A DNA stretch of 64,000 nucleotides, taken from contig JAGYKP010000086.1 of NCBI GenBank assembly GCA_018401555.1, positions 168,049 through 232,048 of the forward strand. Direction: 5' to 3'. The position numbers and the translations under genes are program-made. This document shows positions 1-64,000 of the stretch, one piece after another. This DNA comes from Halomonas sp. (lineage in GTDB: Bacteria; Pseudomonadota; Gammaproteobacteria; Pseudomonadales; Halomonadaceae). Each line of letters starts with the position of its first letter. Positions within the stretch are counted from its first letter, which is position 1. The notes under the pieces were generated by a model. The model searched no databases. It saw only the letters and a list, made by a program, of their open reading frames with translations, and had not been told where the DNA came from.

Positions 1-1227
1 TCATCACGTTGCCCGGGTTCGACCAGTTGACCTGGCCGGGGCTGAGGCGCTGCCCCGAGGGCGACAGCACCTGCATGTTCTGGCGCGCCAGGTAGCCCGG
101 ATCGCGACGTACCTTGGGGATCACGTCCTCGCGCAGGATGGTCGGCGGCACCGTCCAGGTGGGGTTGACGGTGAGATGGGTAATCTCCGAGCGCAGCGAC
201 GGCGTGCGCCGATAGGGCTGGCCAACCACGATGCGCGAGCGCCACACTTCGCCGTTGGGGCGGAAGTAGCTGAGCCGGTAGCCGGCGATATCCACCAGCA
301 CGAAGGCCTCGGGCAGTCCGTGCATCAGCCAGCGGGCACGCTCCAGGTTGAGGCGAATCTGGTCGACTCGCTTGCCCACCGGCACATTGAGGGCCGCCCG
401 GTACGGGGCCCGACGACACCATCCGTTTCCAGCGGGTGGCGGTTCTGGAAGCGCCTCACCGCCGCCTCCAGGTCAGCATCGAAGCGCCGCGGATCCGGCG
501 CCTCCAGATCGGCCGCCGGCAGGATCGAGGGATCCGCCGCCATCACCTCCAGCTCGCCGTCCTGGGCCAGGCGTTCGCGCAGGAGCGCGACGTCGGGATG
601 CGTCTCGCCCAGGCGCAGGGTCGGCCCGCCCTCGGGCAGCATCGGCCAGCCGCCCAGGCGCTGGATATGGCGATGGCGGGCCAGCCCCTGCCGCAGCCGC
701 TCGTAGGGGGCATAGCTCGGGCGAACCGAATCGAGCAGCGCCGCGATCTCTCCCGTGTCCACCGCCCGCACGATCGCCCCCATGGGAGGCAACTGCGCGT
801 TGATGGGCACTTTCCAGTCGGCATCGATGTTGTTGGGGTCGACCTTGCCATGGTGGAGGTGGCGCAGCGCCGTGAGCAGGATTCGGGTCGCCCGGGTATC
901 GAAACGCCCCCTGGCCAGGTCGCCGCCGGCCTGGGCCTGGCGAAACTCTGGCAGCAGGCGATCGGCACCGTAGTCGGTGGGCTCCAGGCCATCCTCGGCC
1001 AGTTCCTTCAACGCCTCGACCAGCGCCTCCACGCGTGACTCGCGGGTCCAGGCGGCCTGATAATCTCGCACCGCATAGAAGGCCTCCAGAGTTCCATCAC
1101 GCTGATCGAGGGCCTGCTCCACCGCGCTCACGGTGCGTTCCTGCGCTGCCGACTGCTGCGCCATGGCCATGCCGGACACCAGCATGATGCCCAACATCAT
1201 CGCGCCTATCGCGACAGATCGCCGCAT
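1..1227 (-). CDS. L,D-transpeptidase, YcbB/LdtD type (3' end outside window, frameshifted)
   Basis: Periplasmic enzyme expected to make 3-3 cross-links in peptidoglycan. Residues 1-23 form a signal peptide (ends AMA-Q). An all-alpha scaffold region follows, then a peptidoglycan-binding segment near residues 195-265 (FDADLEAAVRRFQNRHP, DGVVGP). The reading frame breaks near 405 in a GTACCGGGCGG stretch. In the next frame the protein continues as the start of a YkuD catalytic domain (ERARWLMHGLPE, VVGQPYRRTPSLRSEI, NPTWTVPP) out to base 1. The catalytic Cys/His motif lies beyond the window edge. Divergent from another YkuD-type gene at 1311. The family call is firm; the break is probably a one-base sequence error. 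Confidence 0.85.
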
Positions 1228-1310
1228 GTTCGCCTCCAGTATCGTTTATTGCTAACTTGGCCATCCCGGCTCGCCCCTACATAATAGCGAGAAACCAGGA
1301 GACACATGCG

Positions 1311-2030
1311 ATGATGCGATCAATCCTTCCCGCCTGGCTGCTCTGTGCGGCCGGCCTGATGACCAGCGCCCCCACCCTCGCCGACACGACCCTCGCCCAG
1401 GCCCTGCACCCCAGGGTGCTGGACGGCGAACCCCTGGAGCAGACCCTGACACGCCTGGCGCCGGATGCCAGCCGCGAGGTGCTCCAACTGGCCGCCAGCG
1501 CCCTCTCCTGTGCCGACCCCGACGCCGAGCGCCTGGCGGTGATCGACTACTCGCTGCCCTCCAGCGAACCGCGCCTGTGGGTATTCGACCTGCGGCGCAA
1601 GACGCTGCTCTTCGAGGAGCTGGTCTCCCACGGCCGCGGCTCGGGCGATGCCCTGGCCTCGCGCTTCTCGAACACGCCGGAAAGCCACCAGTCGAGCCTG
1701 GGACTGTTCCGCACCATGAACACCTACTATGGACGCAACGGCTATTCGCTGCGCCTCGAGGGGCTCGAGCCGGGCGTCAACCACCTGGCCTATGAACGCG
1801 CCATCGTGATGCATGGCGCCGACTATGTCAGCGAGTCGTTCATCGAGCAGACCGGCCGCCTGGGCCGCAGCCAAGGTTGCCCGGCAGTGCGCCAGGAGGT
1901 CACCTACCCGCTGATCGATAGCCTCAAGGAGGAGCAGTACCTGTTCGCCTACTACCCCGACCCCGAGTGGCTGGCGAGCTCCGCCTACCTCGACTGCGAC
2001 CGTGACGATGCCCAACTAGCCATGCGTTGA
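1311..2030 (+). CDS. murein L,D-transpeptidase catalytic domain protein (YkuD_2 type)
   Basis: A 239-residue exported protein with an N-terminal signal peptide (about residues 1-24, ending PTLA-D). The YkuD-like active site is visible late in the protein: IVMHGADY supplies the histidine, and GRSQGCPAVR supplies the Ser-x-Gly-Cys motif whose cysteine is the nucleophile. It lacks the peptidoglycan-binding repeat of the neighbouring LdtD-type gene and is shorter. The start at 1311 has an AGGAG about 9 bases upstream; an earlier in-frame ATG at 1257 has no ribosome site. It shares an 83-bp divergent promoter region with the gene at 1-1227, which suggests joint control of wall cross-linking. The exact substrate cannot be read from the sequence. 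Confidence 0.85.
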   Translation: MMRSILPAWLLCAAGLMTSAPTLADTTLAQALHPRVLDGEPLEQTLTRLAPDASREVLQLAASALSCADPDAERLAVIDYSLPSSEPRLWVFDLRRKTLLFEELVSHGRGSGDALASRFSNTPESHQSSLGLFRTMNTYYGRNGYSLRLEGLEPGVNHLAYERAIVMHGADYVSESFIEQTGRLGRSQGCPAVRQEVTYPLIDSLKEEQYLFAYYPDPEWLASSAYLDCDRDDAQLAMR

Positions 2031-2524
2031 GCCGGAGACTCCGGGAGATGCCAGGCACTTCCTGGACCCGCCTCAAGGACAACAAAGCCCGAGTCACGGA
2101 TAAGGTATGACCTCGTTAAGCATAAGGGGGTAAAAGGAAAGGGACGCCTTTCATACATAAGCATGAGGGAGTATCAATGAAGCATGCTTGGCACCAACAC
2201 CATGCCCCCGATGCCACCTTAACGTTCCCGTACTGGCGGCGGCCGAACATATCACGCCTTGACGGAACTTCATCGACACTCCACAAGTGTTACCAAAAAT
2301 CACTATAAAAAACTCATACTTTACAAATCTCACCTGAGAGACAAAACTTTCTCTGCTTTCCGCTTAACGTAGCCAGGACATTATCCATTGCGTCTCCTTG
2401 TCGCGACAGCTGTGCCTGACCATTCAACCAGTTCGTCGCACAATGAACCTGGCGAATACATGAATGATGCCACGCTTCATGTCTCGGCTAGCGCGGCAAC
2501 AATCGCTTGGGGTTGGAAACAGGG
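2031..2524. other. intergenic, AT-richer stretch with no gene recognised
   Basis: About 490 bases separate the transpeptidase gene from the regulator gene at 2525. The stretch is less GC-rich than its surroundings and has several A/T runs around 2285-2345, typical of promoter and untranslated DNA. Short open frames here have no recognisable protein similarity, no ribosome site and no codon bias. A sigma-54-like GG...GC pair near 2190 has the wrong spacing. Confidence 0.5.
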
Positions 2525-3898
2525 ATGATGGGAACTTCACGCCAGGCCCTGCTGATAGGAGACCCGCAACTTGCAGGCTTTGTAGCCCTGTCATTACAGC
2601 GGTTCTCATGGAGAATCTATCTCACCAGCTGTCTCGACGAGGCTGAGAAGTTACTCCAGATCAAGTCTCCGCTTTTGGGTATCATTCTGCTGGGGCCTCA
2701 CCACGCCAGTTCCTCTTCCAAACTGGACAGACTTCTTACTCTGGTTCCGGCGACCCTTTGGGTGGCACTCCTCGACACGTCTCCCCCCCAAGACAAGAGA
2801 CTGTTGGAGCTGATTTCCCGCTACTGCCACGCCTACCTGCCCCTACCCCTGCATCCCGAGCAGGCCAATCACGTTCTTGAAAACGCACTCACCATGGCGG
2901 GGCTACTGGCCACAAATTTCAGCTCCCTCACCAGGCTGCCGCAACCCGGCAGCATGCAGACATGATCGGCAGGTCCAAGGCTATTCAGACGCTGCTTAGG
3001 GATATCGAGAAGATCGCCCCGGTAGACGCCCCGGTGCTGATTACCGGGGAGTCCGGAACGGGCAAGGAGCTGACGGCGAGGCTGATCCATGAGCGCTCCA
3101 CCAGGCAAAATGGGCCCTTCCATGCCGTGAACTGCGGTGCGCTACCCGCCGGCCTGATCCAGTCCGAACTCTTCGGCCATGAGAAGGGGGCCTTCACTGG
3201 CGCTGACCAGAGAAAGGTCGGCATCATCGAGTCAGCGGCGGGCGGCACCCTGTTCCTCGACGGAGATCGGTGACCTGCCCCTGGAACTCCAGGTCAACCT
3301 GCTTCGCTTCCTGGAGGGCCATCGCTTCTTCCGCCTGGGCAGCCTGCGGGAGACTGAAGTCGATGTCCGGGTGCTCGCCGCGACCCATGTCGACCTGGAA
3401 GAAGCCGTGAAGGCAGGGCGGTTCCGGGAGGACCTCTATCACCGACTCAACGTCCTGCAGGCCAGAACCCCGCCGCTGAAGGAAAGGCCCGAGGACATCG
3501 ACGAGTTGGCCGGGCATTTCCTGGAGCAGTTTCGCACTGAGTCAGCCTGCCGGGTTCGCGGCTTCAGCCACGACAGCCTGGTTACCATGCGCCAGTATCA
3601 CTGGCCGGGAAATATCAGGGAGCTCATCAACCGGGTGAGACGGGCCGTGGTGATGTGCGAACAGCGTCTCATCACCCCGGACAACCTCGGCCTTGAGAGG
3701 CGAAAGGATGTCGTCAGATGTCACTCGTCGCTGGACGAGATCCGGGACGGCGCGGAGCGCGATGCCGTGATAGCCGCTCTGGCACGCAACAAGCATCAGG
3801 TACTGCATGCGGCACGCGACCTCGGGGTATCCCGAGCGACCCTCTACCGCCTGATCGAGAAACACCGAGTTCACCGCTCGCTCTCGGGCCAGGCGTAA
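2525..3898 (+). CDS. VpsR-like sigma-54-dependent transcriptional activator (two frameshifts)
   Basis: Three ordered parts are seen. Residues 1 to about 145 form a receiver-like domain without a conserved phospho-acceptor aspartate (LLGIILLG where Asp is expected), as in VpsR. The AAA+ domain follows with Walker A GESGTGKE, the sigma-54 contact loop GAFTGAD, and Walker B GGTLFLD. A Fis-type helix-turn-helix ends the protein (AARDLGVSRATLYRLIEKH). The frame breaks near 2960, where the first part ends in TGA overlapping an ATG, and near 3265, where an extra G turns LDEIGDLP into LDGDR. Both flanks match the family, so one full-length protein of about 455 residues is inferred. It sits 21 bases before the barrel gene. 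A candidate sigma-54 promoter at 8392-8407 is a likely target. VpsR relatives control biofilm genes and some bind c-di-GMP. Confidence 0.8.
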
Positions 3899-3919
3899 CC
3901 AGCCACAGGAAATGCCACC

Positions 3920-4987
3920 ATGACTCCATATCAGCGTTTGCTCATCGGCGTGACCGGCTTCGTGTCATTGGCCAGCGCCCCCGCCTTGCTCGCCCAGGAA
4001 ACCATCCAGCCCGTCGGACAGGAGCCGCCGCCCAGCGAGCCGGAGTTCAACGTACAGTCGATGGCGGAGTATGGCGGCGTGCTGACCCCTCGGGGACGCC
4101 TGATGCTCGAACCGGAATTCCAGTACACCCACGAGAGCATCAACCGCATGACCTTCGAGGGCGTCGAGGTCCTCAGCACGCTGCTAATCGGCGTCTTCAC
4201 CGCCCAGGATATCGACCGGGATAGCTACATGGCTGCCATGACCGGCCGGCTCGGGGTCACCGACCGGCTCGAGCTGGAAATGAAGGTGCCCTACGTCTAC
4301 CGCGATGAGTCCTCTCGAGTCAGCGTGGCGGAGGTGGACCCAGCCTTCGACATCGACCGCGCCCTCTCCAACAACGGACTGGGCGATATCGAGGTCGCCG
4401 CCCACTATCAACTGAACAGGGCCAGAGAAGGGCGGCCCATCTATATCGGCAACCTGCGTTACAAGTCCACTACCGGCGACGGCCCCTTCGACATCGAGCG
4501 CAATAGTGCGGGAACACCAGGCGAACTGCCTACCGGAACCGGCTTCCATGCTATCGAGCCCAGCATCACCATGCTCTTCCCTTCGGCGCCGGCAGTGTAT
4601 TTCGCCAATCTCGGCTACACCTACAACCTGAGCGACACCATCGACCGCCCCGTTGGCGACGAGATCTTCGTGGGCAAGGTCGACCCGGGGGATGCCGTCA
4701 GGGTCAGCTTCGGCATGGCCTATGCCATCAACCCGCGAACCTCCTTCACCCTCGGCTACAAGAACGACTTCATCGGCAAGACTCGCACCGAGTACTTCGA
4801 CCCCACGACCGGCCGCTCGACCTCGCAGAACTCCAGCACCCTCAACGTGGGTGCCATGCTGCTCGGCTGGTCCTATCAGCTCAACCAGGACACGGCGATC
4901 AACCTGAACTTGGAGTTCGGCGTCACCGAGGACGCACCGGACACTGTCCTGACCCTGCGCATTCCCTTCGGCATGGACCTGTTCTGA
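3920..4987 (+). CDS. outer-membrane beta-barrel protein (transporter/MetA-pathway type)
   Basis: A 355-residue exported protein with a signal peptide of about 25 residues (SAPALLAQ). The mature part alternates short amphipathic strands with turns rich in Asp, Gly and Asn and ends in a terminal aromatic strand (TLRIPFGMDLF), as expected for an outer-membrane barrel. The pattern GRLGVTDRLELEMKVPYVYR and LGDIEVAAHYQL fits the barrel family often annotated as transporter or phenol MetA degradation. It follows the sigma-54 activator by 21 bases and faces the convergent peptidase operon. In Fap amyloid systems a barrel (FapF) exports fibre subunits; that role here is inference. FapF has an N-terminal coiled coil, which is not evident in this protein. 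Confidence 0.7.
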   Translation: MTPYQRLLIGVTGFVSLASAPALLAQETIQPVGQEPPPSEPEFNVQSMAEYGGVLTPRGRLMLEPEFQYTHESINRMTFEGVEVLSTLLIGVFTAQDIDRDSYMAAMTGRLGVTDRLELEMKVPYVYRDESSRVSVAEVDPAFDIDRALSNNGLGDIEVAAHYQLNRAREGRPIYIGNLRYKSTTGDGPFDIERNSAGTPGELPTGTGFHAIEPSITMLFPSAPAVYFANLGYTYNLSDTIDRPVGDEIFVGKVDPGDAVRVSFGMAYAINPRTSFTLGYKNDFIGKTRTEYFDPTTGRSTSQNSSTLNVGAMLLGWSYQLNQDTAINLNLEFGVTEDAPDTVLTLRIPFGMDLF

Positions 4988-5102
4988 CTCGCCGTTGCCT
5001 GAAACAGACAAAAGAGGTCGCGCCCCTGGGCCAGGCCCATGCCGCGGCCTCTCTTGCTGTACCCCGATTCGCCTCCCCTTTCGTCCCTCCGAGCATCGCC
5101 GA

Positions 5103-5782
5103 TCAGCGCAGCAATCCGGGAAAGGCGTCGACGATCGCCTGGCGCTGGCGAGCCATCTGCAGTTGACCCACATTGCTGGCCCGCACCTGGATATCGATCC
5201 GCTGGTCGATGGCGGTACCGGAGGCGTTGGTGACCACACCGCTCAGGATGGCATTGTTGGTAATCTGGTGAAGCGCCGCCGTAAAGCCCCGGGTATCCTC
5301 CAGGGCCACCCCGGAAAGCCGGCAAACCCGGTCAGGTCCACGCCATTGGGGGTCAGGTCGGTGATGCGGACTCCCGTTCCCTCCCCGACCAGGGCGGCCT
5401 TCCCCGTCGGATCGCTGAGGGTACGGGATACCAGGTCGATGCCGGTGGGTGTGATGTTCACCAGGGAGACCAACTGGACCTGCTCATCGATCCGGGTGGT
5501 GAGCTCGGCACCGAAGGCCAGCTCCATGCCGCCGATACGGAACCCGCCCCTCAAGGATGCCAGCTCCATCTCATCGATCACCTCGCCACGATGGAAGATA
5601 TCGTGCTCGCCACGCGTTTCCGACCAGAACCGCTCGCTGCCCGACACCTCGAGGGAGGCCATGGCAAGGCAGCTCACCAGGACAGCGGCCGGCCATCGCC
5701 TGTAGAGGGCGACTCCGGCCCCGCCGCGCGCCTGACGGTCCAGGCAGGCTTCTCTCTTCACGCTCTCCAAGGTATTCGCCAT
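5103..5782 (-). CDS. exported protein with a double-glycine (LRGG) motif, next to a C39 peptidase (frameshifted)
   Basis: About 226 residues once a one-base loss in the G run near 5305 is repaired (FPG continues as VALEDTRGF). Residues about 31-50 form a hydrophobic export segment (WPAAVLVSCLAMASLEVSGS). Near residue 80 the string MELASLRGGF resembles the double-glycine leader sites cut by C39 peptidases. The rest is rich in Val, Ile, Thr and Asp with repeated short beta-like segments (FGAELTTRID, LVSLVNITPTGIDLV) and ends AFPGLLR. It starts 3 bases after the stop of the peptidase gene, so the two are almost certainly co-translated. I do not recognise the family. A role as substrate or partner of the peptidase is inference. 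Confidence 0.65.
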
Positions 5783-5785
5783 GGT

Positions 5786-6527
5786 TCAACGCCCCAGTTC
5801 ATTGACGGCAGGTAACGTCAGCAGACTGGCACCGATGCCCGTCCGGCTGACTCCCTGATCCACGGGTGAGCTGGGGCGAACGGCCCAGTCACGCTCGTCA
5901 TTGAAGTGGCGCTGCGCCACCTCGAGGTCGGCGCGTGCGCCCAGCACGGAGCCGTTCCACAGCGCCTCGAAGTGATCCCGAGGCACCACCAGGGTGCCCG
6001 CTGCGGGATCCCCGACCAGGACATGCTGGCTGTCGATTCCCTTGACCACGACGAAATGCCGGTAGCCGGCCGTGTTGACCATGGTGATGGCGGGCACGCC
6101 GATGCGGATGAAGTCATCAAGGGAGATTCTGAAGCCGTCGGAGTCGAACCCCCGATGGTCCAGGTAGCGTTTCATGTCCAGCATAGAGAAGCCGTGCCGC
6201 TGGATCTGCTCCGGGTCACCGGCACGAATCATCCACTCGAAGACTTCGGCCTCCGAGGTGGGCCGCTCATAGTGATGGGTCAGCAGGGTCGCCACCGACG
6301 CCGAGCCGCAGCTGAAATCGTATTGCTGGGGCACCACGCGTTTCCATCCGATCTCCTGCAGGCTGCTGGCTGCGACCTGGAAAGTACCGAAGTGGCTGGA
6401 GATCACTCACTGGCCCCGAAGCCAGGCTCCCCGATGCGACGAGCCCACCGCCTGCCATCAGCAGCACGGTCAACAACCCGCGCAACAAGCCCCGACTCGT
6501 TGAATGCAGAACAGTGCCGAAAGGCAT
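5786..6527 (-). CDS. C39-family cysteine peptidase, FapD-like (frameshifted near the signal peptide)
   Basis: The catalytic core has QQYDFSCGSAS (oxyanion Gln and nucleophile Cys), GYRHFVVVKG (His) and VGDPAAG (Asp), the arrangement of C39 bacteriocin-processing peptidases and FapD. There is no ABC transporter or membrane domain attached, so it is a stand-alone exported enzyme. The start at 6527 has GGAGG about 7 bases upstream and gives a signal peptide (GLLTVLLMAGGGLVASGSLA). The frame then breaks near 6400. It lies downstream of two secreted-protein genes and is coupled to the LRGG-motif gene. Likely role: proteolytic maturation or secretion control of surface proteins in the periplasm. 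Confidence 0.8.
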
Positions 6528-6594
6528 GGCCGCCCTCCATAAGCTTAAGCCTGTCGACATCCCGGTGAGATGTCGCCGAGTGACTCGTCTCGTG

Positions 6595-7017
6595 CTAGTC
6601 GGCCGAGATGAACACGCTGATTCCCACCGCATTGTTGATGGCATTACCGCTGCCAGTCACGGCACTGAAGATCCCCGTTCCGCTGTAGTTGCCCATGGCG
6701 TTGGCATCGAAGCGGATGTTGCCCGACACCATGTCACCATTCACCACCGAGATATGGGTATCGGTGACCACGGCCTGCATGTTCTGGATGCTCTGGGCCG
6801 ACTGAAAATGGTTACCGCCCCCCTCTCGCGCCCGGGTGGAGGCCATCTCGCCCATCGACACCCGTTCCACCGCGGCAAAGCCGAGGCCCTGGGCACCTCC
6901 CACGCTATCGGCGCTCGCGGTGCCGCCCAATGCCAGCGGGAATAGCACCAAGGCCCCGGCCAGCCCGATGAAACCACGCCGCCCCGATCCCGAAATTCTG
7001 CCATCATGCCGCTTCAT
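6595..7017 (-). CDS. small secreted adhesin- or fibre-like protein
   Basis: A 140-residue exported protein. The N-terminus has twin arginines (SGSGRRGFIGLAGALV) before a hydrophobic segment ending TASA-D, so Tat or Sec export is possible. The mature part holds SIQNMQAVVTDTHISVVNG followed by an Asn/Gly/Ser-rich end (NYSGTGIFSAVTGSG). A similar pair, VISLQEMSSVVNG and SGVFGGISN, occurs in the larger glycine-rich protein upstream, so the two look like related secreted subunits. The start at 7017 has a GGGGAGA site. No database family is claimed. A minor or nucleating subunit of a surface fibre is a reasonable inference from the context of C39 peptidase and barrel. Confidence 0.6.
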   Translation of the reverse strand: MKRHDGRISGSGRRGFIGLAGALVLFPLALGGTASADSVGGAQGLGFAAVERVSMGEMASTRAREGGGNHFQSAQSIQNMQAVVTDTHISVVNGDMVSGNIRFDANAMGNYSGTGIFSAVTGSGNAINNAVGISVFISAD

Positions 7018-7057
7018 GACCTGTCTCCCCGTCCGCCAGGGTGCTTCGTAGTCCAAT

Positions 7058-7088
7058 GGAAGCCGGCGGCACTGCGCCACCGGCTTCC
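7058..7088 (-). terminator. strong stem-loop between the two secreted-protein genes
   Basis: The 31-base stretch folds into a stem with arms GGAAGCCGG and CCGGCTTCC plus an inner GGC/GCC pairing around a short loop. It lies between the stop of the glycine-rich gene (7119) and the start of the small secreted gene (7017) on the same strand. No T run follows, so it may act as a processing site or partial terminator that sets the ratio of the two subunits rather than as a full stop. Confidence 0.55.
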
Positions 7089-7118
7089 CGTTCCATGCTT
7101 GACGATTGCCTCGACGGA

Positions 7119-8278
7119 TCAGTTGCCGATGCTCACGTTGCTGTGTGCCGCCACGTTGGTACCGGCCACCTGGGCATTGTAGAGGCCGGTGGACGACGTT
7201 CATATTGCTGATGCCACCGAAAACGCCGGAGCCTACATTGACGTTGGCCGCACCAAGTCATCAGGCTGGCACCACCGCCGTTGCCGCCGTTGCCACCGGC
7301 ACCGCCGTTGCCGGCCGTCGCCATGGCATCGCCGGTAGTACCGCTGCCGGCCCCGCCACCGCCACCAGCACCGTTGCCAGCCATTGCCGGCCACAGCGCT
7401 GGCATCACCACCACTACCACCAGCCCCGGCCGTCGCGGTTCCAGTTCCACTGCCGTCGCCGCTGCCTGTTCCTGTGCCATCACCACCGGTACCACCGGAA
7501 GCAGTAGCGTCAGAACCGGCATCGGAGGTTGCATCCTGAGAACCACCCGCGGCCAGGAGGCCACCATCACCGGCGTCATCATTGTCAGCTGTTGACGAGG
7601 CTGTCGAGGTCGCCGCAGCACCAGCCGCTCCCCTTCGCCACTAGCCAGACCCAGGCCCAGCCCAAGGCCGGTTCCGGTGGCAGCTCCGCCATCTTCGCCG
7701 CTACCTGCGTTGGCCACGGACTGACCGCCAGCTCCGCCGGTGCCACCACCGCCATCACCACCGGTACCGATGCCGAGGTTGATGGCGGCTGCGGTTCCGC
7801 CAGCACCGCCCGAGGCTCCAGCCGCACCGCCCCCACCGTTGATGGCGATGCCAGCGCCGTTGACCACGGAGCTCATCTCCTGGAGGGAGATGACGCTGGT
7901 GGAGGTGTTGTAGGACTCGCTCATGGCCCAGGCATCACCTCCGCGCCCGACGCTGCCGCCGTTGCCACCTGTTCCGGTCCCTGCACCATAGCCACCGGTT
8001 CCGGCACCGCCTGTCCCGCCAGCTCCGCCACCTCCGAGGAAGCCTTCATCGTCATTGCCGCCGTTGGCGTTACCACCAGTACCACCGCCCCCGACTCCAA
8101 GCCCCAGGCCAGCGCCGCCCCCTGCACTGCCACTGTTACCTCCAGTGGCCGTGGCGGTGGAGGTCACGTCCTGATCGACGCTGTCTGCCACGCCGGCACT
8201 CGGGTTCGCATGGGCAGTGGAAACAGCCAGCACCAACGCCACCAACGGGGTACCCGCAATCACTAGATACTTGTTCAT
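7119..8278 (-). CDS. large glycine/alanine-rich secreted protein, candidate fibre subunit (several frameshifts)
   Basis: The start at 8278 follows GGAGAC and gives a signal peptide (MNKYLVIAGTPLVALVLAVS, cut after AHA). About 350 residues of low-complexity Gly/Ala/Thr/Ser repeats follow (GGAGGTGGAGTGG type), interrupted near residue 120 by a non-repetitive segment, SYNTSTSVISLQEMSSVVNG. The frame breaks near 7640, near 7400 and twice between 7190 and 7270. Reading through the breaks keeps a Gly/Asp/Ala-rich composition and ends ANVNVGSGVFGGISN ... NVSIGN at 7119. Composition and the partner genes point to an exported structural fibre or adhesin. Repeats of this kind are also hard to sequence. 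No named family is claimed. Confidence 0.65.
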
Positions 8279-8391
8279 GATCATGTCTCCGTGTGTTGTC
8301 TCTGCTGCAGCCTGCGAACTCGCGCCACCGTCCTGATCATTCCTTCCCGGACCCTTGAATGACGCATCCCGCCCGCAGTCACCGTATCGGG

Positions 8392-8407
8392 AGCAGTTTC
8401 CGTGCCA
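8392..8407 (-). promoter_or_regulatory. sigma-54 promoter for the glycine-rich gene operon
   Basis: On the minus strand the 16 bases read TGGCACGGAAACTGCT. This matches the sigma-54 consensus TGGCACG-N4-TTGCW with correct GG-to-GC spacing and one mismatch. It lies about 115-130 bases before the ATG at 8278, and the same module encodes a sigma-54-dependent activator at 2525-3898. Regulation of one by the other is inferred. Confidence 0.75.
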
Positions 8408-8783
8408 CCTGACCATAGACGCCTCATAACACCCTGTAACACAAGGAAACTTTATAGGAATATCCGGCAACAACCTGGCTCACTCACGCGAGAGGCCGGA
8501 TGAAAATTGTCCAGGGGATGAAACAGACCGGCACCGGAAACCAGGGGAGAAGATGGCGAAAGCCCCATACCGCGGGGTGCGGGAGAGGGTCGAGGATGTG
8601 CCGCAAAACTGGGACACACTGCCAAGGCTCGTACCGAAAGCCGTGTCGTCTCACCATATCGACTGTCCGGCCCCGGCGCCTCGTGGCCGCCTCCGCAGTT
8701 GCCGTTGCCACATGGCCTCCGGGCGCCCTGACCGTTATGCTGGTAGTGACGCAGTGCAGCACCCATCCAGCCAGGGGCCCCAC
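8408..8783. other. intergenic region before the phospholipase gene
   Basis: About 375 bases hold the region upstream of the sigma-54 promoter, where activator-binding sites would lie, and the leader of the phospholipase gene. Open frames here have no export signal, ribosome site or recognisable domain. No RNA gene or clear inverted repeat was seen. Confidence 0.4.
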
Positions 8784-9809
8784 ATGAGCAGAACGAAACG
8801 TATCGACCTGGCCCTGCAGGGCGGCGGCGCCCATGGCGCCTTCACCTGGGGCGTGATGGACCGCCTGTTGGAGGACCCCCGAATCGAGATCGAGGGGATC
8901 AGCGGGACCAGCGCCGGGGCCATGAACGGCGTGGTGATGGCCGACGCCCTGACCCGCGGCGACCGCGACACCGCCCGCCAGGCCCTGCACGACTTCTGGC
9001 AGGCAGTCAGCCGCGCCGGCATGGCCAGCCCCATCCGGCGCAGCCCGCTGGACATGCTCACCGGCAACTGGAGCCTCGACCACTCGCCCGGCTACGTGGC
9101 CATGGACCTGATGAGCCGGCTGGTCTCGCCCTACCAGTTCAACCCCTTCGACCTCAATCCGCTGCGCGACATCGTCGCCGAACGGGTCGACTTCGAGCGG
9201 GTACGCCGCTGCCCCGACCTCAAGCTCTTCGTCACCGCCACCAACGTGCGCAGCGGCAAGCAGCGCGTCTTCACCCGGGAGGAGATGAGCGTCGACGCGG
9301 TGATGGCATCGGCCTGCCTGCCCACGGTGTTCAAGGCCGTGGAGATCGACGGCGAGGCCTACTGGGACGGCGGCTACACCGGCAACCCGGCGCTGATGCC
9401 GCTGATGGAGCACTGCGGCTCCCGGGACATCGTCATCGTGCAGATCAACCCCATCTACCGCGACGAGGTGCCCACCAGCGCCGCGGGGATCATGAACCGC
9501 CTCAACGAGATCACCTTCAATGCCTCGTTGATCAAGGAAGTGCGCATGATCGCCATGCTCCAGCGCCTGCTCGGCGACCACGGGGTCGATATTGGCTGCT
9601 ATGCCGGCGCCCTGTTCCACCGCATCGCCGGCGACGAGGTGCTCGGTGAGCTCTCCGTCTCGAGCAAGATGAATGCCGAGTGGCCCTTCCTCTGTCACCT
9701 GCGTGACGCGGGGCGGCGCACCGCCGAGGCATGGCTGGGAGAGCACTTCGCGGCCCTGGGCAGCCACTCCACCCTGGATGTGGAGAGCGTCTACCGGGAT
9801 ACAGAATAG
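8784..9809 (+). CDS. patatin-like phospholipase
   Basis: A 341-residue cytosolic lipid acyl hydrolase. The patatin fold motifs are complete: ALQGGGAHGAFTWGV (oxyanion hole) near residue 10, GTSAGAMNG (GxSxG nucleophile serine) near residue 40, and YWDGGYTGNP (Asp of the Ser-Asp dyad) near residue 195. It resembles the RssA/YchK class with no signal peptide or membrane segment. The start at 8784 places the glycine-rich loop at the usual distance from the N-terminus; a longer upstream frame has no family similarity. The substrate is unknown. It stands alone, with PhoH next on the same strand after 240 bases. Confidence 0.88.
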   Translation: MSRTKRIDLALQGGGAHGAFTWGVMDRLLEDPRIEIEGISGTSAGAMNGVVMADALTRGDRDTARQALHDFWQAVSRAGMASPIRRSPLDMLTGNWSLDHSPGYVAMDLMSRLVSPYQFNPFDLNPLRDIVAERVDFERVRRCPDLKLFVTATNVRSGKQRVFTREEMSVDAVMASACLPTVFKAVEIDGEAYWDGGYTGNPALMPLMEHCGSRDIVIVQINPIYRDEVPTSAAGIMNRLNEITFNASLIKEVRMIAMLQRLLGDHGVDIGCYAGALFHRIAGDEVLGELSVSSKMNAEWPFLCHLRDAGRRTAEAWLGEHFAALGSHSTLDVESVYRDTE

Positions 9810-9960
9810 GCCTTGCGGCTTGCGTTGACCGTCCGCGAGACCCTCGCCTTGCCAGCCTGCGCCCCGCCAACCATGCTCGAGACAGCGGGGCACCCTGTTC
9901 CCCGCCGCTTGTCCAAGGCCACAGGAGGGATTTCCCAGCGCCGCTGACACCGTCAGGCCG

Positions 9961-9978
9961 CTGTCAGCTTCCTGACAT
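9961..9978 (+). promoter_or_regulatory. candidate Pho box before phoH-like gene
   Basis: CTGTCAG-CTTC-CTGACAT has the 7-4-7 layout of a PhoB site (consensus CTGTCAT, 4-base spacer, CTGTCAT), with further CTGACA copies at 9944 and 9985. It is about 70 bases before the PhoH start. A perfect 9-base-arm palindrome (GGGGCGTCA/TGACGCCCC) at 10002-10021 lies just before the gene and may be another operator. Both are pattern matches only. Confidence 0.35.
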
Positions 9979-10049
9979 CGTGCGCTGACAGTGTCGACAT
10001 CGGGGCGTCACATGACGCCCCTCTCGCGACAATCAGGAGAGCTGCGCCG

Positions 10050-11444
10050 ATGGTACGCATCGACAAGAAGGCCACCCGGCTGTACGTGCTGGACACCAAC
10101 GTGCTGCTGCACGACCCCGCCGCCCTCTACCAGTTCGACGAGCATGAAGTGGTCATTCCCATGACCGTGCTCGAGGAGCTCGACAAGCACAAGAACGGCA
10201 TCCGCGAGATCGCCCGCACCGCCCGCCAGGTCAGCCGCACCCTGTCCGACCTCACCGCCGACGTCGGCCTCGAGCAGATTCGCGATGGCATTCCCATTCC
10301 GCGCCTCAACGGCCCCGAGGGTCGCCTGCGCCTGCTCTGCTACCCCGACCTCGCCACACTGGAACCGCTGGACGACAGCCCCGACAACCGCATCCTCGCC
10401 GAGACCTGCCGGCTGCGCCGCGAGCGCGAAGACGCCTCGGTGATCCTGATCACCAAGGACATCAACCTGCGCGTCAAGGCCGCCGCCCTGGGCGTGCCGG
10501 TGGAGGACTACCTCACCGACCGCGCCTTCACCGACAGCGATGCCATGCTGGAGGGGGTGCGGGTCTACCCGGATGCCGGCAGCGAGCTGTGGAATGGCCT
10601 CGCCCTGGACGTCAGGGTCGAGCGTGACCACCACCGCGTGACCTACCATCTGGCCGGCGAGATCCCCGCCGACTGGCATCCAGGCATGCTGGTCGCCGAC
10701 GGCGATGCCAGCTTCGAGGCCATCGTGCGTGAGGTGAGCGACCGGCGCGCCCGCCTGGAGCTGATCAGCAACTATCGTCACGGCGCCAGCGTGTGGGGGG
10801 TACACGCCAGCGACTGCCACCAGAACTTCGCCTTCAACCTGCTGATGGATGACGATATCGACCTGGTCACCATCGCCGGCAGCGCCGGCACCGGCAAGAC
10901 CTTCATGACGCTGGCCGCGGCCTTCCAGCAGACCCTGGACAGCAAGCGTTTCGAGCGCATCGTCTTCACCCGGGCGCCCATCTCCATGAGCGAGGATATC
11001 GGCTTCCTGCCCGGCACCGAGGAGGAGAAGATGTCGCCCTGGATGGGCGCCTTCCACGACAACATGGACAACCTGCTGCGCAACGAGGACGGCGAGTCCA
11101 GCTGGGATAACGGCGCCACCCGCCAGCTGCTCGGCGCCCGGGTCCAGATCCGGGCTCCTGGCTTCATGCGCGGGCGGACCTTGAACGACACCTTCCTGAT
11201 CATCGACGAGGCGCAGAACTTCACGCCCAAGCAGCTCAAGTCGCTGGTCACCCGGGCCGGGCGCAACACCAAGATCGTCTGCCTGGGCAACGTCGGCCAG
11301 ATCGACACCCCCTACCTCACTGCCAACACCTGCGGCATGGCGGCACTGGTGCAACGCTTCCGCGACTGGCCCCACGCCGGCCACATCACCCTCAAGAGCG
11401 TCGAGCGCTCGCGCCTGGCGCTGGCTGGTGAGGAGCTGCTCTGA
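10050..11444 (+). CDS. PhoH-family ATPase with N-terminal PIN domain
   Basis: A 464-residue fusion of a PIN ribonuclease-like domain (residues about 8-150: VLDTNVLLHDP, LEELDKHK, DASVILITKD) and a PhoH ATPase domain (residues about 260-460: Walker A GSAGTGKT, Walker B FLIIDEAQN). This is the long PhoH2-type protein, linked to RNA unwinding and cleavage, and distinct from the short PhoH that pairs with YbeY. All PIN acidic residues visible are retained. The start at 10050 is preceded by AGGAGAG. A possible phosphate-type operator lies upstream. It converges on the antiporter operon. Confidence 0.9.
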   Translation: MVRIDKKATRLYVLDTNVLLHDPAALYQFDEHEVVIPMTVLEELDKHKNGIREIARTARQVSRTLSDLTADVGLEQIRDGIPIPRLNGPEGRLRLLCYPDLATLEPLDDSPDNRILAETCRLRREREDASVILITKDINLRVKAAALGVPVEDYLTDRAFTDSDAMLEGVRVYPDAGSELWNGLALDVRVERDHHRVTYHLAGEIPADWHPGMLVADGDASFEAIVREVSDRRARLELISNYRHGASVWGVHASDCHQNFAFNLLMDDDIDLVTIAGSAGTGKTFMTLAAAFQQTLDSKRFERIVFTRAPISMSEDIGFLPGTEEEKMSPWMGAFHDNMDNLLRNEDGESSWDNGATRQLLGARVQIRAPGFMRGRTLNDTFLIIDEAQNFTPKQLKSLVTRAGRNTKIVCLGNVGQIDTPYLTANTCGMAALVQRFRDWPHAGHITLKSVERSRLALAGEELL

Positions 11445-11477
11445 CCCCTCCCCACCCGGCCTGTCCCGCTTGGCGGG

Positions 11478-13283
11478 TCAGGCCGGGAGTGGCAGCATCA
11501 ACAGGAGCAAGCCCCTGGCGACTCCCATCATCAACACCGCCGCATGGCGGCAGCCACCCCTCGCCGCGGGCCAGGCCATCCAGCGTCCGGATGGCGTCGC
11601 GCTCCCGCGCCATCCACCAGGCCACCCAGGTCCCTTTCATCGCCGCCAGCCGCGCTTCCACGGCACTGGCCATAACCGCCGGGCGCCCCGCTCCCCGGGC
11701 CAGTGGCCGCCGGAGATCTCCCGGCGGCGGTCGCCAGGCCATCGCCACGCCCCGCCGGGCGAGGCCGGGCCGCCGGCAGCGCCCAGGCCAGGCCCGCCAG
11801 CACCGGCCACCAGAGGGCCAAACAGCTCCTCCGCGGCGGTGGGTTGCTTCGGGGCCGAGCAGCGGCAGCCACCACGGCAGCGTCAGCGCGCTTGCCGCAA
11901 GCAGCAGCCAGGCAAGCGGCATGGGGGCGGCAAGCGGCATCGAGCCGTCCTCGCGCGCCTGGCGCGCTCCTGCCACTGGCACCACAGGGTGCGTGCCATC
12001 AGCAGCGTGGTGCCCACCGCCGCCAGGGAGAGCCAGGTCACCAGCGTCTTGTGGCCTGCCTCGTAGAGCACCGACTTGAAGGCCCACTTGGTGACGAGAC
12101 CCGAGGCCAGGGCGCCGCCGAGCGACAGCGCCGGCAGCGCCAGCAGTGCCCAGAGCAGCCAGGCCGGCAGTCGTGGCGGATGCTCGCCGATGCCCACGCC
12201 CAGGAAGAGCACTCCCTTGGTGAGCCCATGGTGGGCGGCGAAGAGCACCACCGCCGCCGACAGCGCCGGCCACAGCGCGGGTTCGGTCAGCCCCGTCCCC
12301 ACCAGGGCGGCGAGCATGCCGAGCTGGCTGACGCTGGAGTAGGCCAGCACCGCCTTGGGGTGGCGCTGGCAGACGCCCATCAGGGCGGCAACGATGGCGC
12401 CGACAAGCCCCACCACCAGCATGGCCCGCCCCAGCCCGACAAAGCCTGCCTCGGCCGGCTCCCCCAGGGGCAGGGTCATCATCCAGCCCACGACCCCGGC
12501 CTTGACCATGGCGCCGCTCAGCACGGCGCTGGCCGGGGTGGGCGCCACCAGGTGGGCCAGGGGCAGCCACAGATGCAGCCCCACCACGCCCGCCTTGACG
12601 CCGAAGCCGAGCCACAGCAGCATGCCGACCCAGGCGCCGTGCTCCAGCGTGGCGAGCCCCTCCCTCAGTCCTCCCAGGGTCAGCGTTTCCAGGCTGCCGG
12701 CGCCCCACAGCAGGCCGCCCAGGATCAGCCCCTCCCCCAGCATCGCCATGATCAGGTAGGCGCGACCGCCAGTGAGGGCGCTCCGGGTTCCGGATTGGAT
12801 CACCAGGCCGTAGGCGGAGAAGGTCATCACGGCGAACCCCAGATAGAAGCTGGCGATATCCTCCGCCACCAGGAGCAGCAGGTTGCCGGAGAGGGTCAGC
12901 GGCCAGAGCACCGCGAACCGGGCAAGGCGAGACGCCGCCCTGCCGTCGCCGGCCTGGGCCCGCGCGCCATCGCCCGCCAGGTAGCCCCGGGCATACCAGC
13001 CGGCGAGCAGCCACAGCAGCGCGGTGAAGACCAGCAGCACCCGGCGCGACTCATCCAGACGCCACTCGCCGCCCAGCAGCCAGGCCGACATGGCAGGGCT
13101 GCCGTCGCCGCCCAGCAGGGCCAGGGCAAGCGCGGGAAGCGGCGCCGTGGCCCACGGCGCGTCGAGGGGAAAGCGCACCTCGCCACGCCCGGCCAGGGAC
13201 GCCATCAGCGGCTCGCGCAGCACCAGCAGCAGTGGCCAGAGGGGCGCGGCGATCATCAGGGCGGCGAAGACCTCCTGGCTCAT
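11478..13283 (-). CDS. complex-I-like proton/cation antiporter subunit, NuoL-like (frameshifted)
   Basis: About 601 residues (net in frame) of a polytopic membrane protein of the proton-conducting transporter family. Key features are WLPLAHLVAPTPASAVLSGAMVKAG (transmembrane helix 7 and 8 region with the broken-helix lysine), HHGLTKGVLFLGVG, and GVKAGVVGLHLWLP. Frame breaks occur near 11945, 11830 and 11500. Read through, the C-terminus has a long charged stretch (RLAAMKGTWVAWWMARERDA) and a last hydrophobic helix (GLLLLMLPLPA). This is reminiscent of the lateral helix and final helix of NuoL; that comparison is inference. The gene is last in the operon, and its ATG overlaps the stop of the previous gene. 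Confidence 0.75.
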
Positions 13284-14787
13284 GGCAGATACTCCAGGTT
13301 GGCCACCCGGGTCGCCCACTCCAGCGGAGCTGAAGGGCAACCCGGCCAGCAGCCCGGCCAGCACGCTGAACAGCGCCGTGGCAACGGCCGGCAACAGCAG
13401 CCAGGCGCTGGTCTCGAAGCGACCGAGGCGGCGCTCCTCAGGCCACTCGCCGACGCCGTGATCCGGGCCGACCCCGAACCACAGCCGATAGACGAGCGGC
13501 AGGAAATGAGCGGCGTTGAGCAGGCTGCTGGCTACCAGCACGGCGATGATCCAGGGCATGCCGGCCTGCACGGCCCCCATGCCCAGATACCACTTGCTCA
13601 GGAAACCCACCAGCGGCGGCAGGCCGATCATGCCGAAGGCGCCGACGGTAAAGGCCAGGCTGGTCAGCGGCATGCGCCGCCCCGCACCGTCTAGCTCGTC
13701 GATGCGGTGGATGCCGAGCTCCTCGGCGTAGTTGCCGGCGCAGAAGAACAGGGTGATCTTCATCAGTCCCTGATGAAGCAGATGGGAGAGCGCGGCGATG
13801 GTGCCCAGCGGGCCGAAGAGCCCGATGCCCAGCACGATGTAGCTCACCTGGCTCACCGTGGAGAAGGCGAGCCGAGGCTTGAGCTCCACCTGGGCCAGGG
13901 CACGCAGCGAGCCGTAGAGGATGGTCACGCTGGCGATGGCGGCGAGGCCGGTGAGCAGGCCCAGCGACTGGCTGAACTCGGCACCGTAGACGTCATAGAC
14001 CAGGCGCACGATGCCGAAGGCGCCGGCCTTGACCACCGCCACCGCGTGCAGCAGCGCGCTGACCGGCGCCGGCGCCACCATGGCACGGGGCAGCCAGCCA
14101 TGCAGGGGCACCAGAGCCGCCTTGACCCCGAAGCCGGCGATCAGCACCCAGAAGATAACGATCAGGGCACCCCGCTGCTCGCCACCGAGGCCGGCGAGGA
14201 TCTCCCGCTGGCCGAAGCGGATATCCCCGGCCAGGACATGCAGTGCCACCAGGCCGATCATCAATACCAGCCCCGCGGTGAGGGTGAAGCGCAGGTAGAG
14301 GGTCGCCGCCGCCAACGACTTGCGCGTGCCACGGTGAGCCACCAGCGGATAGGTGGAGAGCGTCAGCAGCTCGTAGAAGATCAGCAGGGTGAAGAGGTTA
14401 CCGGCCAGGCTGATCCCCAGGGTGCTGGCCACGCAGAGGCTGAAGAAGCCGAAGAAGCGCTTGCGGTTGGGGGAGTCCTCGAGATAGCCGATGGCGTAGA
14501 CGGTGGTGAAGAGCCAGAGCAGCGAGGAGAGCCCGGCGAACATGATGCCCAGCGCATCGGCACGCAGCACGAAGGCCAGCCCCTCCAGCACCGGAAACTC
14601 GACCGCGTACTCACGACCCTGGCTGAGCCCCCAGACCATCCAGGCCACCAGACCCAGCTTGACCAGGGCCGCAGCGAGGTTGAGTCCGGTGCGGGCGCGG
14701 AAGGCACGCTCCGGCAGCAGGGAAGATGATCGCCGCCGCCAGCAGCGAGGTCGCCAGGGTCGCCACTGGAAAGAAGGCCGCGCTCAT
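13280..14787 (-). CDS. complex-I-like proton/cation antiporter subunit, NuoM/MrpD-like (frameshifted)
   Basis: About 502 residues with at least 12 membrane helices. Diagnostic antiporter-subunit segments are YPLVAHRGTRKSL, GVKAALVPLHGWLPRAMVA, APVSALLHAVAVVKAGAFG and LSHLLHQGLMKITLFFCAG, carrying the conserved lysines and glutamate region of the proton path. The N-terminus reads MSAAFFPVATLATSLLAAAI, and the frame breaks near 14725, continuing as LLPERAFRARTG. A second break near 13330 restores a C-terminus ending ATRVANLEYLP, whose TGA overlaps the ATG of the next gene. Ion specificity (Na+ or K+) cannot be told from sequence. Confidence 0.8.
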
Positions 14788-16258
14788 GGCATGCCCCCCT
14801 CGCAGCAGCCCCAGCGGCCACTCCGCCACCAGCCCCAGTCCCACGGCGGCCAGGGCCAGCAGCAGCGGCACCAGGTCCGTGCCCCGAGGCAGTGCCTGGA
14901 ACTCCCGGCGGGGTGCCTCCCTCCACGAAAGAGAGCGGCGCAGCGCCCGGAACACATAGGCGGCGGTCAGCAGGGTACCCAGCGCCAGTACCGCCGCCCA
15001 TAGCCACTGCCCCGAGGTGAGCGAGGCCTGCAGCAGCAGCCACTTGGCAGTGAAACCGGCGCTGGGCGGCAATCCCATCAGGGTCACCGCGGCGATGCCG
15101 AAGGTCATCAGCGCCAGGGGCAGCCGCCGACTGGCCCCGGCCAGCTCCTCCAGGCGGCTGGCCCCGGTGGAGAACATCAGGTTGCCGGCGGCCATGAACA
15201 TGGCGGCCTTGGCCAGGGCATGCCCGGCCAGCTGCAGCCAGGTGGCCTGCCAGGCCAGAGCCGCCACGGAGGCCGAGGCGCCCGCCAGCAGCGGGAATGC
15301 CAGCATCAGGTAGCCCAGCTGGCCCAGCGTGGACCAGGACACCACCTGCTTGAGGGTATCGGCTCGCCACGCCTGGAGCCCACCCCACAGCACCGCCCCC
15401 GCACCGAGCAGGCCCAGCCCCCAGGCCGCCACCACCACCTCGGGAAGCAGCAGGCGCCACAGCAGGAGCAGGATGAAGAAGGAGGCCTTGACCACCAGGG
15501 CCCCGTGCAGGGCACTCACCGGTGTCCAGGCGCTGGCATGCACGGGCACCAACCAGCCGTGGAGCGGGAAGATCGCCGCCTTGAGCAGCAGGCCCGCGGC
15601 CAGCAGCGCCATGGCGATGCGGGTCGCCGCATCCGGCCTGGCCACGCTGCCGAGCTCGGCCAGGGAGAGCGCCCCCCAGGCACCCAGCAACAAGGCCACC
15701 CCCAGCAGCCAGGCCAGGGAGCCCACCAGCGCATAGAGCAGGTAGCGCATGCCTGCCGCCAGCGCTTCCGGCTTGCCGGGCAGCAGCATCATGCCCACCG
15801 CGGTGAGCCCCATCAGCTCCAGTGCCAGGTATAGGGTGAGCAGGTCGGCGGCCACCCAGATCACGCCAAGCGCCGCAGCCAGGCCGCCCAGCAGCGGCCA
15901 GAAGCCGGCGAAGGCCCGCTCGGTAAGCGCCGCGTCTCGACGATGGCCCACCGCATAGGTGGCACTGGCCAGCAGCACCAGTTGGGTGAGCAGCAGCAGC
16001 AGGCCCGCCAGGCCATCCAGGCGCCAGTGAAGTGACAGCCCGCCGGGGGCCCAGCTACCCGCGAAGGCACCGCCTGCCGGGAGACGCGACAACAGCCAGA
16101 GGGTCGTCAGCGGCAGCGGCACCCCCACCAGCAGCAGCGGCAGCATGCGTCGCGGCGGCAGGCGCCATGCCAGCAGGCCCAGCAGCGGCGGCGCCAGCGG
16201 TACCAGCCACAGCAGCGCTGCCTCGGGGAGCCGGAGCGGACGCCGACGACGCGCTCAT
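14784..16258 (-). CDS. complex-I-like proton/cation antiporter subunit, NuoN/MrpD-like (frameshifted)
   Basis: About 490 residues with many membrane helices. Family markers are LTLYLALELMGLTAVGMM, LLKAAIFPLHGWLVPVHAS, VSALHGALVVKASFF and STLGQLGYLMLAFPL. Its ATG at 16258 overlaps the stop of the NuoK-like gene (ATGA). The frame shifts near 16220, after an Ala/Ser-rich start, into EAALLWLVPLAPPLLGLL. Near 14800 a run of six G hides a stop that would overlap the next ATG. It is the first of three large antiporter-like subunits in the operon. Function in charge or pH homeostasis is inferred from the family. Confidence 0.8.
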
Positions 16259-16509
16259 GGCGACGCCTCGGGACCATCGCCCAGGGTCACCCGGCCATCC
16301 AGTGCATGCAGCCGACGCAGCAGCACGGCCCCGAGTACCGACCCGACCAGCGCCACCACCAGCCCCACCAGGATCAGTCCCTGGACCTCGCGGGCGGTGC
16401 CGGCCAGGCCGGCCAGCAGCAGGAAGATCCCGGAGCCCAGCACGTTGAAGGCCAGCAGGCGTCGCAGCAGGTGGAGGTGGTGGGCGAAGGCCCACAGGCC
16501 GAGGGTCAT
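16255..16509 (-). CDS. NuoK/MrpC-like small membrane subunit
   Basis: An 84-residue protein with three hydrophobic helices: residues about 1-10 with HHLHLLRRLLAF, then NVLGSGIFLLLAGLAG, and a third (ILVGLVVALVGSVLGAVLL). Length and layout match NuoK/MnhC, which runs 100-120 residues in complex I, so this is a slightly short form. The sequence LILVGLVVALVGSVLGAVLLRR matches the conserved third helix pattern. It overlaps both neighbours by 4 bases (ATGA), as in a tightly coupled operon. Confidence 0.75.
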   Translation of the reverse strand: MTLGLWAFAHHLHLLRRLLAFNVLGSGIFLLLAGLAGTAREVQGLILVGLVVALVGSVLGAVLLRRLHALDGRVTLGDGPEASP

Positions 16510-16925
16510 GATGGCGAGCCCGCGGCCAGCAACGGCCGGCGTGTGGCCTCACCCGAGGCGATGGAGACGGGATCCCCGCTCAGCCCCCATACCGCAATAC
16601 CCGCCAGGGCGAGCCAGGCGCCACCGCCCAGCCAGCGTGCCGCGCCCTGGTGACGGGGACGACGGCAGTGATCATGGGAGGGGATGGGGGCCCGGGCAGC
16701 GAGGCGACCCAGGCCATGGAGCAGGGCCATGCCGGTGAGCAGCGCCCCCAGCACGGCCTCGGCGAGCGCCAGCCAGGGCGCCTCGAGCCGCCACCAGGAC
16801 AGTGCCATCACCAGCGCGAAGGCGATGAAGGCCAGCCAGGCTCTCGGCAGTCGGCGGTCGAGCAGACAGGCCGCCGCCAGGAGCACCAGCAGGCCGGCCG
16901 GGAACAGGTCAGCCGACAACGTCAC
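16506..16925 (-). CDS. MbhD/MrpA-C-terminal-like (DUF4040) membrane subunit
   Basis: A 139-residue membrane protein with helices around residues 8-22, 28-45, 52-72 and 100-115. The segment APWLALAEAVLGALLTGMAL matches the MbhD/DUF4040 pattern found in membrane-bound hydrogenases and in the C-terminal part of MrpA. The start is GTG at 16925, just after the upstream zinc-ribbon gene. It opens the operon of five overlapping antiporter-type genes. No MrpE, F or G gene and no NADH-binding or hydrogenase gene is found beside it. Confidence 0.65.
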   Translation of the reverse strand: MTLSADLFPAGLLVLLAAACLLDRRLPRAWLAFIAFALVMALSWWRLEAPWLALAEAVLGALLTGMALLHGLGRLAARAPIPSHDHCRRPRHQGAARWLGGGAWLALAGIAVWGLSGDPVSIASGEATRRPLLAAGSPS

Positions 16926-16932
16926 CGCCGAC

Positions 16933-17154
16933 TCAGCGGGTGCGGTTGACCGCGGCCTCGATCAGCGCCTCGCTCTCGCTGCCGGGCCCCTGCCTGAGCA
17001 CCGTCTGGGCCTCGTGCCACAGGCAGATCCTCTTGCCACAGGAGGCGCAGTGCACCGCGTCGTCGGGATTCTTCACCTGGGAGACCCGCATCAGGTGGCT
17101 GCCGCAACCCGGGCAGGCCACCGGCAGGCGAAAGTCTTCGGAGAGTCCGGACAT
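16933..17154 (-). CDS. small zinc-ribbon protein
   Basis: A 73-residue protein with two cysteine pairs, CPGCGSH (residues about 14-17) and HCASCGKRIC (about 36-44), suited to bind one zinc ion. The start at 17154 has AAGGAG nine bases upstream. The C-terminal half is acidic and helical (GSESEALIEAAVNR). It sits 7 bases before the antiporter operon on the same strand and is probably co-transcribed. No specific function is recognised. A chaperone or regulatory partner for the membrane complex is possible but unproven. Confidence 0.65.
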   Translation of the reverse strand: MSGLSEDFRLPVACPGCGSHLMRVSQVKNPDDAVHCASCGKRICLWHEAQTVLRQGPGSESEALIEAAVNRTR

Positions 17155-17230
17155 GCTGATGTACTCCTTGTACTTGGGTAGAGTGCCAAGATCGTGACGG
17201 GGTGCGGAGTGAAATGCCAGCCCGCCCTCC

Positions 17231-18575
17231 TCACGAAGCCCCGGGATTCGGGTCCTGGACGAGCGCCTCGGGACCACACACCCGGTTGCGCCCGGCCCGC
17301 TTGGCGCAGTAGAGCGCGCGATCCGCCTGGGCGAGCCCCGACTCCAGCGTGCCCTCGCCCCCGAGCACTGCCAGCCCCAGGCTGACGGTGAAGCGCACCG
17401 TTTCTCCCTCCGACTCCAGCTCGATGGTGGCGACCGCCTGTCGCAGACGCTCCAGCACGCTCCAGGCCTCCTCGGGCCGGCTGTCCCACCAGCACCGCCA
17501 CGAACTCCTCGCCACCGATACGCGCGAAGAGGTCGTAGGGCCGCAGGGATTCACGGCAGGTGGTGGCGAAAGCCTGCAGGGCCAGGTCGCCCACGGCATG
17601 GCCGTAGGTATCGTTGAGGGCCTTGAAGTGGTCGAGGTCGAGCATGGCCAGCGACAGCGACTCGCCGCGTCGAACGGCACGCGCCAGGGCCGCCTCGCCT
17701 TGCTCGAGAAGGCGCGACGGTTGAGGGCCCCGGTCAGCATGTCGGTCCCTACCAGCCGCTGGACACGCTGCTCGATCTGCTTGCGCTCATCGATGTCGAT
17801 GAGCAGCCCATCCCACATCAGGTCACCCTGGTCCCGCGCCAGGGGCGTGGCGCGGGCCTCGACCCAGCGCAACCCCTCGGGCAGCGAGAGCCGGAACTCC
17901 AGCTGCCAGGGGTCAAGCGATACCGCGGACTGGGCCAGGCTGGCCTCGAAGCGCTGCCGGTCGTCGCCGGGCAGCCGGCCGAGCAGCGGCCTCGGGGTCA
18001 TCCATGCACTGTTCCGGCGCCAGCCCGAAGAGCGAGCGCAGGGCCGGGCTGAGATAGAGGAATTCGAGGCGTCCGTCGCTGCCCTGGCGTAGCCGGAACA
18101 GCGCACCGGGCACCCGGGAGACGGTGCCCTCCAGGCGCCCCAGCAGCTGGCGGTCGCGCAGCTCGCGCTCGCGCATGCCGGTCACGTCATACTGCATCAC
18201 GAGCAGCCGCAGCGGGCCATCATCACGCTGCAGCGGCTGGATCATGGTGGTCTGGTGACGCAGGGAGCCGTCGGCACGCCGGCACAGCAGCAGGCCCTGC
18301 CAGGGCCGCAGGGTGGCGACGCACTGCTCCAGGGCTCGGGCGAAGTCACCGCGCAGCGGGTCGATATCGAGCGTCACCACGCGCCTGCCCAGCAGCTGCT
18401 CGGGCGGATGGCCGGCATGGCGTTCGAAGGCGGGATTGACCCGGCGCACCACGCCCTGGTCATCGAGGAGCATCACGGTGCCGGGGTAGTGCTCGAGGAA
18501 CAGCGCGTCGAGGCTCGGCTCTTCGGCCGACCCGCCACGCCACCAGCGTTGCCATCTCTCCCTGAGTGCTGCCAT
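17231..18575 (-). CDS. PAS-PAS-GGDEF diguanylate cyclase (frameshifted)
   Basis: Predicted to make c-di-GMP. A first PAS domain spans residues about 25-135 (LDALFLEHYPGTVMLLDDQG, RLLVMQYDVT). A second PAS-like domain follows (FRLRQGSDGRLEFLYLS) and then the GGDEF domain. The active site is RIGGEEF, a functional GGEEF variant, and RPYD five residues before it is an RxxD inhibitory site. Breaks near 17990, 17700, 17640 and 17490 scatter the protein over three frames, yet every segment keeps family similarity (LDLDHFKALNDTYGHAVGD). No membrane segment is seen. The start at 18575 is tentative. It could feed c-di-GMP to the VpsR-like regulator, but that is speculative. Confidence 0.8.
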
Positions 18576-18740
18576 CTCCTCACCCCGAGGTTCCCTGTGC
18601 GGTAGGTGGGCCTCTCCGGACCCTGCTGCCACCCTACCCCAGTTCGCCCCGAGACACACCCCTCGGCACTGCCGGCGTACTCGTCACCGACACCACGGAT
18701 CGGCACGCGACGTGGCCAACAGCCGGCCAGGTTTTCTCTG

Positions 18741-19943
18741 CTAGAGGCCCAGACGGCCGGCCACGTAGTCGGCATCCTTGTCGCCGCGGCCGGAGAGGTT
18801 GACCAGGATATGCTGGTCGGCGGGCAGTTTCGGCGCCTCGCGCATCGCCCAGGCCACGGCATGGGCACTCTCCAGCGCCGGGATGATGCCCTCGACCCGG
18901 GACAGGGTCAGGAAGGCCTCCAGGCACTCATTGTCGCTGGCGCTCTGGTAATCGACCCGGCCCAGCTCCTTGAGGTAGCTGTGCTGGGGCCCCACACCCG
19001 GGTAGTCGAGGCCCGAGGCGATGGAGTGCACCGGCATGGGATTGCCCTCTTCGTCTTCCAGCACGTAGCAGGCCATGCCATGGAGCTCGCCGGGCTTGCC
19101 GAGCGTCAGGGTCGCGGAGTGGCGCTGGGTGTCGAGGCCCTCGCCGGCGGGCTCCACGCCCACCAGGTGCACGCTCTCGTCTTCTAGGAAGGCGGTGAAC
19201 ATGCCCATGGCATTGGAGCCGCCGCCCACGCAGGCGGTGACGTGGTCCGGCAGGCGGCCGTGACGCGCCAGGAACTGCTCGCGCGCCTCGCGACCGATGA
19301 TCGACTGGAAATCGCGCACCATCTTCGGGAAGGGGTGCGGCCCCACCACCGAGCCGATGGCGTAGATGAAGTGCTGCGGATCCTTGAGATACTCCTCGAA
19401 GGCGCTGTCCACGGCATCCTTGAGGGTCGCCGTGCCACGCGTCACCGGGATCAAGGTGGCCCCCAGGATCTTCATCTTGGTGACGTTGGGATGCTCCTTC
19501 TCGATATCCACCTGCCCCATGTGGATCTCGCAGGGGATGCCCACCAGCGCGCAGGCGGTGGCCAGGGCCACGCCGTGCTGGCCGGCACCGGTCTCGGCGA
19601 TCACCTTGGTCTTGCCCATGAACTTGGCGAGCAGCGCCTCGCCCAGACAGTGATTGATCTTGTGGGCACCGGTGTGGTTCAGGTCCTCGCGCTTGAGGTG
19701 AATCTGGGCGCCGCCCAGCTTCTCGGAGAGCCGCCGGGCATGGAAGATCGGGCTGGGACGCCCCACGTAGTCGGCGAACAGCTCGGCCAGCTCCTGTCGG
19801 AAATCATCACGGCCGCGGATCTCCTCGTAGGCGGCGTCGATCTCGTCCATCACCGCCTTGAGCTCGGGGGGAATCAGCTGGCCGCCGAAGCGGCCGAAGT
19901 AGCCCCGGGCATCGGGGAGGTTGGCATAGGGGGAAGCACTCAT
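18741..19943 (-). CDS. trpB: tryptophan synthase beta chain
   Basis: A 400-residue PLP enzyme that joins indole and serine to give tryptophan. The PLP lysine is in HTGAHKIN (residues about 84-91), the catalytic glutamate region is ETGAGQHG, and the phosphate-binding glycine loop is [10 protein letters not shown]. The full length matches the family. The variant segment [20 protein letters not shown] differs from the main E. coli type. Neither trpA nor trpF is adjacent, which is unusual for TrpB. It may be a second copy, or serve indole salvage. The gene is flanked by unrelated genes. Confidence 0.93.
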
Positions 19944-20033
19944 GGTATCGAACCTGCAGGCAAGAAAATCGTGGCAGATATCCTGCCCGCAGGCGACGAG
20001 GCTGTCGAGGCGACCTTCGGCGACGCCCGCAAG

Positions 20034-20073
20034 GCGCGTCAGCGCGTCAGCGCGTCAGCGCGTCAGCGCGTCC
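20034..20073. repeat. tandem 8-bp repeat covering the esterase stop codon
   Basis: Four perfect copies of GCGCGTCA and a fifth with one change (GCGCGTCC) lie head to tail. The minus-strand stop codon of the esterase gene (20063-20065) falls within the array. Because the unit is 8 bases, copy-number slippage could change which frame terminates or leave only a short tail. Confidence 0.85.
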
Positions 20074-20740
20074 AGCGCGCCAGGCGCTTGCCGAGCCAGT
20101 GACCGATGTCCGCCACCTGCTGGGGGCAGACCGCATGCGCCATGGGATACTGGCGATAGTGGGCCGGGTAGCCCAGGCGCTTGACCGTCTCGAAGCCCGC
20201 CTTGCCCAGTGCTTCTGGTACCACCGGGTCGAAGCTACCGTGGTGCACCTCGATTGGCAGCTCGCGGTTGGCCTCGGCCAGCTCGATGCTCTCGGCGGTG
20301 GCGAAGTAGGTGGAGAGCGCCAGCAGGCCGCCCAGGGGCTGGTCGAAGGAGAGTGCGGCCTGGTAGGCCACCGCACCGCCCTGGGAGAAACCGGCCAGGA
20401 TGATGCGGCGACTGTCGATGCCGAGACCGACCTGTTCGCGTACCAGCGCCTGGATGCGCTGGGCCGAGGCCAGCAGCTGCGCCTCATCGACACGACGGTC
20501 GAGGCTCATCTCCTTGATGTCATACCAGGCCGGCATCACCATGCCACCGTTGATGGTCACCGGCAGGCGCGGCGCATGGGGCAGGATGAAGCGCACGCTG
20601 GCATCGCCCGGCAGCGACAGGGCCGGTATCAGCGGCTCGAAGTCGCGACCATCGGCGCCCAGGCCATGGAGGATGAACACGCAGGCGTCGGCGGGCTTGC
20701 TGCCCTTGGGGTCGATGATCAGCTCACCGGGTTCGCTCAT
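20063..20740 (-). CDS. alpha/beta-hydrolase, carboxylesterase/phospholipase type (YpfH/EstB-like)
   Basis: A 225-residue cytosolic serine esterase. The catalytic triad is visible: Ser in LAGFSQGGAVA, Asp in HHGSFDPVVP, and His in YPMAHAVCP. FILHGLGADGRDFEPL supplies the oxyanion loop. The start at 20740 (MSEPGEL) has GGAG 10 bases upstream and is preferred over an earlier ATG. Length is normal for the family. The 3' end lies in a tandem 8-bp repeat. The substrate is unknown; relatives act on short acyl esters. Confidence 0.88.
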   Translation of the reverse strand: MSEPGELIIDPKGSKPADACVFILHGLGADGRDFEPLIPALSLPGDASVRFILPHAPRLPVTINGGMVMPAWYDIKEMSLDRRVDEAQLLASAQRIQALVREQVGLGIDSRRIILAGFSQGGAVAYQAALSFDQPLGGLLALSTYFATAESIELAEANRELPIEVHHGSFDPVVPEALGKAGFETVKRLGYPAHYRQYPMAHAVCPQQVADIGHWLGKRLARWTR

Positions 20741-20826
20741 GGGAATTCGTCTCCAGCGGGGAAAGGGCATCACCCTAGCGCAATGCGCCGAGGCTGGCCA
20801 TCGTGGGCCAGGGGCCCAGACAGCAG

Positions 20827-20850
20827 AAAGGCCCGCCGTGGCGAGCCTTT
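20827..20850 (-). terminator. rho-independent terminator of the cold-shock gene
   Basis: On the minus strand AAAGGC-TC-GCC-AC-GGC-GG-GCCTTT forms a near-perfect stem about 40 bases past the csp stop and is followed by CTG rather than a long T run. The flanking A and T bases are part of the stem, as in typical terminators. Confidence 0.7.
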
Positions 20851-20889
20851 CATCGACTGCAGGGCAGTCACATCATGATCGATCGACGT

Positions 20890-21096
20890 TCAGTCGATGA
20901 GCTTGATGTTGGAGGCCTGGAGGCCCTTCTTGCCCTGAGTGACCTCGAAGGAGACCTTCTGGCCGTCCTGCAGGGTCTTGAAGCCGTCGGCCTGGATCTC
21001 GGAGAAGTGCGCGAACAGGTCGTCGCCGTTATCGTCCGGAGAGATGAAGCCGTAGCCCTTGGTGTCATTGAACCACTTGACGGTACCGGTAGCCAT
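20890..21096 (-). CDS. cold-shock protein, CspA family
   Basis: A 68-residue single-stranded nucleic acid-binding protein with the OB-fold motifs RNP1 (KGYGFISP, residues 13-20) and RNP2 (LFAHFS, residues 27-32). Full length matches the family. The start has AGAGGA about 8 bases upstream. About 200 bases of leader, less GC-rich and holding a CGGGT/ACCCG hairpin at 21130-21142, separate it from the next gene, consistent with the long regulated leaders of csp genes. Whether this copy is cold-induced cannot be told. Confidence 0.95.
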
Positions 21097-21308
21097 TATC
21101 GAATTCCTCTAATAGCGTTTTGATTTTGCCGGGTAATACCCGAGTTGCAGTGGGTAAAACAAGAAACGTTCCCGGGAAAATCGAGGCGCTAGAGCGTTCG
21201 ATGCCTACCTGGGGTGTTACGACTTGCTAACCAACTGCGCGCAGCATGCGCCCTCGGCGGGCGCACGTCAAACACTATTTGCCTCGCGTGACCGGAAAGT
21301 GACACGGC

Positions 21309-22957
21309 TCACTCCCCGGCCAGGATCCAGCGTGCCGCCTTCTCGGCGATCATCAGCGTCGGCGAGTTGGTATTGCCGCTGGTGATGGTGGGCATCACGC
21401 TGGCATCCACCACCCGCAGCCCCGCCACGCCACGCACCCGCAGGTGCGGATCCACCACCGCCAAGGGATCGTCGTCGCGCCCCATCCTGGCCGTGCCCAC
21501 CGGATGGAAGATCGTCGTGCCGATATCGCCGGCCAGGCGCGCCAGGTCGTCGTCGCTCTGGTACTCGAGCCCGGGCTTGAACTCCTCGGGAGAGTACCTG
21601 GCGAAGGCCGGCTGGGAGGCGATACGCCGGGTGACGCGCAGCGAATCCGCTGCCACCTTGCGATCCTCGGGCGTGCTCAGGTAGTTGGGCGCGATGGCCG
21701 GTGCCTGGCGCGGGTCACGGCTCTTGATGCGCACCGTACCGCGGCTGGTGGGGTTGAGATTGCACACGCTGGCGGTGATCGCCGGGAAGTCATGCAGGGG
21801 CTGCCCGAACGCCGGGAGACTCAGCGGCTGCACGTGATACTCGATATTGGGATGGGTGAACTCGTCGCTGCTGCGGGTGAAGGCGCACAGCTGGGAGGGC
21901 GCCATGCTCATGGGGCCGGAGCGCTTGAGCAGATACTCCAGCCCGATCATCGCCTTGCCCACCAGGGAGTTGGCCATGGTGTTCAGCGTCTTGGCCCCCT
22001 TGACCTTGTAGACCGAGCGGATCTGCAGGTGGTCCTGCAGGTTCTCGCCCACCCCGGGCAGGTCCACCACCAGCGGAATCTCGTGCTCGGCCAGCAACCC
22101 GGCCGGGCCGATACCCGGAGAGCTGCAGCAGCTGGGGGCGAGCCGATCGCCCCGGCGGCCAGGGATAACCTCGCGCCCGGCGCGAGCCAGCGACTCCTTT
22201 CCACCGCGCAACACGCGCACCCCACTCGCCCTGGGCTCGCCGCCCTCGTCGGCGACCTCCAGCCCCAGCACCTGGGTGGAGTGCCACAAAGTCAGGTTGT
22301 CACGCTTCTCGGCCCCGCGCAGGAAGGCCTTGCTGGTGTTCCAGCGGAAGCCACGACGCTGGTTGACCTCGAAGTAGTCGACCCCTCGTTGTCGCCGCGG
22401 TTGAAGTCCCGGGTGCGTGGGATGCCGGCCTCCACTGCCGCGGTGGCGAAGTCATCCAGCACCTGCCAGTTGAGGCGCTGCTTCTCCACCCGCCACTCGC
22501 CGCCGTGGCCATGGAAGGCGGCGTGCTCGGGGTCGGCATCACCGTCCTCATCCAGGCGATGATGGTCCTCGTGGCGCTTGAAGTCCGGCAGGCAGTTTTC
22601 CCAGCGCCACTCGGGCTCGCCGGTCAGCTCGGCCCAGCCGTCATAGTCACGGGCCTGGCCGCGCAGATAGAGCATGCCGTTGATGCTCGAGCAGCCGCCC
22701 AGGGTCTTGCCCCGCGGGTAGATCAGCGAACGGCCGTTGAGGCCGGCATCCGGCTCGGTGCGAAACCGCCAGTCGGTGCGCGGGTTGTCGATGCAGTAGA
22801 GGTAGCCCACCGGAATATGGATCCAGTGGTAGTTGTCGCGGCTGCCCGCCTCGATCAGCAGCACCCGGTTGGCTGGGTCGGCACTGAGGCGGTTGGCCAG
22901 CAGGCAGCCGGCGGTGCCGGCGCCTACCACGATATAGTCGAATTCCTGTTCCGCCAT
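21309..22957 (-). CDS. GMC-family FAD dehydrogenase, probable 3-hydroxypropionate dehydrogenase (HpdH/DddA-like); frameshifted
   Basis: About 548 residues. The N-terminal FAD-binding motif is VVGAGTAGCLLANRL. RGKTLGGCSSINGMLYLRG is the GMC signature 1. The C-terminal catalytic histidine is in HPVGTARMG and the Asn in TSGNTNSPT. Breaks occur near 22385, 22290 and 22130, with both sides clearly GMC. Relatives are annotated choline dehydrogenase. The next gene on the same strand is an MmsA-type dehydrogenase, and a LysR gene diverges beyond it. That trio matches the DddA-DddC and HpdH-MmsA-HpdR arrangement that turns 3-hydroxypropionate into acetyl-CoA via malonate semialdehyde. No betB or betI is adjacent, so choline is less likely. 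Confidence 0.75.
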
Positions 22958-22995
22958 GGCGTACTCTCGGTGATGACTTCACTCGAGGCTGTTCC

Positions 22996-23086
22996 GGAGA
23001 CGACGTTGCGAGGAGGCGCTGTGAACCCATCCCTGGGCGCTACCGATGCCATCCCTGGCATAGGACCTCCTCTTCACGTCGTCCCC
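22996..23086. repeat. dispersed inverted-repeat element, short copy
   Basis: The two 21-base ends pair with each other at 17 positions (arms start GGAGACGACG and end with its complement CGTCGTCCCC). The inner part begins CGCTGTGAACCCATCCCTGG and is almost identical over 34 bases to the copy at 31146-31315. It lies between the GMC and MmsA genes. It resembles a REP- or MITE-like element with no coding capacity. Confidence 0.75.
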
Positions 23087-23118
23087 GGCGCCTCTCGTTC
23101 ATTCGATGATCGGCAGCC

Positions 23119-24632
23119 TTACTTATGGGTCGGCATGGCGAACTCGGCGCCGGCATCGATGGAGTCGGACCAGCGCTGCATGATCGACTTCTGCTTGGTG
23201 TAGAAGCGTACACCCTCCTCGCCGTAGGCGTGGGTGTCGCCGAACAGCGAGCGCTTCCAGCCGCCGAAGCCGTGCCACGCCATGGGCACCGGAATCGGCA
23301 CGTTGATCCCCACCATGCCCACCTGGATGCGCCGCCCGAACTCGCGGGCCACGCTGCCGCTCTCGGTGAAGCAGCTGACCCCGTTGCCGAACTCGTGGGC
23401 GTTGATCAGCTCGATGGCGGTGGCCACGTCCGGCACCCGCACGCAGACCAGCACCGGGCCGAAGATCTCCTCCCGGTAGATGGTCATCTCCGGGGTGACG
23501 TGGTCGAACAGGGTACCGCCCATCCAGAAGCCGTCGGCGCAGCCTTCACCGGTAGCCGAGGAGTCGAACTCGCGGCCATCGACCACCAGCTCGGCGCCTT
23601 CCTCCAGCCCCTTGGCGATGTAGCCGGTGATGCGTTCGTGGGCCTGGCGAGTGACGATGGGGCCCATCTCGGCATCCAGCTGCATGCCATCCTTCACCTT
23701 GAGCGCACGTGCGCGCTCGGCCAGGCGCGGCACCAGCTCATCGCCCACATCGCCCACCAGCACCGCCACGCTGATCGCCATGCAGCGCTCGCCGGCGGAG
23801 CCATAGGCCGCGCCGATCAGCGCATCCACCGCCTTGTCGAGGTCGGCGTCGGGCATCACCACCATATGGTTCTTGGCCCCGCCCAGCGCCTGGACGCGCT
23901 TGCCATGGCGCGCGCCACGCTCGTAGATCAGGTTGGCGATGGGCGTGGAGCCGACGAACGACAGCGCACGCACCTCGGGGTGGTCGATCAGCGCTTCCAC
24001 GCTCTCCTTGTCGCCCTGCACCACGTTGAACACGCCATCCGGCAAGCCCGGCCTGCTTGAGCAGGTCGGCGATCATCAGCGAGGCGCTGGGGTCCAGCGG
24101 GCTGGGCTTGAGGATGAAGGTGTTGCCGGTGGCGATGGCGACGGGGAACATCCACATCGGCACCATGGCGGGGAAGTTGAATGGGGTGATGCCGGCCACC
24201 ACGCCCAGCGGCTGGCGCATGGTCCAGTTGTCGATGCCGGTGCTCACCTGCTCGGTGTAGTCGCCCTTGAGCAGCTGCGGGATGCCGCAGGCGAACTCGA
24301 CGATATCGATGCCCCGGGCCACCTCGCCCTGGGCGTCGGTGAAGACCTTGCCGTGCTCCCGGGTGATCGCCTCGGCCAGGGCGTCCTTGTTGGCATTGAG
24401 CAGCTCGAGGAACTTGAACAGCACCCGGGCACGGCGGATGGGCGGGGTGTCGGCCCAGGCCGGAAAGGCCGCGGCGGCGGCGGTGACGGCGGTGTCCACA
24501 TCGGCGCCGCTGGCCAGCGCCACCTGGCCGGTGACCTCACCGGTAGCCGGGTTGGTGACCGGCTGGGTGCGGCCGGACTCCGCCGCCGGAGATTGCGCCG
24601 TTGATATAATGCTGGATGCTGACTGTACTCAT
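23119..24632 (-). CDS. mmsA: methylmalonate/malonate-semialdehyde dehydrogenase, CoA-acylating (frameshifted)
   Basis: About 505 residues of the aldehyde dehydrogenase fold. The start [15 protein letters not shown] at 24632 shifts frame near 24595, and a second break occurs near 24050, so three frames carry one protein. The catalytic cysteine is in [11 protein letters not shown]. The MmsA-type substrate region is [18 protein letters not shown] and [15 protein letters not shown], where Asn-His replaces the usual glutamate. It converts malonate or methylmalonate semialdehyde to acetyl- or propionyl-CoA with NAD+. Next to the GMC dehydrogenase it fits 3-hydroxypropionate breakdown; valine breakdown is the alternative. 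Confidence 0.9.
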
Positions 24633-24755
24633 GTCTCGCCTCGTCTTGTCGTGCGGGTATCCCCGGGGGATGGGACAGGGAGCCCGTATCATGGGGATGC
24701 AACCCTTCCAGACTAGCGTGCCGCCGGCCGGGATCAATTGAGAAATCCAAAAGCA

Positions 24756-24772
24756 CAGTATAAGTTTTACTG
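24756..24772. promoter_or_regulatory. candidate LysR-type operator between lysR and mmsA
   Basis: CAGTA-N7-TACTG is an inverted repeat of the T-N11-A type in the 164-bp divergent promoter region. A TATACT string on the minus strand overlaps it and could be the -10 element of the mmsA operon. This is a pattern match only. Confidence 0.4.
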
Positions 24773-24796
24773 ATATCACTCGAGCCGGAGCACCCC

Positions 24797-25710
24797 ATGG
24801 TGGACCTTCAGACCCTGCGCGCCTTCGTCAGCGTGGCCCGCGAGGGCAGCGTCTCCCGCGCCGCCGAGCATCTCCACCTGACCCAGCCCGCAATCAGCCT
24901 CAAGCTCAAGCAGCTCCAGCAGGAGGTCGGACTGCCCCTGTTCCGTCGCCGCCCCCAGGGGCTTACCCTCACCGAGGATGGCGAGGCGCTGCTGCCCGCC
25001 GCCGAAAAGGCGCTGGCCACCGCGGCTGCCTTCGAGCAGCAGGCCCGGGCGTTGCACAGTACCCTGCGCGGGCGACTGCGCATCGGCACCATCGTCGACC
25101 CCGAGTTCATCCGCCTGGGCGCCTTCCTGCACCGGCTGGTGGAGCGCGCCCCGCAACTGGAGACCGAACTGCACCACGGCATGAGCGGCAGCATGCTGGA
25201 CGCGCCTGGGCCGCGACGAACTCGACGTCGGCTTCTACCTGGCGCCGCCGGGCGAGGGGCCCGGCGAGCAGGCCGACACCATCGCCCACCGCGAGCTGAC
25301 CCACTTCGACTACCGCGTGATCGCCCCGGCGGGCTGGGGCAGTCGCCTGGCCAGGGGCGGACTGGATCCGGCTGGCCGGCCTGCCGTGGATCGTCACGCC
25401 TCCCGACTCGGTGCATCACCGCCTGCTGGCGGGGGTGCTTGCCCCCCGGGGCTCGCGCCGCGCGGGGTGGCGCGGGTCGACCAGGAGGCCTGCATGCTCG
25501 ACCTGGTGCGCGCCGGCGTGGGGCTGAGCCTGGCGCGGGACACCCTGGCCATGACCGAGCGCCAGGGAGCGCGGCCTGGCGCTTGCCGAGGGGATCCACC
25601 TGCCCTGCGCGCTGTGCTTCCTGTGGCCCCGGGGCGCGCGAGAGGAGGAGCCGGTGATCGCCGAGGCCCTCTCGGCCCTGGAGGCGGTCTGGGGACGCCC
25701 CGGCACCTGA
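24797..25710 (+). CDS. LysR-family regulator, HpdR-like (frameshifted)
   Basis: About 304 residues. The winged helix-turn-helix is intact at residues 1-60 (GSVSRAAEHLHLTQPAISLKLKQL). The effector domain is split over frames by breaks near 25203, 25350 and 25568. Segments DELDVGFYLAPPGEG, LAGLPWIVTPPDSVHHRL and DLVRAGVGLSLARDTLAM show it is one protein, ending ALEAVWGRPGT at 25710. It is transcribed away from mmsA across 164 bases, the usual setting for a LysR controlling its neighbour. An inducer such as 3-hydroxypropionate is inferred from the neighbours only. Confidence 0.8.
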
Positions 25711-25782
25711 AGGCGCCTTCGACATCGCGTCGGCGGCGGCGCATCATGACGCCTTTCCGACTAACGACGCCGCGACCTCGAC

Positions 25783-26357
25783 ATGAGCCACGACACCACC
25801 CAACTGAATCGCCAGCGCAACCACTTCGCCGGCCACGACGCCATCTGGCTGTTCGGCTACGGCTCGCTGATCTGGAAGGCCGACTTTCCTTATCTCGAAC
25901 GCCGCCCGGCGCATATCCATGGCTGGGTACGGCGCTTCTGGCAGGGCTCCCACGACCATCGCGGCACCCCGGAGGCCCCCGGTCGGGTCGTCACCCTGGT
26001 GCGCGAACCCGGAGCGGTCTGCCATGGCATGGCCTACCGCATCACCCCCGAGGTGCTGGCGCCGCTGGATGTGCGCGAGAAGAATGGCTATCTGCGCGAG
26101 GTGACCACCCTGTGCTTCGACGATGCCGCCGGCGGCTCACGCCGAGGGGCTGATTCTACCTGGCCAGCGCCGACAACGCCGCCTACCTCGGCGATGCGCC
26201 GCTGGACACCATCGCCGAGCAGATCGCCACCGCCCACGGCCCCAGCGGTCCCAACCGCGACTACCTGGTCAACCTGGCGGCGGCGCTGCGCGCCCTCGAC
26301 GTCGAGGATGACCACGTCTTCGCCCTGACTGCGCGGCTGCCCGGGGAGCGCGACTGA
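25783..26357 (+). CDS. chaC: ChaC-type gamma-glutamylcyclotransferase (frameshifted)
   Basis: About 190 residues. Predicted to cleave glutathione to 5-oxoproline and Cys-Gly. The substrate-binding loop is [13 protein letters not shown] (YGSL motif), and [25 protein letters not shown] text follows ([19 protein letters not shown]), with GMAYRI in the core strand. Two breaks between 26130 and 26160 shift the C-terminal third, which resumes as [18 protein letters not shown] and ends [10 protein letters not shown]. The stop overlaps the ATG of the TauE-type gene (TGATG), so the two are coupled. A link between glutathione turnover and the transporter is possible. Confidence 0.88.
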
Positions 26358-27138
26358 TGGCGGAGCTCGCGGCCTGGCAGTACCTGGCGATCGCCCTGAT
26401 CTTCGTGTGGAGCGGCTTCGTGCGCACCAGCCTGGGCTTCGGCGGGGCGGTGCTGTCGTTGCCCTTCCTGCTGCTGGTCCTCGACCAACCGCTGGTATTC
26501 CTGCCGATCATCGCCATCCAGCTGCTGATCTTCTCCAGCTGGATCGCCTGGAGCGGCCACCGCCAGCTGGTGGCCGAGAACGGCGGCCGCCCGCCAGCCG
26601 AGGGCAACATCGACTGGGCCTACCTGTGGGGGGCCATGAAGGTGATGATCGTGCCCAAGTTGATCGGGGTGGTGGGCCTGCTGACCCTGCCCGGCCACAT
26701 CATGACCGCTATCATCTTCGTGATCGTGATGGTCTACGCGGTGGGCTATGTGCTGGACAGGCCCTTTCGCAGCAACAGTCGCTGGGTCGATGCCCTGCTG
26801 CTGGCGCTGGGCGGCTACGTCAGCGGCACCTCGCTGATCGGCGCTCCCCTGATCGTGGCGGTATTCGCCACCCACGTAGCCACGCACCAGCTACGCGATA
26901 CGCTCTTCGTGCTGTGGTTCATCCTGGTGCTGATCAAGATGGTCTCCTTCCTGATCGCCGGGGTCGACCTTCAGTTGATCCACCAGCTGTGGCTGCTGCC
27001 CTGCGCCCTGGTGGGGCACCTGCTCGGCGAGCGCGCCCACCGCTACCTGGTGGCAGCCGCGCCAACCTCTACTTCCGGGTGCTGGGTGCCGTGCTGATCC
27101 TGGTCAGCGTGATAGGGCTGCTCACCTCCCTGCGTTGA
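26357..27138 (+). CDS. TauE/SafE-family membrane transporter (frameshifted near 3' end)
   Basis: About 260 residues and eight membrane helices, with the family repeats FVRTSLGFGGAVLSLPFLL and GYVSGTSLIGAPLIVAVFA. Members export or import small anions such as sulfite, sulfoacetate or taurine-related compounds. The frame breaks near 27058 and resumes as ANLYFRVLGAVLILVSVIGL, ending TSLR at 27138. It is coupled to ChaC, which frees cysteine from glutathione, so a sulfur-compound substrate is plausible but not proven. A strong terminator follows. Confidence 0.85.
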
Positions 27139-27153
27139 GCGCTAGACGGGAAG

Positions 27154-27182
27154 AGGGCCCGGCGCATCATGCGCCGGGCCCT
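27154..27182. terminator. strong bidirectional hairpin terminator
   Basis: AGGGCCCGGCGCA-TCA-TGCGCCGGGCCCT is a perfect 13-bp stem with a 3-base loop, placed 16 bases after the TauE-type stop and 48 bases before the convergent PepSY stop. CCTTAT follows on the plus strand. Confidence 0.85.
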
Positions 27183-27229
27183 CCTTATCTACTCTTGAGT
27201 CGCTGGCCGGGAGATGCCCCGGGAGCAGT

Positions 27230-27697
27230 TCAGTCGCGCTCGACCTCGAGCACCTCGCCGTCGCGGATCTTCACTTCCAGCTCACGGTCGTCGGCGTCGT
27301 AGCCCTCGATATCGATGCGGCCGTCACGCTCGGCCTGGAGCTCCTCGAACTCGGCCAGGCCCTCGGCCACGGCCAGCGCCATGGCGTCGCGCACCTCGGC
27401 CTCGGAGAGGCCCCAGGCACCGCCTTCGCGCTTCTTGCGCTCCTCCTTCAGGCTCTCGCCGCTGGCCAGGTCGAAGCTCACCTCGGCCTGCCACTCGTCG
27501 TCGAGCCAACCCTCGACCTCGACGCGGTCGTCGCGCTTCACCTCGATCTCCTCGAAGGTCTGGAAACCGAAATCACCGGCCTGGGCCAGCACCTCGTCGA
27601 GGCGCTCGGTGGCCAGGCGATCATCCGCGGCTTGGGCCAGGGTAGCAGCGCCCAGCAGGGCGGCCAGGGAAGCGGTCAGGATCATCTTGCGTTGCAT
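27230..27697 (-). CDS. periplasmic PepSY-domain protein
   Basis: A 155-residue exported protein (signal peptide residues 1-23, cut at AQA-A). Two acidic PepSY-like modules are seen: FQTFEEIEVKRDDRVEVEGW and FEELQAERDGRIDIEGY, each a helix then a short hairpin. KIRDGEVLEVERD closes the protein. Such proteins often accompany envelope-stress two-component systems. It converges on the TauE-type gene and diverges from a second PepSY gene at 27809, which precedes a response regulator. Function beyond periplasmic sensing or inhibition is unknown. Confidence 0.8.
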   Translation of the reverse strand: MQRKMILTASLAALLGAATLAQAADDRLATERLDEVLAQAGDFGFQTFEEIEVKRDDRVEVEGWLDDEWQAEVSFDLASGESLKEERKKREGGAWGLSEAEVRDAMALAVAEGLAEFEELQAERDGRIDIEGYDADDRELEVKIRDGEVLEVERD

Positions 27698-27808
27698 GGG
27701 TCATTCCTCTTTCTGTGGGGTACGGAGCCATTACACGCCATGCGACCTTGCCCCAGGGTGACGCCAGCATTCATGCTCTGTTCATGTTCGGCCTGGCACC
27801 CTGTGAGC

Positions 27809-28161
27809 ATGATGACAACCTCCCTGTTTTCCCGTCCGGGCCTGCCATCCCTGGCCGCCCTCCTCGCCCTGCTGACCGCCGCCCCCGCAGCGGCGGATGA
27901 GCACTGGCACGACCTCCACGAGGCGGTACGCGAGGAGCGGATCGTGCCGCTGCCCTCGCTGCTTGACTGGCTGGAGGCCCGCTTTGAAGGCCAGGTGCTC
28001 GAGGTGGAGCTGGAGCGCGATGACGGCCGCCTAGCCTACGAGGTCGAGATGCTCGGCCCCGACGGCCAGGTGGTGGAGTTCGAGTTCGACGCCGAGAGCG
28101 GTGAGCTGGTCGGCATGGAAGGGGTGAAGATCGATGCCATGCGCCGCCGCGAGGTGACACC

Positions 28162-28165
<4 letters not shown>
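27809..28165 (+). CDS. periplasmic PepSY-domain protein, first gene of a two-component operon
   Basis: A 118-residue exported protein with signal peptide LAALLALLTAAPAAA-D. One PepSY module follows (LPSLLDWLEARFEGQVLEVE, GQVVEFEFDAESGELVGMEG). Its TGA overlaps the ATG of the response-regulator gene (ATGA), so it is co-translated with the two-component pair. That coupling suggests a periplasmic ligand or modulator of the kinase. The start is at 27809 or 27812; no strong ribosome site is visible for either. Confidence 0.8.
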
Positions 28166-28829
<664 letters not shown>

Positions 28830-28833
<4 letters not shown>

Positions 28834-30178
28834 AGACCCGGCGCCTCTCCCTGGCCACCCGGCTGATGCTGGCCAGCCTGCTGATCCTGGTGCTGTCGCT
28901 GCCGCTGGCCGGCATCGGACTCTCCCGCCACTTCCAGGCTACCGCCACCCAGGCCTTCGACCAGCGCCTCGAATCGCTGCTGCAGGTCGTCATCGCCGGC
29001 CTGGCCTGGGACGAGGTCGCGGGTGAACTGGTCCAGCAGCGCTCCCTGGGCGAACCGCGCTTCGCGCAGGTCTTCTCCGGCTGGTACTGGCAGGTCAGCG
29101 ACGGCGGGGAACATACCCTCACCTCACGCTCGCTGTGGGACCAGCGCCTGGCCACCGCCGAGCATCGCGAGATCATCTTCCGCGATATCCCGGGACCGCG
29201 TGACACCCCGCTGCGCTCGATCGAGCGCGACATTCGCCTCGCCCCACTGGCGTCGCCGCTGCATATCGCCGTGGCCGTCTCGCGCGCCCCCTGGATGCCG
29301 AGCTGGCCCGCTTCGACCGGCTGGTGGCGCTGTCGCTGGCGGGCCTGGGCGCGCTGCTGCTGGCCGCCCTGGCACTGCAGATCCACTGGGGGCTGGCGCC
29401 GTTGCGCCGCCTCCAGGCGGGCCTCAAGTGCGTGGAGGATGGCGAGGCAGAGCGCCTCGATACCCGGCTACCCGCGGAGCTGGCCCGGCTGGCGACAGCC
29501 ATGAACGGCGTGCTGGAGCGCGACCGACGGCTGATGACCCACGCCCGGCATGCCGCCGGCAACCTCGCCCATGCCCTCAAGACCCCGGTCAGCGTGCTGA
29601 CCACCCTGGCCGACGGCATCGAGGAGCCACGCCGCCGCCGCATCCGTGACGAGCTGGCGCGCATCGACAGCGCGGTGCATCACCACCTGGCCCGTGCCAC
29701 CGCGGCCGGCGACGCCGGCCTGGCGCCCCGCATCGCGGTGGGCGAGGTGCTGGCCCCGATCCTCGAGGGGCTGGGCCGGCTGGCCGAGCGCCGCGGCATC
29801 ACCCTGCACGCCGAGCTGCCGGAACCGCTGTACCTGCGCATGGATGCCCAGGACCTCCAGGAGCTGGTCGGCAACCTGCTCGACAACGCCCTGCGCTGGG
29901 CCGCGGGTCAGGTTCGGCTGAACGGCGGGGAGGAAGCCGGCGGGGTGTGGCTGGCGGTGGAGGACGACGGCCCGGGCATGGATGCGGCCCAGCGCCAGGC
30001 CGCCATGGCCCGCGGCGCACGACTCGATGAGCAGCGTTCGGGAAGCGGCCTGGGGCTGGCCATCGTCAAGGACCTGACCGAGCTGCACGGCGGCCGCCTG
30101 AGCCTCGAAGAGGCCGCGACCGGCGGGCTGCGCGTCCGGCTCTGGCTGCCCGGCAGTGCGCTGCGCGAGCAGTCCTGA
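28830..30178 (+). CDS. sensor histidine kinase, PhoQ-like (one frameshift)
   Basis: About 449 residues. The first membrane helix is at residues 12-32 (LMLASLLILVLSLPLAGI). A periplasmic domain of roughly 130 residues follows, then a second helix (LVALSLAGLGALLLAALAL), a HAMP-like linker, and the dimerisation box NLAHALKTPVS with the phosphorylated His. The ATP domain has N box NLLDNALRWA, G1 DDGPGMD and G2 GSGLGLAIVKDL. A C run near 29290 shifts the frame just before the second helix. It is coupled to the regulator gene (ATGA). The signal is not readable; the partner PepSY protein may modulate it. Confidence 0.9.
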
Positions 30179-30184
30179 GCCGCC

Positions 30185-31088
30185 TCACTCCCGCTCGTCG
30201 GCGCAGTCGTTGCGGTCCTCGAGCTGGATGGTGGCGTGGCGGATGCCGTAGCGCTCCACCAGCAGCGCCTTCGATCGCCACCAGCACCGCCTGGCGATCC
30301 TCGCCGGTCTCCACCGCGGCGTGCAGCGAAACCAGGTGGCGCGCCGGGGTCAGCGACCAGACATGCACGTGGTGGACATCATGCACCGCCGGCAGCGCCT
30401 CGGGTATCTCCCGGCGCAGCTGCTCGCCGTCGGGGTCCTGGGGCGCCCCCTCGAGCAGGATATGCCCCGCCTCCCGGGTGAGCTTCCAGGCGCTCCTCAG
30501 GATCAGCCCCGCCACCAGCAGCGAGAGCAGCGGGTCGATGGGGGTCCAGCCGGTGGCCAGGATCACCAGGGCGGCGACGATGGCCGCCACCGAACCCAGC
30601 AGGTCACCCAGCACATGCAGGGCCGCGCCACGGATATTGAGGTTGTCGCGATCGCCGGCGTGGAGGATGGCGAAAACCACCAGATTGACCACCAGCCCCA
30701 GCGCGGCAATCACCAGCATCGGGGCTCCCATCACATCCACCGGCGACAGGAAACGGCGCACCGCCTCGATGGCAATCCACACCACGATGGCGATCAGCGT
30801 CAGGCCGTTGACGAAGGCGGCCAGGGTCTGCACCCGATGGTAGCCGTAGCTGCGCCTGCCGTCCGCCGGCCGGCGGCTGATCCAGGCGGCGAACCAGGCC
30901 AGGGCCAGGGCGGCCGCGTCGGTGAGCATATGCCCGGCATCGGCCAGCAGGGCCAGCGAGCCGGAGAGGATCCCGCCCACCACCTCGGCGAACATGAAGC
31001 CGGCGGTGAGCAGGATCGCCCAGAGAAGGCGACGCTGGCTGTCGTGGCTGCTCGAGTCATGCTGATGATGGGAGTGATCGTGGGACAT
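30185..31088 (-). CDS. cation diffusion facilitator (zinc-type) exporter (frameshifted near 3' end)
   Basis: About 300 residues and six membrane helices. The His-rich N-terminus MSHDHSHHQHDSSSHD and the metal-site motifs ALLADAGHMLTDAAAL (helix 2) and ALHVLGDLLGS (helix 5) give the HxxxD pairs of ZitB/CzcD zinc exporters. The cytosolic tail has the ferredoxin-like HHVHVWSLTPARHLVSLHA. The frame breaks near 30275 and resumes as VERYGIRHATIQLEDRND, ending at 30185. The start has AGGAGG. It lies 7 bases from the convergent kinase gene. Confidence 0.9.
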
Positions 31089-31145
31089 GGGGCCCTCCTG
31101 TGGCGGGCCCCCAGCATGCATCGGTCCTGCCCCGGGGCTTACCTG

Positions 31146-31315
31146 GGGGCAGGCCTACGGGGAGGCGCTGTGAACCCCTCCCTGGGCGCTACCGACGCCC
31201 TGCTTCGCTCCCGCATCCTGCTCCGCTTGCAGGACCGGTGCTGGCCATCCATGGCCAGCCCGTTCGGAGCAGTGCTCCTCACCCCTGGCGTAGGACCTCC
31301 CCTTCGACCTGCCCC
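31146..31315. repeat. dispersed inverted-repeat element, long copy
   Basis: The 20-base ends GGGGCAGG-N5-GGGGAGG and their complement pair at 17 of 20 positions. The inner segment CGCTGTGAACCCCTCCCTGG matches the copy at 22996-23086 over 34 bases. This copy carries about 80 extra internal bases, including a GCTGGCCA/TGGCCAGC hairpin. It fills the gap between the CDF gene start and the 3' end of the ABC transporter operon. Confidence 0.75.
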
Positions 31316-31334
31316 CAGCGCCCCTGCTATACAC

Positions 31335-32138
31335 CTATACGCCGGCCACCCGTGCGGCCTCGCGGCGCCGCTTGAGCTCGTAAGCCGCCGCCAGCAGCAC
31401 CGTCACCAGGATCAGGATCAGCCCCAGGGCGTTGACTGCCGGGGTCAGGCCGGTGCGTACCTTGGAGGCGATATACACGGTCAGGGTGGTGTCGTAGCCG
31501 ACCACGAACAGCGTGGTGTTGTAGTTCTCGAAGGACTGCAGGAAGGCGATCACCGCCGCCGAGAGGATCGCCGGGCGCAGGTAGGGCAGCAGGATGCGCC
31601 GGAACATCTGCCACTGGCTGGCACCGAGGTCCAGGGCGGCGCGCTCCATGGTGCGATCGAAGCGCTGCAGCCGGGCGGTGACCATCAGCATCACGTAGGC
31701 GGCGATGAAGGTGGCCTGGCCCACCACGGTGAGGAAGATGCCGCCGCCCACGCCCCACTGGCGCCAGAAGATCAGCGTCGAGATGCCGATGATCACCCCC
31801 GGGGTCAGCAGCGGCGAGAGGATCAGCGCATAGAGGAAGGGCTTGGCGCGGCTCGAGACGGTATTGAGGAACAGCGCCGTGGCGATGCCGATGGGCACCG
31901 CCAGCAGCAGCACCCCCGTGGCCACGATGGCGCTGTTGGTCAGCGCCTGCCACATGGCGCCATCGGCGGCGAGCTCGCCGAACCACTTCAGGGTGGTGCC
32001 GTCCCAGGGCGTCACGGTGGGGAAGCGGCTGTCGTTGAAGGTCGCCGCGGCCATGACGACCAGCGGCAGGAAGAGGTAGGCGAAGAACACCACCACATAG
32101 CCGCGCAGGGCCCAGCCCAGCAGCCGTTGCGAACTCAT
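31335..32138 (-). CDS. potC: ABC transporter permease, PotC-like
   Basis: A 267-residue inner-membrane protein with six helices. The permease EAA-type loop ERAALDLGASQWQMFRRILLP contacts the ATPase. It is the last gene of the operon, and its ATG overlaps the PotB stop (ATGA). Length and order match the spermidine/putrescine PotABCD family. The true substrate within this broad family (polyamines, aminoethylphosphonate and others) cannot be told from the permease. Confidence 0.85.
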   Translation of the reverse strand: MSSQRLLGWALRGYVVVFFAYLFLPLVVMAAATFNDSRFPTVTPWDGTTLKWFGELAADGAMWQALTNSAIVATGVLLLAVPIGIATALFLNTVSSRAKPFLYALILSPLLTPGVIIGISTLIFWRQWGVGGGIFLTVVGQATFIAAYVMLMVTARLQRFDRTMERAALDLGASQWQMFRRILLPYLRPAILSAAVIAFLQSFENYNTTLFVVGYDTTLTVYIASKVRTGLTPAVNALGLILILVTVLLAAAYELKRRREAARVAGV

Positions 32139-33022
32139 TTGGCAATATCTCCCAGGCCCACCTTGAACACCCGCATGACCAGCGACATGAAGCCGATGCA
32201 CAGCACCAGCAGCAGGAAGGCGTAGGCCGCTCCCTGGTTCCAGTTGCCGCCCTCGAAGAACCAGTTGTAGATGATCTGGGTGAACCAGCGGCTGCCCGGC
32301 GAGCCGAGCAGCGCCGGCACCGCATAGCTGCCGGCGGCCAGCATGAAGGTCATGATGCAGCCGGTGGCGATGCCCGGCTTGGCGTGGGGAATCACGATGC
32401 GCCGATGGGTGCGCAGCGTGCCGGCGCCCAGGTCCCGGGCCGCGCGCACCTGGTTGTCGTCGAGGCTCTCGATGGCGTTGTAGAGCGGGAACACCATGAA
32501 CAGGATATAGGCGTAGACCATGCCCACCATCACCCCGCCATCGCCGCTGAGGAAGCGGATGGGACGGTCGATCAACCCCAGCATCAGCAGCAGCTCGTTG
32601 AGCGGCCCGCGGAAGGCCAGGATGATGAACCACGAGTAGGTGCGCAGGATCTCGTTGATCCAGAAGGGAATGATCAGCAGCAGGATACATAGCGCCGCCT
32701 GCCTGGCGGTAGCCACCTTGGCCAGGTACCAGGCCAGCGGGTAGCTCACGGCGAGGGTCAGCAGGGTCACCAGCACGCTGGACCACAGCGTCTTGAAGAA
32801 GATGGCGCGGTGGATGTCGTTGGCGAACAGGGTCGCGTAGTTGGCCAGTGTCCAGCCGTCCTCGGGGCCGCCGCGCTGGGCGGGCAGCAGGTTGGGGCGC
32901 AGCGAGTAGTCGATCATCTGCAGCTGCGGCAGGGTCACCATCACGATCAGCCAGATGCCCAGCAGCGCCAGGATGGCCGCCGACAGGGGGCCACCGAAGC
33001 GTGCGGCGAGCTGCCTAAACAT
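32135..33022 (-). CDS. potB: ABC transporter permease, PotB-like
   Basis: A 295-residue membrane protein. The start at 33022 overlaps the potA stop by a few bases. The first helix is near residue 12 (LSAAILALLGIWLIVMV). The ATPase-contact loop is VRAARDLGAGTLRTHRRIVIP. RTYSWFIILAF and GMVYAYILFMVFPLY match the PotB/PotH permease pattern. It pairs with the next gene to form the channel. Confidence 0.87.
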   Translation of the reverse strand: MFRQLAARFGGPLSAAILALLGIWLIVMVTLPQLQMIDYSLRPNLLPAQRGGPEDGWTLANYATLFANDIHRAIFFKTLWSSVLVTLLTLAVSYPLAWYLAKVATARQAALCILLLIIPFWINEILRTYSWFIILAFRGPLNELLLMLGLIDRPIRFLSGDGGVMVGMVYAYILFMVFPLYNAIESLDDNQVRAARDLGAGTLRTHRRIVIPHAKPGIATGCIMTFMLAAGSYAVPALLGSPGSRWFTQIIYNWFFEGGNWNQGAAYAFLLLVLCIGFMSLVMRVFKVGLGDIAK

Positions 33023-34181
33023 CCGCTGCCTCCACCACCTCGCCGGTGGCCTCGTCCACCCGCGGGCTGCCATCCCGGGGCAGCACCACCGTCTCGGCGG
33101 GGTCATAGCCCAGGGTGATCGCCTCGCCGGGCACCAGTGCATCGGCGAAGCTTCGCGACACCTCGCTGCCCAGCTGCACCCGCAGCGCCTCGCCGGAGCC
33201 CGCGAGGCGCGCCTGCACCATCAGCCAGGCGCCCTCGAAGCTGACCGACTCGACCTCCGCGACCAGGGTCGAACCGCCCATGGAGGCGTCGCCGGAAGTG
33301 CCGGCGGCCACCGGGCGCAGCTGTTCGGGGCGCACATAGAGCGCCACCTCCGCGCCGCCGCCCAGGCTCGCCTCGTCACCCACACGGCCCTCCAGCTCAC
33401 CCAGGGCTCCGGCATCCAGACGCACCCGCTCGCCCAGGCGGTCGATCACCCTGGCCTCGATGCGGTTGTTCTCGCCGACGAACGCCGCCACGAAGCCGGT
33501 GGCCGGCTGGCGATAGAGGGTCATGGGATCGGCTACCTGCTGCAGGCGGCCCGCCGACATCACCGCCACCCGGTCGGACATGGTCAAGGCCTCGCCCTGG
33601 TCATGGGTGATGTAGATGAAGGTGATGCCGGTCTTGCGCTGGATCGCCTTGAGCTCGCTGCGCATATGCTGGCGCAGCTTGAGGTCCAGCGCCGAGAGCG
33701 GCTCGTCGAGCAGCAGCACCCGGGGCTCCACGGCCAACGCGCGGGCGATGGCCACGCGCTGCTTCTGGCCGCCGGAGAGCTCGGTGACCCGGCGCTGCCC
33801 CACGCCCTCGAGTGCCACCAGTGCCAGCAGCCGCTCGGCGGTGGCACGCCGCGTGCGGCGATCGACCCCGCGCACCTCGAGGCCGAACTCGATGTTCTCG
33901 AACACCGTCATCAGCGGAAAGAGCGCCAGGTTCTGGAAGATCATCGCCGTGGGGCGGCGATTCACCGACACCCCGGCCATGGGCTCGCCACCGATCGATA
34001 CCCGTCCCTCGCTGGGCGTCAGGAAGCCGCCGATCATGTTGAGCAGGGTGGTCTTGCCACAGCCCGAGGGGCCCAGGAAGCTGAAGAACTCCCCCGAGCC
34101 GATCTCGAGCGACATCTTGTCGATGGCGGTGAAGTCGCCGAAGCGCATCACCACTTCCTCCAGGCGGACACTGCCGTCCAT
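33015..34181 (-). CDS. potA: ABC transporter ATPase, PotA-like
   Basis: About 388 residues. The nucleotide-binding domain shows Walker A LGPSGCGKTT, signature LSGGQKQRVAIARAL, Walker B VLLLDEPLSALD and a switch histidine in FIYITHDQGEA. The C-terminal third is a TOBE-type regulatory domain (YVRPEQLRPV, GDEASLGGGAEVAL). The start at 34181 has GAGGTG five bases upstream and is preferred over an in-frame ATG at 34202. It lies just after the binding-protein gene and overlaps the PotB gene. Confidence 0.9.
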   Translation of the reverse strand: MDGSVRLEEVVMRFGDFTAIDKMSLEIGSGEFFSFLGPSGCGKTTLLNMIGGFLTPSEGRVSIGGEPMAGVSVNRRPTAMIFQNLALFPLMTVFENIEFGLEVRGVDRRTRRATAERLLALVALEGVGQRRVTELSGGQKQRVAIARALAVEPRVLLLDEPLSALDLKLRQHMRSELKAIQRKTGITFIYITHDQGEALTMSDRVAVMSAGRLQQVADPMTLYRQPATGFVAAFVGENNRIEARVIDRLGERVRLDAGALGELEGRVGDEASLGGGAEVALYVRPEQLRPVAAGTSGDASMGGSTLVAEVESVSFEGAWLMVQARLAGSGEALRVQLGSEVSRSFADALVPGEAITLGYDPAETVVLPRDGSPRVDEATGEVVEAADV

Positions 34182-34205
34182 GGTCACCTCGCGGTCAGGC
34201 ATCCG

Positions 34206-35324
34206 TCAGGCGGACAGGTAGCGGTCCTGGTACTCGTTGCGCAGCGCCACGTACCAGGGCTCCTGGATCGGCCACCACCACAGGTTCTCGAGATCCTGCT
34301 CGGTGTAGGACTCGGTGAAGAAGTTGCGCGTCGCCTCGGGCAGCAGCTCGGTGGCCCCCTTGGAGGTGGAGTTGTAACCGGTGGCCTCGACGAACATGGC
34401 GCCGGCCTCGGGGGTGTAGTACCAGTTGATCAGCTCGTAGACGGCATCCGGGTTGCGGGCATTCTTGGGGATCACGAAGCCCTCCATCCACGCCAGGGCA
34501 CCCTCCTTGGGCGCGCCGTAGGCGATGTCGTCGCCCTCCTGGATCAGGCGGAAGGCGGTGGAATCCCAGGTCTGGCCGATGATGGCCCCGTTGGTGCGGA
34601 AGGCGGCCTGGGCCTCGTTCTCGGTGTTCCAGAACTGCACCAGCAGCTCCTTGTGCTTGACCGCCTCCTTGAGGATGACATCGAAGTTGGCGCGCATCGC
34701 CTCCTCGTTCTTGTAGGAGTCGAGCAGCGGGTGGGGCAACCTGCCCTCGCGCTCCAGCCACAGGCCGATCCCCACCAGCGCCGAGTGGCCGCGTACCGTG
34801 ACGCCCTGGCCGTGCTCGGGATTCCACAGGTCGGCATAGCTGAGGTTGGCACGATCGATGTCGGCGTAGCGGCGGTGCCAGGTGATCGCCTCGGTGCCCC
34901 AGTCGCTGGGCGCGAAGTAGCGCTTGCCATCCACCACCCCGCCGGTCTCGGAGCCCGAGATGGCGCTGTCCAGGGCGCCGCTCCAGTTGATGCGCGACTC
35001 GTCCAGCGGCTGGATGAGGTCGTAATCGAGATAGCCCGGCACCCGGTCCACGGTGGGCATGATCACGTCGAAGCCCTCGCCGGCACTGGCACGCAGCGAG
35101 TTCATCAGCTCGTCATTGGTGCCATAGGGGGTGAAGGTTGCCGGGATGCCGGTCTTGTCGGTGAAGTCGGCCAGCATGGCGTCGTTGAAGTAGCCCGCCC
35201 AGGCGTAGATGCGCAACGGCTCCTGCTGGGCCAGGGCCCGATTGATATAGAAGGGTGTCGGCAGCGTGGCGGCCGCACCGGCGGCCAGCGAGCCCTGCAG
35301 GAAGCGGCGACGGGTGATCGACAT
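34206..35324 (-). CDS. potD: ABC transporter periplasmic binding protein, PotD/PotF-like, Tat-type signal
   Basis: A 372-residue solute-binding protein. The N-terminus carries twin arginines (MSITRRRFLQGSLAAGAAA), suggesting Tat export, then AQQEPLRIYAWAGYFND, typical of PotD-class proteins. FDVIMPTVDRVPGYL and YFAPSDWGTEAITW line the ligand cleft. It is the first gene of a D-A-B-C operon. A run of four GTCA motifs spaced 11 bp apart lies 70-108 bases upstream and looks like a Pho-box array. Polyamine uptake is the default call; an organophosphonate such as aminoethylphosphonate is an alternative worth testing. Confidence 0.85.
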   Translation of the reverse strand: MSITRRRFLQGSLAAGAAATLPTPFYINRALAQQEPLRIYAWAGYFNDAMLADFTDKTGIPATFTPYGTNDELMNSLRASAGEGFDVIMPTVDRVPGYLDYDLIQPLDESRINWSGALDSAISGSETGGVVDGKRYFAPSDWGTEAITWHRRYADIDRANLSYADLWNPEHGQGVTVRGHSALVGIGLWLEREGRLPHPLLDSYKNEEAMRANFDVILKEAVKHKELLVQFWNTENEAQAAFRTNGAIIGQTWDSTAFRLIQEGDDIAYGAPKEGALAWMEGFVIPKNARNPDAVYELINWYYTPEAGAMFVEATGYNSTSKGATELLPEATRNFFTESYTEQDLENLWWWPIQEPWYVALRNEYQDRYLSA

Positions 35325-35393
35325 GGGAAGTTCTCCTCGAGCGGTGGGGTCCGAAGATGGCGCGACGTGCCGTACCCTTATGTCGCCCGGCCG

Positions 35394-35432
35394 TGACAGC
35401 CGGATGACGCCGACATGACGCCTGCATGACCA
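35394..35432 (-). promoter_or_regulatory. array of four 11-bp-spaced GTCA motifs (Pho-box-like)
   Basis: On the minus strand TGGTCAT, GCGTCAT, GCGTCAT and CTGTCAC follow each other at exactly 11-bp spacing. This is the geometry of tandem PhoB half sites (7-base repeats, 4-base spacers). The array lies in the 251-bp gap between potD (minus) and the PhoD-like gene (plus), oriented toward potD. A perfect 14-bp palindrome CGAGACCGGTCTCG at 35542-35555 is nearer the PhoD-like gene. Confidence 0.45.
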
Positions 35433-35575
35433 TTCAATCTGAATCTCCAATGTAGGCGATTCCCCGCACCTCGCCAGTGGGACGCCTCAACGCGGCGCTT
35501 GCCGAGGTGCCTTGCATCGGCGAGGCTGGAACCTGTCGCCGCGAGACCGGTCTCGGGGAGACCCCAGGAAACCGC

Positions 35576-37671
35576 ATGACGACCACATCCATGGAAGAGA
35601 CCGCCCTCCCCCCGGTGCTCGCCGGCCCGCTGCTGCGCCGCCTGGCGCCAGACCGCCTGGTGCTGTGGCTGGCGGCCAGCCGCCCCTCGCGCTGACCCTC
35701 GCCCTCACCCCGAGCGACGAGACGACCCGGCGGGTGGCCATCGATGACGACCACTGCCGACGCGTGCCGGTGGGGCGCCACGCCTGGCTGCATCTGATCG
35801 ACCTGCCCCTCGAGTCGCCGCTGCCGACCGACACCCTGATCGCCTATGATCTGCGTCTGCGTGACGCCGGACAGGCTGTCGAAGGGGAGCACGGCATCGC
35901 CGACTGGGGACCTCACCTGCTCGACGCGGACGGCGCGCTGCCCGCCTTCGTGCTGGCCGGCCGCCACCATCGGCTGCTGCACGGCTCCTGCCGCAAGCCC
36001 CACCACGACGGCGGCGACGGCCTGGTGCGCGCCGAGGCGTGGCTGGCCGAGCGCCGCACGAGCCCCGAGGAGCGCCCCGCCTGGCTGCTGATGACCGGCG
36101 ACCAGATCTACGCCGACGACGTCGCCGGCCCCATGCTGGTCGCCATCCACGCCCTGATCCGCCGCCTGGAACTGTTCGACGAGCCGCTGGAGGGCACCGT
36201 GGTGGCCGACAGCCGGGCGCTGCATGGCGACGCCGCCCACTACTACGATCGCGAATCGCTGCTGCCCGACGTGAAGAGCAGCGAGAACCTGCGCGAGCGC
36301 TTCTTCGGCGGGGTACGCAAGCCGGTGTTCACCTCGGCCAACGCCCACAACCACCTGGCCACCTTCGCCGAGGTGGTGGCCATGTACCTGCTGGCGTGGT
36401 CACCCACGCTCTGGGAACTGATCGAGGTGGCAACGCCCGCACTGGATGACAAGCACGCCGCGCTGTTCGCCGAGCAACGCGCGGTGATCGAGCGCTTCGT
36501 GGCCGGCCTGTCGGCCGCCGCGCGGCTGCTGGCGCGGCTACCGACCCTGATGATCTTCGACGACCACGACATCACCGACGACTGGAACCTCACCGCCGAC
36601 TGGGAGCGCACCGCCTACGGCCACCCCTTCTCGCGGCGCATCATCGGCAACGCCCTGCTCGGCTACCTGCTCTTCCAGGGCTGGGGCAATGCCCCGGAGC
36701 GCCTGGCCGAGCCGCTGGAGGAGGCGGCCAAGCTGCTAGGGCGGGCCGAGGCCGGCGACGCCTGGCTCGACGGAGAGGCCCTGGATGCCGTGATCCGGCG
36801 CCTGCTGCGCTTCGAGGGCTGGGAGTACCAGATCCCGGGAGACCCGCCGCTGGTGGTGCTCGACACCCGCACCCGGCGCTGGCGCAGCGAACGCCATCCC
36901 GGACGCCCCTCGGGGCTGATGGACTGGGAGGCGCTGAGCGACTTCCAGCAGGCACTGCTCGGCCACCCCTCGGTGATCATCGTGTCGCCGGCGCCGATGT
37001 TCGGCGTCAAGCTGATCGAGGTCATCCAGAAGCTGTTCACCCTGGCCGGCAGGCCGCTGCTGGTGGACGCCGAGAACTGGATGGCCCACCGCGGCGCGGC
37101 CAGCGTGCTGCTCAACATCTTCCGCCACTCGCGCACCCCGGGGAACTACGTCATCCTCTCCGGCGACGTGCACTACTCCTTCGCCTACGACATCCACATT
37201 CGCCAGCGCCTCCAGGGCCCGCGGCTGTGGCAGATCACCTCCAGCGGCATCAAGAACGCCTTCCCCGACACCCTGCTTGACTGGTTCGATCGCCTGAACC
37301 GCTGGCTCTATGCGCCCTGGTCACCGCTCAACTGGCTCACCAAGCGCCGTCGCCTGGCCATCACGCCCCGCGACCCCGACCGCGCCAGGGCCGGCGAGCG
37401 CCTCTGGAACGGCAGCGGGATCGGCCTGGTCGACTTCGACGCGCAGGGCCGCCCCCGCGAGATCCGCCAGCTCGACGCCCGGAGCTTCGATGTCACCTTC
37501 CCGGCCGGCGGCTCGGGGCGAGGCCGCCGCCGCCACAGCGCGAGGCCGCCGGCCATCACCAGCCAGGCCATGGCCGCGGCGATAAGGTCGTCGAGCACGA
37601 TACCGGCACCGCCGGGCACCGCCTCGGCCAGGCTCACCGGCGGCGGCTTGGTGGCGTCGAATACCCGGTAG
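35576..37671 (+). CDS. PhoD-like alkaline phosphatase/phosphodiesterase family protein (frameshifted)
   Basis: About 690 residues of the calcineurin-like PhoD class. LLMTGDQIYADD binds metal (residues about 170), PTLMIFDDHDITDDWN gives the Asp-His pair, and YVILSGDVHYSFAYDI gives the last metal ligands. The start at 35576 has AGGAA upstream. The frame breaks near 35690 (AASRPS continues as LALTLALTPSDET). No signal peptide is evident, unlike secreted Bacillus PhoD. The 3' end reads into the convergent pgpA gene, and family similarity stops near 37500, so the true stop is uncertain. Phosphate-type regulation is hinted at by the upstream motifs. Confidence 0.8.
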
Positions 37672-37982
37672 ACCACGAAGGCGGAGGCTAACGCCCAGGG
37701 CTGGCGGGCCGCCGCCTGGCCCAGCACCGCCACCGGGAAGGCGACGATCTCGTCGAGCACGATGCGGCCATCATCCTTGCCGCCCAGCCCCTGCTCGGCC
37801 AGGTGGCACACCGGCACCGCGGCGAGCAGCAGCCCTAGCGTCACCGCGACCTGCACCCGCCGGGTGCGGCCCAGCAGCCACCAGGCCAGCGGCAGCCCCA
37901 GCAAAGAACCGACGGTGCCCGAGGCCCAGGGCGAGAGCCCCAGGCCGAAGCCGGTGGCCAGCGCCATCAAGGGCTCGACCAT
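37493..37982 (-). CDS. pgpA: phosphatidylglycerophosphatase A (3' end uncertain)
   Basis: About 163 residues of an inner-membrane enzyme that makes phosphatidylglycerol from its phosphate. GLGLSPWASGTVGSLLGLPLA opens the protein, and DDGRIVLDEIVAFPVA is the catalytic acidic motif. YRVFDATKPPPV and GAGIVLDDLIAAAMAW follow. As sequenced, the frame runs on to 37308 inside the PhoD-like gene. A one-base shift near 37510 would stop it at 37493, the usual family length. The ATG overlaps the stop of the upstream TerB-like gene. The usual partner thiL is not adjacent. Confidence 0.85.
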
Positions 37983-38731
37983 CAACCGGCCTCCCGGGCC
38001 TGGTACTCCAGTTCGGCGGTGACCTCGCCGGGCAGCGCCAGTGCGCGGCCCAGCTGGTCGAGCCAGGCGCGCTCCATGGCGTTCTGCTCGTCGACCACCG
38101 CTACGCTGATCAGGTACATCTCGCGGGCCGCCTGGGGCGAATCGACCCGGGCCGCCAGGGCCTCGGCGTCCAGTGGCGCCTGGAGCTGTCGCTCCACCCA
38201 GGCGTGCAGCTCGCGGTCCGCGCCCAGGGCGTCGATCTGGCCGGCGATCAGCTCCCGCTCCTGGTCATCGATATGGCCATCGGCGCGGGCCGCCATGATC
38301 ATCGCCTGCAGCAGCTCCAGGCTGCGCTGCTCGCGGGCCTCGCCGCCCAGGCGCTCCACCGGCTCGCCCTCGGCGGGCGATTCGCCCTGCTGCCCACCGG
38401 CAGCGCCGCGGGAGTTCTGCCACGCCTTCCAGGCCAGCATCCCCACCCCGGCGATGGCGCCGTACTTGAGGGCCTTGCCCCCCAGCTTGCGACCGCGCTT
38501 GGAGCCCACCAGCAGCCCCAGGGCGCCACCACCCAGCAGGCTCTTGACGTCGAATCCGGAACCGCCGCCCTGGCCGGATGCGGTCCCGCTCCCACCGCCC
38601 AGCTGGCGGGAGAGCCCGTCGAGCATGCCCTTGATATCCAAGCCGGAACCGCCCTGGCTACCGCCGGAAGAGTTGCCGGACTGGCCGCCGGCCTGCTGCA
38701 TCAACTGTTCCAGTATCTTGCTGGCGTTCAT
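37982..38731 (-). CDS. TerB-like/DUF533 membrane-associated protein (YebE type)
   Basis: A 249-residue protein. Residues 1-70 are rich in Gly, Ser and Gln (GGQSGNSSGGSQGGSG). A hydrophobic stretch follows (LLGGGALGLLVGSKRGRKLG, YGAIAGVGMLAWKAW). The C-terminal half is an all-helical TerB-like domain (LLQAMIMAARADGHIDDQER). The latter has the acidic metal-binding look of TerB/DUF533 proteins. The start at 38731 has AGGAGAG. It overlaps pgpA. Members are stress-linked, but the function is not known. Confidence 0.82.
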   Translation of the reverse strand: MNASKILEQLMQQAGGQSGNSSGGSQGGSGLDIKGMLDGLSRQLGGGSGTASGQGGGSGFDVKSLLGGGALGLLVGSKRGRKLGGKALKYGAIAGVGMLAWKAWQNSRGAAGGQQGESPAEGEPVERLGGEAREQRSLELLQAMIMAARADGHIDDQERELIAGQIDALGADRELHAWVERQLQAPLDAEALAARVDSPQAAREMYLISVAVVDEQNAMERAWLDQLGRALALPGEVTAELEYQAREAG

Positions 38732-38892
38732 CGCGCTCTCCTCATGACCACACACAGGAATGTATCGAGAGGGACTCTATCCCAGGCGCCAGGGTTACGA
38801 CATGGTTTCGACATGCGTCTCGCCATGCATTTCGACATCAACTCTGCGAACACGCATCATGAAAGCTGGACCAGAACAGGAGCCGCCCCGCC

Positions 38893-40140
38893 ATGAGTGT
38901 GACCCTCGACGACATCCGTAGCGCCGCCGAACGCATTCGGGGCAGCGTGGAGCGCACGCCCTGCCTGCTGTCGCATACCCTGTCACGCATCACCGGCTGC
39001 GAGCTCTACATCAAGTTCGAGAACCACCAGTTCACCGCCGCCTTCAAGGAGCGCGGGGCGCTCAACCACCTGCTGGCACTCTCCCCCGAGGAGCGTGCCA
39101 GCGGCGTCATCGCCATGTCGGCCGGCAACCACGCCCAGGCGGTGGCCTACCACGCCGCCCGGCTGGGCATCCGCGCCACCATCGTCATGCCGCGCCATAC
39201 CCCCAACCTCAAGGTACACAACACCCGTCGGCTCGGCGCCGAGGTGCATCTCGAGGGCGAAGGCGTCACCGAGGCCGGCGACTTTGCCCACCGCCTCGCC
39301 GCCGAGCGCGACCTCGTCTTCGTGCACCCCTATGACGACGAACGCATCATCGCCGGGCAAGGCACCATCGCCCTGGAGATGCTCGAGGACGCCCCGGACC
39401 TCGACGCCCTGGTGATCCCGATCGGCGGCGGCGGACTGATCAGCGGCAACGCCATCGCCGCCACCGAGCTCAAGCCCGGCATCGAGATCGTGGGTGTGCA
39501 GACCAAACGCTTCCCCGCCATGCAGCAGGCCCTGGCCGGTGAGGAGATCCACTGCGGGCTGGCCACCCTGGCCGAGGGCATCGCCGTCAAGCAGCCCGGC
39601 AAGCTGACCCTGCCCATCGTGCGCGAGCGGGTGCGCGACATCGTGCTGGTGGACGAGCCCGAGATCGAGCGCGCCATCCTGCTGCTGCTGGAGATCGAGA
39701 AGAGCGTGGCGGAAGGCGCCGGCGCCGCGGGCCTCGCCGCGGTGCTGGCCGACCCCGAACGCTACCGTGGGCGCAAGGTGGGGCTGATCCTGTGCGGCGG
39801 CAACATCGACATGCTGGCGCTCTCCTCGGTGATCCAGCGCGGCCTGGTGCGCAGCGGGCGCATCGTGCGCGTGCGCGTGGCGATTCCCGACGTGCCCGGC
39901 GCCCTGGCCGAGCTGACGCGGCAGCTCGCCGAGCAGCACGCCAACGTCATCCATATCGCCCACCACCGCACCTTCACCGACCTCTCGCTGCGCGCCACCG
40001 AGGTGGAGGCCACCCTGGAGACCCTCGGCAGCGACCACACCCGGGAGGTGATCGAGGCGCTGCGTCGGGATGGCTACGACCCGGTGCTGCCCGCCAACGA
40101 GGTCCATCCGGACGAGCGCTGGGCCGGCAGCGAGGGGTGA
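38893..40140 (+). CDS. threonine ammonia-lyase with C-terminal ACT-like domain
   Basis: A 415-residue PLP enzyme that deaminates threonine to 2-oxobutanoate. The PLP lysine is in QFTAAFKERGALN (about residue 60), SAGNHAQAVAYHA is the conserved active-site helix, and IPIGGGGLISG binds the PLP phosphate. The C-terminal 80 residues (RVAIPDVPGALAELTRQLAE) form one ACT-like regulatory domain, so the layout is the TdcB/short IlvA type rather than biosynthetic IlvA with two ACT modules. The start has AGGAG nine bases upstream. It may act on serine as well. Confidence 0.9.
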   Translation: MSVTLDDIRSAAERIRGSVERTPCLLSHTLSRITGCELYIKFENHQFTAAFKERGALNHLLALSPEERASGVIAMSAGNHAQAVAYHAARLGIRATIVMPRHTPNLKVHNTRRLGAEVHLEGEGVTEAGDFAHRLAAERDLVFVHPYDDERIIAGQGTIALEMLEDAPDLDALVIPIGGGGLISGNAIAATELKPGIEIVGVQTKRFPAMQQALAGEEIHCGLATLAEGIAVKQPGKLTLPIVRERVRDIVLVDEPEIERAILLLLEIEKSVAEGAGAAGLAAVLADPERYRGRKVGLILCGGNIDMLALSSVIQRGLVRSGRIVRVRVAIPDVPGALAELTRQLAEQHANVIHIAHHRTFTDLSLRATEVEATLETLGSDHTREVIEALRRDGYDPVLPANEVHPDERWAGSEG

Positions 40141-40228
40141 GCGGCCTTACCCCTTGGAGGCATGGCGCCCTTGGGCCTTCCGGCGTACCCTATGCGCACT
40201 TTCCAGCGGCAGCAGAAGAGAAGAGGCG

Positions 40229-41962
40229 ATGAGCAGCAAGATCAGAGTCGAGGCCCCCCTGGTCATCCTCCACGGTGACGAGATGGCCCAGGTAGCCTTC
40301 GAGAAGATTCTCGACACCTTCGTGACCTCCCGACTGGAGATCCCCCTGGTCGAGATCGACCTCTCCGCCGAGAACCGCCTGGTGACCAACGGCCAGGTGG
40401 TGGTCGACGCCGTGGAGGCCCTGAAGCGCCACGGGGTGGGCATCAAGAACGCCGGCATGACGGTCAACCGCGCCCAGCTCGGCGAACTGCTCGCCAAGCA
40501 CCCCGATCTCGACGGCACCCGGCTGCACCCGCTGGCCACCAAGTCTCCCAACGGCGCCATCCGCAAGGGCATCGGCGGCAACATCACCCGCGAGGACATC
40601 CAGTTCCGCAACCTGCTGGTCAAGCGCCCCGAGTGGGTCGACCGCGACATCGTCGTCGACACCATGGAGGTGGGCGGCATCAAGGAGAGCTTCAACGAGC
40701 TCTCGCGCGCCACCGGCATCGTCAAGCTGATGTTCGTGGGTGCCAGCGGCGACCCGGTGGAGCTGCACCGCCGCGAGGTCAAGAAGGGCGACCCCTGGCT
40801 GCTCGCCACCAACGACCTGGAGGACGTCAAGGCCTGGGCCCACCGCTTCTTCCAGCGCGCCATCGACGAGAAGCGCGACATCTACCTGGGCCTCAAGGAC
40901 ACCGTGATCTCCGGTTATGACGGGGTGATGCGTGCCGCCATCGAGGGCATCTATGACGCGCACTACCGCGAACAGGTCGAGGCCCTGGGGCTCAACTACT
41001 TCTACGAGCTGATCGACGCCCAGGCCGCACGGATCGTCGCCAATCCGCCCGAGCGCGCCATCTGGGGCGTGCCCGACAACACCACCGGACGCAAGCTCCA
41101 CAAGCTGGTGGAGCAGCTCAAGCACTTCGGCATCCCCGACCGCAAGGCCCAGGTCTCCATCTCGCGCATGAGCGCCGGCGGTGGCGACCAGTACGGCAGC
41201 TTCAACGCCCCCGCCGACGAGGACGGCATCCTCAAGGTGATCGTCGACGGCGAGGAGAAGCATGCCCGCCACGTGCGCAAGGGCGACCCCATCCTGCTGA
41301 TGTCCAACGACCACGAGGCGATCAAGGACTGGGTGCTGCAGGTGTTCCGCGACGCCTCGCGCAAGAGCAAGGAGGTCTACTTCGGCCTCAAGCGCGAGTA
41401 CATGGAGTACGACGAGGTGTTCAGCACCGTGATCACCGACGTGCGCCGCGAGCTGGCCGAGAATGGCACCCCGCCGCCCTCGTTCATGATCATGCGGCCC
41501 TCCAGCCAGCTGATCAAGATGATCACCGACCCGCCCCGCAACGCCCTCTACCCGGCGCAGAACCTGGACGGCGACATCTTCTCGGACATCTCCGCCGCGC
41601 TCGGCGGCAGCCTGGCCACCGCCAGCTCGATCATCGAGAGCAAGGACGGCACCATGCTGTTCGAGGCACCCCACGGCACCGCCCACGACCTCTACCTGAA
41701 GTACCTGGAGAGCGACGGCAAGGAGGCCCACTTCAACTCCTCCGCCCTGCTCTTCGCCGTGGCCAACGCCCTGGAGACCCTGGGCGAGCGCGAGCAGAAC
41801 GCGGCCCTGGTGGAGTACGCCCAGCGCCTCAAGGCAGCGCTGATCGACACCGTCGACGCCGGCTTCATCACCGGCGACCTCAAGGGCAAGACCGCCGACC
41901 CGGCAAGCGAGGCGCTGGTCGACATGCAAGGCTTCCTCGACGCCGTGGCCAGTCGGCTCTGA
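40229..41962 (+). CDS. isocitrate dehydrogenase-like protein with an internal duplicated segment
   Basis: A 577-residue member of the isocitrate/isopropylmalate dehydrogenase family. The N-terminal substrate region is HPLATKSPNGAIRKGIGGN (serine of the isocitrate site). The C-terminal metal and cofactor region is QNLDGDIFSDISAALGGSL and FEAPHGTAHDLYLKYL. The usual length is about 410 residues. The excess lies in the middle, where residues about 185-240 (KKGDPWLLATNDLEDVKAW, YLGLKDTVISGYDGVM) recur near residues 350-405 (RKGDPILLMSNDHEAIKDW, YFGLKREYMEYDEVF). The most likely activity is NADP-dependent isocitrate oxidation. The duplicated part probably adds a regulatory or oligomer surface. Confidence 0.82.
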   Translation: MSSKIRVEAPLVILHGDEMAQVAFEKILDTFVTSRLEIPLVEIDLSAENRLVTNGQVVVDAVEALKRHGVGIKNAGMTVNRAQLGELLAKHPDLDGTRLHPLATKSPNGAIRKGIGGNITREDIQFRNLLVKRPEWVDRDIVVDTMEVGGIKESFNELSRATGIVKLMFVGASGDPVELHRREVKKGDPWLLATNDLEDVKAWAHRFFQRAIDEKRDIYLGLKDTVISGYDGVMRAAIEGIYDAHYREQVEALGLNYFYELIDAQAARIVANPPERAIWGVPDNTTGRKLHKLVEQLKHFGIPDRKAQVSISRMSAGGGDQYGSFNAPADEDGILKVIVDGEEKHARHVRKGDPILLMSNDHEAIKDWVLQVFRDASRKSKEVYFGLKREYMEYDEVFSTVITDVRRELAENGTPPPSFMIMRPSSQLIKMITDPPRNALYPAQNLDGDIFSDISAALGGSLATASSIIESKDGTMLFEAPHGTAHDLYLKYLESDGKEAHFNSSALLFAVANALETLGEREQNAALVEYAQRLKAALIDTVDAGFITGDLKGKTADPASEALVDMQGFLDAVASRL

Positions 41963-42089
41963 CGGCCGGTCAGCAAGGTTCGACGCCGATGGGGCCTGCC
42001 TTTGCGCAGGCCCCATGGCGTTGGGCCACTCGCCTCGCGGGCCGAAAATGCCGATACTGCCTGTCACCACACCAGCCGGAGCCAACCCC

Positions 42090-42332
42090 ATGAGCGAGCA
42101 CGAACGCACCATCATGGCCTTCGATGATCAGGGCCGCGAGGTGATGATCGACATCCAGGTCAGCGTCAAGGAGCTCGGCGAACTGACCCACGCCGGTCCG
42201 GTCAGCGGCGACACCACCCTGCGCACCCGCGAGGGACACCCGGTCAGCTACCTGGGCGGCGGCGAGTTCTCGATCACCCTGCCCGGCGAGGAAGAAGCGA
42301 CCTTCCGCACCGACGACCCCGACTTCGTCTGA
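42090..42332 (+). CDS. small acidic protein, function unknown
   Basis: An 80-residue soluble protein with no signal peptide, membrane helix or cysteine. It is acidic, rich in Glu, Asp, Gly and Thr, with predicted short beta strands (REVMIDIQVSVKELGEL, VSYLGGGEFSITLPGE). The start at 42090 follows GGAG. It lies 28 bases before the YdhR-like gene and is probably co-transcribed with it. I do not recognise the family. Confidence 0.65.
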   Translation: MSEHERTIMAFDDQGREVMIDIQVSVKELGELTHAGPVSGDTTLRTREGHPVSYLGGGEFSITLPGEEEATFRTDDPDFV

Positions 42333-42360
42333 TACCCACCACTATCACCAGGAGGCCCCT

Positions 42361-42669
42361 ATGGCCACGATTCTGCAGGTGCACTTCCCCTTCGATGGCC
42401 CCTTCGGCGAGGCCATGGTCGAGGCCATGACGCCACTCGCCCGCTCCATCAACGACGAGCCTGGCCTGCTGTGGAAGATCTGGACCGAGGACGAACAGGC
42501 CCGACGCGCCGGCGGCGTCTACCTGTTCGCCAGCCGCGAGGACGCCGAGGCCTATTGCCGAATGCACACCGCCCGCCTGGAAGGCATGGGCGTGACCGGC
42601 ATCGAGGCCCAGATCCTCGAGGCCAACGAGGCGCTCTCGGCGGTCAACGGCGGGCCGCTGACTCAGTAA
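42361..42669 (+). CDS. YdhR-family putative monooxygenase
   Basis: A 102-residue ferredoxin-like (dimeric alpha-beta barrel) protein. ILQVHFPFDGPFGEAMVEAM opens it, and EPGLLWKIWTEDEQARRAGG and YLFASREDAEAYCRMH match the YdhR family. The start has AGGAGG seven bases upstream. Family members are cofactor-less and of uncertain substrate. A GC-rich hairpin follows the stop. Confidence 0.82.
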   Translation: MATILQVHFPFDGPFGEAMVEAMTPLARSINDEPGLLWKIWTEDEQARRAGGVYLFASREDAEAYCRMHTARLEGMGVTGIEAQILEANEALSAVNGGPLTQ

Positions 42670-42693
42670 CCCCTTGCCACGCTTCCTGCCACG

Positions 42694-42721
42694 GGAAACA
42701 GCCCCGCCGCGGGCTGTTTCC
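42694..42721 (+). terminator. GC-rich hairpin after the YdhR-like gene
   Basis: GGAAACAGCCC and GGGCTGTTTCC form perfect 11-bp arms around CGCCGC, 25 bases after the stop. No T run follows. The right arm overlaps the first TGTTTCC operator copy (42715), so it may be either a terminator or part of the gcvT control region. Confidence 0.5.
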
Positions 42722-42732
42722 AATAGGAAAAC
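42715..42732. promoter_or_regulatory. operator copy 1 upstream of gcvT
   Basis: TGTTTCC-AATA-GGAAAAC is an inverted repeat with 7-base arms and one mismatch. An exact second copy lies 80 bases downstream. This identical spacing and core suggest a dimeric regulator of the glycine/serine operon. Confidence 0.5.
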
Positions 42733-42794
42733 CTGACACTCGCCAGCAACGCCTGCCGACCGGCATGGAGTCGGCAATTCTTGATCGCACCCAT

Positions 42795-42812
42795 TGTTTC
42801 CAATAGGAAACA
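42795..42812. promoter_or_regulatory. operator copy 2 upstream of gcvT
   Basis: TGTTTCC-AATA-GGAAACA is a perfect inverted repeat with 7-base arms, about 85 bases before the gcvT start. Together with copy 1 at 42715 it forms a pair spaced by 80 bp. No glycine riboswitch aptamer was seen in the leader. Confidence 0.6.
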
Positions 42813-42895
42813 TCGTCTACTCTAGGCACTATGCTGTCCGGTTGCCGCTATCCTTGAGGCACGCCACTTCGTTTTCCCTGTTATCGGAGGCCCCC

Positions 42896-44011
42896 ATGAG
42901 CGAGCTGAAGCGTACCCCTCTCCATGACCTGCACGTCGAGCTCGGTGCCAAGCTGGTACCCTTCGCCGGCTATGAGATGCCGGTGCAATATCCACTGGGC
43001 GTGAAGAAGGAGCATGAGCACACGCGTACCGCCTGCGGGCTGTTCGACGTCTCGCACATGGGGCAGCTGCTGCTGCGTGGTCCCTCCCCGGCCGAGGCAC
43101 TGGAGACCCTGGTACCGGCGGATATCGTCGGCCTGCCCGAGGGCATGCAGCGCTACGCCATCTTCACCAACGAGGCGGGCGGCATCCTCGACGACCTGAT
43201 GGTGGTCAACGCCGGTGACCACCTCTACCTGGTGGTCAACGCCGCCTGCCGGGACCAGGACATCGCCCACCTGCGCGCCAACCTGCCGGCCGGACACGAG
43301 ATCGAGGAGCTCGATCGCGGCCTGATCGCCATCCAGGGTCCGCAGACCGCCGAGATGATGAAGCGGCTGTGCCCGGAGGCCACCGAGATGGTCTTCATGC
43401 AGCATGGCCACTTCGAGATCGACGGCATTCCGGTGTGGGTCAGCCGCAGCGGCTATACCGGCGAGGACGGCTTCGAGATCTCGGTGGCCGCCGAGCAGAC
43501 CGAGGCCCTGGCACGCCGCCTGCTGGCGGAACCGGAGGTCGAGGCGATTGGCCTGGGTGCCCGCGACTCCCTGCGCCTGGAAGCGGGCCTGTGCCTCTAC
43601 GGCCACGATATCGACACCACCACCCTGCCGGTGGAGGCCGGGCTGATCTGGGCCATCGGCAAGCCGCGCCGCAACGGCGGCGAGCGTCCCGGCGGCTTCC
43701 CGGGTGCCGAGGCGATCCTCCATCAGGTCGATGCCAAGGATCATACCCGCAAGCGGGTCGGCCTGCTCGGCGAGGGGCGTGCCCCGGTGCGCGAAGGCGC
43801 CCCGCTGCTCGACGCTGAAGGCAACACCATTGGTGCGGTGACCTCCGGCGGCTTCGGTCCCAGCGTGGGCAAGCCGGTGGCCATGGGCTATGTGACCCTG
43901 GCGCACGCCGAGGTAGGCACCACCGTGTACGCCGAGGTGCGCGGCAAGCACCTGCCGATGACCGTCAGCAAGACCCCCTTCGTCGCTCCTGGCTACTACC
44001 GGGGGAAATGA
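42896..44011 (+). CDS. gcvT: glycine cleavage system T protein (aminomethyltransferase)
   Basis: A 371-residue folate-dependent enzyme that releases ammonia and makes methylenetetrahydrofolate during glycine breakdown. MPVQYPLGVKKEHEHTR and GLFDVSHMGQ form the N-terminal folate site. RSGYTGEDGFEISV and GLGARDSLRLEAGLCLYGHD carry the conserved Asp and Arg residues. The start at 42896 has CGGAGG. gcvH and gcvP are not in the window. It leads a same-strand group with sstT and sdaA, so glycine and serine use are linked. Two TGTTTCC-N4-GGAAACA operators lie upstream. Confidence 0.95.
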   Translation: MSELKRTPLHDLHVELGAKLVPFAGYEMPVQYPLGVKKEHEHTRTACGLFDVSHMGQLLLRGPSPAEALETLVPADIVGLPEGMQRYAIFTNEAGGILDDLMVVNAGDHLYLVVNAACRDQDIAHLRANLPAGHEIEELDRGLIAIQGPQTAEMMKRLCPEATEMVFMQHGHFEIDGIPVWVSRSGYTGEDGFEISVAAEQTEALARRLLAEPEVEAIGLGARDSLRLEAGLCLYGHDIDTTTLPVEAGLIWAIGKPRRNGGERPGGFPGAEAILHQVDAKDHTRKRVGLLGEGRAPVREGAPLLDAEGNTIGAVTSGGFGPSVGKPVAMGYVTLAHAEVGTTVYAEVRGKHLPMTVSKTPFVAPGYYRGK

Positions 44012-44116
44012 TCGGCACGGCAACTGACTGCCGCAAGTAGCCGACCGCCGAGGGCTGCAGCTGTTGCGTGAGGCAGCCGCCGCGGGCACATTTCGTCCGC
44101 GACAATGCAAGACCGT

Positions 44117-44142
44117 CCCCCTGGCGCTACCTCGCCGGGGGG
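44117..44142 (+). terminator. GC hairpin in the gcvT-sstT gap
   Basis: CCCCCTGGCG and CGCCGGGGGG can pair (one mismatch) around CTACCT in the 208-bp gap between gcvT and sstT. It lacks a T run and may be a processing or attenuating structure. The rest of the gap shows no gene. Confidence 0.4.
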
Positions 44143-44219
44143 CCTGCAAGGCCAGGGCCGCCTGATCCGGCCCGGGCACACAACAATCCTGCCAGCACCC
44201 AACCACCGAGAGATCCTCG

Positions 44220-45458
44220 ATGACTTCCACGCTTAACACCCTCTTCGGCCCGCTGCTGCGTCTGGGCCTGATCACCCAGATCGCCATCGGCATCGTCTGC
44301 GGTATCCTGCTCGCCGTCGTGTCGCCCGACCTCGCCGCCTCGTTCTCGCTGCTCGGCGAGCTGTTCGTCTCTGCCCTCAAGGCCGTGGCCCCGATCCTGG
44401 TGTTCGTGCTGGTGGCGGCGGCCATCGCCGGGCACCGCAAGGGACAGCCCACCCATATTCGCGGCGTGCTGCTTCTCTATGTGATCGGCACCCTGGTGGC
44501 GGCACTGGTCGCCGTGCTGGCCAGCTTCACCTTTCCCACCACCCTGACGCTGGACATGCCCGAGGTCAGCGGCAACCCGCCGGGCGGCATCATCGAGATC
44601 CTGCGCAACCTGCTGCTCAATGCCGTTGCCAACCCGGTCAGCGCGCTGATGGAGGCCAACTTCATCGCCATCCTGGCCTGGGCCATCGGCCTGGGGCTGA
44701 TGCTGCGCCATGCCAGCGAGACCACCCGCGGCGCGCTCAACGACCTCTCCGAGGCGATCTCAGGCATCGTGCGCGTGGTGATACGCTTCGCCCCGCTGGG
44801 CATCTTCGGTCTGGTCGCCAATACCCTGGCGGAGGCCGGACTGGGCGCACTGCTCGAGTATGGCCGGCTGCTGGGTGTGATCGTCGGCTGTATGCTGTTC
44901 GTTGCGCTGGTCACCAATCCGCTGATCGTCTTCTGGCAGACCCGCCGCAACCCCTACCCGCTGGTCTTCACCTGCCTGCGCGGCAGCGCCATCACCGCCT
45001 TCTTCACCCGCAGCTCGGCGGCCAATATCCCGGTCAACATGGCGCTATGCGAGAGGCTCGACCTCGACCCCGACACCTACGCGATCTCCATCCCGCTGGG
45101 CGCCACCATCAACATGGCCGGCGCGGCGATCACCATCTCGGTGATCACCCTGGCCGCGGCCAACACCCTGGGTATACCGGTCGACTTCCCCACCGCCCTG
45201 CTGCTCTGCGTGGTCTCGGCGCTGGCCGCCTGCGGCGTCTCGGGTGTGGCCGGCGGCTCGCTGCTGCTGATCCCCATGGCCGCCAGCCTGTTCGGCATCT
45301 CCACCGATGTGGCGATGCAGGTGGTGGCGATCGGCTTCGTGATCAGCGTGGTCCAAGACTCCACCGAGACGGCACTCAACTCCTCCACCGACGTACTGTT
45401 CACCGCGGCCGCCTGCCGCGCCGCCGAGGGCCGGCAGGCGCAAGCCGAGGCGCAGTAA
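44220..45458 (+). CDS. sstT: serine/threonine Na+ symporter
   Basis: A 412-residue inner-membrane protein of the dicarboxylate/amino acid:cation symporter family. The serine-rich re-entrant loop [20 protein letters not shown] and the family motif [16 protein letters not shown] are present, as is [19 protein letters not shown]. It takes up serine and threonine with sodium, fitting a marine or halophilic host. It lies 16 bases before the serine ammonia-lyase gene, so import and breakdown are paired. Confidence 0.93.
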
Positions 45459-45480
45459 CAACATCAAGAGGTGAATGACC

Positions 45481-46860
45481 ATGTCCATCAGCGTCTTCGA
45501 CCTGTTCAAGATCGGCGTGGGGCCCTCGAGCTCGCACACCGTGGGCCCGATGCGGGCCGCCTACAACTTCGTCGGTGAGCTCAAGGAGCGCGACCTGTTG
45601 ACCCGCGTGGCGCGGGTGGAGGTAGAGCTCTACGGCTCGCTCTCCGCCACCGGCATCGGCCACGGCACCGACCACGCGGTGCTCATGGGGCTGATGGGCG
45701 AGCGCCCCGATCACATCGACCCCGATATCATCGCCCCCTCCATCGAGGAGCTACAGGAGGCCGAGGCGCTGCGCCTGGATGGCCGTCACAGCGTTCCCTT
45801 CGTCTGGGCGCGCGACATGCGGCTGCTGGAGGAGAGCCTGCCGCACCACCCCAACGCCATGCGCCTGATCGCCCACGGTCACGCCGACGAGCTCTACCGC
45901 AACACTTACTACTCGGTAGGCGGTGGCTTCGTCATCGACGAGGCCCAGGCGGCCGAGGGGGCGCTGGATACCGATCACACCGCGCTGCCCTATGATTTCC
46001 AGACCGGTGACGAACTGCTGCGCATGTGCCGCGAGAACGACCTGCGCATCAGCGAGCTGATGCTGGAGAACGAGAAGGCCTGGCGCAGCGAAGAGGAGAT
46101 TCGCGAGGGCCTGCTGGTGATCTGGGCGGCGATGCAGGAGTGCGTCAAGAAGGGCATGGAGGCCGAGGGCGTGCTGCCCGGCGGGCTCAACGTCAAGCGC
46201 CGCGCCAAGACCCTGTATCAGCGCATGCTGGCCAGCGAGGACGACCATTCGCTGATCGCCTCCACCATGTCGGCCATGGACTGGGTCAACCTCTACGCCC
46301 TGGCGGTCAACGAGGAGAATGCCGCCGGCAGGCGCATGGTCACCGCGCCCACCAACGGTGCGGCGGGCATCATCCCGGCGGTGCTCCACTACTACATGCA
46401 GTTCCGCAAGGGCGCCAGCGAGCGCGACGTGTTGGACTACCTGCTCACCGCCGGCGCGGTGGGCATCCTGTGCAAGAAGAACGCCTCCATCTCCGGCGCC
46501 GAGGTGGGCTGCCAGGGCGAGGTAGGCTCGGCCTGCGCCATGGCCGCCGCCGGCCTCACCGAGGTGATGGGCGGCTCCATCAGCCAGGTGGAGAACGCCG
46601 CCGAGATCGGCCTGGAGCACAACCTGGGCCTGACCTGCGACCCGGTAGGCGGCCTCGTCCAGGTGCCCTGCATCGAGCGCAACGCCATCGCCTCGGTGAA
46701 GGCGATCAACGCCGCCCAGATGGCCCTGCGTGGCGACGGCGAGCACTTCATCTCGCTGGACAAGGTGATCCGTACGATGCGCGACACCGGCGCCGACATG
46801 CAGGCGAAGTACAAGGAGACCTCGACAGGCGGGCTGGCCGTCAACGCCATCGAGTGCTGA
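45481..46860 (+). CDS. sdaA: L-serine ammonia-lyase, one-chain iron-sulfur type
   Basis: A 459-residue enzyme that converts serine to pyruvate and ammonia. [13 protein letters not shown] is the N-terminal substrate loop. The [4Fe-4S] cysteines are in [20 protein letters not shown] and around [26 protein letters not shown] is the catalytic core. It is the single-chain form of enterobacteria and pseudomonads rather than the two-subunit Gram-positive type. The start at 45481 is favoured over 45475 on ribosome-site spacing. With gcvT and sstT it forms a glycine/serine catabolic group. Confidence 0.95.
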
Positions 46861-46871
46861 GCAGACCAACC

Positions 46872-46908
46872 ACAACAAGGCCGGCCCCATGGGGCCGGCG
46901 CTTGTTGT
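46872..46908. terminator. strong hairpin terminator after sdaA
   Basis: ACAACAAG and CTTGTTGT form an outer stem and CCGGCCCC and GGGGCCGG an inner stem, with small bulges. It lies 12 bases after the sdaA stop and about 40 bases before the convergent hydrolase stop, so it may serve both. Confidence 0.8.
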
Positions 46909-46950
46909 GTCATGCAGCGATGCGGCGTCATGCGCCAACAGCGGTGGGCG

Positions 46951-48268
46951 TCAGTTGGCCAGCCAGGCCAGCGCCCCCACCGCCAGCGCCTCGATGCCGG
47001 TACGCATCGTCACCTCGTTGCCGGGGAAGTAGTAGGGTGAGTGCGGCATCTCCAGGTGACGCATCTTCTGTGCCACGCCCTCCCCCGAGGTCTCGGCCCA
47101 GCGCTCGGCCGGCGTGGCACCGATGAACCAGTAGACGTAGGGAATATCCTCGCCACCGAAGCCTCCCGCCTCGGCGTTGCCGAAGAACGGGAAGTCCTCG
47201 CTGCCATTCAGGCGCGGCATGGCATAGAGATTCTCCTCGCCGAAGTGATCGCCATGGGCGTGGCGCACCCGCTCCACCGTGTCCGGATCGTTGTGCAGGG
47301 CGATGGTCTCGTTGAGCACCCGGAACTCCGGGGGCCTGGGCGAGCGACCCGCCTCGCACTCGGCGCGGATGATGCGCTCGATGGACGCCACCACCCGGCG
47401 ATGCAGGGCGTTGTCGAAGCTGCGGATGTTGATCTCGAGCTCCGCGGAGTGCGGGATGATGTTGGCCTGGGTGCCGGCGGCGAGCTTGCCCACCGTGACC
47501 ACCACTGTCTCCTCCGGCGGCACCTCCCGGGAGACGATGGTCTGCAACCGAGTGACCACGTGGGCGGCAATCACCACCGGATCCACCGTCTGGGCCGGCA
47601 TGGAGCCGTGGCCACCGGCGCCATGGATCGTCACCGCCAGGTTGGTGCAGGCAGCCATGGCACTGCCGGCGATATGTCCGACGCTGCCGGCAAGCGCCGG
47701 CATGTTGTGCTGGCCGAGGACCACGTCGGGGCGGCCGAAACGCGCATAGAGGCCATCGTCGAGCATCGCCCGGGCGCCACCGAAGATCTCCTCGGCCGGC
47801 TGGCAGACCAGCACCAGGGTGCCGGACCAGCGCTCCCTGAGCCCGGCCATTACCGCGGCGCTGCCGACGATGCAACTACTGTGCAGATCGTGGCCGCAGG
47901 CGTGCATCAGCGGCACCGTGCCACTCTCGGTCTCGGCGGTCTCGCGGCTGGCGTAGTCCAGGCCGGTGTCCTCCTTGATCGGCAGGGCGTCCATGTCGCC
48001 ACGCAGCATCGACCGTCGGCCCCTCGCCGTTCTTCAGCACGGCCACCACGCCGGTGCCGCCCACGCCGCGGGTCACCTCAAAGCCCAGACCCTCCAGGGC
48101 CTCGGCCAGGCGTGCACTGGTCTCATGCTCCTGGAAGGGCAGTTCGGGGTACTGGTGCAGCCGCCGGTAGAGCGCCTGCACGCCGGCGAAGGCGGACTCC
48201 ACCTGGGCGCCGATGGCGGCGTGCAGATCATGGCCTTTCGCAATAGCAGTGTCGGTTTGCGTCGTCAT
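46951..48268 (-). CDS. M20D-family amidohydrolase (N-acyl amino acid/hippurate hydrolase type); frameshifted
   Basis: About 439 residues with the two-domain M20 metallopeptidase layout. Metal ligands are in MHACGHDLH and QPAEEIFGG; HGAGGHGSMPAQTVDP is the dimerisation-domain motif, and LNGSEDFPFF gives the last ligand. An inserted base near 48005 separates the first 87 residues (GEGPTV) from MLRGDMDALPIKEDTG. The gene follows an SSS symporter and DUF3311 gene on the same strand. This suggests uptake then hydrolysis of an acylated or amidated amino acid. The divergent LysR at 50111 may control all three. Confidence 0.88.
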
Positions 48269-48286
48269 TCGGGTCTCCTTGGCGAA

Positions 48287-49747
48287 TCAGCGACTTGCCG
48301 GACGGGTGAGGGACACATCGCTATCGGGGCGTCCGAAGCGCTGCCAGGCAGCCACTACCACAATATTCAACAGCATGGCCCACACCCCGGCATGCCAGCC
48401 AAACGGGGAACTCCACACGAAATCCATCAGCAGATAGCCCAGGCTACCGACCAGCGCACCGGCCATGACGCTGGCACGGCGCAGCGTCGGCATGAACAGC
48501 GCACCGATCACCATGGGGAAGAGCTGAACGATCAGCCCGTAGGCGGTGAGCAGGATCATCACCAGCGATCCCGGATTGAGCAGGGCCAGGCCATAGGCCG
48601 CCAGCGACAACCCGAGCACGCTCCAGCGGGTGGCACCGATCGTGGCCTTCTCGCTGGCCCCCTTCATCACGGTGGGGCCCATGACATCGCGCACCAGCAC
48701 CACGGCGGCGGTATGAGCCAGGTTGGCACCGGTGGACATCGCCGCCGCCAGGGCGCCGGAGAGCATCAGGCCGATCACCCAGGGCGAGAAGTTGGCCACA
48801 TCCATCACCATGCGCAGCAGCACGGTGTCGGAACGCTCCAGGGGCGCGTCGGCGAAGGCCAGGATGCCGGCGAAGCCGATGAACAGCAGCGGCACCAGCA
48901 GGTAGGCGTAGAGCGGGTAGAAGACGCTCACCTTGCGCAGGGTCTTGCCGCTGTCGGCGGAGTAGAACTTCATGAACAGGTGGGGCCACATGGCGCCGCC
49001 GAAGGCGCTGACCAGCACCGCGGTGCTGAAGTAACCCCAGCCCATGCCGGTGGCACCGGGCATGGTCAGGTACTCCGGCGCCTGCTGCTGGAGCTGGCTG
49101 AACATCTCCCCCACCCCGCCATAGAGGCGCTCGGGAATGGCCAGGCCCAGGAACCAGGCGATGACGATCATCATCACGCCCTGCACCAGGTTGGTCCAGC
49201 CGATGCCGCTCAGGCCACTGGTGAAGACGTAGGCCGCCACCACCAGGAAGGCCAGCAGCCCACCCAGCCAGAAGGGTACCGCGCCGTCGGTGGCGGCCTG
49301 GAACAGCAGCCCGGCACCGGCGATCTGGATGGTCAGGTAGGGCACCAGCGCCACCACGCCGATCACCCCGGCCAGCATCCCCAGCGGCTTGCTGCGGTAG
49401 TGGTCCGCGATCATGTCGCCCTGGGTCAGGTAGCCACGCTCACGACCCAGCTTGGCTACCCGCGGTCCCAGCGCCCAGATGGTGATCGGCACCAGCGAGA
49501 GATAGGCGAGGATATAGAATGCCGGCGCCCCGTGCTGGTAGCTCCAGCCGGGCGTGCCCAGGAAGGCGAAGGCAGAGAAGATCTCGGCGCCGAGGATGAA
49601 GAACAGGATCACCACACCCACGTGGCGCCCGCCGGCGACATAGCCCTCCAGGCTCGAGCTCGCCTGGCCCCGGGCACGCAGGCCCACGGCCAGCACCATC
49701 ACCAGGTAGACCAGGGTGATGCCGATGACGATCGCGGTATCACTCAT
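48287..49747 (-). CDS. sodium:solute symporter (SSS family)
   Basis: A 486-residue protein with about 13 membrane helices. SSLEGYVAGGRHVGVV near residue 35, TQGDMIADHYRS and GALAAAMSTGANLAHTAAV are SSS-family landmarks, the last carrying the Na+ site residues. It starts within the end of the DUF3311 gene (overlap of ATGAGTGA), the common pairing of DUF3311 with SSS carriers. The downstream M20 hydrolase suggests an amidated amino acid or short peptide-like compound as substrate. Confidence 0.9.
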   Translation of the reverse strand: MSDTAIVIGITLVYLVMVLAVGLRARGQASSSLEGYVAGGRHVGVVILFFILGAEIFSAFAFLGTPGWSYQHGAPAFYILAYLSLVPITIWALGPRVAKLGRERGYLTQGDMIADHYRSKPLGMLAGVIGVVALVPYLTIQIAGAGLLFQAATDGAVPFWLGGLLAFLVVAAYVFTSGLSGIGWTNLVQGVMMIVIAWFLGLAIPERLYGGVGEMFSQLQQQAPEYLTMPGATGMGWGYFSTAVLVSAFGGAMWPHLFMKFYSADSGKTLRKVSVFYPLYAYLLVPLLFIGFAGILAFADAPLERSDTVLLRMVMDVANFSPWVIGLMLSGALAAAMSTGANLAHTAAVVLVRDVMGPTVMKGASEKATIGATRWSVLGLSLAAYGLALLNPGSLVMILLTAYGLIVQLFPMVIGALFMPTLRRASVMAGALVGSLGYLLMDFVWSSPFGWHAGVWAMLLNIVVVAAWQRFGRPDSDVSLTRPASR

Positions 49748-49952
49748 GGTGGTTACCCCCGTGGCGGATCACGAAGGCCACCCACATGCCCACGAACAGC
49801 AGCAGCATCCACAGGGTGTACCAGAAGAACAGGAAGGGCAGGCCCAGCACGGTGGGCTCGATGCGATTGGCGATCAAGGCGCCGGGCCAGATCATGGCCA
49901 GGGTGCACAGCGCGAAGTGCAGCCCGGTCAGCAGGTGATAGGTCTTGGTCAT
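49740..49952 (-). CDS. DUF3311-family small membrane protein
   Basis: A 70-residue protein with two membrane helices (LLTGLHFALCTLAMIWPG and GLPFLFFWYTLWMLLLFVGM). It has the W-P-G and FFWY pattern typical of DUF3311 partners of SSS transporters, which are thought to act as an accessory subunit. The stop overlaps the symporter ATG. The promoter lies upstream in the 158-bp divergent region with the LysR gene. Confidence 0.82.
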   Translation of the reverse strand: MTKTYHLLTGLHFALCTLAMIWPGALIANRIEPTVLGLPFLFFWYTLWMLLLFVGMWVAFVIRHGGNHHE

Positions 49953-50017
49953 GGGGTCGTTCCGGCTCGCACGGGGCGAGACTTGTTGTGGGTTGTCCTT
50001 CCACTATGGAACGCCGC

Positions 50018-50069
50018 AAGCGATAGCAAAAATATCGCTTTTGAATAGCTGACATGCCGTTATGGCATG
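50018..50069. promoter_or_regulatory. two inverted repeats between LysR and symporter operon
   Basis: AAGCGAT-N9-ATCGCTT (50018-50040) and CATGCC-N5-GGCATG (50053-50069) are both perfect inverted repeats in the 158-bp divergent region. The second is close to the LysR start and fits a T-N11-A-like LysR site. They probably bind the adjacent regulator. Confidence 0.5.
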
Positions 50070-50110
50070 GGTAAAGTCCCTCTTGACGCTCTCCTCCCAG
50101 GCCCAACCCC

Positions 50111-51034
50111 ATGGAATTCCGCCAGCTCAGCTACTTCGTGGCCGTTGCCGAGACCGGCTCGATCTCCGCGGCCAGCCGCCGGGTGCACGTCGCCCAGCCG
50201 GCATTGACCCGCCAGGTTCGACTATTGGAGGAGGACCTTGGCACCCAACTGCTGGAACGCCACGCTCGCGGAGTGAGCCTGACCGTGGCCGGCGATGCCC
50301 TCTACGAGGAGGCCATACAGCTGCTGGATGCTCGCACCCGAATCCGCTCGCGGCTCTCGGCACTGGGCCAGGGGGTGATCGGCAAGGTCAGCCTGGGGGT
50401 GACGGTGACCCACCTGTGGGTACCCGAGGTGGCAGACCTGCTCAGACGCTACCGGGATCGCTACTCGCGGGTCGCCTTCGAGGTCTTCCCCCTGCTCTCG
50501 GGGCCCCAGCTGGAGAAGCTGCGCGAAGGCAGCCTGGATGCGGGCATCCTCTATCTGGATGACGGTGAGCAGCCCGGCCTCGAGACTCGCCAGTTGCAGC
50601 ACGACCATCTGCTGCTGGCCGTACCGGAGTCATCGCCTTGGGCAGCAGAACCTCCCCGCAAGCTGGCAGAACTGGAGAAAGCCGACTTCGTATGGGGCTT
50701 CCGCAGCGTCTCGCCGGTCTACTTCGACCGTGTGGTGGCCCACTTCGAACGCCTGAACTTCACGCCGAGGGTGGTGCAGTATGGCGCCGACAACCTCACC
50801 ATCCTCAGCATGGTTGCCGCCGGCCTCGGCATCGCCATCGTTCCCGCCGCCAGCCGCTGCCACCCCATGCCCGGCGTGCGCTACCTGGAAATGGCAGAGC
50901 TCAGCGGATGCGATATGCCGCTGTGGCTGGCCTGGCGCCGCGGCAACGACGCCCCGGCCCTGCACAACCTGGTGGCGCTGGCAGAGGCAAGCTTCACGCC
51001 GGCGAACGAATCTCGCCCAGGTGATCCCGCTTGA
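50111..51034 (+). CDS. LysR-family regulator of the symporter/hydrolase operon
   Basis: A 307-residue intact regulator. The helix-turn-helix at residues 16-40 is GSISAASRRVHVAQPALTRQ. The effector domain contains LSLGVTVTHLWVP-like text (KVSLGVTVTHLWVPE), GSLDAGILYLDDGE and MVAAGLGIAIVPAAS. It is closest in style to regulators of aromatic or amino-acid catabolism. It diverges from the DUF3311/SSS/M20 group, its likely target. Its 3' end overlaps the convergent cupin gene by about 40 bases. The inducer is unknown. Confidence 0.88.
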   Translation: MEFRQLSYFVAVAETGSISAASRRVHVAQPALTRQVRLLEEDLGTQLLERHARGVSLTVAGDALYEEAIQLLDARTRIRSRLSALGQGVIGKVSLGVTVTHLWVPEVADLLRRYRDRYSRVAFEVFPLLSGPQLEKLREGSLDAGILYLDDGEQPGLETRQLQHDHLLLAVPESSPWAAEPPRKLAELEKADFVWGFRSVSPVYFDRVVAHFERLNFTPRVVQYGADNLTILSMVAAGLGIAIVPAASRCHPMPGVRYLEMAELSGCDMPLWLAWRRGNDAPALHNLVALAEASFTPANESRPGDPA

Positions 51035-51673
51035 GGTAGCAGGTGGCGCCATCCGCCCCGGCGACCAGGGTGGGTGTATCGCCCGGGGGCAGGCGCAGCC
51101 AACTCCCCGCTCTCTAGCGGGCCTCGCCGTCGAGGCTGAGCTCGCCGGCCAGCACCAGCAGCTCTGCGCCCCGGGTTGCCTCGAGCGGCAGCGCCTGCCT
51201 GCCCAGCCGCCAGGCGCTCCAGGCAGACCCGCTCGGCGGCGGATTCGAACAGCGGGCAGACCTCGCGGCCCTCCGCCTCGCGATGCCACGCCTCGGCATC
51301 GCTGGTATCGACCCGCACGTGCCGGTCATCCTCCGCCGGCATCTGCCACAGCTTGACGAAGATGGTGGCGCCCGGCTCGCTGGAGGGACGGTGGGCGGAA
51401 CCCGGCAGGTTGCGCACATACCAGCCTCGCCGGGAAGTCGCCGCTCTCGTCGGAGAAGGTGCCCGAGAGCACCAGGATCTCCTCGCCTCCGGGATGCTCG
51501 TGGGGCGGGAAGTGGGAGCCCTGGGCGTAGCGCACCAGGCTGGTGGCGCGGGCCTTCTCGGCCCCCACCCGGTCGAGCATCACCCGCTCGACCCCGCCCT
51601 GGGGCGAGGCCACCCACTCGTGCTGCTCCGGCGTGACGGCGGCACGCCGGGTAAAGTCTGCATTGATACGCAT
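50994..51673 (-). CDS. ChrR-like double-cupin protein (frameshifted)
   Basis: About 226 residues. The first cupin, residues about 15-90, has FPPHEHPGGEEILVLSGTFSDE, the metal-binding cupin 1 motif. The second (ETSLVRYAQG, then HREAEGREVCPLFES and LPLEATRGAELLVLAGELSLD) completes the ChrR anti-sigma cupin fold. Breaks near 51425, 51210 and 51115 disrupt it, the last leaving an in-frame TAG. No sigma-factor gene is adjacent and no zinc-binding anti-sigma N-terminus is evident, so it is a cupin of the ChrR type without its usual partner. Confidence 0.72.
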
Positions 51674-51750
51674 GGTAAATGGTCACTCCTGGAAAGCGGA
51701 AGTTGGGAGAATTATCCCCCATGGTGGTGGATTACGCCCCCCAGGCAAGG

Positions 51751-52311
51751 CTATGACTGCTGCTTGAGCCACTCGGCGGTGTCGGTGACCGCGGCGTAGG
51801 CGAAGGCCAGCCCGGCCATGAAGGACGCATGCACCTGGGCCGCCGGCACCGTCTCGCCGTTGAACGTCTGGTCGTGGGTGGCGCAGGCATCCTGAAGCAC
51901 CGTGACCTGATAGCCGAGATCCGCGGCGGCACGAGTGGCGGCGTCGATGCACATATGGCTCATGGCGCCCACGACGACCAGCTTCTCGATGCCCTGTGCC
52001 TGCAGTTGCTCGTGCAGGTCGGTGCCGAGGAAGGCGTTGACGCTGTGCTTGAGGACCACCGACTCGTTGCCCGACTCCTGCGGCGCCATGGTGGCGTGAA
52101 TGCGCGCCCCCTCGCTGCCCGGCGCGAAGAAGGGCGCCTCGGCGGAGGGAAACTCGTGGCGAATATGCACGACGGGCAGCGAGCGCTCGCGGAAGTGCCC
52201 GAGCACGGCAGCGGCCTGCTCGGCGGCCGGCTCGATGCCCACCAGCGGCCACTTGCCGTCGGGGAAGTAGTCGTTCTGCAGGTCGACGATCATCAGGGCG
52301 GTATCGCTCAT
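51751..52311 (-). CDS. isochorismatase-family cysteine hydrolase
   Basis: A 186-residue Rossmann-like hydrolase. The triad is visible: Asp in MIVDLQNDYFP, Lys in VVLKHSVNAF, and Cys in VGAMSHMCIDAATRAA with the cis-peptide before it. The start at 52311 has AAGGAG about 9 bases upstream. Members act on isochorismate, nicotinamide or N-carbamoyl amino compounds. The sequence does not tell which, and no siderophore genes are nearby. Confidence 0.88.
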   Translation of the reverse strand: MSDTALMIVDLQNDYFPDGKWPLVGIEPAAEQAAAVLGHFRERSLPVVHIRHEFPSAEAPFFAPGSEGARIHATMAPQESGNESVVLKHSVNAFLGTDLHEQLQAQGIEKLVVVGAMSHMCIDAATRAAADLGYQVTVLQDACATHDQTFNGETVPAAQVHASFMAGLAFAYAAVTDTAEWLKQQS

Positions 52312-52458
52312 CGGGGAGTTCTCCTTGGAAGATGAAGCCTGCATCATGGCAGAGAAAACTCGCTGGGTCGGCTGACCGGGGCAACTCAACGTCAACGTGC
52401 GCCTGCTTTGCCTCGGGCAATTGACAACTCCGCGGCACCGCCGTACCTTGAGTTCAGC

Positions 52459-52622
52459 GCCGATTTGAATCCAGCTTGCGGGCGCTCTACAAATCCAGCT
52501 AAAGCGACGCCAAGAGCCCGCTTTAGCATCTGCAAAGCGGGTTTTGTGTATCTGGCCCTCGGGCCACCGCCGATTTAAGCACCAACTTGCGGGCGGGATA
52601 GAAATGCAGCTAAAGCGGCGCA
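52459..52622. repeat. two imperfect ~54-bp direct repeats flanking a hairpin
   Basis: Copies start at 52459 and 52569, 110 bp apart. Both begin GCCGATTT, share CTTGCGGGCG in the middle and end AGCTAAAGCG, with about three quarters of the positions alike. Between them CCCGCTTT-N9-AAAGCGGG plus TTTTG (52517-52545) is a rho-independent terminator-like hairpin on the plus strand. The 378-bp gap contains no recognisable gene apart from this. The meaning is unknown. Confidence 0.6.
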
Positions 52623-52689
52623 CGGCTCCTCTCCCCTGGGTCGGCGCTTGCCGAACCACGACCTCCAGACAGGGGAAAAGGAGACCGAC

Positions 52690-52887
52690 ATGAGCCATCT
52701 CGCCCAGACCGCCAGCCGCCAACGGCCGGCCACCACCCTCGCCCGCCTCGCCGCGCTCGACCTGACCCAGGACGATATCGTGCGCCCGGAGCTGCGCGAC
52801 GACGCCATCCTCGCCGACCGCACGCAGCGCGCACTCCGTCACCGGCCAGGCCAGCTTGATTCCGGGCCGCCAGGGATGGCGAACTGA
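52690..52887 (+). CDS. small protein before azlCD, function unknown
   Basis: A 65-residue open frame with a strong AAAAGGAG ribosome site eight bases before the ATG. The first 45 residues are coding-like (QTASRQRPATTLARLAALDL, ELRDDAILADR). The end (HRPGQLDSGPPGMAN) looks off-frame, so the protein may be truncated by a frameshift. It lies 50 bases before azlC. I do not recognise it. Confidence 0.45.
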   Translation: MSHLAQTASRQRPATTLARLAALDLTQDDIVRPELRDDAILADRTQRALRHRPGQLDSGPPGMAN

Positions 52888-52937
52888 TAACAACACAATA
52901 TCAACAAGCCCGGACGACTGGGCGTAGAGGAGCCCCC

Positions 52938-53645
52938 ATGACACGCAAGGAAGCGAGCCCCCACCGCCTGGATCGGGCGCTGGTATGGGAGGGATTCAAG
53001 GCGCTGCTGCCGCTCTCGCTGTTCGTCATCGTCTTCGGAATTGCCTTCGGCCTGGCGGCGACCCAGGCCAGGCTCGGCGACCTGGAGATCGTGCTGATGA
53101 GCACCGTGGTCTTCGCCGGGGCCTCGCAGTTCGCCGCCCTGGAGCTGTGGGGGCCACAGGTGCCCTTCTTCACCCTGCTGGTGACGGTATTCGCCATCAA
53201 TGCCCGCCACCTGCTGATGGGCGCCACCCTATATCCCTGGCTCGAACCGCTCTCGCCGGCCCGGCGCTACGGCATCATGCTGGTCGCCTCCGACGCCAAC
53301 TGGGCCATGGCCATGCAGGCCTTCGGTCGTAGCCGACCGGGACTGGGGCTGCTGCTGGGCGGCGGCATCGCGCTGTGGGGCTTCTGGGTGTTCGGCACCT
53401 GGCTGGGCCTGCACGTCGGCGGCGCGGTGCAGGACCCGGCGAGCCTCGGGCTCGACATGGTCATGGGCTGCTTCCTTCTCGCCATGGTGGTGGGCGGCGA
53501 GAAGAACCTGCGCATGCTGCTGATCTGGACGGTGGCCGCCGGCGCCTCTCTGCTCGCGTTCTACTACCTGCCGGAGAACAGCCACGTGGTGGTGGGCGCC
53601 ATCGCCGGCGGCCTGATCGGCCTGGCCTGGGGGAAGCGCGAATGA
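52938..53645 (+). CDS. azlC: AzlC-family branched-chain amino acid exporter, large subunit
   Basis: A 235-residue inner-membrane protein with about six helices. FGIAFGLAATQARL, VVFAGASQFAALELWG and FAINARHLLMGATLYPWL match AzlC landmarks. With AzlD it forms a two-component exporter for branched-chain or related amino acids. The stop overlaps the azlD ATG (ATGA), the standard arrangement. Confidence 0.92.
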   Translation: MTRKEASPHRLDRALVWEGFKALLPLSLFVIVFGIAFGLAATQARLGDLEIVLMSTVVFAGASQFAALELWGPQVPFFTLLVTVFAINARHLLMGATLYPWLEPLSPARRYGIMLVASDANWAMAMQAFGRSRPGLGLLLGGGIALWGFWVFGTWLGLHVGGAVQDPASLGLDMVMGCFLLAMVVGGEKNLRMLLIWTVAAGASLLAFYYLPENSHVVVGAIAGGLIGLAWGKRE

Positions 53646-53965
53646 GCCTCGAGACGAGCGGCCTGGGGGCACTTTTCGTCATCCTGGCCATGGCGCTGGT
53701 GACACTGGCGACGCGCTGGGGCGGGGTCTTCGTGATGTCCTTCGTGCCCATCGGCTACCGGGTGCGGCAGTTCATCCACGCCATGTCCGGCTCGGTGCTG
53801 GTGGCGCTGCTCGCGCCCCTGGCGGTCACCGGCGACACCGGCGCCCGCCTGGCGCTGCTCACCACTGCCGTGATCATGCTGACGCTCAAGAAGCCGCTGC
53901 CGGCCATCGCCGGCGGCATCCCGGTGGCGGCACTGTGCCGCCAGTTCCTGCCCGGGGCGGTATAG
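53642..53965 (+). CDS. azlD: AzlD-family exporter small subunit
   Basis: A 107-residue membrane protein with about four helices (LGALFVILAMALVTLATRWG, SGSVLVALLAPLAVTGD, IAGGIPVAALCRQF). Length and the T-R-W-G and G-S-V-L-V-A-L motifs match AzlD. It is co-translated with azlC by a 4-base overlap. Confidence 0.9.
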   Translation: MSLETSGLGALFVILAMALVTLATRWGGVFVMSFVPIGYRVRQFIHAMSGSVLVALLAPLAVTGDTGARLALLTTAVIMLTLKKPLPAIAGGIPVAALCRQFLPGAV

Positions 53966-53994
53966 CCGCGCGTGGCGCCGCTTGCCGCCCGGCA

Positions 53995-54651
53995 CTATGC
54001 CACCGGCAGCCCCGCCGCCTTCCATTCCGGGTAACCCTCCTCGAAACGTCGAACTCGGTATCCGAGCTGACGCAGGCGCTGCACGGCCTCGTGGGAGAGG
54101 GCGCAATAGGGGCCACGGCAGTAGGCCACGATCTCCTTGTCACGAGGCAGGCGCTCCAGCATCTGCTCCAGCACCGGCAAGGGGATGTTGATCGCCTCCG
54201 GCAGGTGGCCGGCCGAATACTCATCTTCGGGGCGCACGTCCAGCAGAGCCACCTCTCCACGCTCCAGACCTGCCATCAGCTCGTCCCGGGTGACGGCTTC
54301 CAGGGCACCATGGGCGTCGTCATCGGCGAACAGCTGCCCGACCAGGCGCTCCATCTCCGCCAGGTTGGTCTCGGCGATCTCACGAAGCAGCCCCATCAGA
54401 CTGACGATACGCTCGTCGGTCAGCCGGTAGATCATCTGCTTGCCCGCACGGCTGGCGGTGACCAGCCCGGCGCGACGCAGCTGCTGCAGGTGCTGTGAGG
54501 CATTGCCGACCGTGAGACCGGCGGTCGTCGCCAGGGTCTCCACCGGGGCCTCGCCCTGGGCCAGACGTTCCAGCAGTGCCAGGCGATGCCCATTGCCCAG
54601 CGCACGCCCCACTTGGGCCAGGGTATCCAGAAGCTGCTGTTGATCGCTCAT
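53995..54651 (-). CDS. ArsR-type regulator fused to a rhodanese domain
   Basis: A 218-residue two-domain protein. Residues 10-95 are an ArsR winged helix (GNGHRLALLERLAQGEAPVE, TVGNASQHLQQLRRAGLV). Residues 115-215 are a rhodanese fold with the active-site cysteine in VAYCRGPYCALSHEA. Such fusions sense or relay sulfane sulfur (persulfide). It diverges from a DsrE-MFS-cysteine desulfurase operon with an ATTCTAT/ATAGAAT operator in between, so it probably represses that operon. The C-x3-C in the active loop (CRGPYC) may form a disulfide or polysulfide switch. Confidence 0.85.
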   Translation of the reverse strand: MSDQQQLLDTLAQVGRALGNGHRLALLERLAQGEAPVETLATTAGLTVGNASQHLQQLRRAGLVTASRAGKQMIYRLTDERIVSLMGLLREIAETNLAEMERLVGQLFADDDAHGALEAVTRDELMAGLERGEVALLDVRPEDEYSAGHLPEAINIPLPVLEQMLERLPRDKEIVAYCRGPYCALSHEAVQRLRQLGYRVRRFEEGYPEWKAAGLPVA

Positions 54652-54716
54652 GTTCACTCTCTTGAAGGTACGGTAACCATCGTGCCACTTGACACGCATT
54701 GGCATCCATCACCATC

Positions 54717-54736
54717 ATTCTATCGTTTCATAGAAT
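54717..54736. promoter_or_regulatory. operator for the ArsR-rhodanese regulator
   Basis: ATTCTAT-CGTTTC-ATAGAAT is a perfect 7-base-arm inverted repeat, 22 bases before the DsrE start and 66 bases before the regulator start. It is AT-rich in a GC-rich region, as are known ArsR/BigR-type operators. Confidence 0.7.
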
Positions 54737-54757
54737 AATGGCAAAAGGAGCCTTCCA

Positions 54758-55102
54758 ATGAATAGCCTCATCATCATCAACGACCCGCCCTACGGCACCG
54801 AGCGTCTCTACAACGGTCTGCGCCTGGCCCACGCCCTGATCAAGCGCGAGCACGAGGTGACGGTCTTCCTGATGGGCGATGCCGTCTCCGGCGCCAAGGC
54901 CGGCCAGAAGACGCCGGATGGCTTCTACAACGCCGAGCGCATGGTCAAGCGGGTCACCACCAAGGGCCGCGTGCTGCTGTGCGGTACCTGCATGGATGCC
55001 CGCGGCATCACCGAGGAGGAGGTGGTGAAGGGCGCCGAGCGCAGCACCATGGACGCCTTGGCTGAAGCCACCGAGCAGGCCGACAAGGTACTTGTGTTCT
55101 AG
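54758..55102 (+). CDS. DsrE/DsrF-family sulfur-carrier-like protein
   Basis: A 114-residue alpha/beta protein of the YchN/DsrE fold. LIIINDPPYGTERLYNGLRL and VFLMGDAVSGAK match the family. A cysteine pair in VLLCGTCMDARGI sits where DsrE proteins carry persulfide. It is the first gene after the operator and is followed by MFS and cysteine desulfurase genes, so a role in sulfane-sulfur transfer or detoxification is likely. Confidence 0.85.
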   Translation: MNSLIIINDPPYGTERLYNGLRLAHALIKREHEVTVFLMGDAVSGAKAGQKTPDGFYNAERMVKRVTTKGRVLLCGTCMDARGITEEEVVKGAERSTMDALAEATEQADKVLVF

Positions 55103-55134
55103 GTCCACCCAAATCACCTCATTCCTCACGACCC

Positions 55135-56367
55135 ATGGAGAGCATCGCGATGGAGCCGGTACGCCGGGAAAAACAGAACGTCGCCATCCTGGTGACCAGC
55201 CAGATGATGTTCATGGTGGCGGCGATCACCGTGATGACCTTGAGTGGGGTGGTCGGCCAGCAGTTGAGCCCCGACCCTGGGCTGGCCACGCTGCCCATCG
55301 CCATGATGATGCTGGGCACCGTATTCTCGACCCTGCCGGCCTCGCTCTACATGAAGCGCGTAGGCCGCCGACATGGCTTCATCACCGGGGCAAGCTTGGG
55401 GGGCGTGGCCGGTGGCCTGCTGAGTTTCGGTGCCATTGCGCTGGGCTCTTTCTGGTTATTTTGCGCCGGCAACCTGCTACTGGGGCTCTACCAGGGCTTC
55501 GCCATGTACTACCGCTTCGCCGCTGCCGACGTGGCGAGCCCCGCCTTTCGTAGTCGAGCGATCTCCTTCGTCATGGCCGGCGGCGTGGCCGCCGCCTTCC
55601 TCGGTCCCTGGAACGCCAGCGCTGCCACCGGCCTCATCGCCGGCGTGCCTTCCGGAGGGCCTTATCTGGTGATTGCCATCCTCGCGTTGCTGGCCATCGG
55701 TCTGCTGACGCAACTGCGTGTGCCGCCCAGCGGCGAGCCGCAGCCCGGCGAGTCATCACGCCCCATGGCGGTCATCGCCACCCAGCCCAAATTCAGAGTG
55801 GCGGTACTGGCCGGTGCGGTGGGCTACGCCATCATGATTTTGGTGATGACCGCCACGCCACTGGCCATGCGCGCTCAAGGCTTCGAGATGAGCCAGGTCG
55901 CCTTCATCATGCAGTGGCACGGGCTGGGCATGTTTGCACCGTCGTTCGTGACCGGCAGCCTGATCGCCCGCTTCGGCGTGGAACGTATCCTGCTCACCGG
56001 AGCGATACTGCTCATCGGCACGGTACTGGTCGCCAACCTGGGTACCAGCCTGGCGCACTTCTGGGTGGCGCTGGTGGTGCTGGGCGTCGGCTGGAACTTC
56101 CTGTTCGTGGGTGGCAGCGCCATGCTTTCCACGGTTCATGGCGAGGCCGAGCGGGGCAAGGTGCAGGGCGTCAACGATCTGATCATCTTCACGCTGGTGG
56201 CCATCGGCTCGCTGATGGCCGGCCAGCTGCTGCACCATCTGGGGTGGGAAGTCCTCAACCTCACCATGCTGCCGCTGATCCTCCTGGTGGTCCTGGCCAC
56301 CCTCTGGTTCAGCGTGAAAGCCAAATCACCGCTGGCCAGCCAAGTCTCTGGACCGCGTGAGCCATAG
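55135..56367 (+). CDS. MFS transporter of the sulfur-type operon
   Basis: A 410-residue major-facilitator protein with 12 helices. YMKRVGRRHGFITGASLGG is the loop 2-3 signature, and FAMYYRFAAADVASPAFRSR and MGLGMFAPSFVTGSLIARFG-like text (GLGMFAPSFVTGSLIARFG) follow. It lies between DsrE and the cysteine desulfurase, 32 bases after the former. The substrate is not known; a sulfur or thiol compound is suggested by context. The start at 55135 or 55150 is unsettled. Confidence 0.82.
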   Translation: MESIAMEPVRREKQNVAILVTSQMMFMVAAITVMTLSGVVGQQLSPDPGLATLPIAMMMLGTVFSTLPASLYMKRVGRRHGFITGASLGGVAGGLLSFGAIALGSFWLFCAGNLLLGLYQGFAMYYRFAAADVASPAFRSRAISFVMAGGVAAAFLGPWNASAATGLIAGVPSGGPYLVIAILALLAIGLLTQLRVPPSGEPQPGESSRPMAVIATQPKFRVAVLAGAVGYAIMILVMTATPLAMRAQGFEMSQVAFIMQWHGLGMFAPSFVTGSLIARFGVERILLTGAILLIGTVLVANLGTSLAHFWVALVVLGVGWNFLFVGGSAMLSTVHGEAERGKVQGVNDLIIFTLVAIGSLMAGQLLHHLGWEVLNLTMLPLILLVVLATLWFSVKAKSPLASQVSGPREP

Positions 56368-56380
56368 GGAGCCTTACGCC

Positions 56381-57526
56381 ATGCCAGCCCCGATCTATCT
56401 GGATCATAACGCCACCACACCGGTCGCGCCGGAAGTGGCCGAGGCGATGGCCACCACGTTGCGCCACAGTTTCGGTAACCCCTCGTCTAGCTACGTGTTA
56501 GGGCGGGAAGCAGCGGCGCAGATCGCCACAGCACGAGACGCCATTGCCTCCCTCATCAGCGCACAGGCAGAGAGCCTGGTGTTCACCGGCTGCGCCACCG
56601 AAGCCAACAACCTGGCCCTGCTGGGCGTGGCCCGAGCCTGTGCCCCTGGCAAACGGCATCTGGTCATCAGCGCCGTCGAACATCCCGCCGTCATGGCCCC
56701 GGCTCGATATCTGGAAGCCCAGGGGTGGCGGCTGACCATCGTGCCAGTCGATGAAACGGGGCAGGCCTCAGCCGAGGCCGTGGTCGACGCCGTGCGTCCG
56801 GACACGGCCCTGGTCTCGATCATGTTGGCCAACAACGAGGTCGGCACCCTTCAGCCTGTTGCCGATATCGCCAGGCAGCTCGCCGGCCATGACGTCTTGC
56901 TGCATACCGATGCTGCCCAAGCGGTTGGCAAGATCGCCATCGATGTCGAGACATTGGGCATTGATCTGCTGACCATCGCCGGCCACAAGTTTCAGGCGAG
57001 CAAAGGGGTCGGCGCGCTCTACGTGCGGGAGGGGACCCCGATACGGTCGGTCCTGTTTGGGGCGGGTCATGAGAAGGGGCTGCGACCCGGCACCGAGAAC
57101 GTCCCGGCCATCATCGGCCTGGGGGTGGCCGCCAATCTGGCGGCCCGACGCCTGGCCAAAAACGACACCACGTTGCACGATCGCCGCGACCAGTTGCATC
57201 AACGGCTCAGTACTGACATCCCCGGGCTATGCCTCAATGGACACGCCGAGGCGCGCCTGCCCAATACCCTGAACGTGTCCTTCCCCTCGGTCAGCGGCCA
57301 GGCATTGCTCGATGCTGCCCGTGACACGGTGATGGCCTCCGTCGGCTCGGCCTGCCATAGTGGAGCGTCCACGCCCAGCGGGGTGCTGGGCGCGATGGGG
57401 CTCGATACGGCACGCGCGCTCGGTGCCGTGCGGCTGTCAGTGGGCTGGGATACCACGGCGGAAGAGGTTGCGACCGCCGCCGCTGCGCTGGTCCACGCTT
57501 GGCGGCACCTCGTCGATGGCCGTTAG
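56381..57526 (+). CDS. cysteine desulfurase (NifS/IscS class, aminotransferase class V)
   Basis: A 381-residue PLP enzyme that takes sulfur from cysteine as persulfide. The PLP lysine is in IAGHKFQASKGVGALY. The cysteine of the transfer loop is in VGSACHSGAST. IYLDHNATTPVAPEV opens the protein. It differs in sequence context from the housekeeping isc operon, with no iscU or iscA nearby. Codon use seems slightly less GC-biased than its flanks, perhaps a sign of transfer. It likely feeds DsrE or the methyltransferase. Confidence 0.9.
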   Translation: MPAPIYLDHNATTPVAPEVAEAMATTLRHSFGNPSSSYVLGREAAAQIATARDAIASLISAQAESLVFTGCATEANNLALLGVARACAPGKRHLVISAVEHPAVMAPARYLEAQGWRLTIVPVDETGQASAEAVVDAVRPDTALVSIMLANNEVGTLQPVADIARQLAGHDVLLHTDAAQAVGKIAIDVETLGIDLLTIAGHKFQASKGVGALYVREGTPIRSVLFGAGHEKGLRPGTENVPAIIGLGVAANLAARRLAKNDTTLHDRRDQLHQRLSTDIPGLCLNGHAEARLPNTLNVSFPSVSGQALLDAARDTVMASVGSACHSGASTPSGVLGAMGLDTARALGAVRLSVGWDTTAEEVATAAAALVHAWRHLVDGR

Positions 57527-57575
57527 GCACCAAAAAGACAGTGCAATGGCGAAGGCTGTTCGTCGGCAAGCTCGC

Positions 57576-58223
57576 CTAGCGGGCCAGGTCTGCTGCCACC
57601 AGCAGGAAGGCACCGCCGTGCAGCCACGCAGGCCAAAATCCCTCGGTATGCCGGGCCAGCCAGCCGCCACCCGGCAGCCAGATGGCGCTGCTGACGCTGA
57701 CCCCGGTGACAGGCAGGCCGTTGAACAGCGCCCGTGCATCGCGTGGCGTATGCCAGCGTGCGCCCCGGTAGGCGCCGCGACCGCCTTGCCGTCCCTTCTG
57801 CCACCACAGCAGGCTGTTTCGGTTCAGCAACCCCAGTACGACGCGCCGACGCGCTACCCTGACCATTTCCCTGACGGCCTGGCGCTCATCCTCGATGAAG
57901 CACAACGCGGTGATCGATACGACCAGGTCAACGCTCTTGTTCCCGAAGGGAAGGGCCTGAGCATCACCGACCAGCCAGTCGATATCGAGGTCATCCCGCT
58001 GTGTGGCGTAAGCCACCCAGGCCGGGTTGATATCGATGCCGGACACGGGCCCCTTTCGTTGCCTGGCAAGGCCACGGGTGAAATAGCCGGTACCGCAGCC
58101 GACGTCCAGCAGCGACTCACCAGTGTGGACCTCAAGCGAGTCCCGAACCAGGTCAAGCTCACGGCTGGCGATCCATCGCCCGCGTGGCGTTTCGTACCAA
58201 GCCTCATAAGCGCTCGCGTCCAA
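57576..58223 (-). CDS. SAM-dependent class I methyltransferase
   Basis: About 215 residues from a TTG at 58223 that follows GGGAGG; an in-frame ATG at 58304 is the alternative but would overlap the divergent MFS gene. Motif I is SLLDVGCGTGYFTRGLA and motif post-I is VSGIDINPAWV. VSITALCFIEDERQAVREM follows. The C-terminal region (LLNRNSLLWWQKGRQG) is like small methyltransferases acting on thiols, arsenic or quinone-like acceptors. Its 3' end converges on the cysteine desulfurase gene. A selenium or sulfur acceptor is a guess from the context. Confidence 0.82.
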   Translation of the reverse strand: MDASAYEAWYETPRGRWIASRELDLVRDSLEVHTGESLLDVGCGTGYFTRGLARQRKGPVSGIDINPAWVAYATQRDDLDIDWLVGDAQALPFGNKSVDLVVSITALCFIEDERQAVREMVRVARRRVVLGLLNRNSLLWWQKGRQGGRGAYRGARWHTPRDARALFNGLPVTGVSVSSAIWLPGGGWLARHTEGFWPAWLHGGAFLLVAADLAR

Positions 58224-58297
58224 CTCGACGCCTCCCTTTTCACCTCTGACACCACATAAGCTCGCCACAGCGATGGCTCGCGCCCAAGGAGGGCCAG

Positions 58298-59610
58298 ATG
58301 GCATCCCCCGATTCGTCTCACGAACACTATAGGCACGGCATACGCGAGAATCTCCACCAGTTCAGCCATCAGTTAGGCCAGGTCTTTCTGGTCGGCCTGA
58401 CCATCGGCATGATGCGCACCGTGGTGCCGGCGCTGGCAGAATCCGAGTTCGGCGTTGCCGAGGGCTCCTTCATGATGCTGACGTCATTCGTGGTGGCCTT
58501 CGGCTTCGTGAAGGGCGCCCTGAACTTCGTGGCGGGGCGGCTCGCCGAGCGCATCGGGCGCAGGAAGGTATTGCTGTTCGGCTGGCTATCGGCCATCCCG
58601 ATTCCGTTCATGGTGCTGTACGCCCCCTCCTGGGGCTGGATCGTCGCCGCCACCGTGCTGCTGGGCATCAACCAGGGGCTCTGCTGGTCGATGACCCAGA
58701 CCGCCAAGATGGATATCACCCGGGCCAACGAGCGCGGCTTCACCATGGGCATGAACGAGTTCTCGGGCTACGTAGGGGTCGCCGTGGCCGGGGTCGTGAC
58801 GGTGCTGCACGGCCATGGGGCCTGCGGCCCACGCCTGGGGCTCTTCGTGTTCGGTGCAGTGGTGATCGCGCTGGCCATCGTGCTGACCCTGACCTCGATC
58901 CGCGAGACGCACGCCTGGGCCAAGGCGGAAAGCGCTCGCCACGCCAGCGGCAACCCCGACGGGCCGAGGGCCAGGATCTCGCGTCTGGTCTCGGACGCCC
59001 CGACCACCGGCGAGATGTTCGCACTGATGAGCTGGCGTGACCGGCGCATGGCGGCCTTCAGCCAGGCAGGCCTGGTGGAGAAGTTCGTCGACGCCCTGGT
59101 GTGGGTCTTCTACCCGGTCTTCCTCTACCAGCAGGGCCTTGGCCTCGATGCCATCGGCTGGGTGGTGGGGGTCTACGGCTTCGTGTGGGGCGGCTCCCAG
59201 TTCGTCACCGGCAGGCTGTCGGACCATGTCGGCCGCCTCAGGCCCATCGTCTGGGGCATGTGGATCTGCGGCGGCGGCGTGGCCCCGATGACCTGCTGGG
59301 CACCGGCGTGGCCTGGTGGTCCTTCGCGGCCGCCGTCACCGGCTTCGGCATGGCCCTGCTCTACCCCAACCTGAGCGCGGCGGTGGCGGATATCTCCCAC
59401 CCCAACTGGCGCAGCTCCGCGATCGGCATCTACCGCTTCTGGCGCGACCTTGGCTACGGGATCGGCGCCCTGGGCTTCGGCCTGGTGGCCCACCTTACCG
59501 GCGCCGTTACCGCTGGCTTCTGGTTCGTGGTCATCGCCATGTTTCTCTCGAGCGCCTTGGTCATGGCCTGGGGAGAAGAGACCCACCCGCGGCTCAACCC
59601 GGAGACCTGA
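58298..59610 (+). CDS. MFS transporter (frameshifted near 3' end)
   Basis: About 437 residues and 12 helices of the major facilitator superfamily. VAGRLAERIGRRKVLLFGWL is the loop 2-3 motif, and GLCWSMTQTAKMDITRANERG and VTGRLSDHVGRLRPIVWGM are typical. A break near 59295 shifts the last third, which resumes as FGMALLYPNLSAAVADI and ends THPRLNPET. The start at 58298 has AAGGAGG. It is divergent from the methyltransferase and may belong to the same module. Its substrate is unknown. Confidence 0.82.
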
Positions 59611-59705
59611 TTCGTCCCCCTCCGATCGGCTATGCTCCCCTGTCACACGGCCGTCACCCCTCACCCGCAGGGTGACAGCCTTGCCACAGGCTTCAGGAGA
59701 GTGCC

Positions 59706-60907
59706 ATGAGCGACGACCAGGCAACACCGGGCCGCCTCACGCGAGGTCTTCCGCGCCTTCCTGCTGCTCGGCCTGACCTCCTTCGGCGGCCCCATCGCCC
59801 ACCTCGGCTACTTCCGCAGCGAGTTCGTGGAGCGGCGCCGCTGGTTGACCGAGCAGGCCTACGCCGACCTGGTGGCGCTGTGCCAGTTCCTGCCCGGCCC
59901 CGCCAGCAGCCAGGTGGGCTTCGCCCTGGGACTGATGCGCGGCGGCCCCTGGGGGGCGCTCGCGGCGTGGACGGCCTTCACCCTCCCCTCGGCGATCCTG
60001 CTGGCACTCTTCGCCATGGGCGCCGCCCTGTTCGAGGGACCCATCGGCCAGGGCCTGATCCACGGTCTCAAGGTCACCGCCGTGGCCATCGTCGCCCATG
60101 CGGTGTGGGGCATGGCACGCAACCTCTGCCCCGACCGGCGCCGCGCCGGAATCGCGCTGGCCGCGGTATTCACCGTGGTACTGGTGAGCGGCCCGCTGGG
60201 CCAGGTAGCGGCCATCGTCGTCGGCGCCGTTGCCGGCATGCTGCTCTGCCGCACCCACGCCGAGGCCGAGGTGCATCCCCTGACCCTGCCCGTCTCCCGC
60301 CGCGCCGGCCGCCTGGCGGGGGCCGGCTTCGGCGTGCTGCTGGTGGTCCTGCCGCTGCTGGCCTGGGCCACACCCTCGCATGACGCTGGCGGTAATGGAC
60401 GCCTTCTACCGCGCCGGCGCCCTGGTGTTCGGCGGGGGCCATGTGGTGCTGCCGCTGCTCGAGGCCGAGGTGGTGCAGTCCGGCTGGGTGAGCCCGGATG
60501 ACTTCCTGGCCGGCTACGGCGCCGCCCAGGCGATCCCCGGGCCGTTGTTCACCTTTGCGGCCTACCTGGGTGCCGTCATGGGGCCACTTGGCGGCAGCCT
60601 GTTCGGCGCCGCTCTGGCGCTGGCGATGATCTTCCTGCCCGGCATGCTGCTGCTGGTGGCGGTGCTTCCCCACTGGAACCGCTTCCGCCGCTGGGACAGC
60701 GCCCAGGCGCTGATGCGCGGCGCCAATGCCGCCGTGGTGGGCATCCTGGGCACCGCGCTCTACCAACCGGTGTGGACCAGCGCCATCCTCGGCCCCCGGG
60801 AGTTCGCCCTGGCGCTCACCGGCTTCCTGCTGCTCGGCGTATGGAAGCTGCCCGCCTGGGCAGTAGTCGCCTTGCTGGCGGGCGGCGGGGTGCTGATCTC
60901 GCTATGA
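59706..60907 (+). CDS. chrA: ChrA-family chromate transporter, two-domain form (frameshifted)
   Basis: About 400 residues of two homologous membrane halves. The first half has LTSFGGPIAHLGYFRSEFV and LCQFLPGPASSQVGFALG. The second has GALVFGGGHVVLPLLEAEVV and AQAIPGPLFTFAAYLG, the repeated ChrA signature. Breaks near 59745 and 60378 put the halves in different frames. It exports chromate and related oxyanions. No chrB regulator is nearby. Confidence 0.9.
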
Positions 60908-60975
60908 GGCAAGCCCAGCCTTGAAGGGGCGAGTCATGTATCATGGCGGGCCGAATTATTGCCAAGGAGCAGGCC

Positions 60976-61777
60976 ATGGCAGCCAGCAAGGGCCCCAAGT
61001 TCTATGTCGTCTGGGTCGGCCGTCAGACCGGCATCTTCACCTCCTGGGAGGAGTGCAGCCGCCAGGTGAAGGGCTACCCCAAGGCACGCTTCAAGTCCTT
61101 CCCCTCCCGGGAAGCGGCCGAAGCGGCCTTCTCGAAGGGCCCGGGTGGGGCCGCCCCCCGCCAGGCAGCGGAGAGGCCTCGGGCACGCCCGCGAAACGGC
61201 CGCCACGGCGCAAGGCGCCCACGCCTCGCCCGGCACCTCCGTCGCCGGGGGCAAGACCTACGACACGGAGATCTACTGCGACGGCGCCTGTGAGCCCAAC
61301 CCCGGCGATGCCGGCTCCGGCATGGCGATCTATCGCGACGGCAAGCTCGCGGAGCTCTGGTATGGCCTCTACAACCCCGCGGGCACCAACAACACGGCGG
61401 AGCTGAACGCCTTGCGCCAGGCCCTGCTGGTCGCCCAGGAGGAGATCGCCCGGGACGCCTCCGTGCGCATCCACTGCGACTCCACCTACACCATCAATGC
61501 CATCACCAAGTGGGCCGGCGGCTGGAAGAAGCGCGGCTGGAAGAAGGCCGATGGCCAGCCGATCAAGAACCCCGAGATCATCCAGCCCACCTACGCACTC
61601 TACGAAAGCCTGAAATCGAAGGTGACCATCGCCCATGTGAAAGGCCATTCCGGCGTGGAAGGCAACGAACTGGCCGACCGCATGGCGATGTATGGCGCCG
61701 ACCGGAAGGAGCGCGATTTCGTTCGCTACCCGGGCGACTACACCGTCGCGGATATCCTCAAGTTGAGAAGGGGCTGA
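60976..61777 (+). CDS. rnhA: ribonuclease H1 with N-terminal hybrid-binding (viroplasmin) domain; frameshifted
   Basis: About 266 residues. The N-terminal RNA-DNA hybrid-binding domain (residues 8-50) is KFYVVWVGRQTGIFTSWEEC, followed by a basic linker. The RNase H fold has the four catalytic acids in IYCDGACEPNPG, NTAELNALRQAL, IHCDSTYTI and GNELADRMA. The frame breaks between 61175 and 61240 within the linker. The start at 60976 has AAGGAG. This is the eukaryote-like RNase HI form, distinct from the short bacterial RnhA. Confidence 0.9.
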
Positions 61778-61844
61778 CGCCGCTGCTGATGGTACGGCGG
61801 CAAAGCTGCCTACAGCCTTCGCTCGCCTCGCTTTCTGGTCAATT

Positions 61845-61918
61845 AACTCGGCGCATATAAAACGAAATAGAATGGAGAAAACCACTCTTATCACCGCCGA
61901 GTTGCTTTTTATTTTTTC
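61845..61918 (+). terminator. long-loop hairpin with T run after RNase H
   Basis: AACTCGGCG (61845-61853) pairs with CGCCGAGTT (61895-61903), and GCTTTTTATTTTTTC follows. The loop of about 41 bases is long for a terminator, but the T run is strong. The gap to 61998 is AT-rich and holds no other gene. Confidence 0.55.
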
Positions 61919-61998
61919 TAGGGTATGGTCATCTAAACCTGCCCTATAAAAGCAGGAAAATTCCCCAGCACCGCCATTATTTATTGTGAGGCATCCAA

Positions 61999-62376
61999 TT
62001 GGCTCGCAGACATTTTATCCTGAAAAAATCAGGGTACCTTGACTACCTATTCACCAAGGGAATGCGCCACCCCTTCTTCTTCCGTGGACGACCCGTCGAC
62101 TATGCCAGCGTCATCAGCCGCGTGGAGAACCTGGCGGTCGGCAGCGGCCTGACGCAGGCGGCTATCAACTGCACGATCCGGTATCTGGATCTCTCCTCGG
62201 GAAAGCGACAGGTCATCACCCTCACCAACCCTACCGAAGCCAACCCTTCGGCGGGGCTGGTCTCCATCCTCTCCCCATTGGGGTCCGCCCTGCTCTCATC
62301 TGCCGAGCAGGAGGTGGTCGGCGTCCGGATTCTCGGCATGGAGCGCAAGCTCCGCGTCCTCGACGTGCACCGCTGA
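61999..62376 (+). CDS. GreA/GreB C-terminal-like (Rnk-type) protein
   Basis: A 125-residue protein starting at TTG (61999) with a GAGG seven bases upstream. The C-terminal 70 residues (KRQVITLTNPTEANPSAGLV, SILSPLGSALLSSAEQEVVG) match the GreA/GreB C-terminal fold that binds RNA polymerase. The coiled-coil N-terminus of Gre factors is missing. The first 40 residues are basic and aromatic (KKSGYLDYLFTKGMRHPFFF). It may be a Gre-like or Rnk-like modulator of RNA polymerase; function is unproven. Confidence 0.6.
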   Translation: MARRHFILKKSGYLDYLFTKGMRHPFFFRGRPVDYASVISRVENLAVGSGLTQAAINCTIRYLDLSSGKRQVITLTNPTEANPSAGLVSILSPLGSALLSSAEQEVVGVRILGMERKLRVLDVHR

Positions 62377-62477
62377 TACATACTTCAATTGCCGCACATG
62401 CTGGATAACAACCCAGCCTTGAAAGCTTGCCGGCAAAGGCGGCATTTTGCCGGAACCTGTACAGGAGGAGTGACCAC

Positions 62478-62570
62478 ATGAGCAAGGAAAAGGCCAAGAA
62501 GGCTCCCCAGAAGACGCTCAAGGAAAAGCGCAAGGAAAAGAAACAGAAGAAAGGGCGTGAAACCGATTGA
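62478..62570 (+). CDS. 30-residue lysine-rich small protein
   Basis: An ATG at 62478 preceded by AGGAGGAG eight bases upstream opens a 30-residue frame, MSKEKAKKAPQKTLKEKRKE onward, ending GRETD. More than a third of residues are Lys and it has no hydrophobic core, so it is likely disordered and may bind nucleic acid or ribosomes. A terminator follows 23 bases later. The strong ribosome site and terminator suggest a real gene. Confidence 0.6.
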   Translation: MSKEKAKKAPQKTLKEKRKEKKQKKGRETD

Positions 62571-62592
62571 TAACCTTCGCCAATAACCCATC

Positions 62593-62620
62593 AAGATGGC
62601 CGCCCCTGGCGGCCATCTTT
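62593..62620 (+). terminator. rho-independent terminator after the small protein
   Basis: AAGATGGCCGCC-CCT-GGCGGCCATCTT is a perfect 12-bp stem with a 3-base loop, then TGCTTCC. It closes the transcript of the 30-residue protein gene. Confidence 0.8.
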
Positions 62621-62731
62621 GCTTCCATGATTCACATAGTCATATTGTTTATACCACTCCATCGAACCATCAAGGTGAAGTGGTCCTCGATATTCGATGA
62701 CACATTTTTAGTGGTACCTCTCGGCCGAAAC

Positions 62732-63007
62732 TCAGACCAGGCCGTTGCGGCGCAGCGCCGCCATCACCTTGGTAGCCAGCTTCTCCAGTCGCTTGAGGTC
62801 ACCGAAGCGCGGCATCTCGCCTTCCTCCAGGCGGCCCTCCCACTCCTCGAGTTCGGTATCGAGGAACTCCAGCAGCTTCTTCGAGCAGCCCCGGCAGGGC
62901 CCTCGACACAGGCTCGACCCGGGCGTGGCGAAGGGAACACGGGTACGGATCTCACGAATCAGAGCGTGCATGGCGGTGCCGGGATCGGGGCGCGTGGGGC
63001 GAGGCAT
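62732..63007 (-). CDS. small cysteine-containing protein, function unknown
   Basis: A 91-residue cytosolic protein. SSLCRGPCRGCSKKLLEFLD gives a C-x3-C-x2-C cluster near residue 35, suited to bind a metal. The second half is helical and charged (TELEEWEGRLEEGEMPRFGD, LKRLEKLATKVMAALRRNG). The start at 63007 has GAGGAG seven bases upstream. No family is recognised. Confidence 0.65.
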   Translation of the reverse strand: MPRPTRPDPGTAMHALIREIRTRVPFATPGSSLCRGPCRGCSKKLLEFLDTELEEWEGRLEEGEMPRFGDLKRLEKLATKVMAALRRNGLV

Positions 63008-63543
63008 GGGAAAGTCTCCTCTGACAGGGCATGTACCGGACCTGCGGCACGGTGGAACCGCACCGATGGCATCGCAGGCCAATAGCGCTGTGTCAGGGGA
63101 GGCAAGCTGAATCTTGTTATGGGAGGGCGTCAGCCGAACCGTCGCCTCTCCAGGGAGGGTCGCACGGCATGATAGGTAGCTTGCTAATAACAATTCTACT
63201 CTTCTGGTCTCGTCGCGGCCAGATGGCATTCATCGCCTCCGCTTAGCCCAGCCGCCCATGACCTGGGGCCATCGAGGCTGTTCTCCCTCCGGCGTGATGA
63301 CTGAAGAAGAAAGTTACCGATATTTACAAACAGCGTTTTTCTACTAGCTTGTTCATAAGGGGACCATGCCGTCGGTGCGGGAAGGGTATTCACCATCGTG
63401 ACCGGCGAAGCATCATCAAGAGCGGCCCCTGGAGTTTCGAGCAGTTGTCAGGGACCAATGATGAATCAGGTCTGGCGATTGCCTCCTTTCGCGAATCCGT
63501 CATGTCTCAGGTCGCGCCTCGTGCCCAACAAGGGATAGCTATC
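63008..63543. other. intergenic region, no convincing gene
   Basis: About 535 bases between two short genes. Open frames here are short and carry no ribosome site, domain or export signal. A low-GC stretch around 63170-63350 resembles promoter DNA. No repeat or RNA gene was recognised. Confidence 0.4.
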
Positions 63544-63816
63544 ATGAACATCTCCTTTGGCGCCCCACTCACCTCCCATTGGCAGCATATCCATGCCGAC
63601 TGGTGGCAGGACGATCAGGGCAACGACATACATCGTGTCGAGATCGACGACGACGACCTCTACCACTGCCACCTCGCCGGTTCGCCGCTGCCGTGGGATG
63701 CGGTGGCCACCAGCCTGGATGAGGCCATGGCCGTCTTCGACACCAGGCCACAAGAGCGCCGCGAGCCGGTACCGGGGCGCGTGCCGGGAAGCAGCACCCG
63801 ATACCATCGGCGCTGA
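63544..63816 (+). CDS. hypothetical protein of 90 residues
   Basis: The frame from ATG 63544 (MNISFGAPLTSHWQHIHADW) encodes a soluble protein rich in Asp, His and Trp, with an acidic DIHRVEIDDDDLYHCHLAG core and a basic Arg/Pro tail. An AGGGA lies eight bases upstream. A longer start near 63502 is possible. No family is recognised; coding potential is moderate. Confidence 0.5.
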   Translation: MNISFGAPLTSHWQHIHADWWQDDQGNDIHRVEIDDDDLYHCHLAGSPLPWDAVATSLDEAMAVFDTRPQERREPVPGRVPGSSTRYHRR

Positions 63817-63913
63817 TCCGGGACAATGGCATGCTCCTCGCACCCATGGCAGGCCGAGGCCGTCAGGTATCGAGGGGCTGGAGCGCCACGGATACGCGCC
63901 ATCGTGCAGAGAC

Positions 63914-63954
63914 ATGAAGAAGAAAACGCGAACAGCCACTCGCAGGCGGCTGTT
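63914..63954 (-). terminator. terminator downstream of an RNA-like sequence
   Basis: On the minus strand AACAGCC and GGCTGTT pair around about ten bases, and CGCGTTTTCTTCTTC follows. It lies just past the tRNA-like 3' end at the window edge and would end that transcript. Confidence 0.6.
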
Positions 63955-63960
63955 TCAGAA

Positions 63961-64000
63961 GATTGTCGGCGCTCGGACTCGAACCGACAAGGGCTTGCGC
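63961..64000 (-). tRNA. possible 3' end of a tRNA, cut by the window edge
   Basis: On the minus strand GTCGG-TTCGAGT-CCGAG has the T-arm shape (TTC loop, four of five stem pairs). It is followed by seven bases that could be the 3' acceptor strand. No CCA is encoded, which is unusual for this group, and the 5' part lies outside the window. A terminator follows. Identity cannot be given. Confidence 0.3.

Follow-up and report, generated by a model that had tools for sequence, protein, structure and literature searches.

The cluster at positions 2525 to 8407 of the window, the whole 64,000-nucleotide stretch of DNA that was analysed, is probably a sister system of Fap, in which fibre subunits would be secreted by way of Sec and a FapF-type barrel and a periplasmic C39 peptidase would trim an E-like protein. 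This reading is based on the computed homology of the barrel and the peptidase, the co-occurrence and layout of the genes, the conservation of a leader, and the enrichment of a promoter-like site. A sequence-only reading had described the cluster as resembling Fap but with a layout of its own, and this was upheld: FapD- and FapF-like proteins are encoded, and the barrel gene lies opposite the operon.

Layout, recurrence, and state of the reading frames

The open reading frames and the matches to Pfam and NCBIfam profiles bore out all six features that had been proposed, each in its proposed place (Table 1). The activator and barrel genes follow one another on the plus strand, and a convergent operon on the minus strand encodes the glycine-rich protein, the small secreted protein, the C39 peptidase, and the LRGG (E-like) protein. 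Fap genes form a single fapABCDEF or fapBCDEF operon, whereas here the barrel and the activator are on the opposite strand. The order within the operon (large subunit, small subunit, D, E) parallels the fapB/C-D-E order of Fap, with two subunits beside the peptidase and the E-like protein, like FapE, placed after it.

Table 1. Features of the cluster, with positions counted from the start of the window
Feature	Position	Strand	Remarks
VpsR-type sigma-54 activator	2525..3898	+	Three frames here; Pfam VpsR, Sigma54_activat, AAA_lid_14, HTH_8
FapF-type outer-membrane barrel	3920..4987	+	NCBIfam FapF; PDB profile match
E-like (LRGG) protein	5103..5782	-	Two frames here: 5243-5782 and 5103-5309
Double-glycine-type leader of E-like protein, VIDEMELASLRGG followed by F	5540..5581	-	Conserved in homologues
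C39 peptidase	5786..6406	-	Cys in 6302-6316, His in 6053-6064, Asp in 5996-6013
Small secreted protein (putative nucleator-like subunit)	6595..7017	-	Aligned with 13 homologues
Leader-like stretch of small protein, VSMGEMASTRARE, degenerate	6823..6861	-	Alignment
Glycine-rich secreted protein (putative large subunit)	7119..8278	-	Frame breaks; low end read from sequence
-24/-12 (sigma-54) promoter-like site, TGGCACGGAAACTGCT	8392..8407	-	11/12 positions

A gene-neighbourhood survey agreed with the proposal that these genes form a conserved unit. Among the best 80 named loci listed, 76 had both the C39 peptidase and the barrel, 61 had these two and the activator (whose profile, of six sequences at E < 1e-60, could pick up unrelated sigma-54 activators too), and 30 had all six profiles, 28 of them in Halomonadaceae. 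The barrel was on the strand opposite the operon in 65 of the 76 loci with both genes. It is so placed in the window too, and in 13 relatives of the same genus that carry this type of peptidase and share the window layout. The C39-barrel pair reached well beyond Halomonadaceae among the named loci listed. Because the 13 relatives keep the layout and the pairing recurs among the named loci, the gene arrangement exceeds what chance would give. Profiles of the small and glycine-rich proteins were built from Halomonadaceae, so distant subunits were missed.

Several frames are broken in the window copy: that of the activator near 2962 and near 3266, and that of the LRGG gene near 5310. The signal-peptide-like stretch at the start of the C39 peptidase sits in a different frame, and the C terminus of the glycine-rich protein is scattered across three frames. 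Relatives hold unbroken copies of the cluster genes. Since breaks affect four of its genes, the cluster might be a decaying remnant in the source organism, which we consider somewhat unlikely. Two genes flanking the cluster, at 2-1188 and about 11968-13593, are broken as well, whereas the barrel and the body of the C39 peptidase are uninterrupted and the promoter-like site is intact. With the flanking genes also broken and a host assembly of 106 contigs that is 77% complete, an assembly error appears to be a likelier cause of the breaks than decay of the cluster alone.

Peptidase, barrel, and E-like protein in relation to Fap

The proposed likeness to Fap was checked against FapA to FapF: the FapD and FapF models matched cluster proteins, and the FapA, FapB, FapC, and FapE models did not. 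NCBIfam detected no FapA chaperone among the cluster proteins, and neither curli subunits nor a curli pore appeared among their Pfam and NCBIfam matches. The peptidase matched Pfam Peptidase_C39 (68.5 bits) and NCBIfam FapD (E = 2.3e-36; 125 bits against a cut-off of 330 bits, which was passed by 0 of 58 genomes, true Fap of the genus included). The Cys, His, and Asp columns were invariant in an alignment of 14 sequences, and the copies of relatives start with a signal-peptide-like stretch, as judged by eye. FapD is likewise a stand-alone C39 peptidase with Cys, His, and Asp and a signal peptide.

The barrel matched NCBIfam FapF (E = 4.5e-42; 144 bits against a cut-off of 700 bits, with true FapF of the genus scoring up to 379 bits). 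When a profile of 14 barrel homologues was compared to the PDB, it matched only the FapF structures 5o65, 5o67, and 5o68 (best E = 1.2e-38). FapF is a 12-stranded barrel pore, and the profile suggests that the window barrel is of the FapF type; its predicted structure had a pLDDT of 64. FapF also carries a periplasmic coiled coil, whereas the Halomonadaceae barrels have a short N terminus; in 11 distant loci, 116 to 270 residues precede the landmark in the barrel. As a point against the sister-system reading, a passage of PMC6173795 says that FapF homologues possess coiled-coil domains and that secretion cannot do without the FapF domain.

For the LRGG protein, no Pfam family and only one chance-level NCBIfam match (E = 0.013) were found. 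Although it was not matched by the FapE model, hhalign aligned it with FapE across the leader (probability 83.5%, E = 8.3e-6). The FapE leader ends in RG[R/K] and the E-like leader in RGG or RAG, with the same spacing. The double-glycine protein had been taken as a part additional to Fap; the alignment over the leader indicates that it is probably the FapE counterpart instead. The canonical leader was present in 46 of 79 E-like proteins versus 2 of 1708 control ORFs, from which the target proteins were excluded. Choosing 47 of the 79 by profile is partly circular for this motif. A cleaner test is given by the other 32, for which position was the sole criterion; the canonical leader was found in 20 of these. 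Some positional picks are plainly the wrong frame or the wrong gene. At eight Halomonadaceae loci (L046-L053), the E-like protein lacks the RGG core, and aligned orthologues of the group read RAG.

A Fap operon of the ordinary kind, altered by divergence and rearrangement without forming a separate lineage, would also provide FapD- and FapF-like proteins and an E-like protein with the FapE motif, and same-genus Fap has an activator and -24/-12 sites too. In addition, a passage of PMC3792158 states that fapA is often absent from Fap and that Fap operons deviate most commonly by having fapF located elsewhere or by lacking fapA. We nevertheless judge this explanation unlikely. Two same-genus genomes (G006 and G020) contain both the window-type module and true Fap, and the FapB, FapC, and FapE models were without a match. 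The peptidase tree placed the window type apart from FapD and FilB (support 86, below the threshold of 95), and the class-wide bit scores split into 15 genomes at 218 or above and 30 at 150 or below.

It is very unlikely that the C39 peptidase and the barrel serve as an exporter for the leader-bearing protein and that this protein is itself a double-glycine peptide or bacteriocin. The leader spacing is canonical and equals that of the double-glycine leaders of the peptidase-containing ABC bacteriocin exporters PCAT and ComA, with which the module has the C39 domain in common, and the PDB matches of the peptidase were ABC-exporter C39 domains (best 6mpz, E = 2.7e-7). However, the module peptidase is a stand-alone enzyme, Pfam and NCBIfam detected no ABC transporter domain in it or in the other five cluster genes, the barrel is of the FapF type, and the E-like protein continues behind its leader with a long conserved part of about 140-160 aa, in which a C-terminal Arg is invariant. 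Membership in the Fil "putative pilus" system, an Acinetobacter operon with a related C39 peptidase and barrel, is highly improbable despite matches to NCBIfam FilB (E = 1.1e-33) and FilC (E = 1.4e-20), as these missed the curated cut-offs (117 of 475 bits and 74 of 630 bits) and were outscored by FapD and FapF, and the window-type peptidases lie outside the 17 Fil-type entries, which a branch with support 99 sets off as a group; the comparison with Fil covered the tree and the model scores.

Secreted subunits and sigma-54 control

The expectation that the secreted proteins would not belong to a known unrelated family was borne out, in that neither the small nor the glycine-rich protein matched any Pfam or NCBIfam family; scans of the module subunits with the NCBIfam FapA, FapB, FapC, and FapE models also gave no match. 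Fap subunits carry imperfect amyloid repeats (FapB and FapC) and have Fap models, whereas the module's large subunit is of low complexity and the likeness of its subunits to the repeats is a marginal motif similarity. By hhalign the small protein aligned with FapE (probability 87%, E = 4e-6), but its leader is a weak one, with the canonical form in 4 of 75. The module within the small protein was considered as a Fap repeat and dropped: profile comparison gave no match to FapB, whose alignment held only two sequences, or to FapE, and its HMM placed a marginal 4 of 19 Fap proteins above the 99% shuffle level. Large subunits of Halomonadaceae and of distant members aligned at the signal peptide and nowhere else, and they are taken as equivalent because of their position and a C-terminal likeness seen by eye. 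For the glycine-rich protein, the predicted structure had a pLDDT of 31, too low to be of use in judging a possible polyglycine helix.

The activator matched the Pfam VpsR domain (37.6 bits, cut-off 23.7) and Sigma54_activat (139.1 bits), and in relatives recovered with its N-terminal part it is a single ORF of 451-551 aa. A -24/-12 site was found near the glycine-rich gene at 24 of 34 loci versus 42 of 1251 random windows, an enrichment that makes the proposed sigma-54 control of the cluster probable. At distant loci, such a site was within 3.2 kb upstream of the C39 gene in 17 of 39, a raw count; the random windows served as the control for the 34 loci. A dedicated activator had also been named as a mark separating the module from Fap. 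This feature was ruled out as distinctive: all three same-genus loci of true Fap that were examined have a similar activator (the region is 59-69% identical) and a -24/-12 site at 12/12 positions.

Proposed mechanism and its implications

We propose that the VpsR-type sigma-54 activator turns on the convergent operon, whose products, with signal peptides judged by eye, would be exported by Sec. The periplasmic C39 peptidase would then cut the E-like protein behind its double-glycine leader (...ELxxLRGG, before F), with a possible cut in the small protein at the corresponding site. Once trimmed, the E-like protein would prime or open the FapF-type barrel, through which the small, nucleator-like subunit and the large low-complexity subunit would leave to form a surface fibre, possibly of amyloid nature. 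We infer these steps and their order. According to passages of PMC5557850, the active cysteine of FapD is required for secretion in Pseudomonas and FapE alone is fully processed at its N terminus; the same source gives the alternative that FapD cuts FapF.

The sequence-only reading had suggested an undescribed fibre secretion system. A literature search of open-licence PMC papers found no paper on this system itself, in keeping with the first part of that suggestion; the system is nonetheless related to Fap, and fibre formation is the presumed outcome. More tentatively, with the balance about even, the cluster may represent a second fibre secretion class parallel to Fap, present in gamma-, beta-, and alphaproteobacteria as well as further afield. 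Its subunits, with interchangeable low-complexity bodies (glycine-rich, DNS-repeat, or TKT-repeat), would leave via a FapF-type pore. Its gate would be periplasmic double-glycine cleavage of the E-like protein after Sec export, and FapD would cut FapE at this leader in a form that ends in R or K.

What the Fap peptidase cuts was described as unclear in 2017 (PMC5557850) and as undetermined in 2018 (PMC6173800), and a 2025 review has FapD thought to process FapE and FapF (PMC12822426). The canonical cutting signal of the sister system indicates the matching place in FapE, by which the question of the FapD substrate becomes directly testable. The same review describes Fap screens that demand FapB/C repeats (PMC12822426). 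Screens of this kind would be expected to overlook such clusters, and the spread of these systems is therefore probably underestimated.

Gene content, conservation and breadth of the cluster

All six features that the sequence-only reading claimed were found in the window, in the arrangement listed in the table.

Genes of the window's cluster and extra small proteins of true Fap loci in the genus
Feature	Locus and position	Strand	Arrangement
VpsR-type sigma-54 activator	window	+	
FapF-type barrel	window	+	alongside activator
Glycine-rich secreted protein	window	-	1st in transcription order
Small secreted protein	window	-	2nd in transcription order
C39 peptidase	window	-	3rd in transcription order
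LRGG protein	window	-	4th (last) in transcription order
Extra small protein	L042:7357-7791 (approximate area)		
Extra small protein	L043:6989-7330		
Extra small protein	L044:6600-6947		

Frame shifts broke the window copies of the activator, the LRGG gene and the glycine-rich gene, as well as the start of the C39 gene, and decay of the cluster in its host organism would fit these breaks. Two genes beyond the cluster (window 2-1188 and about 11968-13593; by eye, one resembles an L,D-transpeptidase gene and the other an antiporter or Nuo gene) were likewise spread over more than one frame, a pattern that points to indel errors in the assembly (106 contigs, 77% complete). Assembly error is the likelier source of the breaks, and we consider decay rather unlikely.

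The FapD model gave matches (E <= 1e-10) in 24 of 58 relatives searched, and none of these reached the curated FapD cut-off. Nine of the 37 same-genus genomes matched strongly (272-286 bits) and 14, counting the window's, more weakly (118-143 bits); two, G006 and G020, fell into both groups. Weak matches (114-127 bits) also occurred in three genomes from other families of the order, two of which (G042 and G052) had FilB scores far above their FapD scores. The proposed unit proved to be conserved: the genes for the C39 peptidase, the LRGG, small and glycine-rich proteins and the barrel stood in the window's layout in every one of the 13 further weak-class loci from this genus, one of which (L028) ends at a contig end inside the glycine-rich gene. 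An activator match was present in each of these 13 loci, and the window's own VpsR-domain part, used as the query, matched seven.

Named genomes scanned with the peptidase profile held at least 565 stretches encoding a relative. Of the best 80 of these, 76 loci paired C39 with a barrel, 61 had the activator as well, and 30 (28 of them Halomonadaceae) matched every one of the six profiles; the subunit profiles were built from Halomonadaceae, so the subunits of distant loci were identified from their position and by visual inspection. The barrel was encoded on the other strand at 65 of the 76 loci (54 downstream, 11 upstream) and shared the strand at the remaining 11. Members among the matches listed were Ectothiorhodospira, Thioalkalivibrio, Marinobacter, Vibrio, Photobacterium, Thauera, Cupriavidus, Pelagibius, Parvularcula and Desulfopila. 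A class-wide draw of 369 genomes gave peptidase matches (E <= 1e-20) in 45, with scores split between 15 at >=218 bits and 30 at <=150 bits. A quick peptidase tree (95 sequences; long branches flagged by the program) contained branches that separated the 54 window-type, the 24 Fap and the 17 Fil sequences from all others, with support of 86 (below the star level), 97 and 99, respectively. A FapD- and FapE-like pair lay inside the same 17 kb as a window-type system in three named Halomonadaceae (L063, L066 and L067). The L103 peptidase, filed under Chloroflexota, was nearly identical to that of L097, from the same sampling series, and this filing is probably a binning error. L097 also carries, upstream of its window-type peptidase, a 2427-aa open frame of VQQNNG-type repeats (L097:145-7428), possibly encoding a giant repeat subunit.

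Comparison with Fap

In the strong-class locus L043, whose FapD was known from the separate search of the relatives, five of six proteins scanned matched FapA, FapB, FapC, FapE and FapF, all under curated cut-offs, and the sixth gave no match; the strong class is therefore true Fap. Two FapD genes lay ~5 kb apart on one contig in G006 (locus L042), with a window-type system elsewhere in that genome. The subunits of the cluster had been proposed to be unlike those of Fap, and profile search of those scanned bore this out, with no FapA, FapB, FapC or FapE match. The large subunit had a low-complexity body (median glycine 30%, range 11-35%, 34 loci), built of repeats of DNS in Marinobacter and of TKT in Methylomonas. 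A C-terminal module common to the small and large proteins of distant members (89% in profile comparison) recalls the paired FapB/FapC design; in Halomonadaceae the two had a shorter stretch in common (49%). There was only a hint of a relationship between the module of distant members and the Fap repeat, and profile comparison of the two failed. The subunit and synteny features tested for Fap membership were absent from the cluster, so it is not classed as Fap.

Sites of the -24/-12 type (>=10 of 12 positions) were sought around the first start codon of the glycine-rich ORF, from 400 bases before it to 150 after it. They were present in 24 of 34 loci, versus 42 of 1251 windows drawn at random from those loci. 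The window's own site matched 11 positions, and distant loci gave a weak signal (17 of 39 within 3.2 kb upstream of C39). The dedicated activator had been read as a difference from Fap; however, the three true Fap loci examined also had 12/12 sites and similar activators, so sigma-54 control is probably common to both systems.

Around the observed homology, co-occurrence, leader and promoter, we infer that the cluster works like Fap: its products would be exported by Sec, the C39 peptidase would trim the LRGG protein (the E-like protein, probably the FapE counterpart) in the periplasm, and the FapF-type barrel would export the small and large subunits, which would build a surface fibre. FapF homologues are reported to have coiled-coil domains that are essential for secretion (PMC6173795). 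The barrel N-terminus was short in Halomonadaceae, which argues against gating identical to that of Fap, and this region held 116-270 residues in 11 distant barrels.

The double-glycine leader and the FapD substrate

In C39-type leaders of bacteriocins, positions -12, -7 and -4 are hydrophobic, -8 is acidic, and glycines occupy -2 and -1. The leader of the window's LRGG protein is VIDEMELASLRGG, followed by F. The canonical form was present in 46 of 79 E-like proteins versus a shuffled mean of 0.11 (26/47 picked by profile, 20/32 by position alone), and in 2 of 1708 control ORFs outside the neighbourhood. A looser form, in which RGG or RAG follows a hydrophobic residue located four positions N-terminal to the Arg, was present in 72 of 79, the control count covering the canonical form only. 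The small protein had the canonical leader in only 4 of 75 cases and a looser core in 29 (shuffled mean 1.2). By profile comparison, the LRGG protein aligned with FapE exactly at the leader motif (hhalign probability 83.5%) and the small protein aligned with FapE over signal peptide and leader (87%); the LRGG and small proteins matched each other more weakly (47%).

True FapE has the same leader spacing but ends in RG[R/K][F/Y]. RGR was invariant across six Halomonas FapE, and the ending was seen by eye in all 10 FapE recovered from 16 class-wide loci, the strict pattern matching five; five loci yielded none, and an L139 ORF (E 0.47) was left out as not FapE. Four stretches in accessory small proteins of true Fap loci also fitted the spacing. 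True Fap loci of the genus carried extra small proteins (table) of ~110-145 aa, which share a leader-like motif (LxxxxLxxxxGR) and in several cases contain VILWDE; the one scanned, from L043, had no match in NCBIfam. These may be further FapD substrates.

A Pseudomonas study (PMC5557850) reports that FapC secretion requires the FapD active cysteine, describes the FapD target as unclear and canonical C39 sequences as absent, names FapE as the sole Fap protein whose N-terminus was completely processed (its first ~70 residues were unseen), and also proposes FapF cleavage at its own GG motifs. A 2018 paper still called the substrate undetermined (PMC6173800), and a 2025 review states that FapE and FapF are thought to be processed by FapD (PMC12822426). 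Because trypsin itself would cut after the R or K in this FapE motif, the published peptide map is not proof of cleavage there; comparison with the leader of the E-like protein gives an exact predicted FapD cleavage site in FapE.
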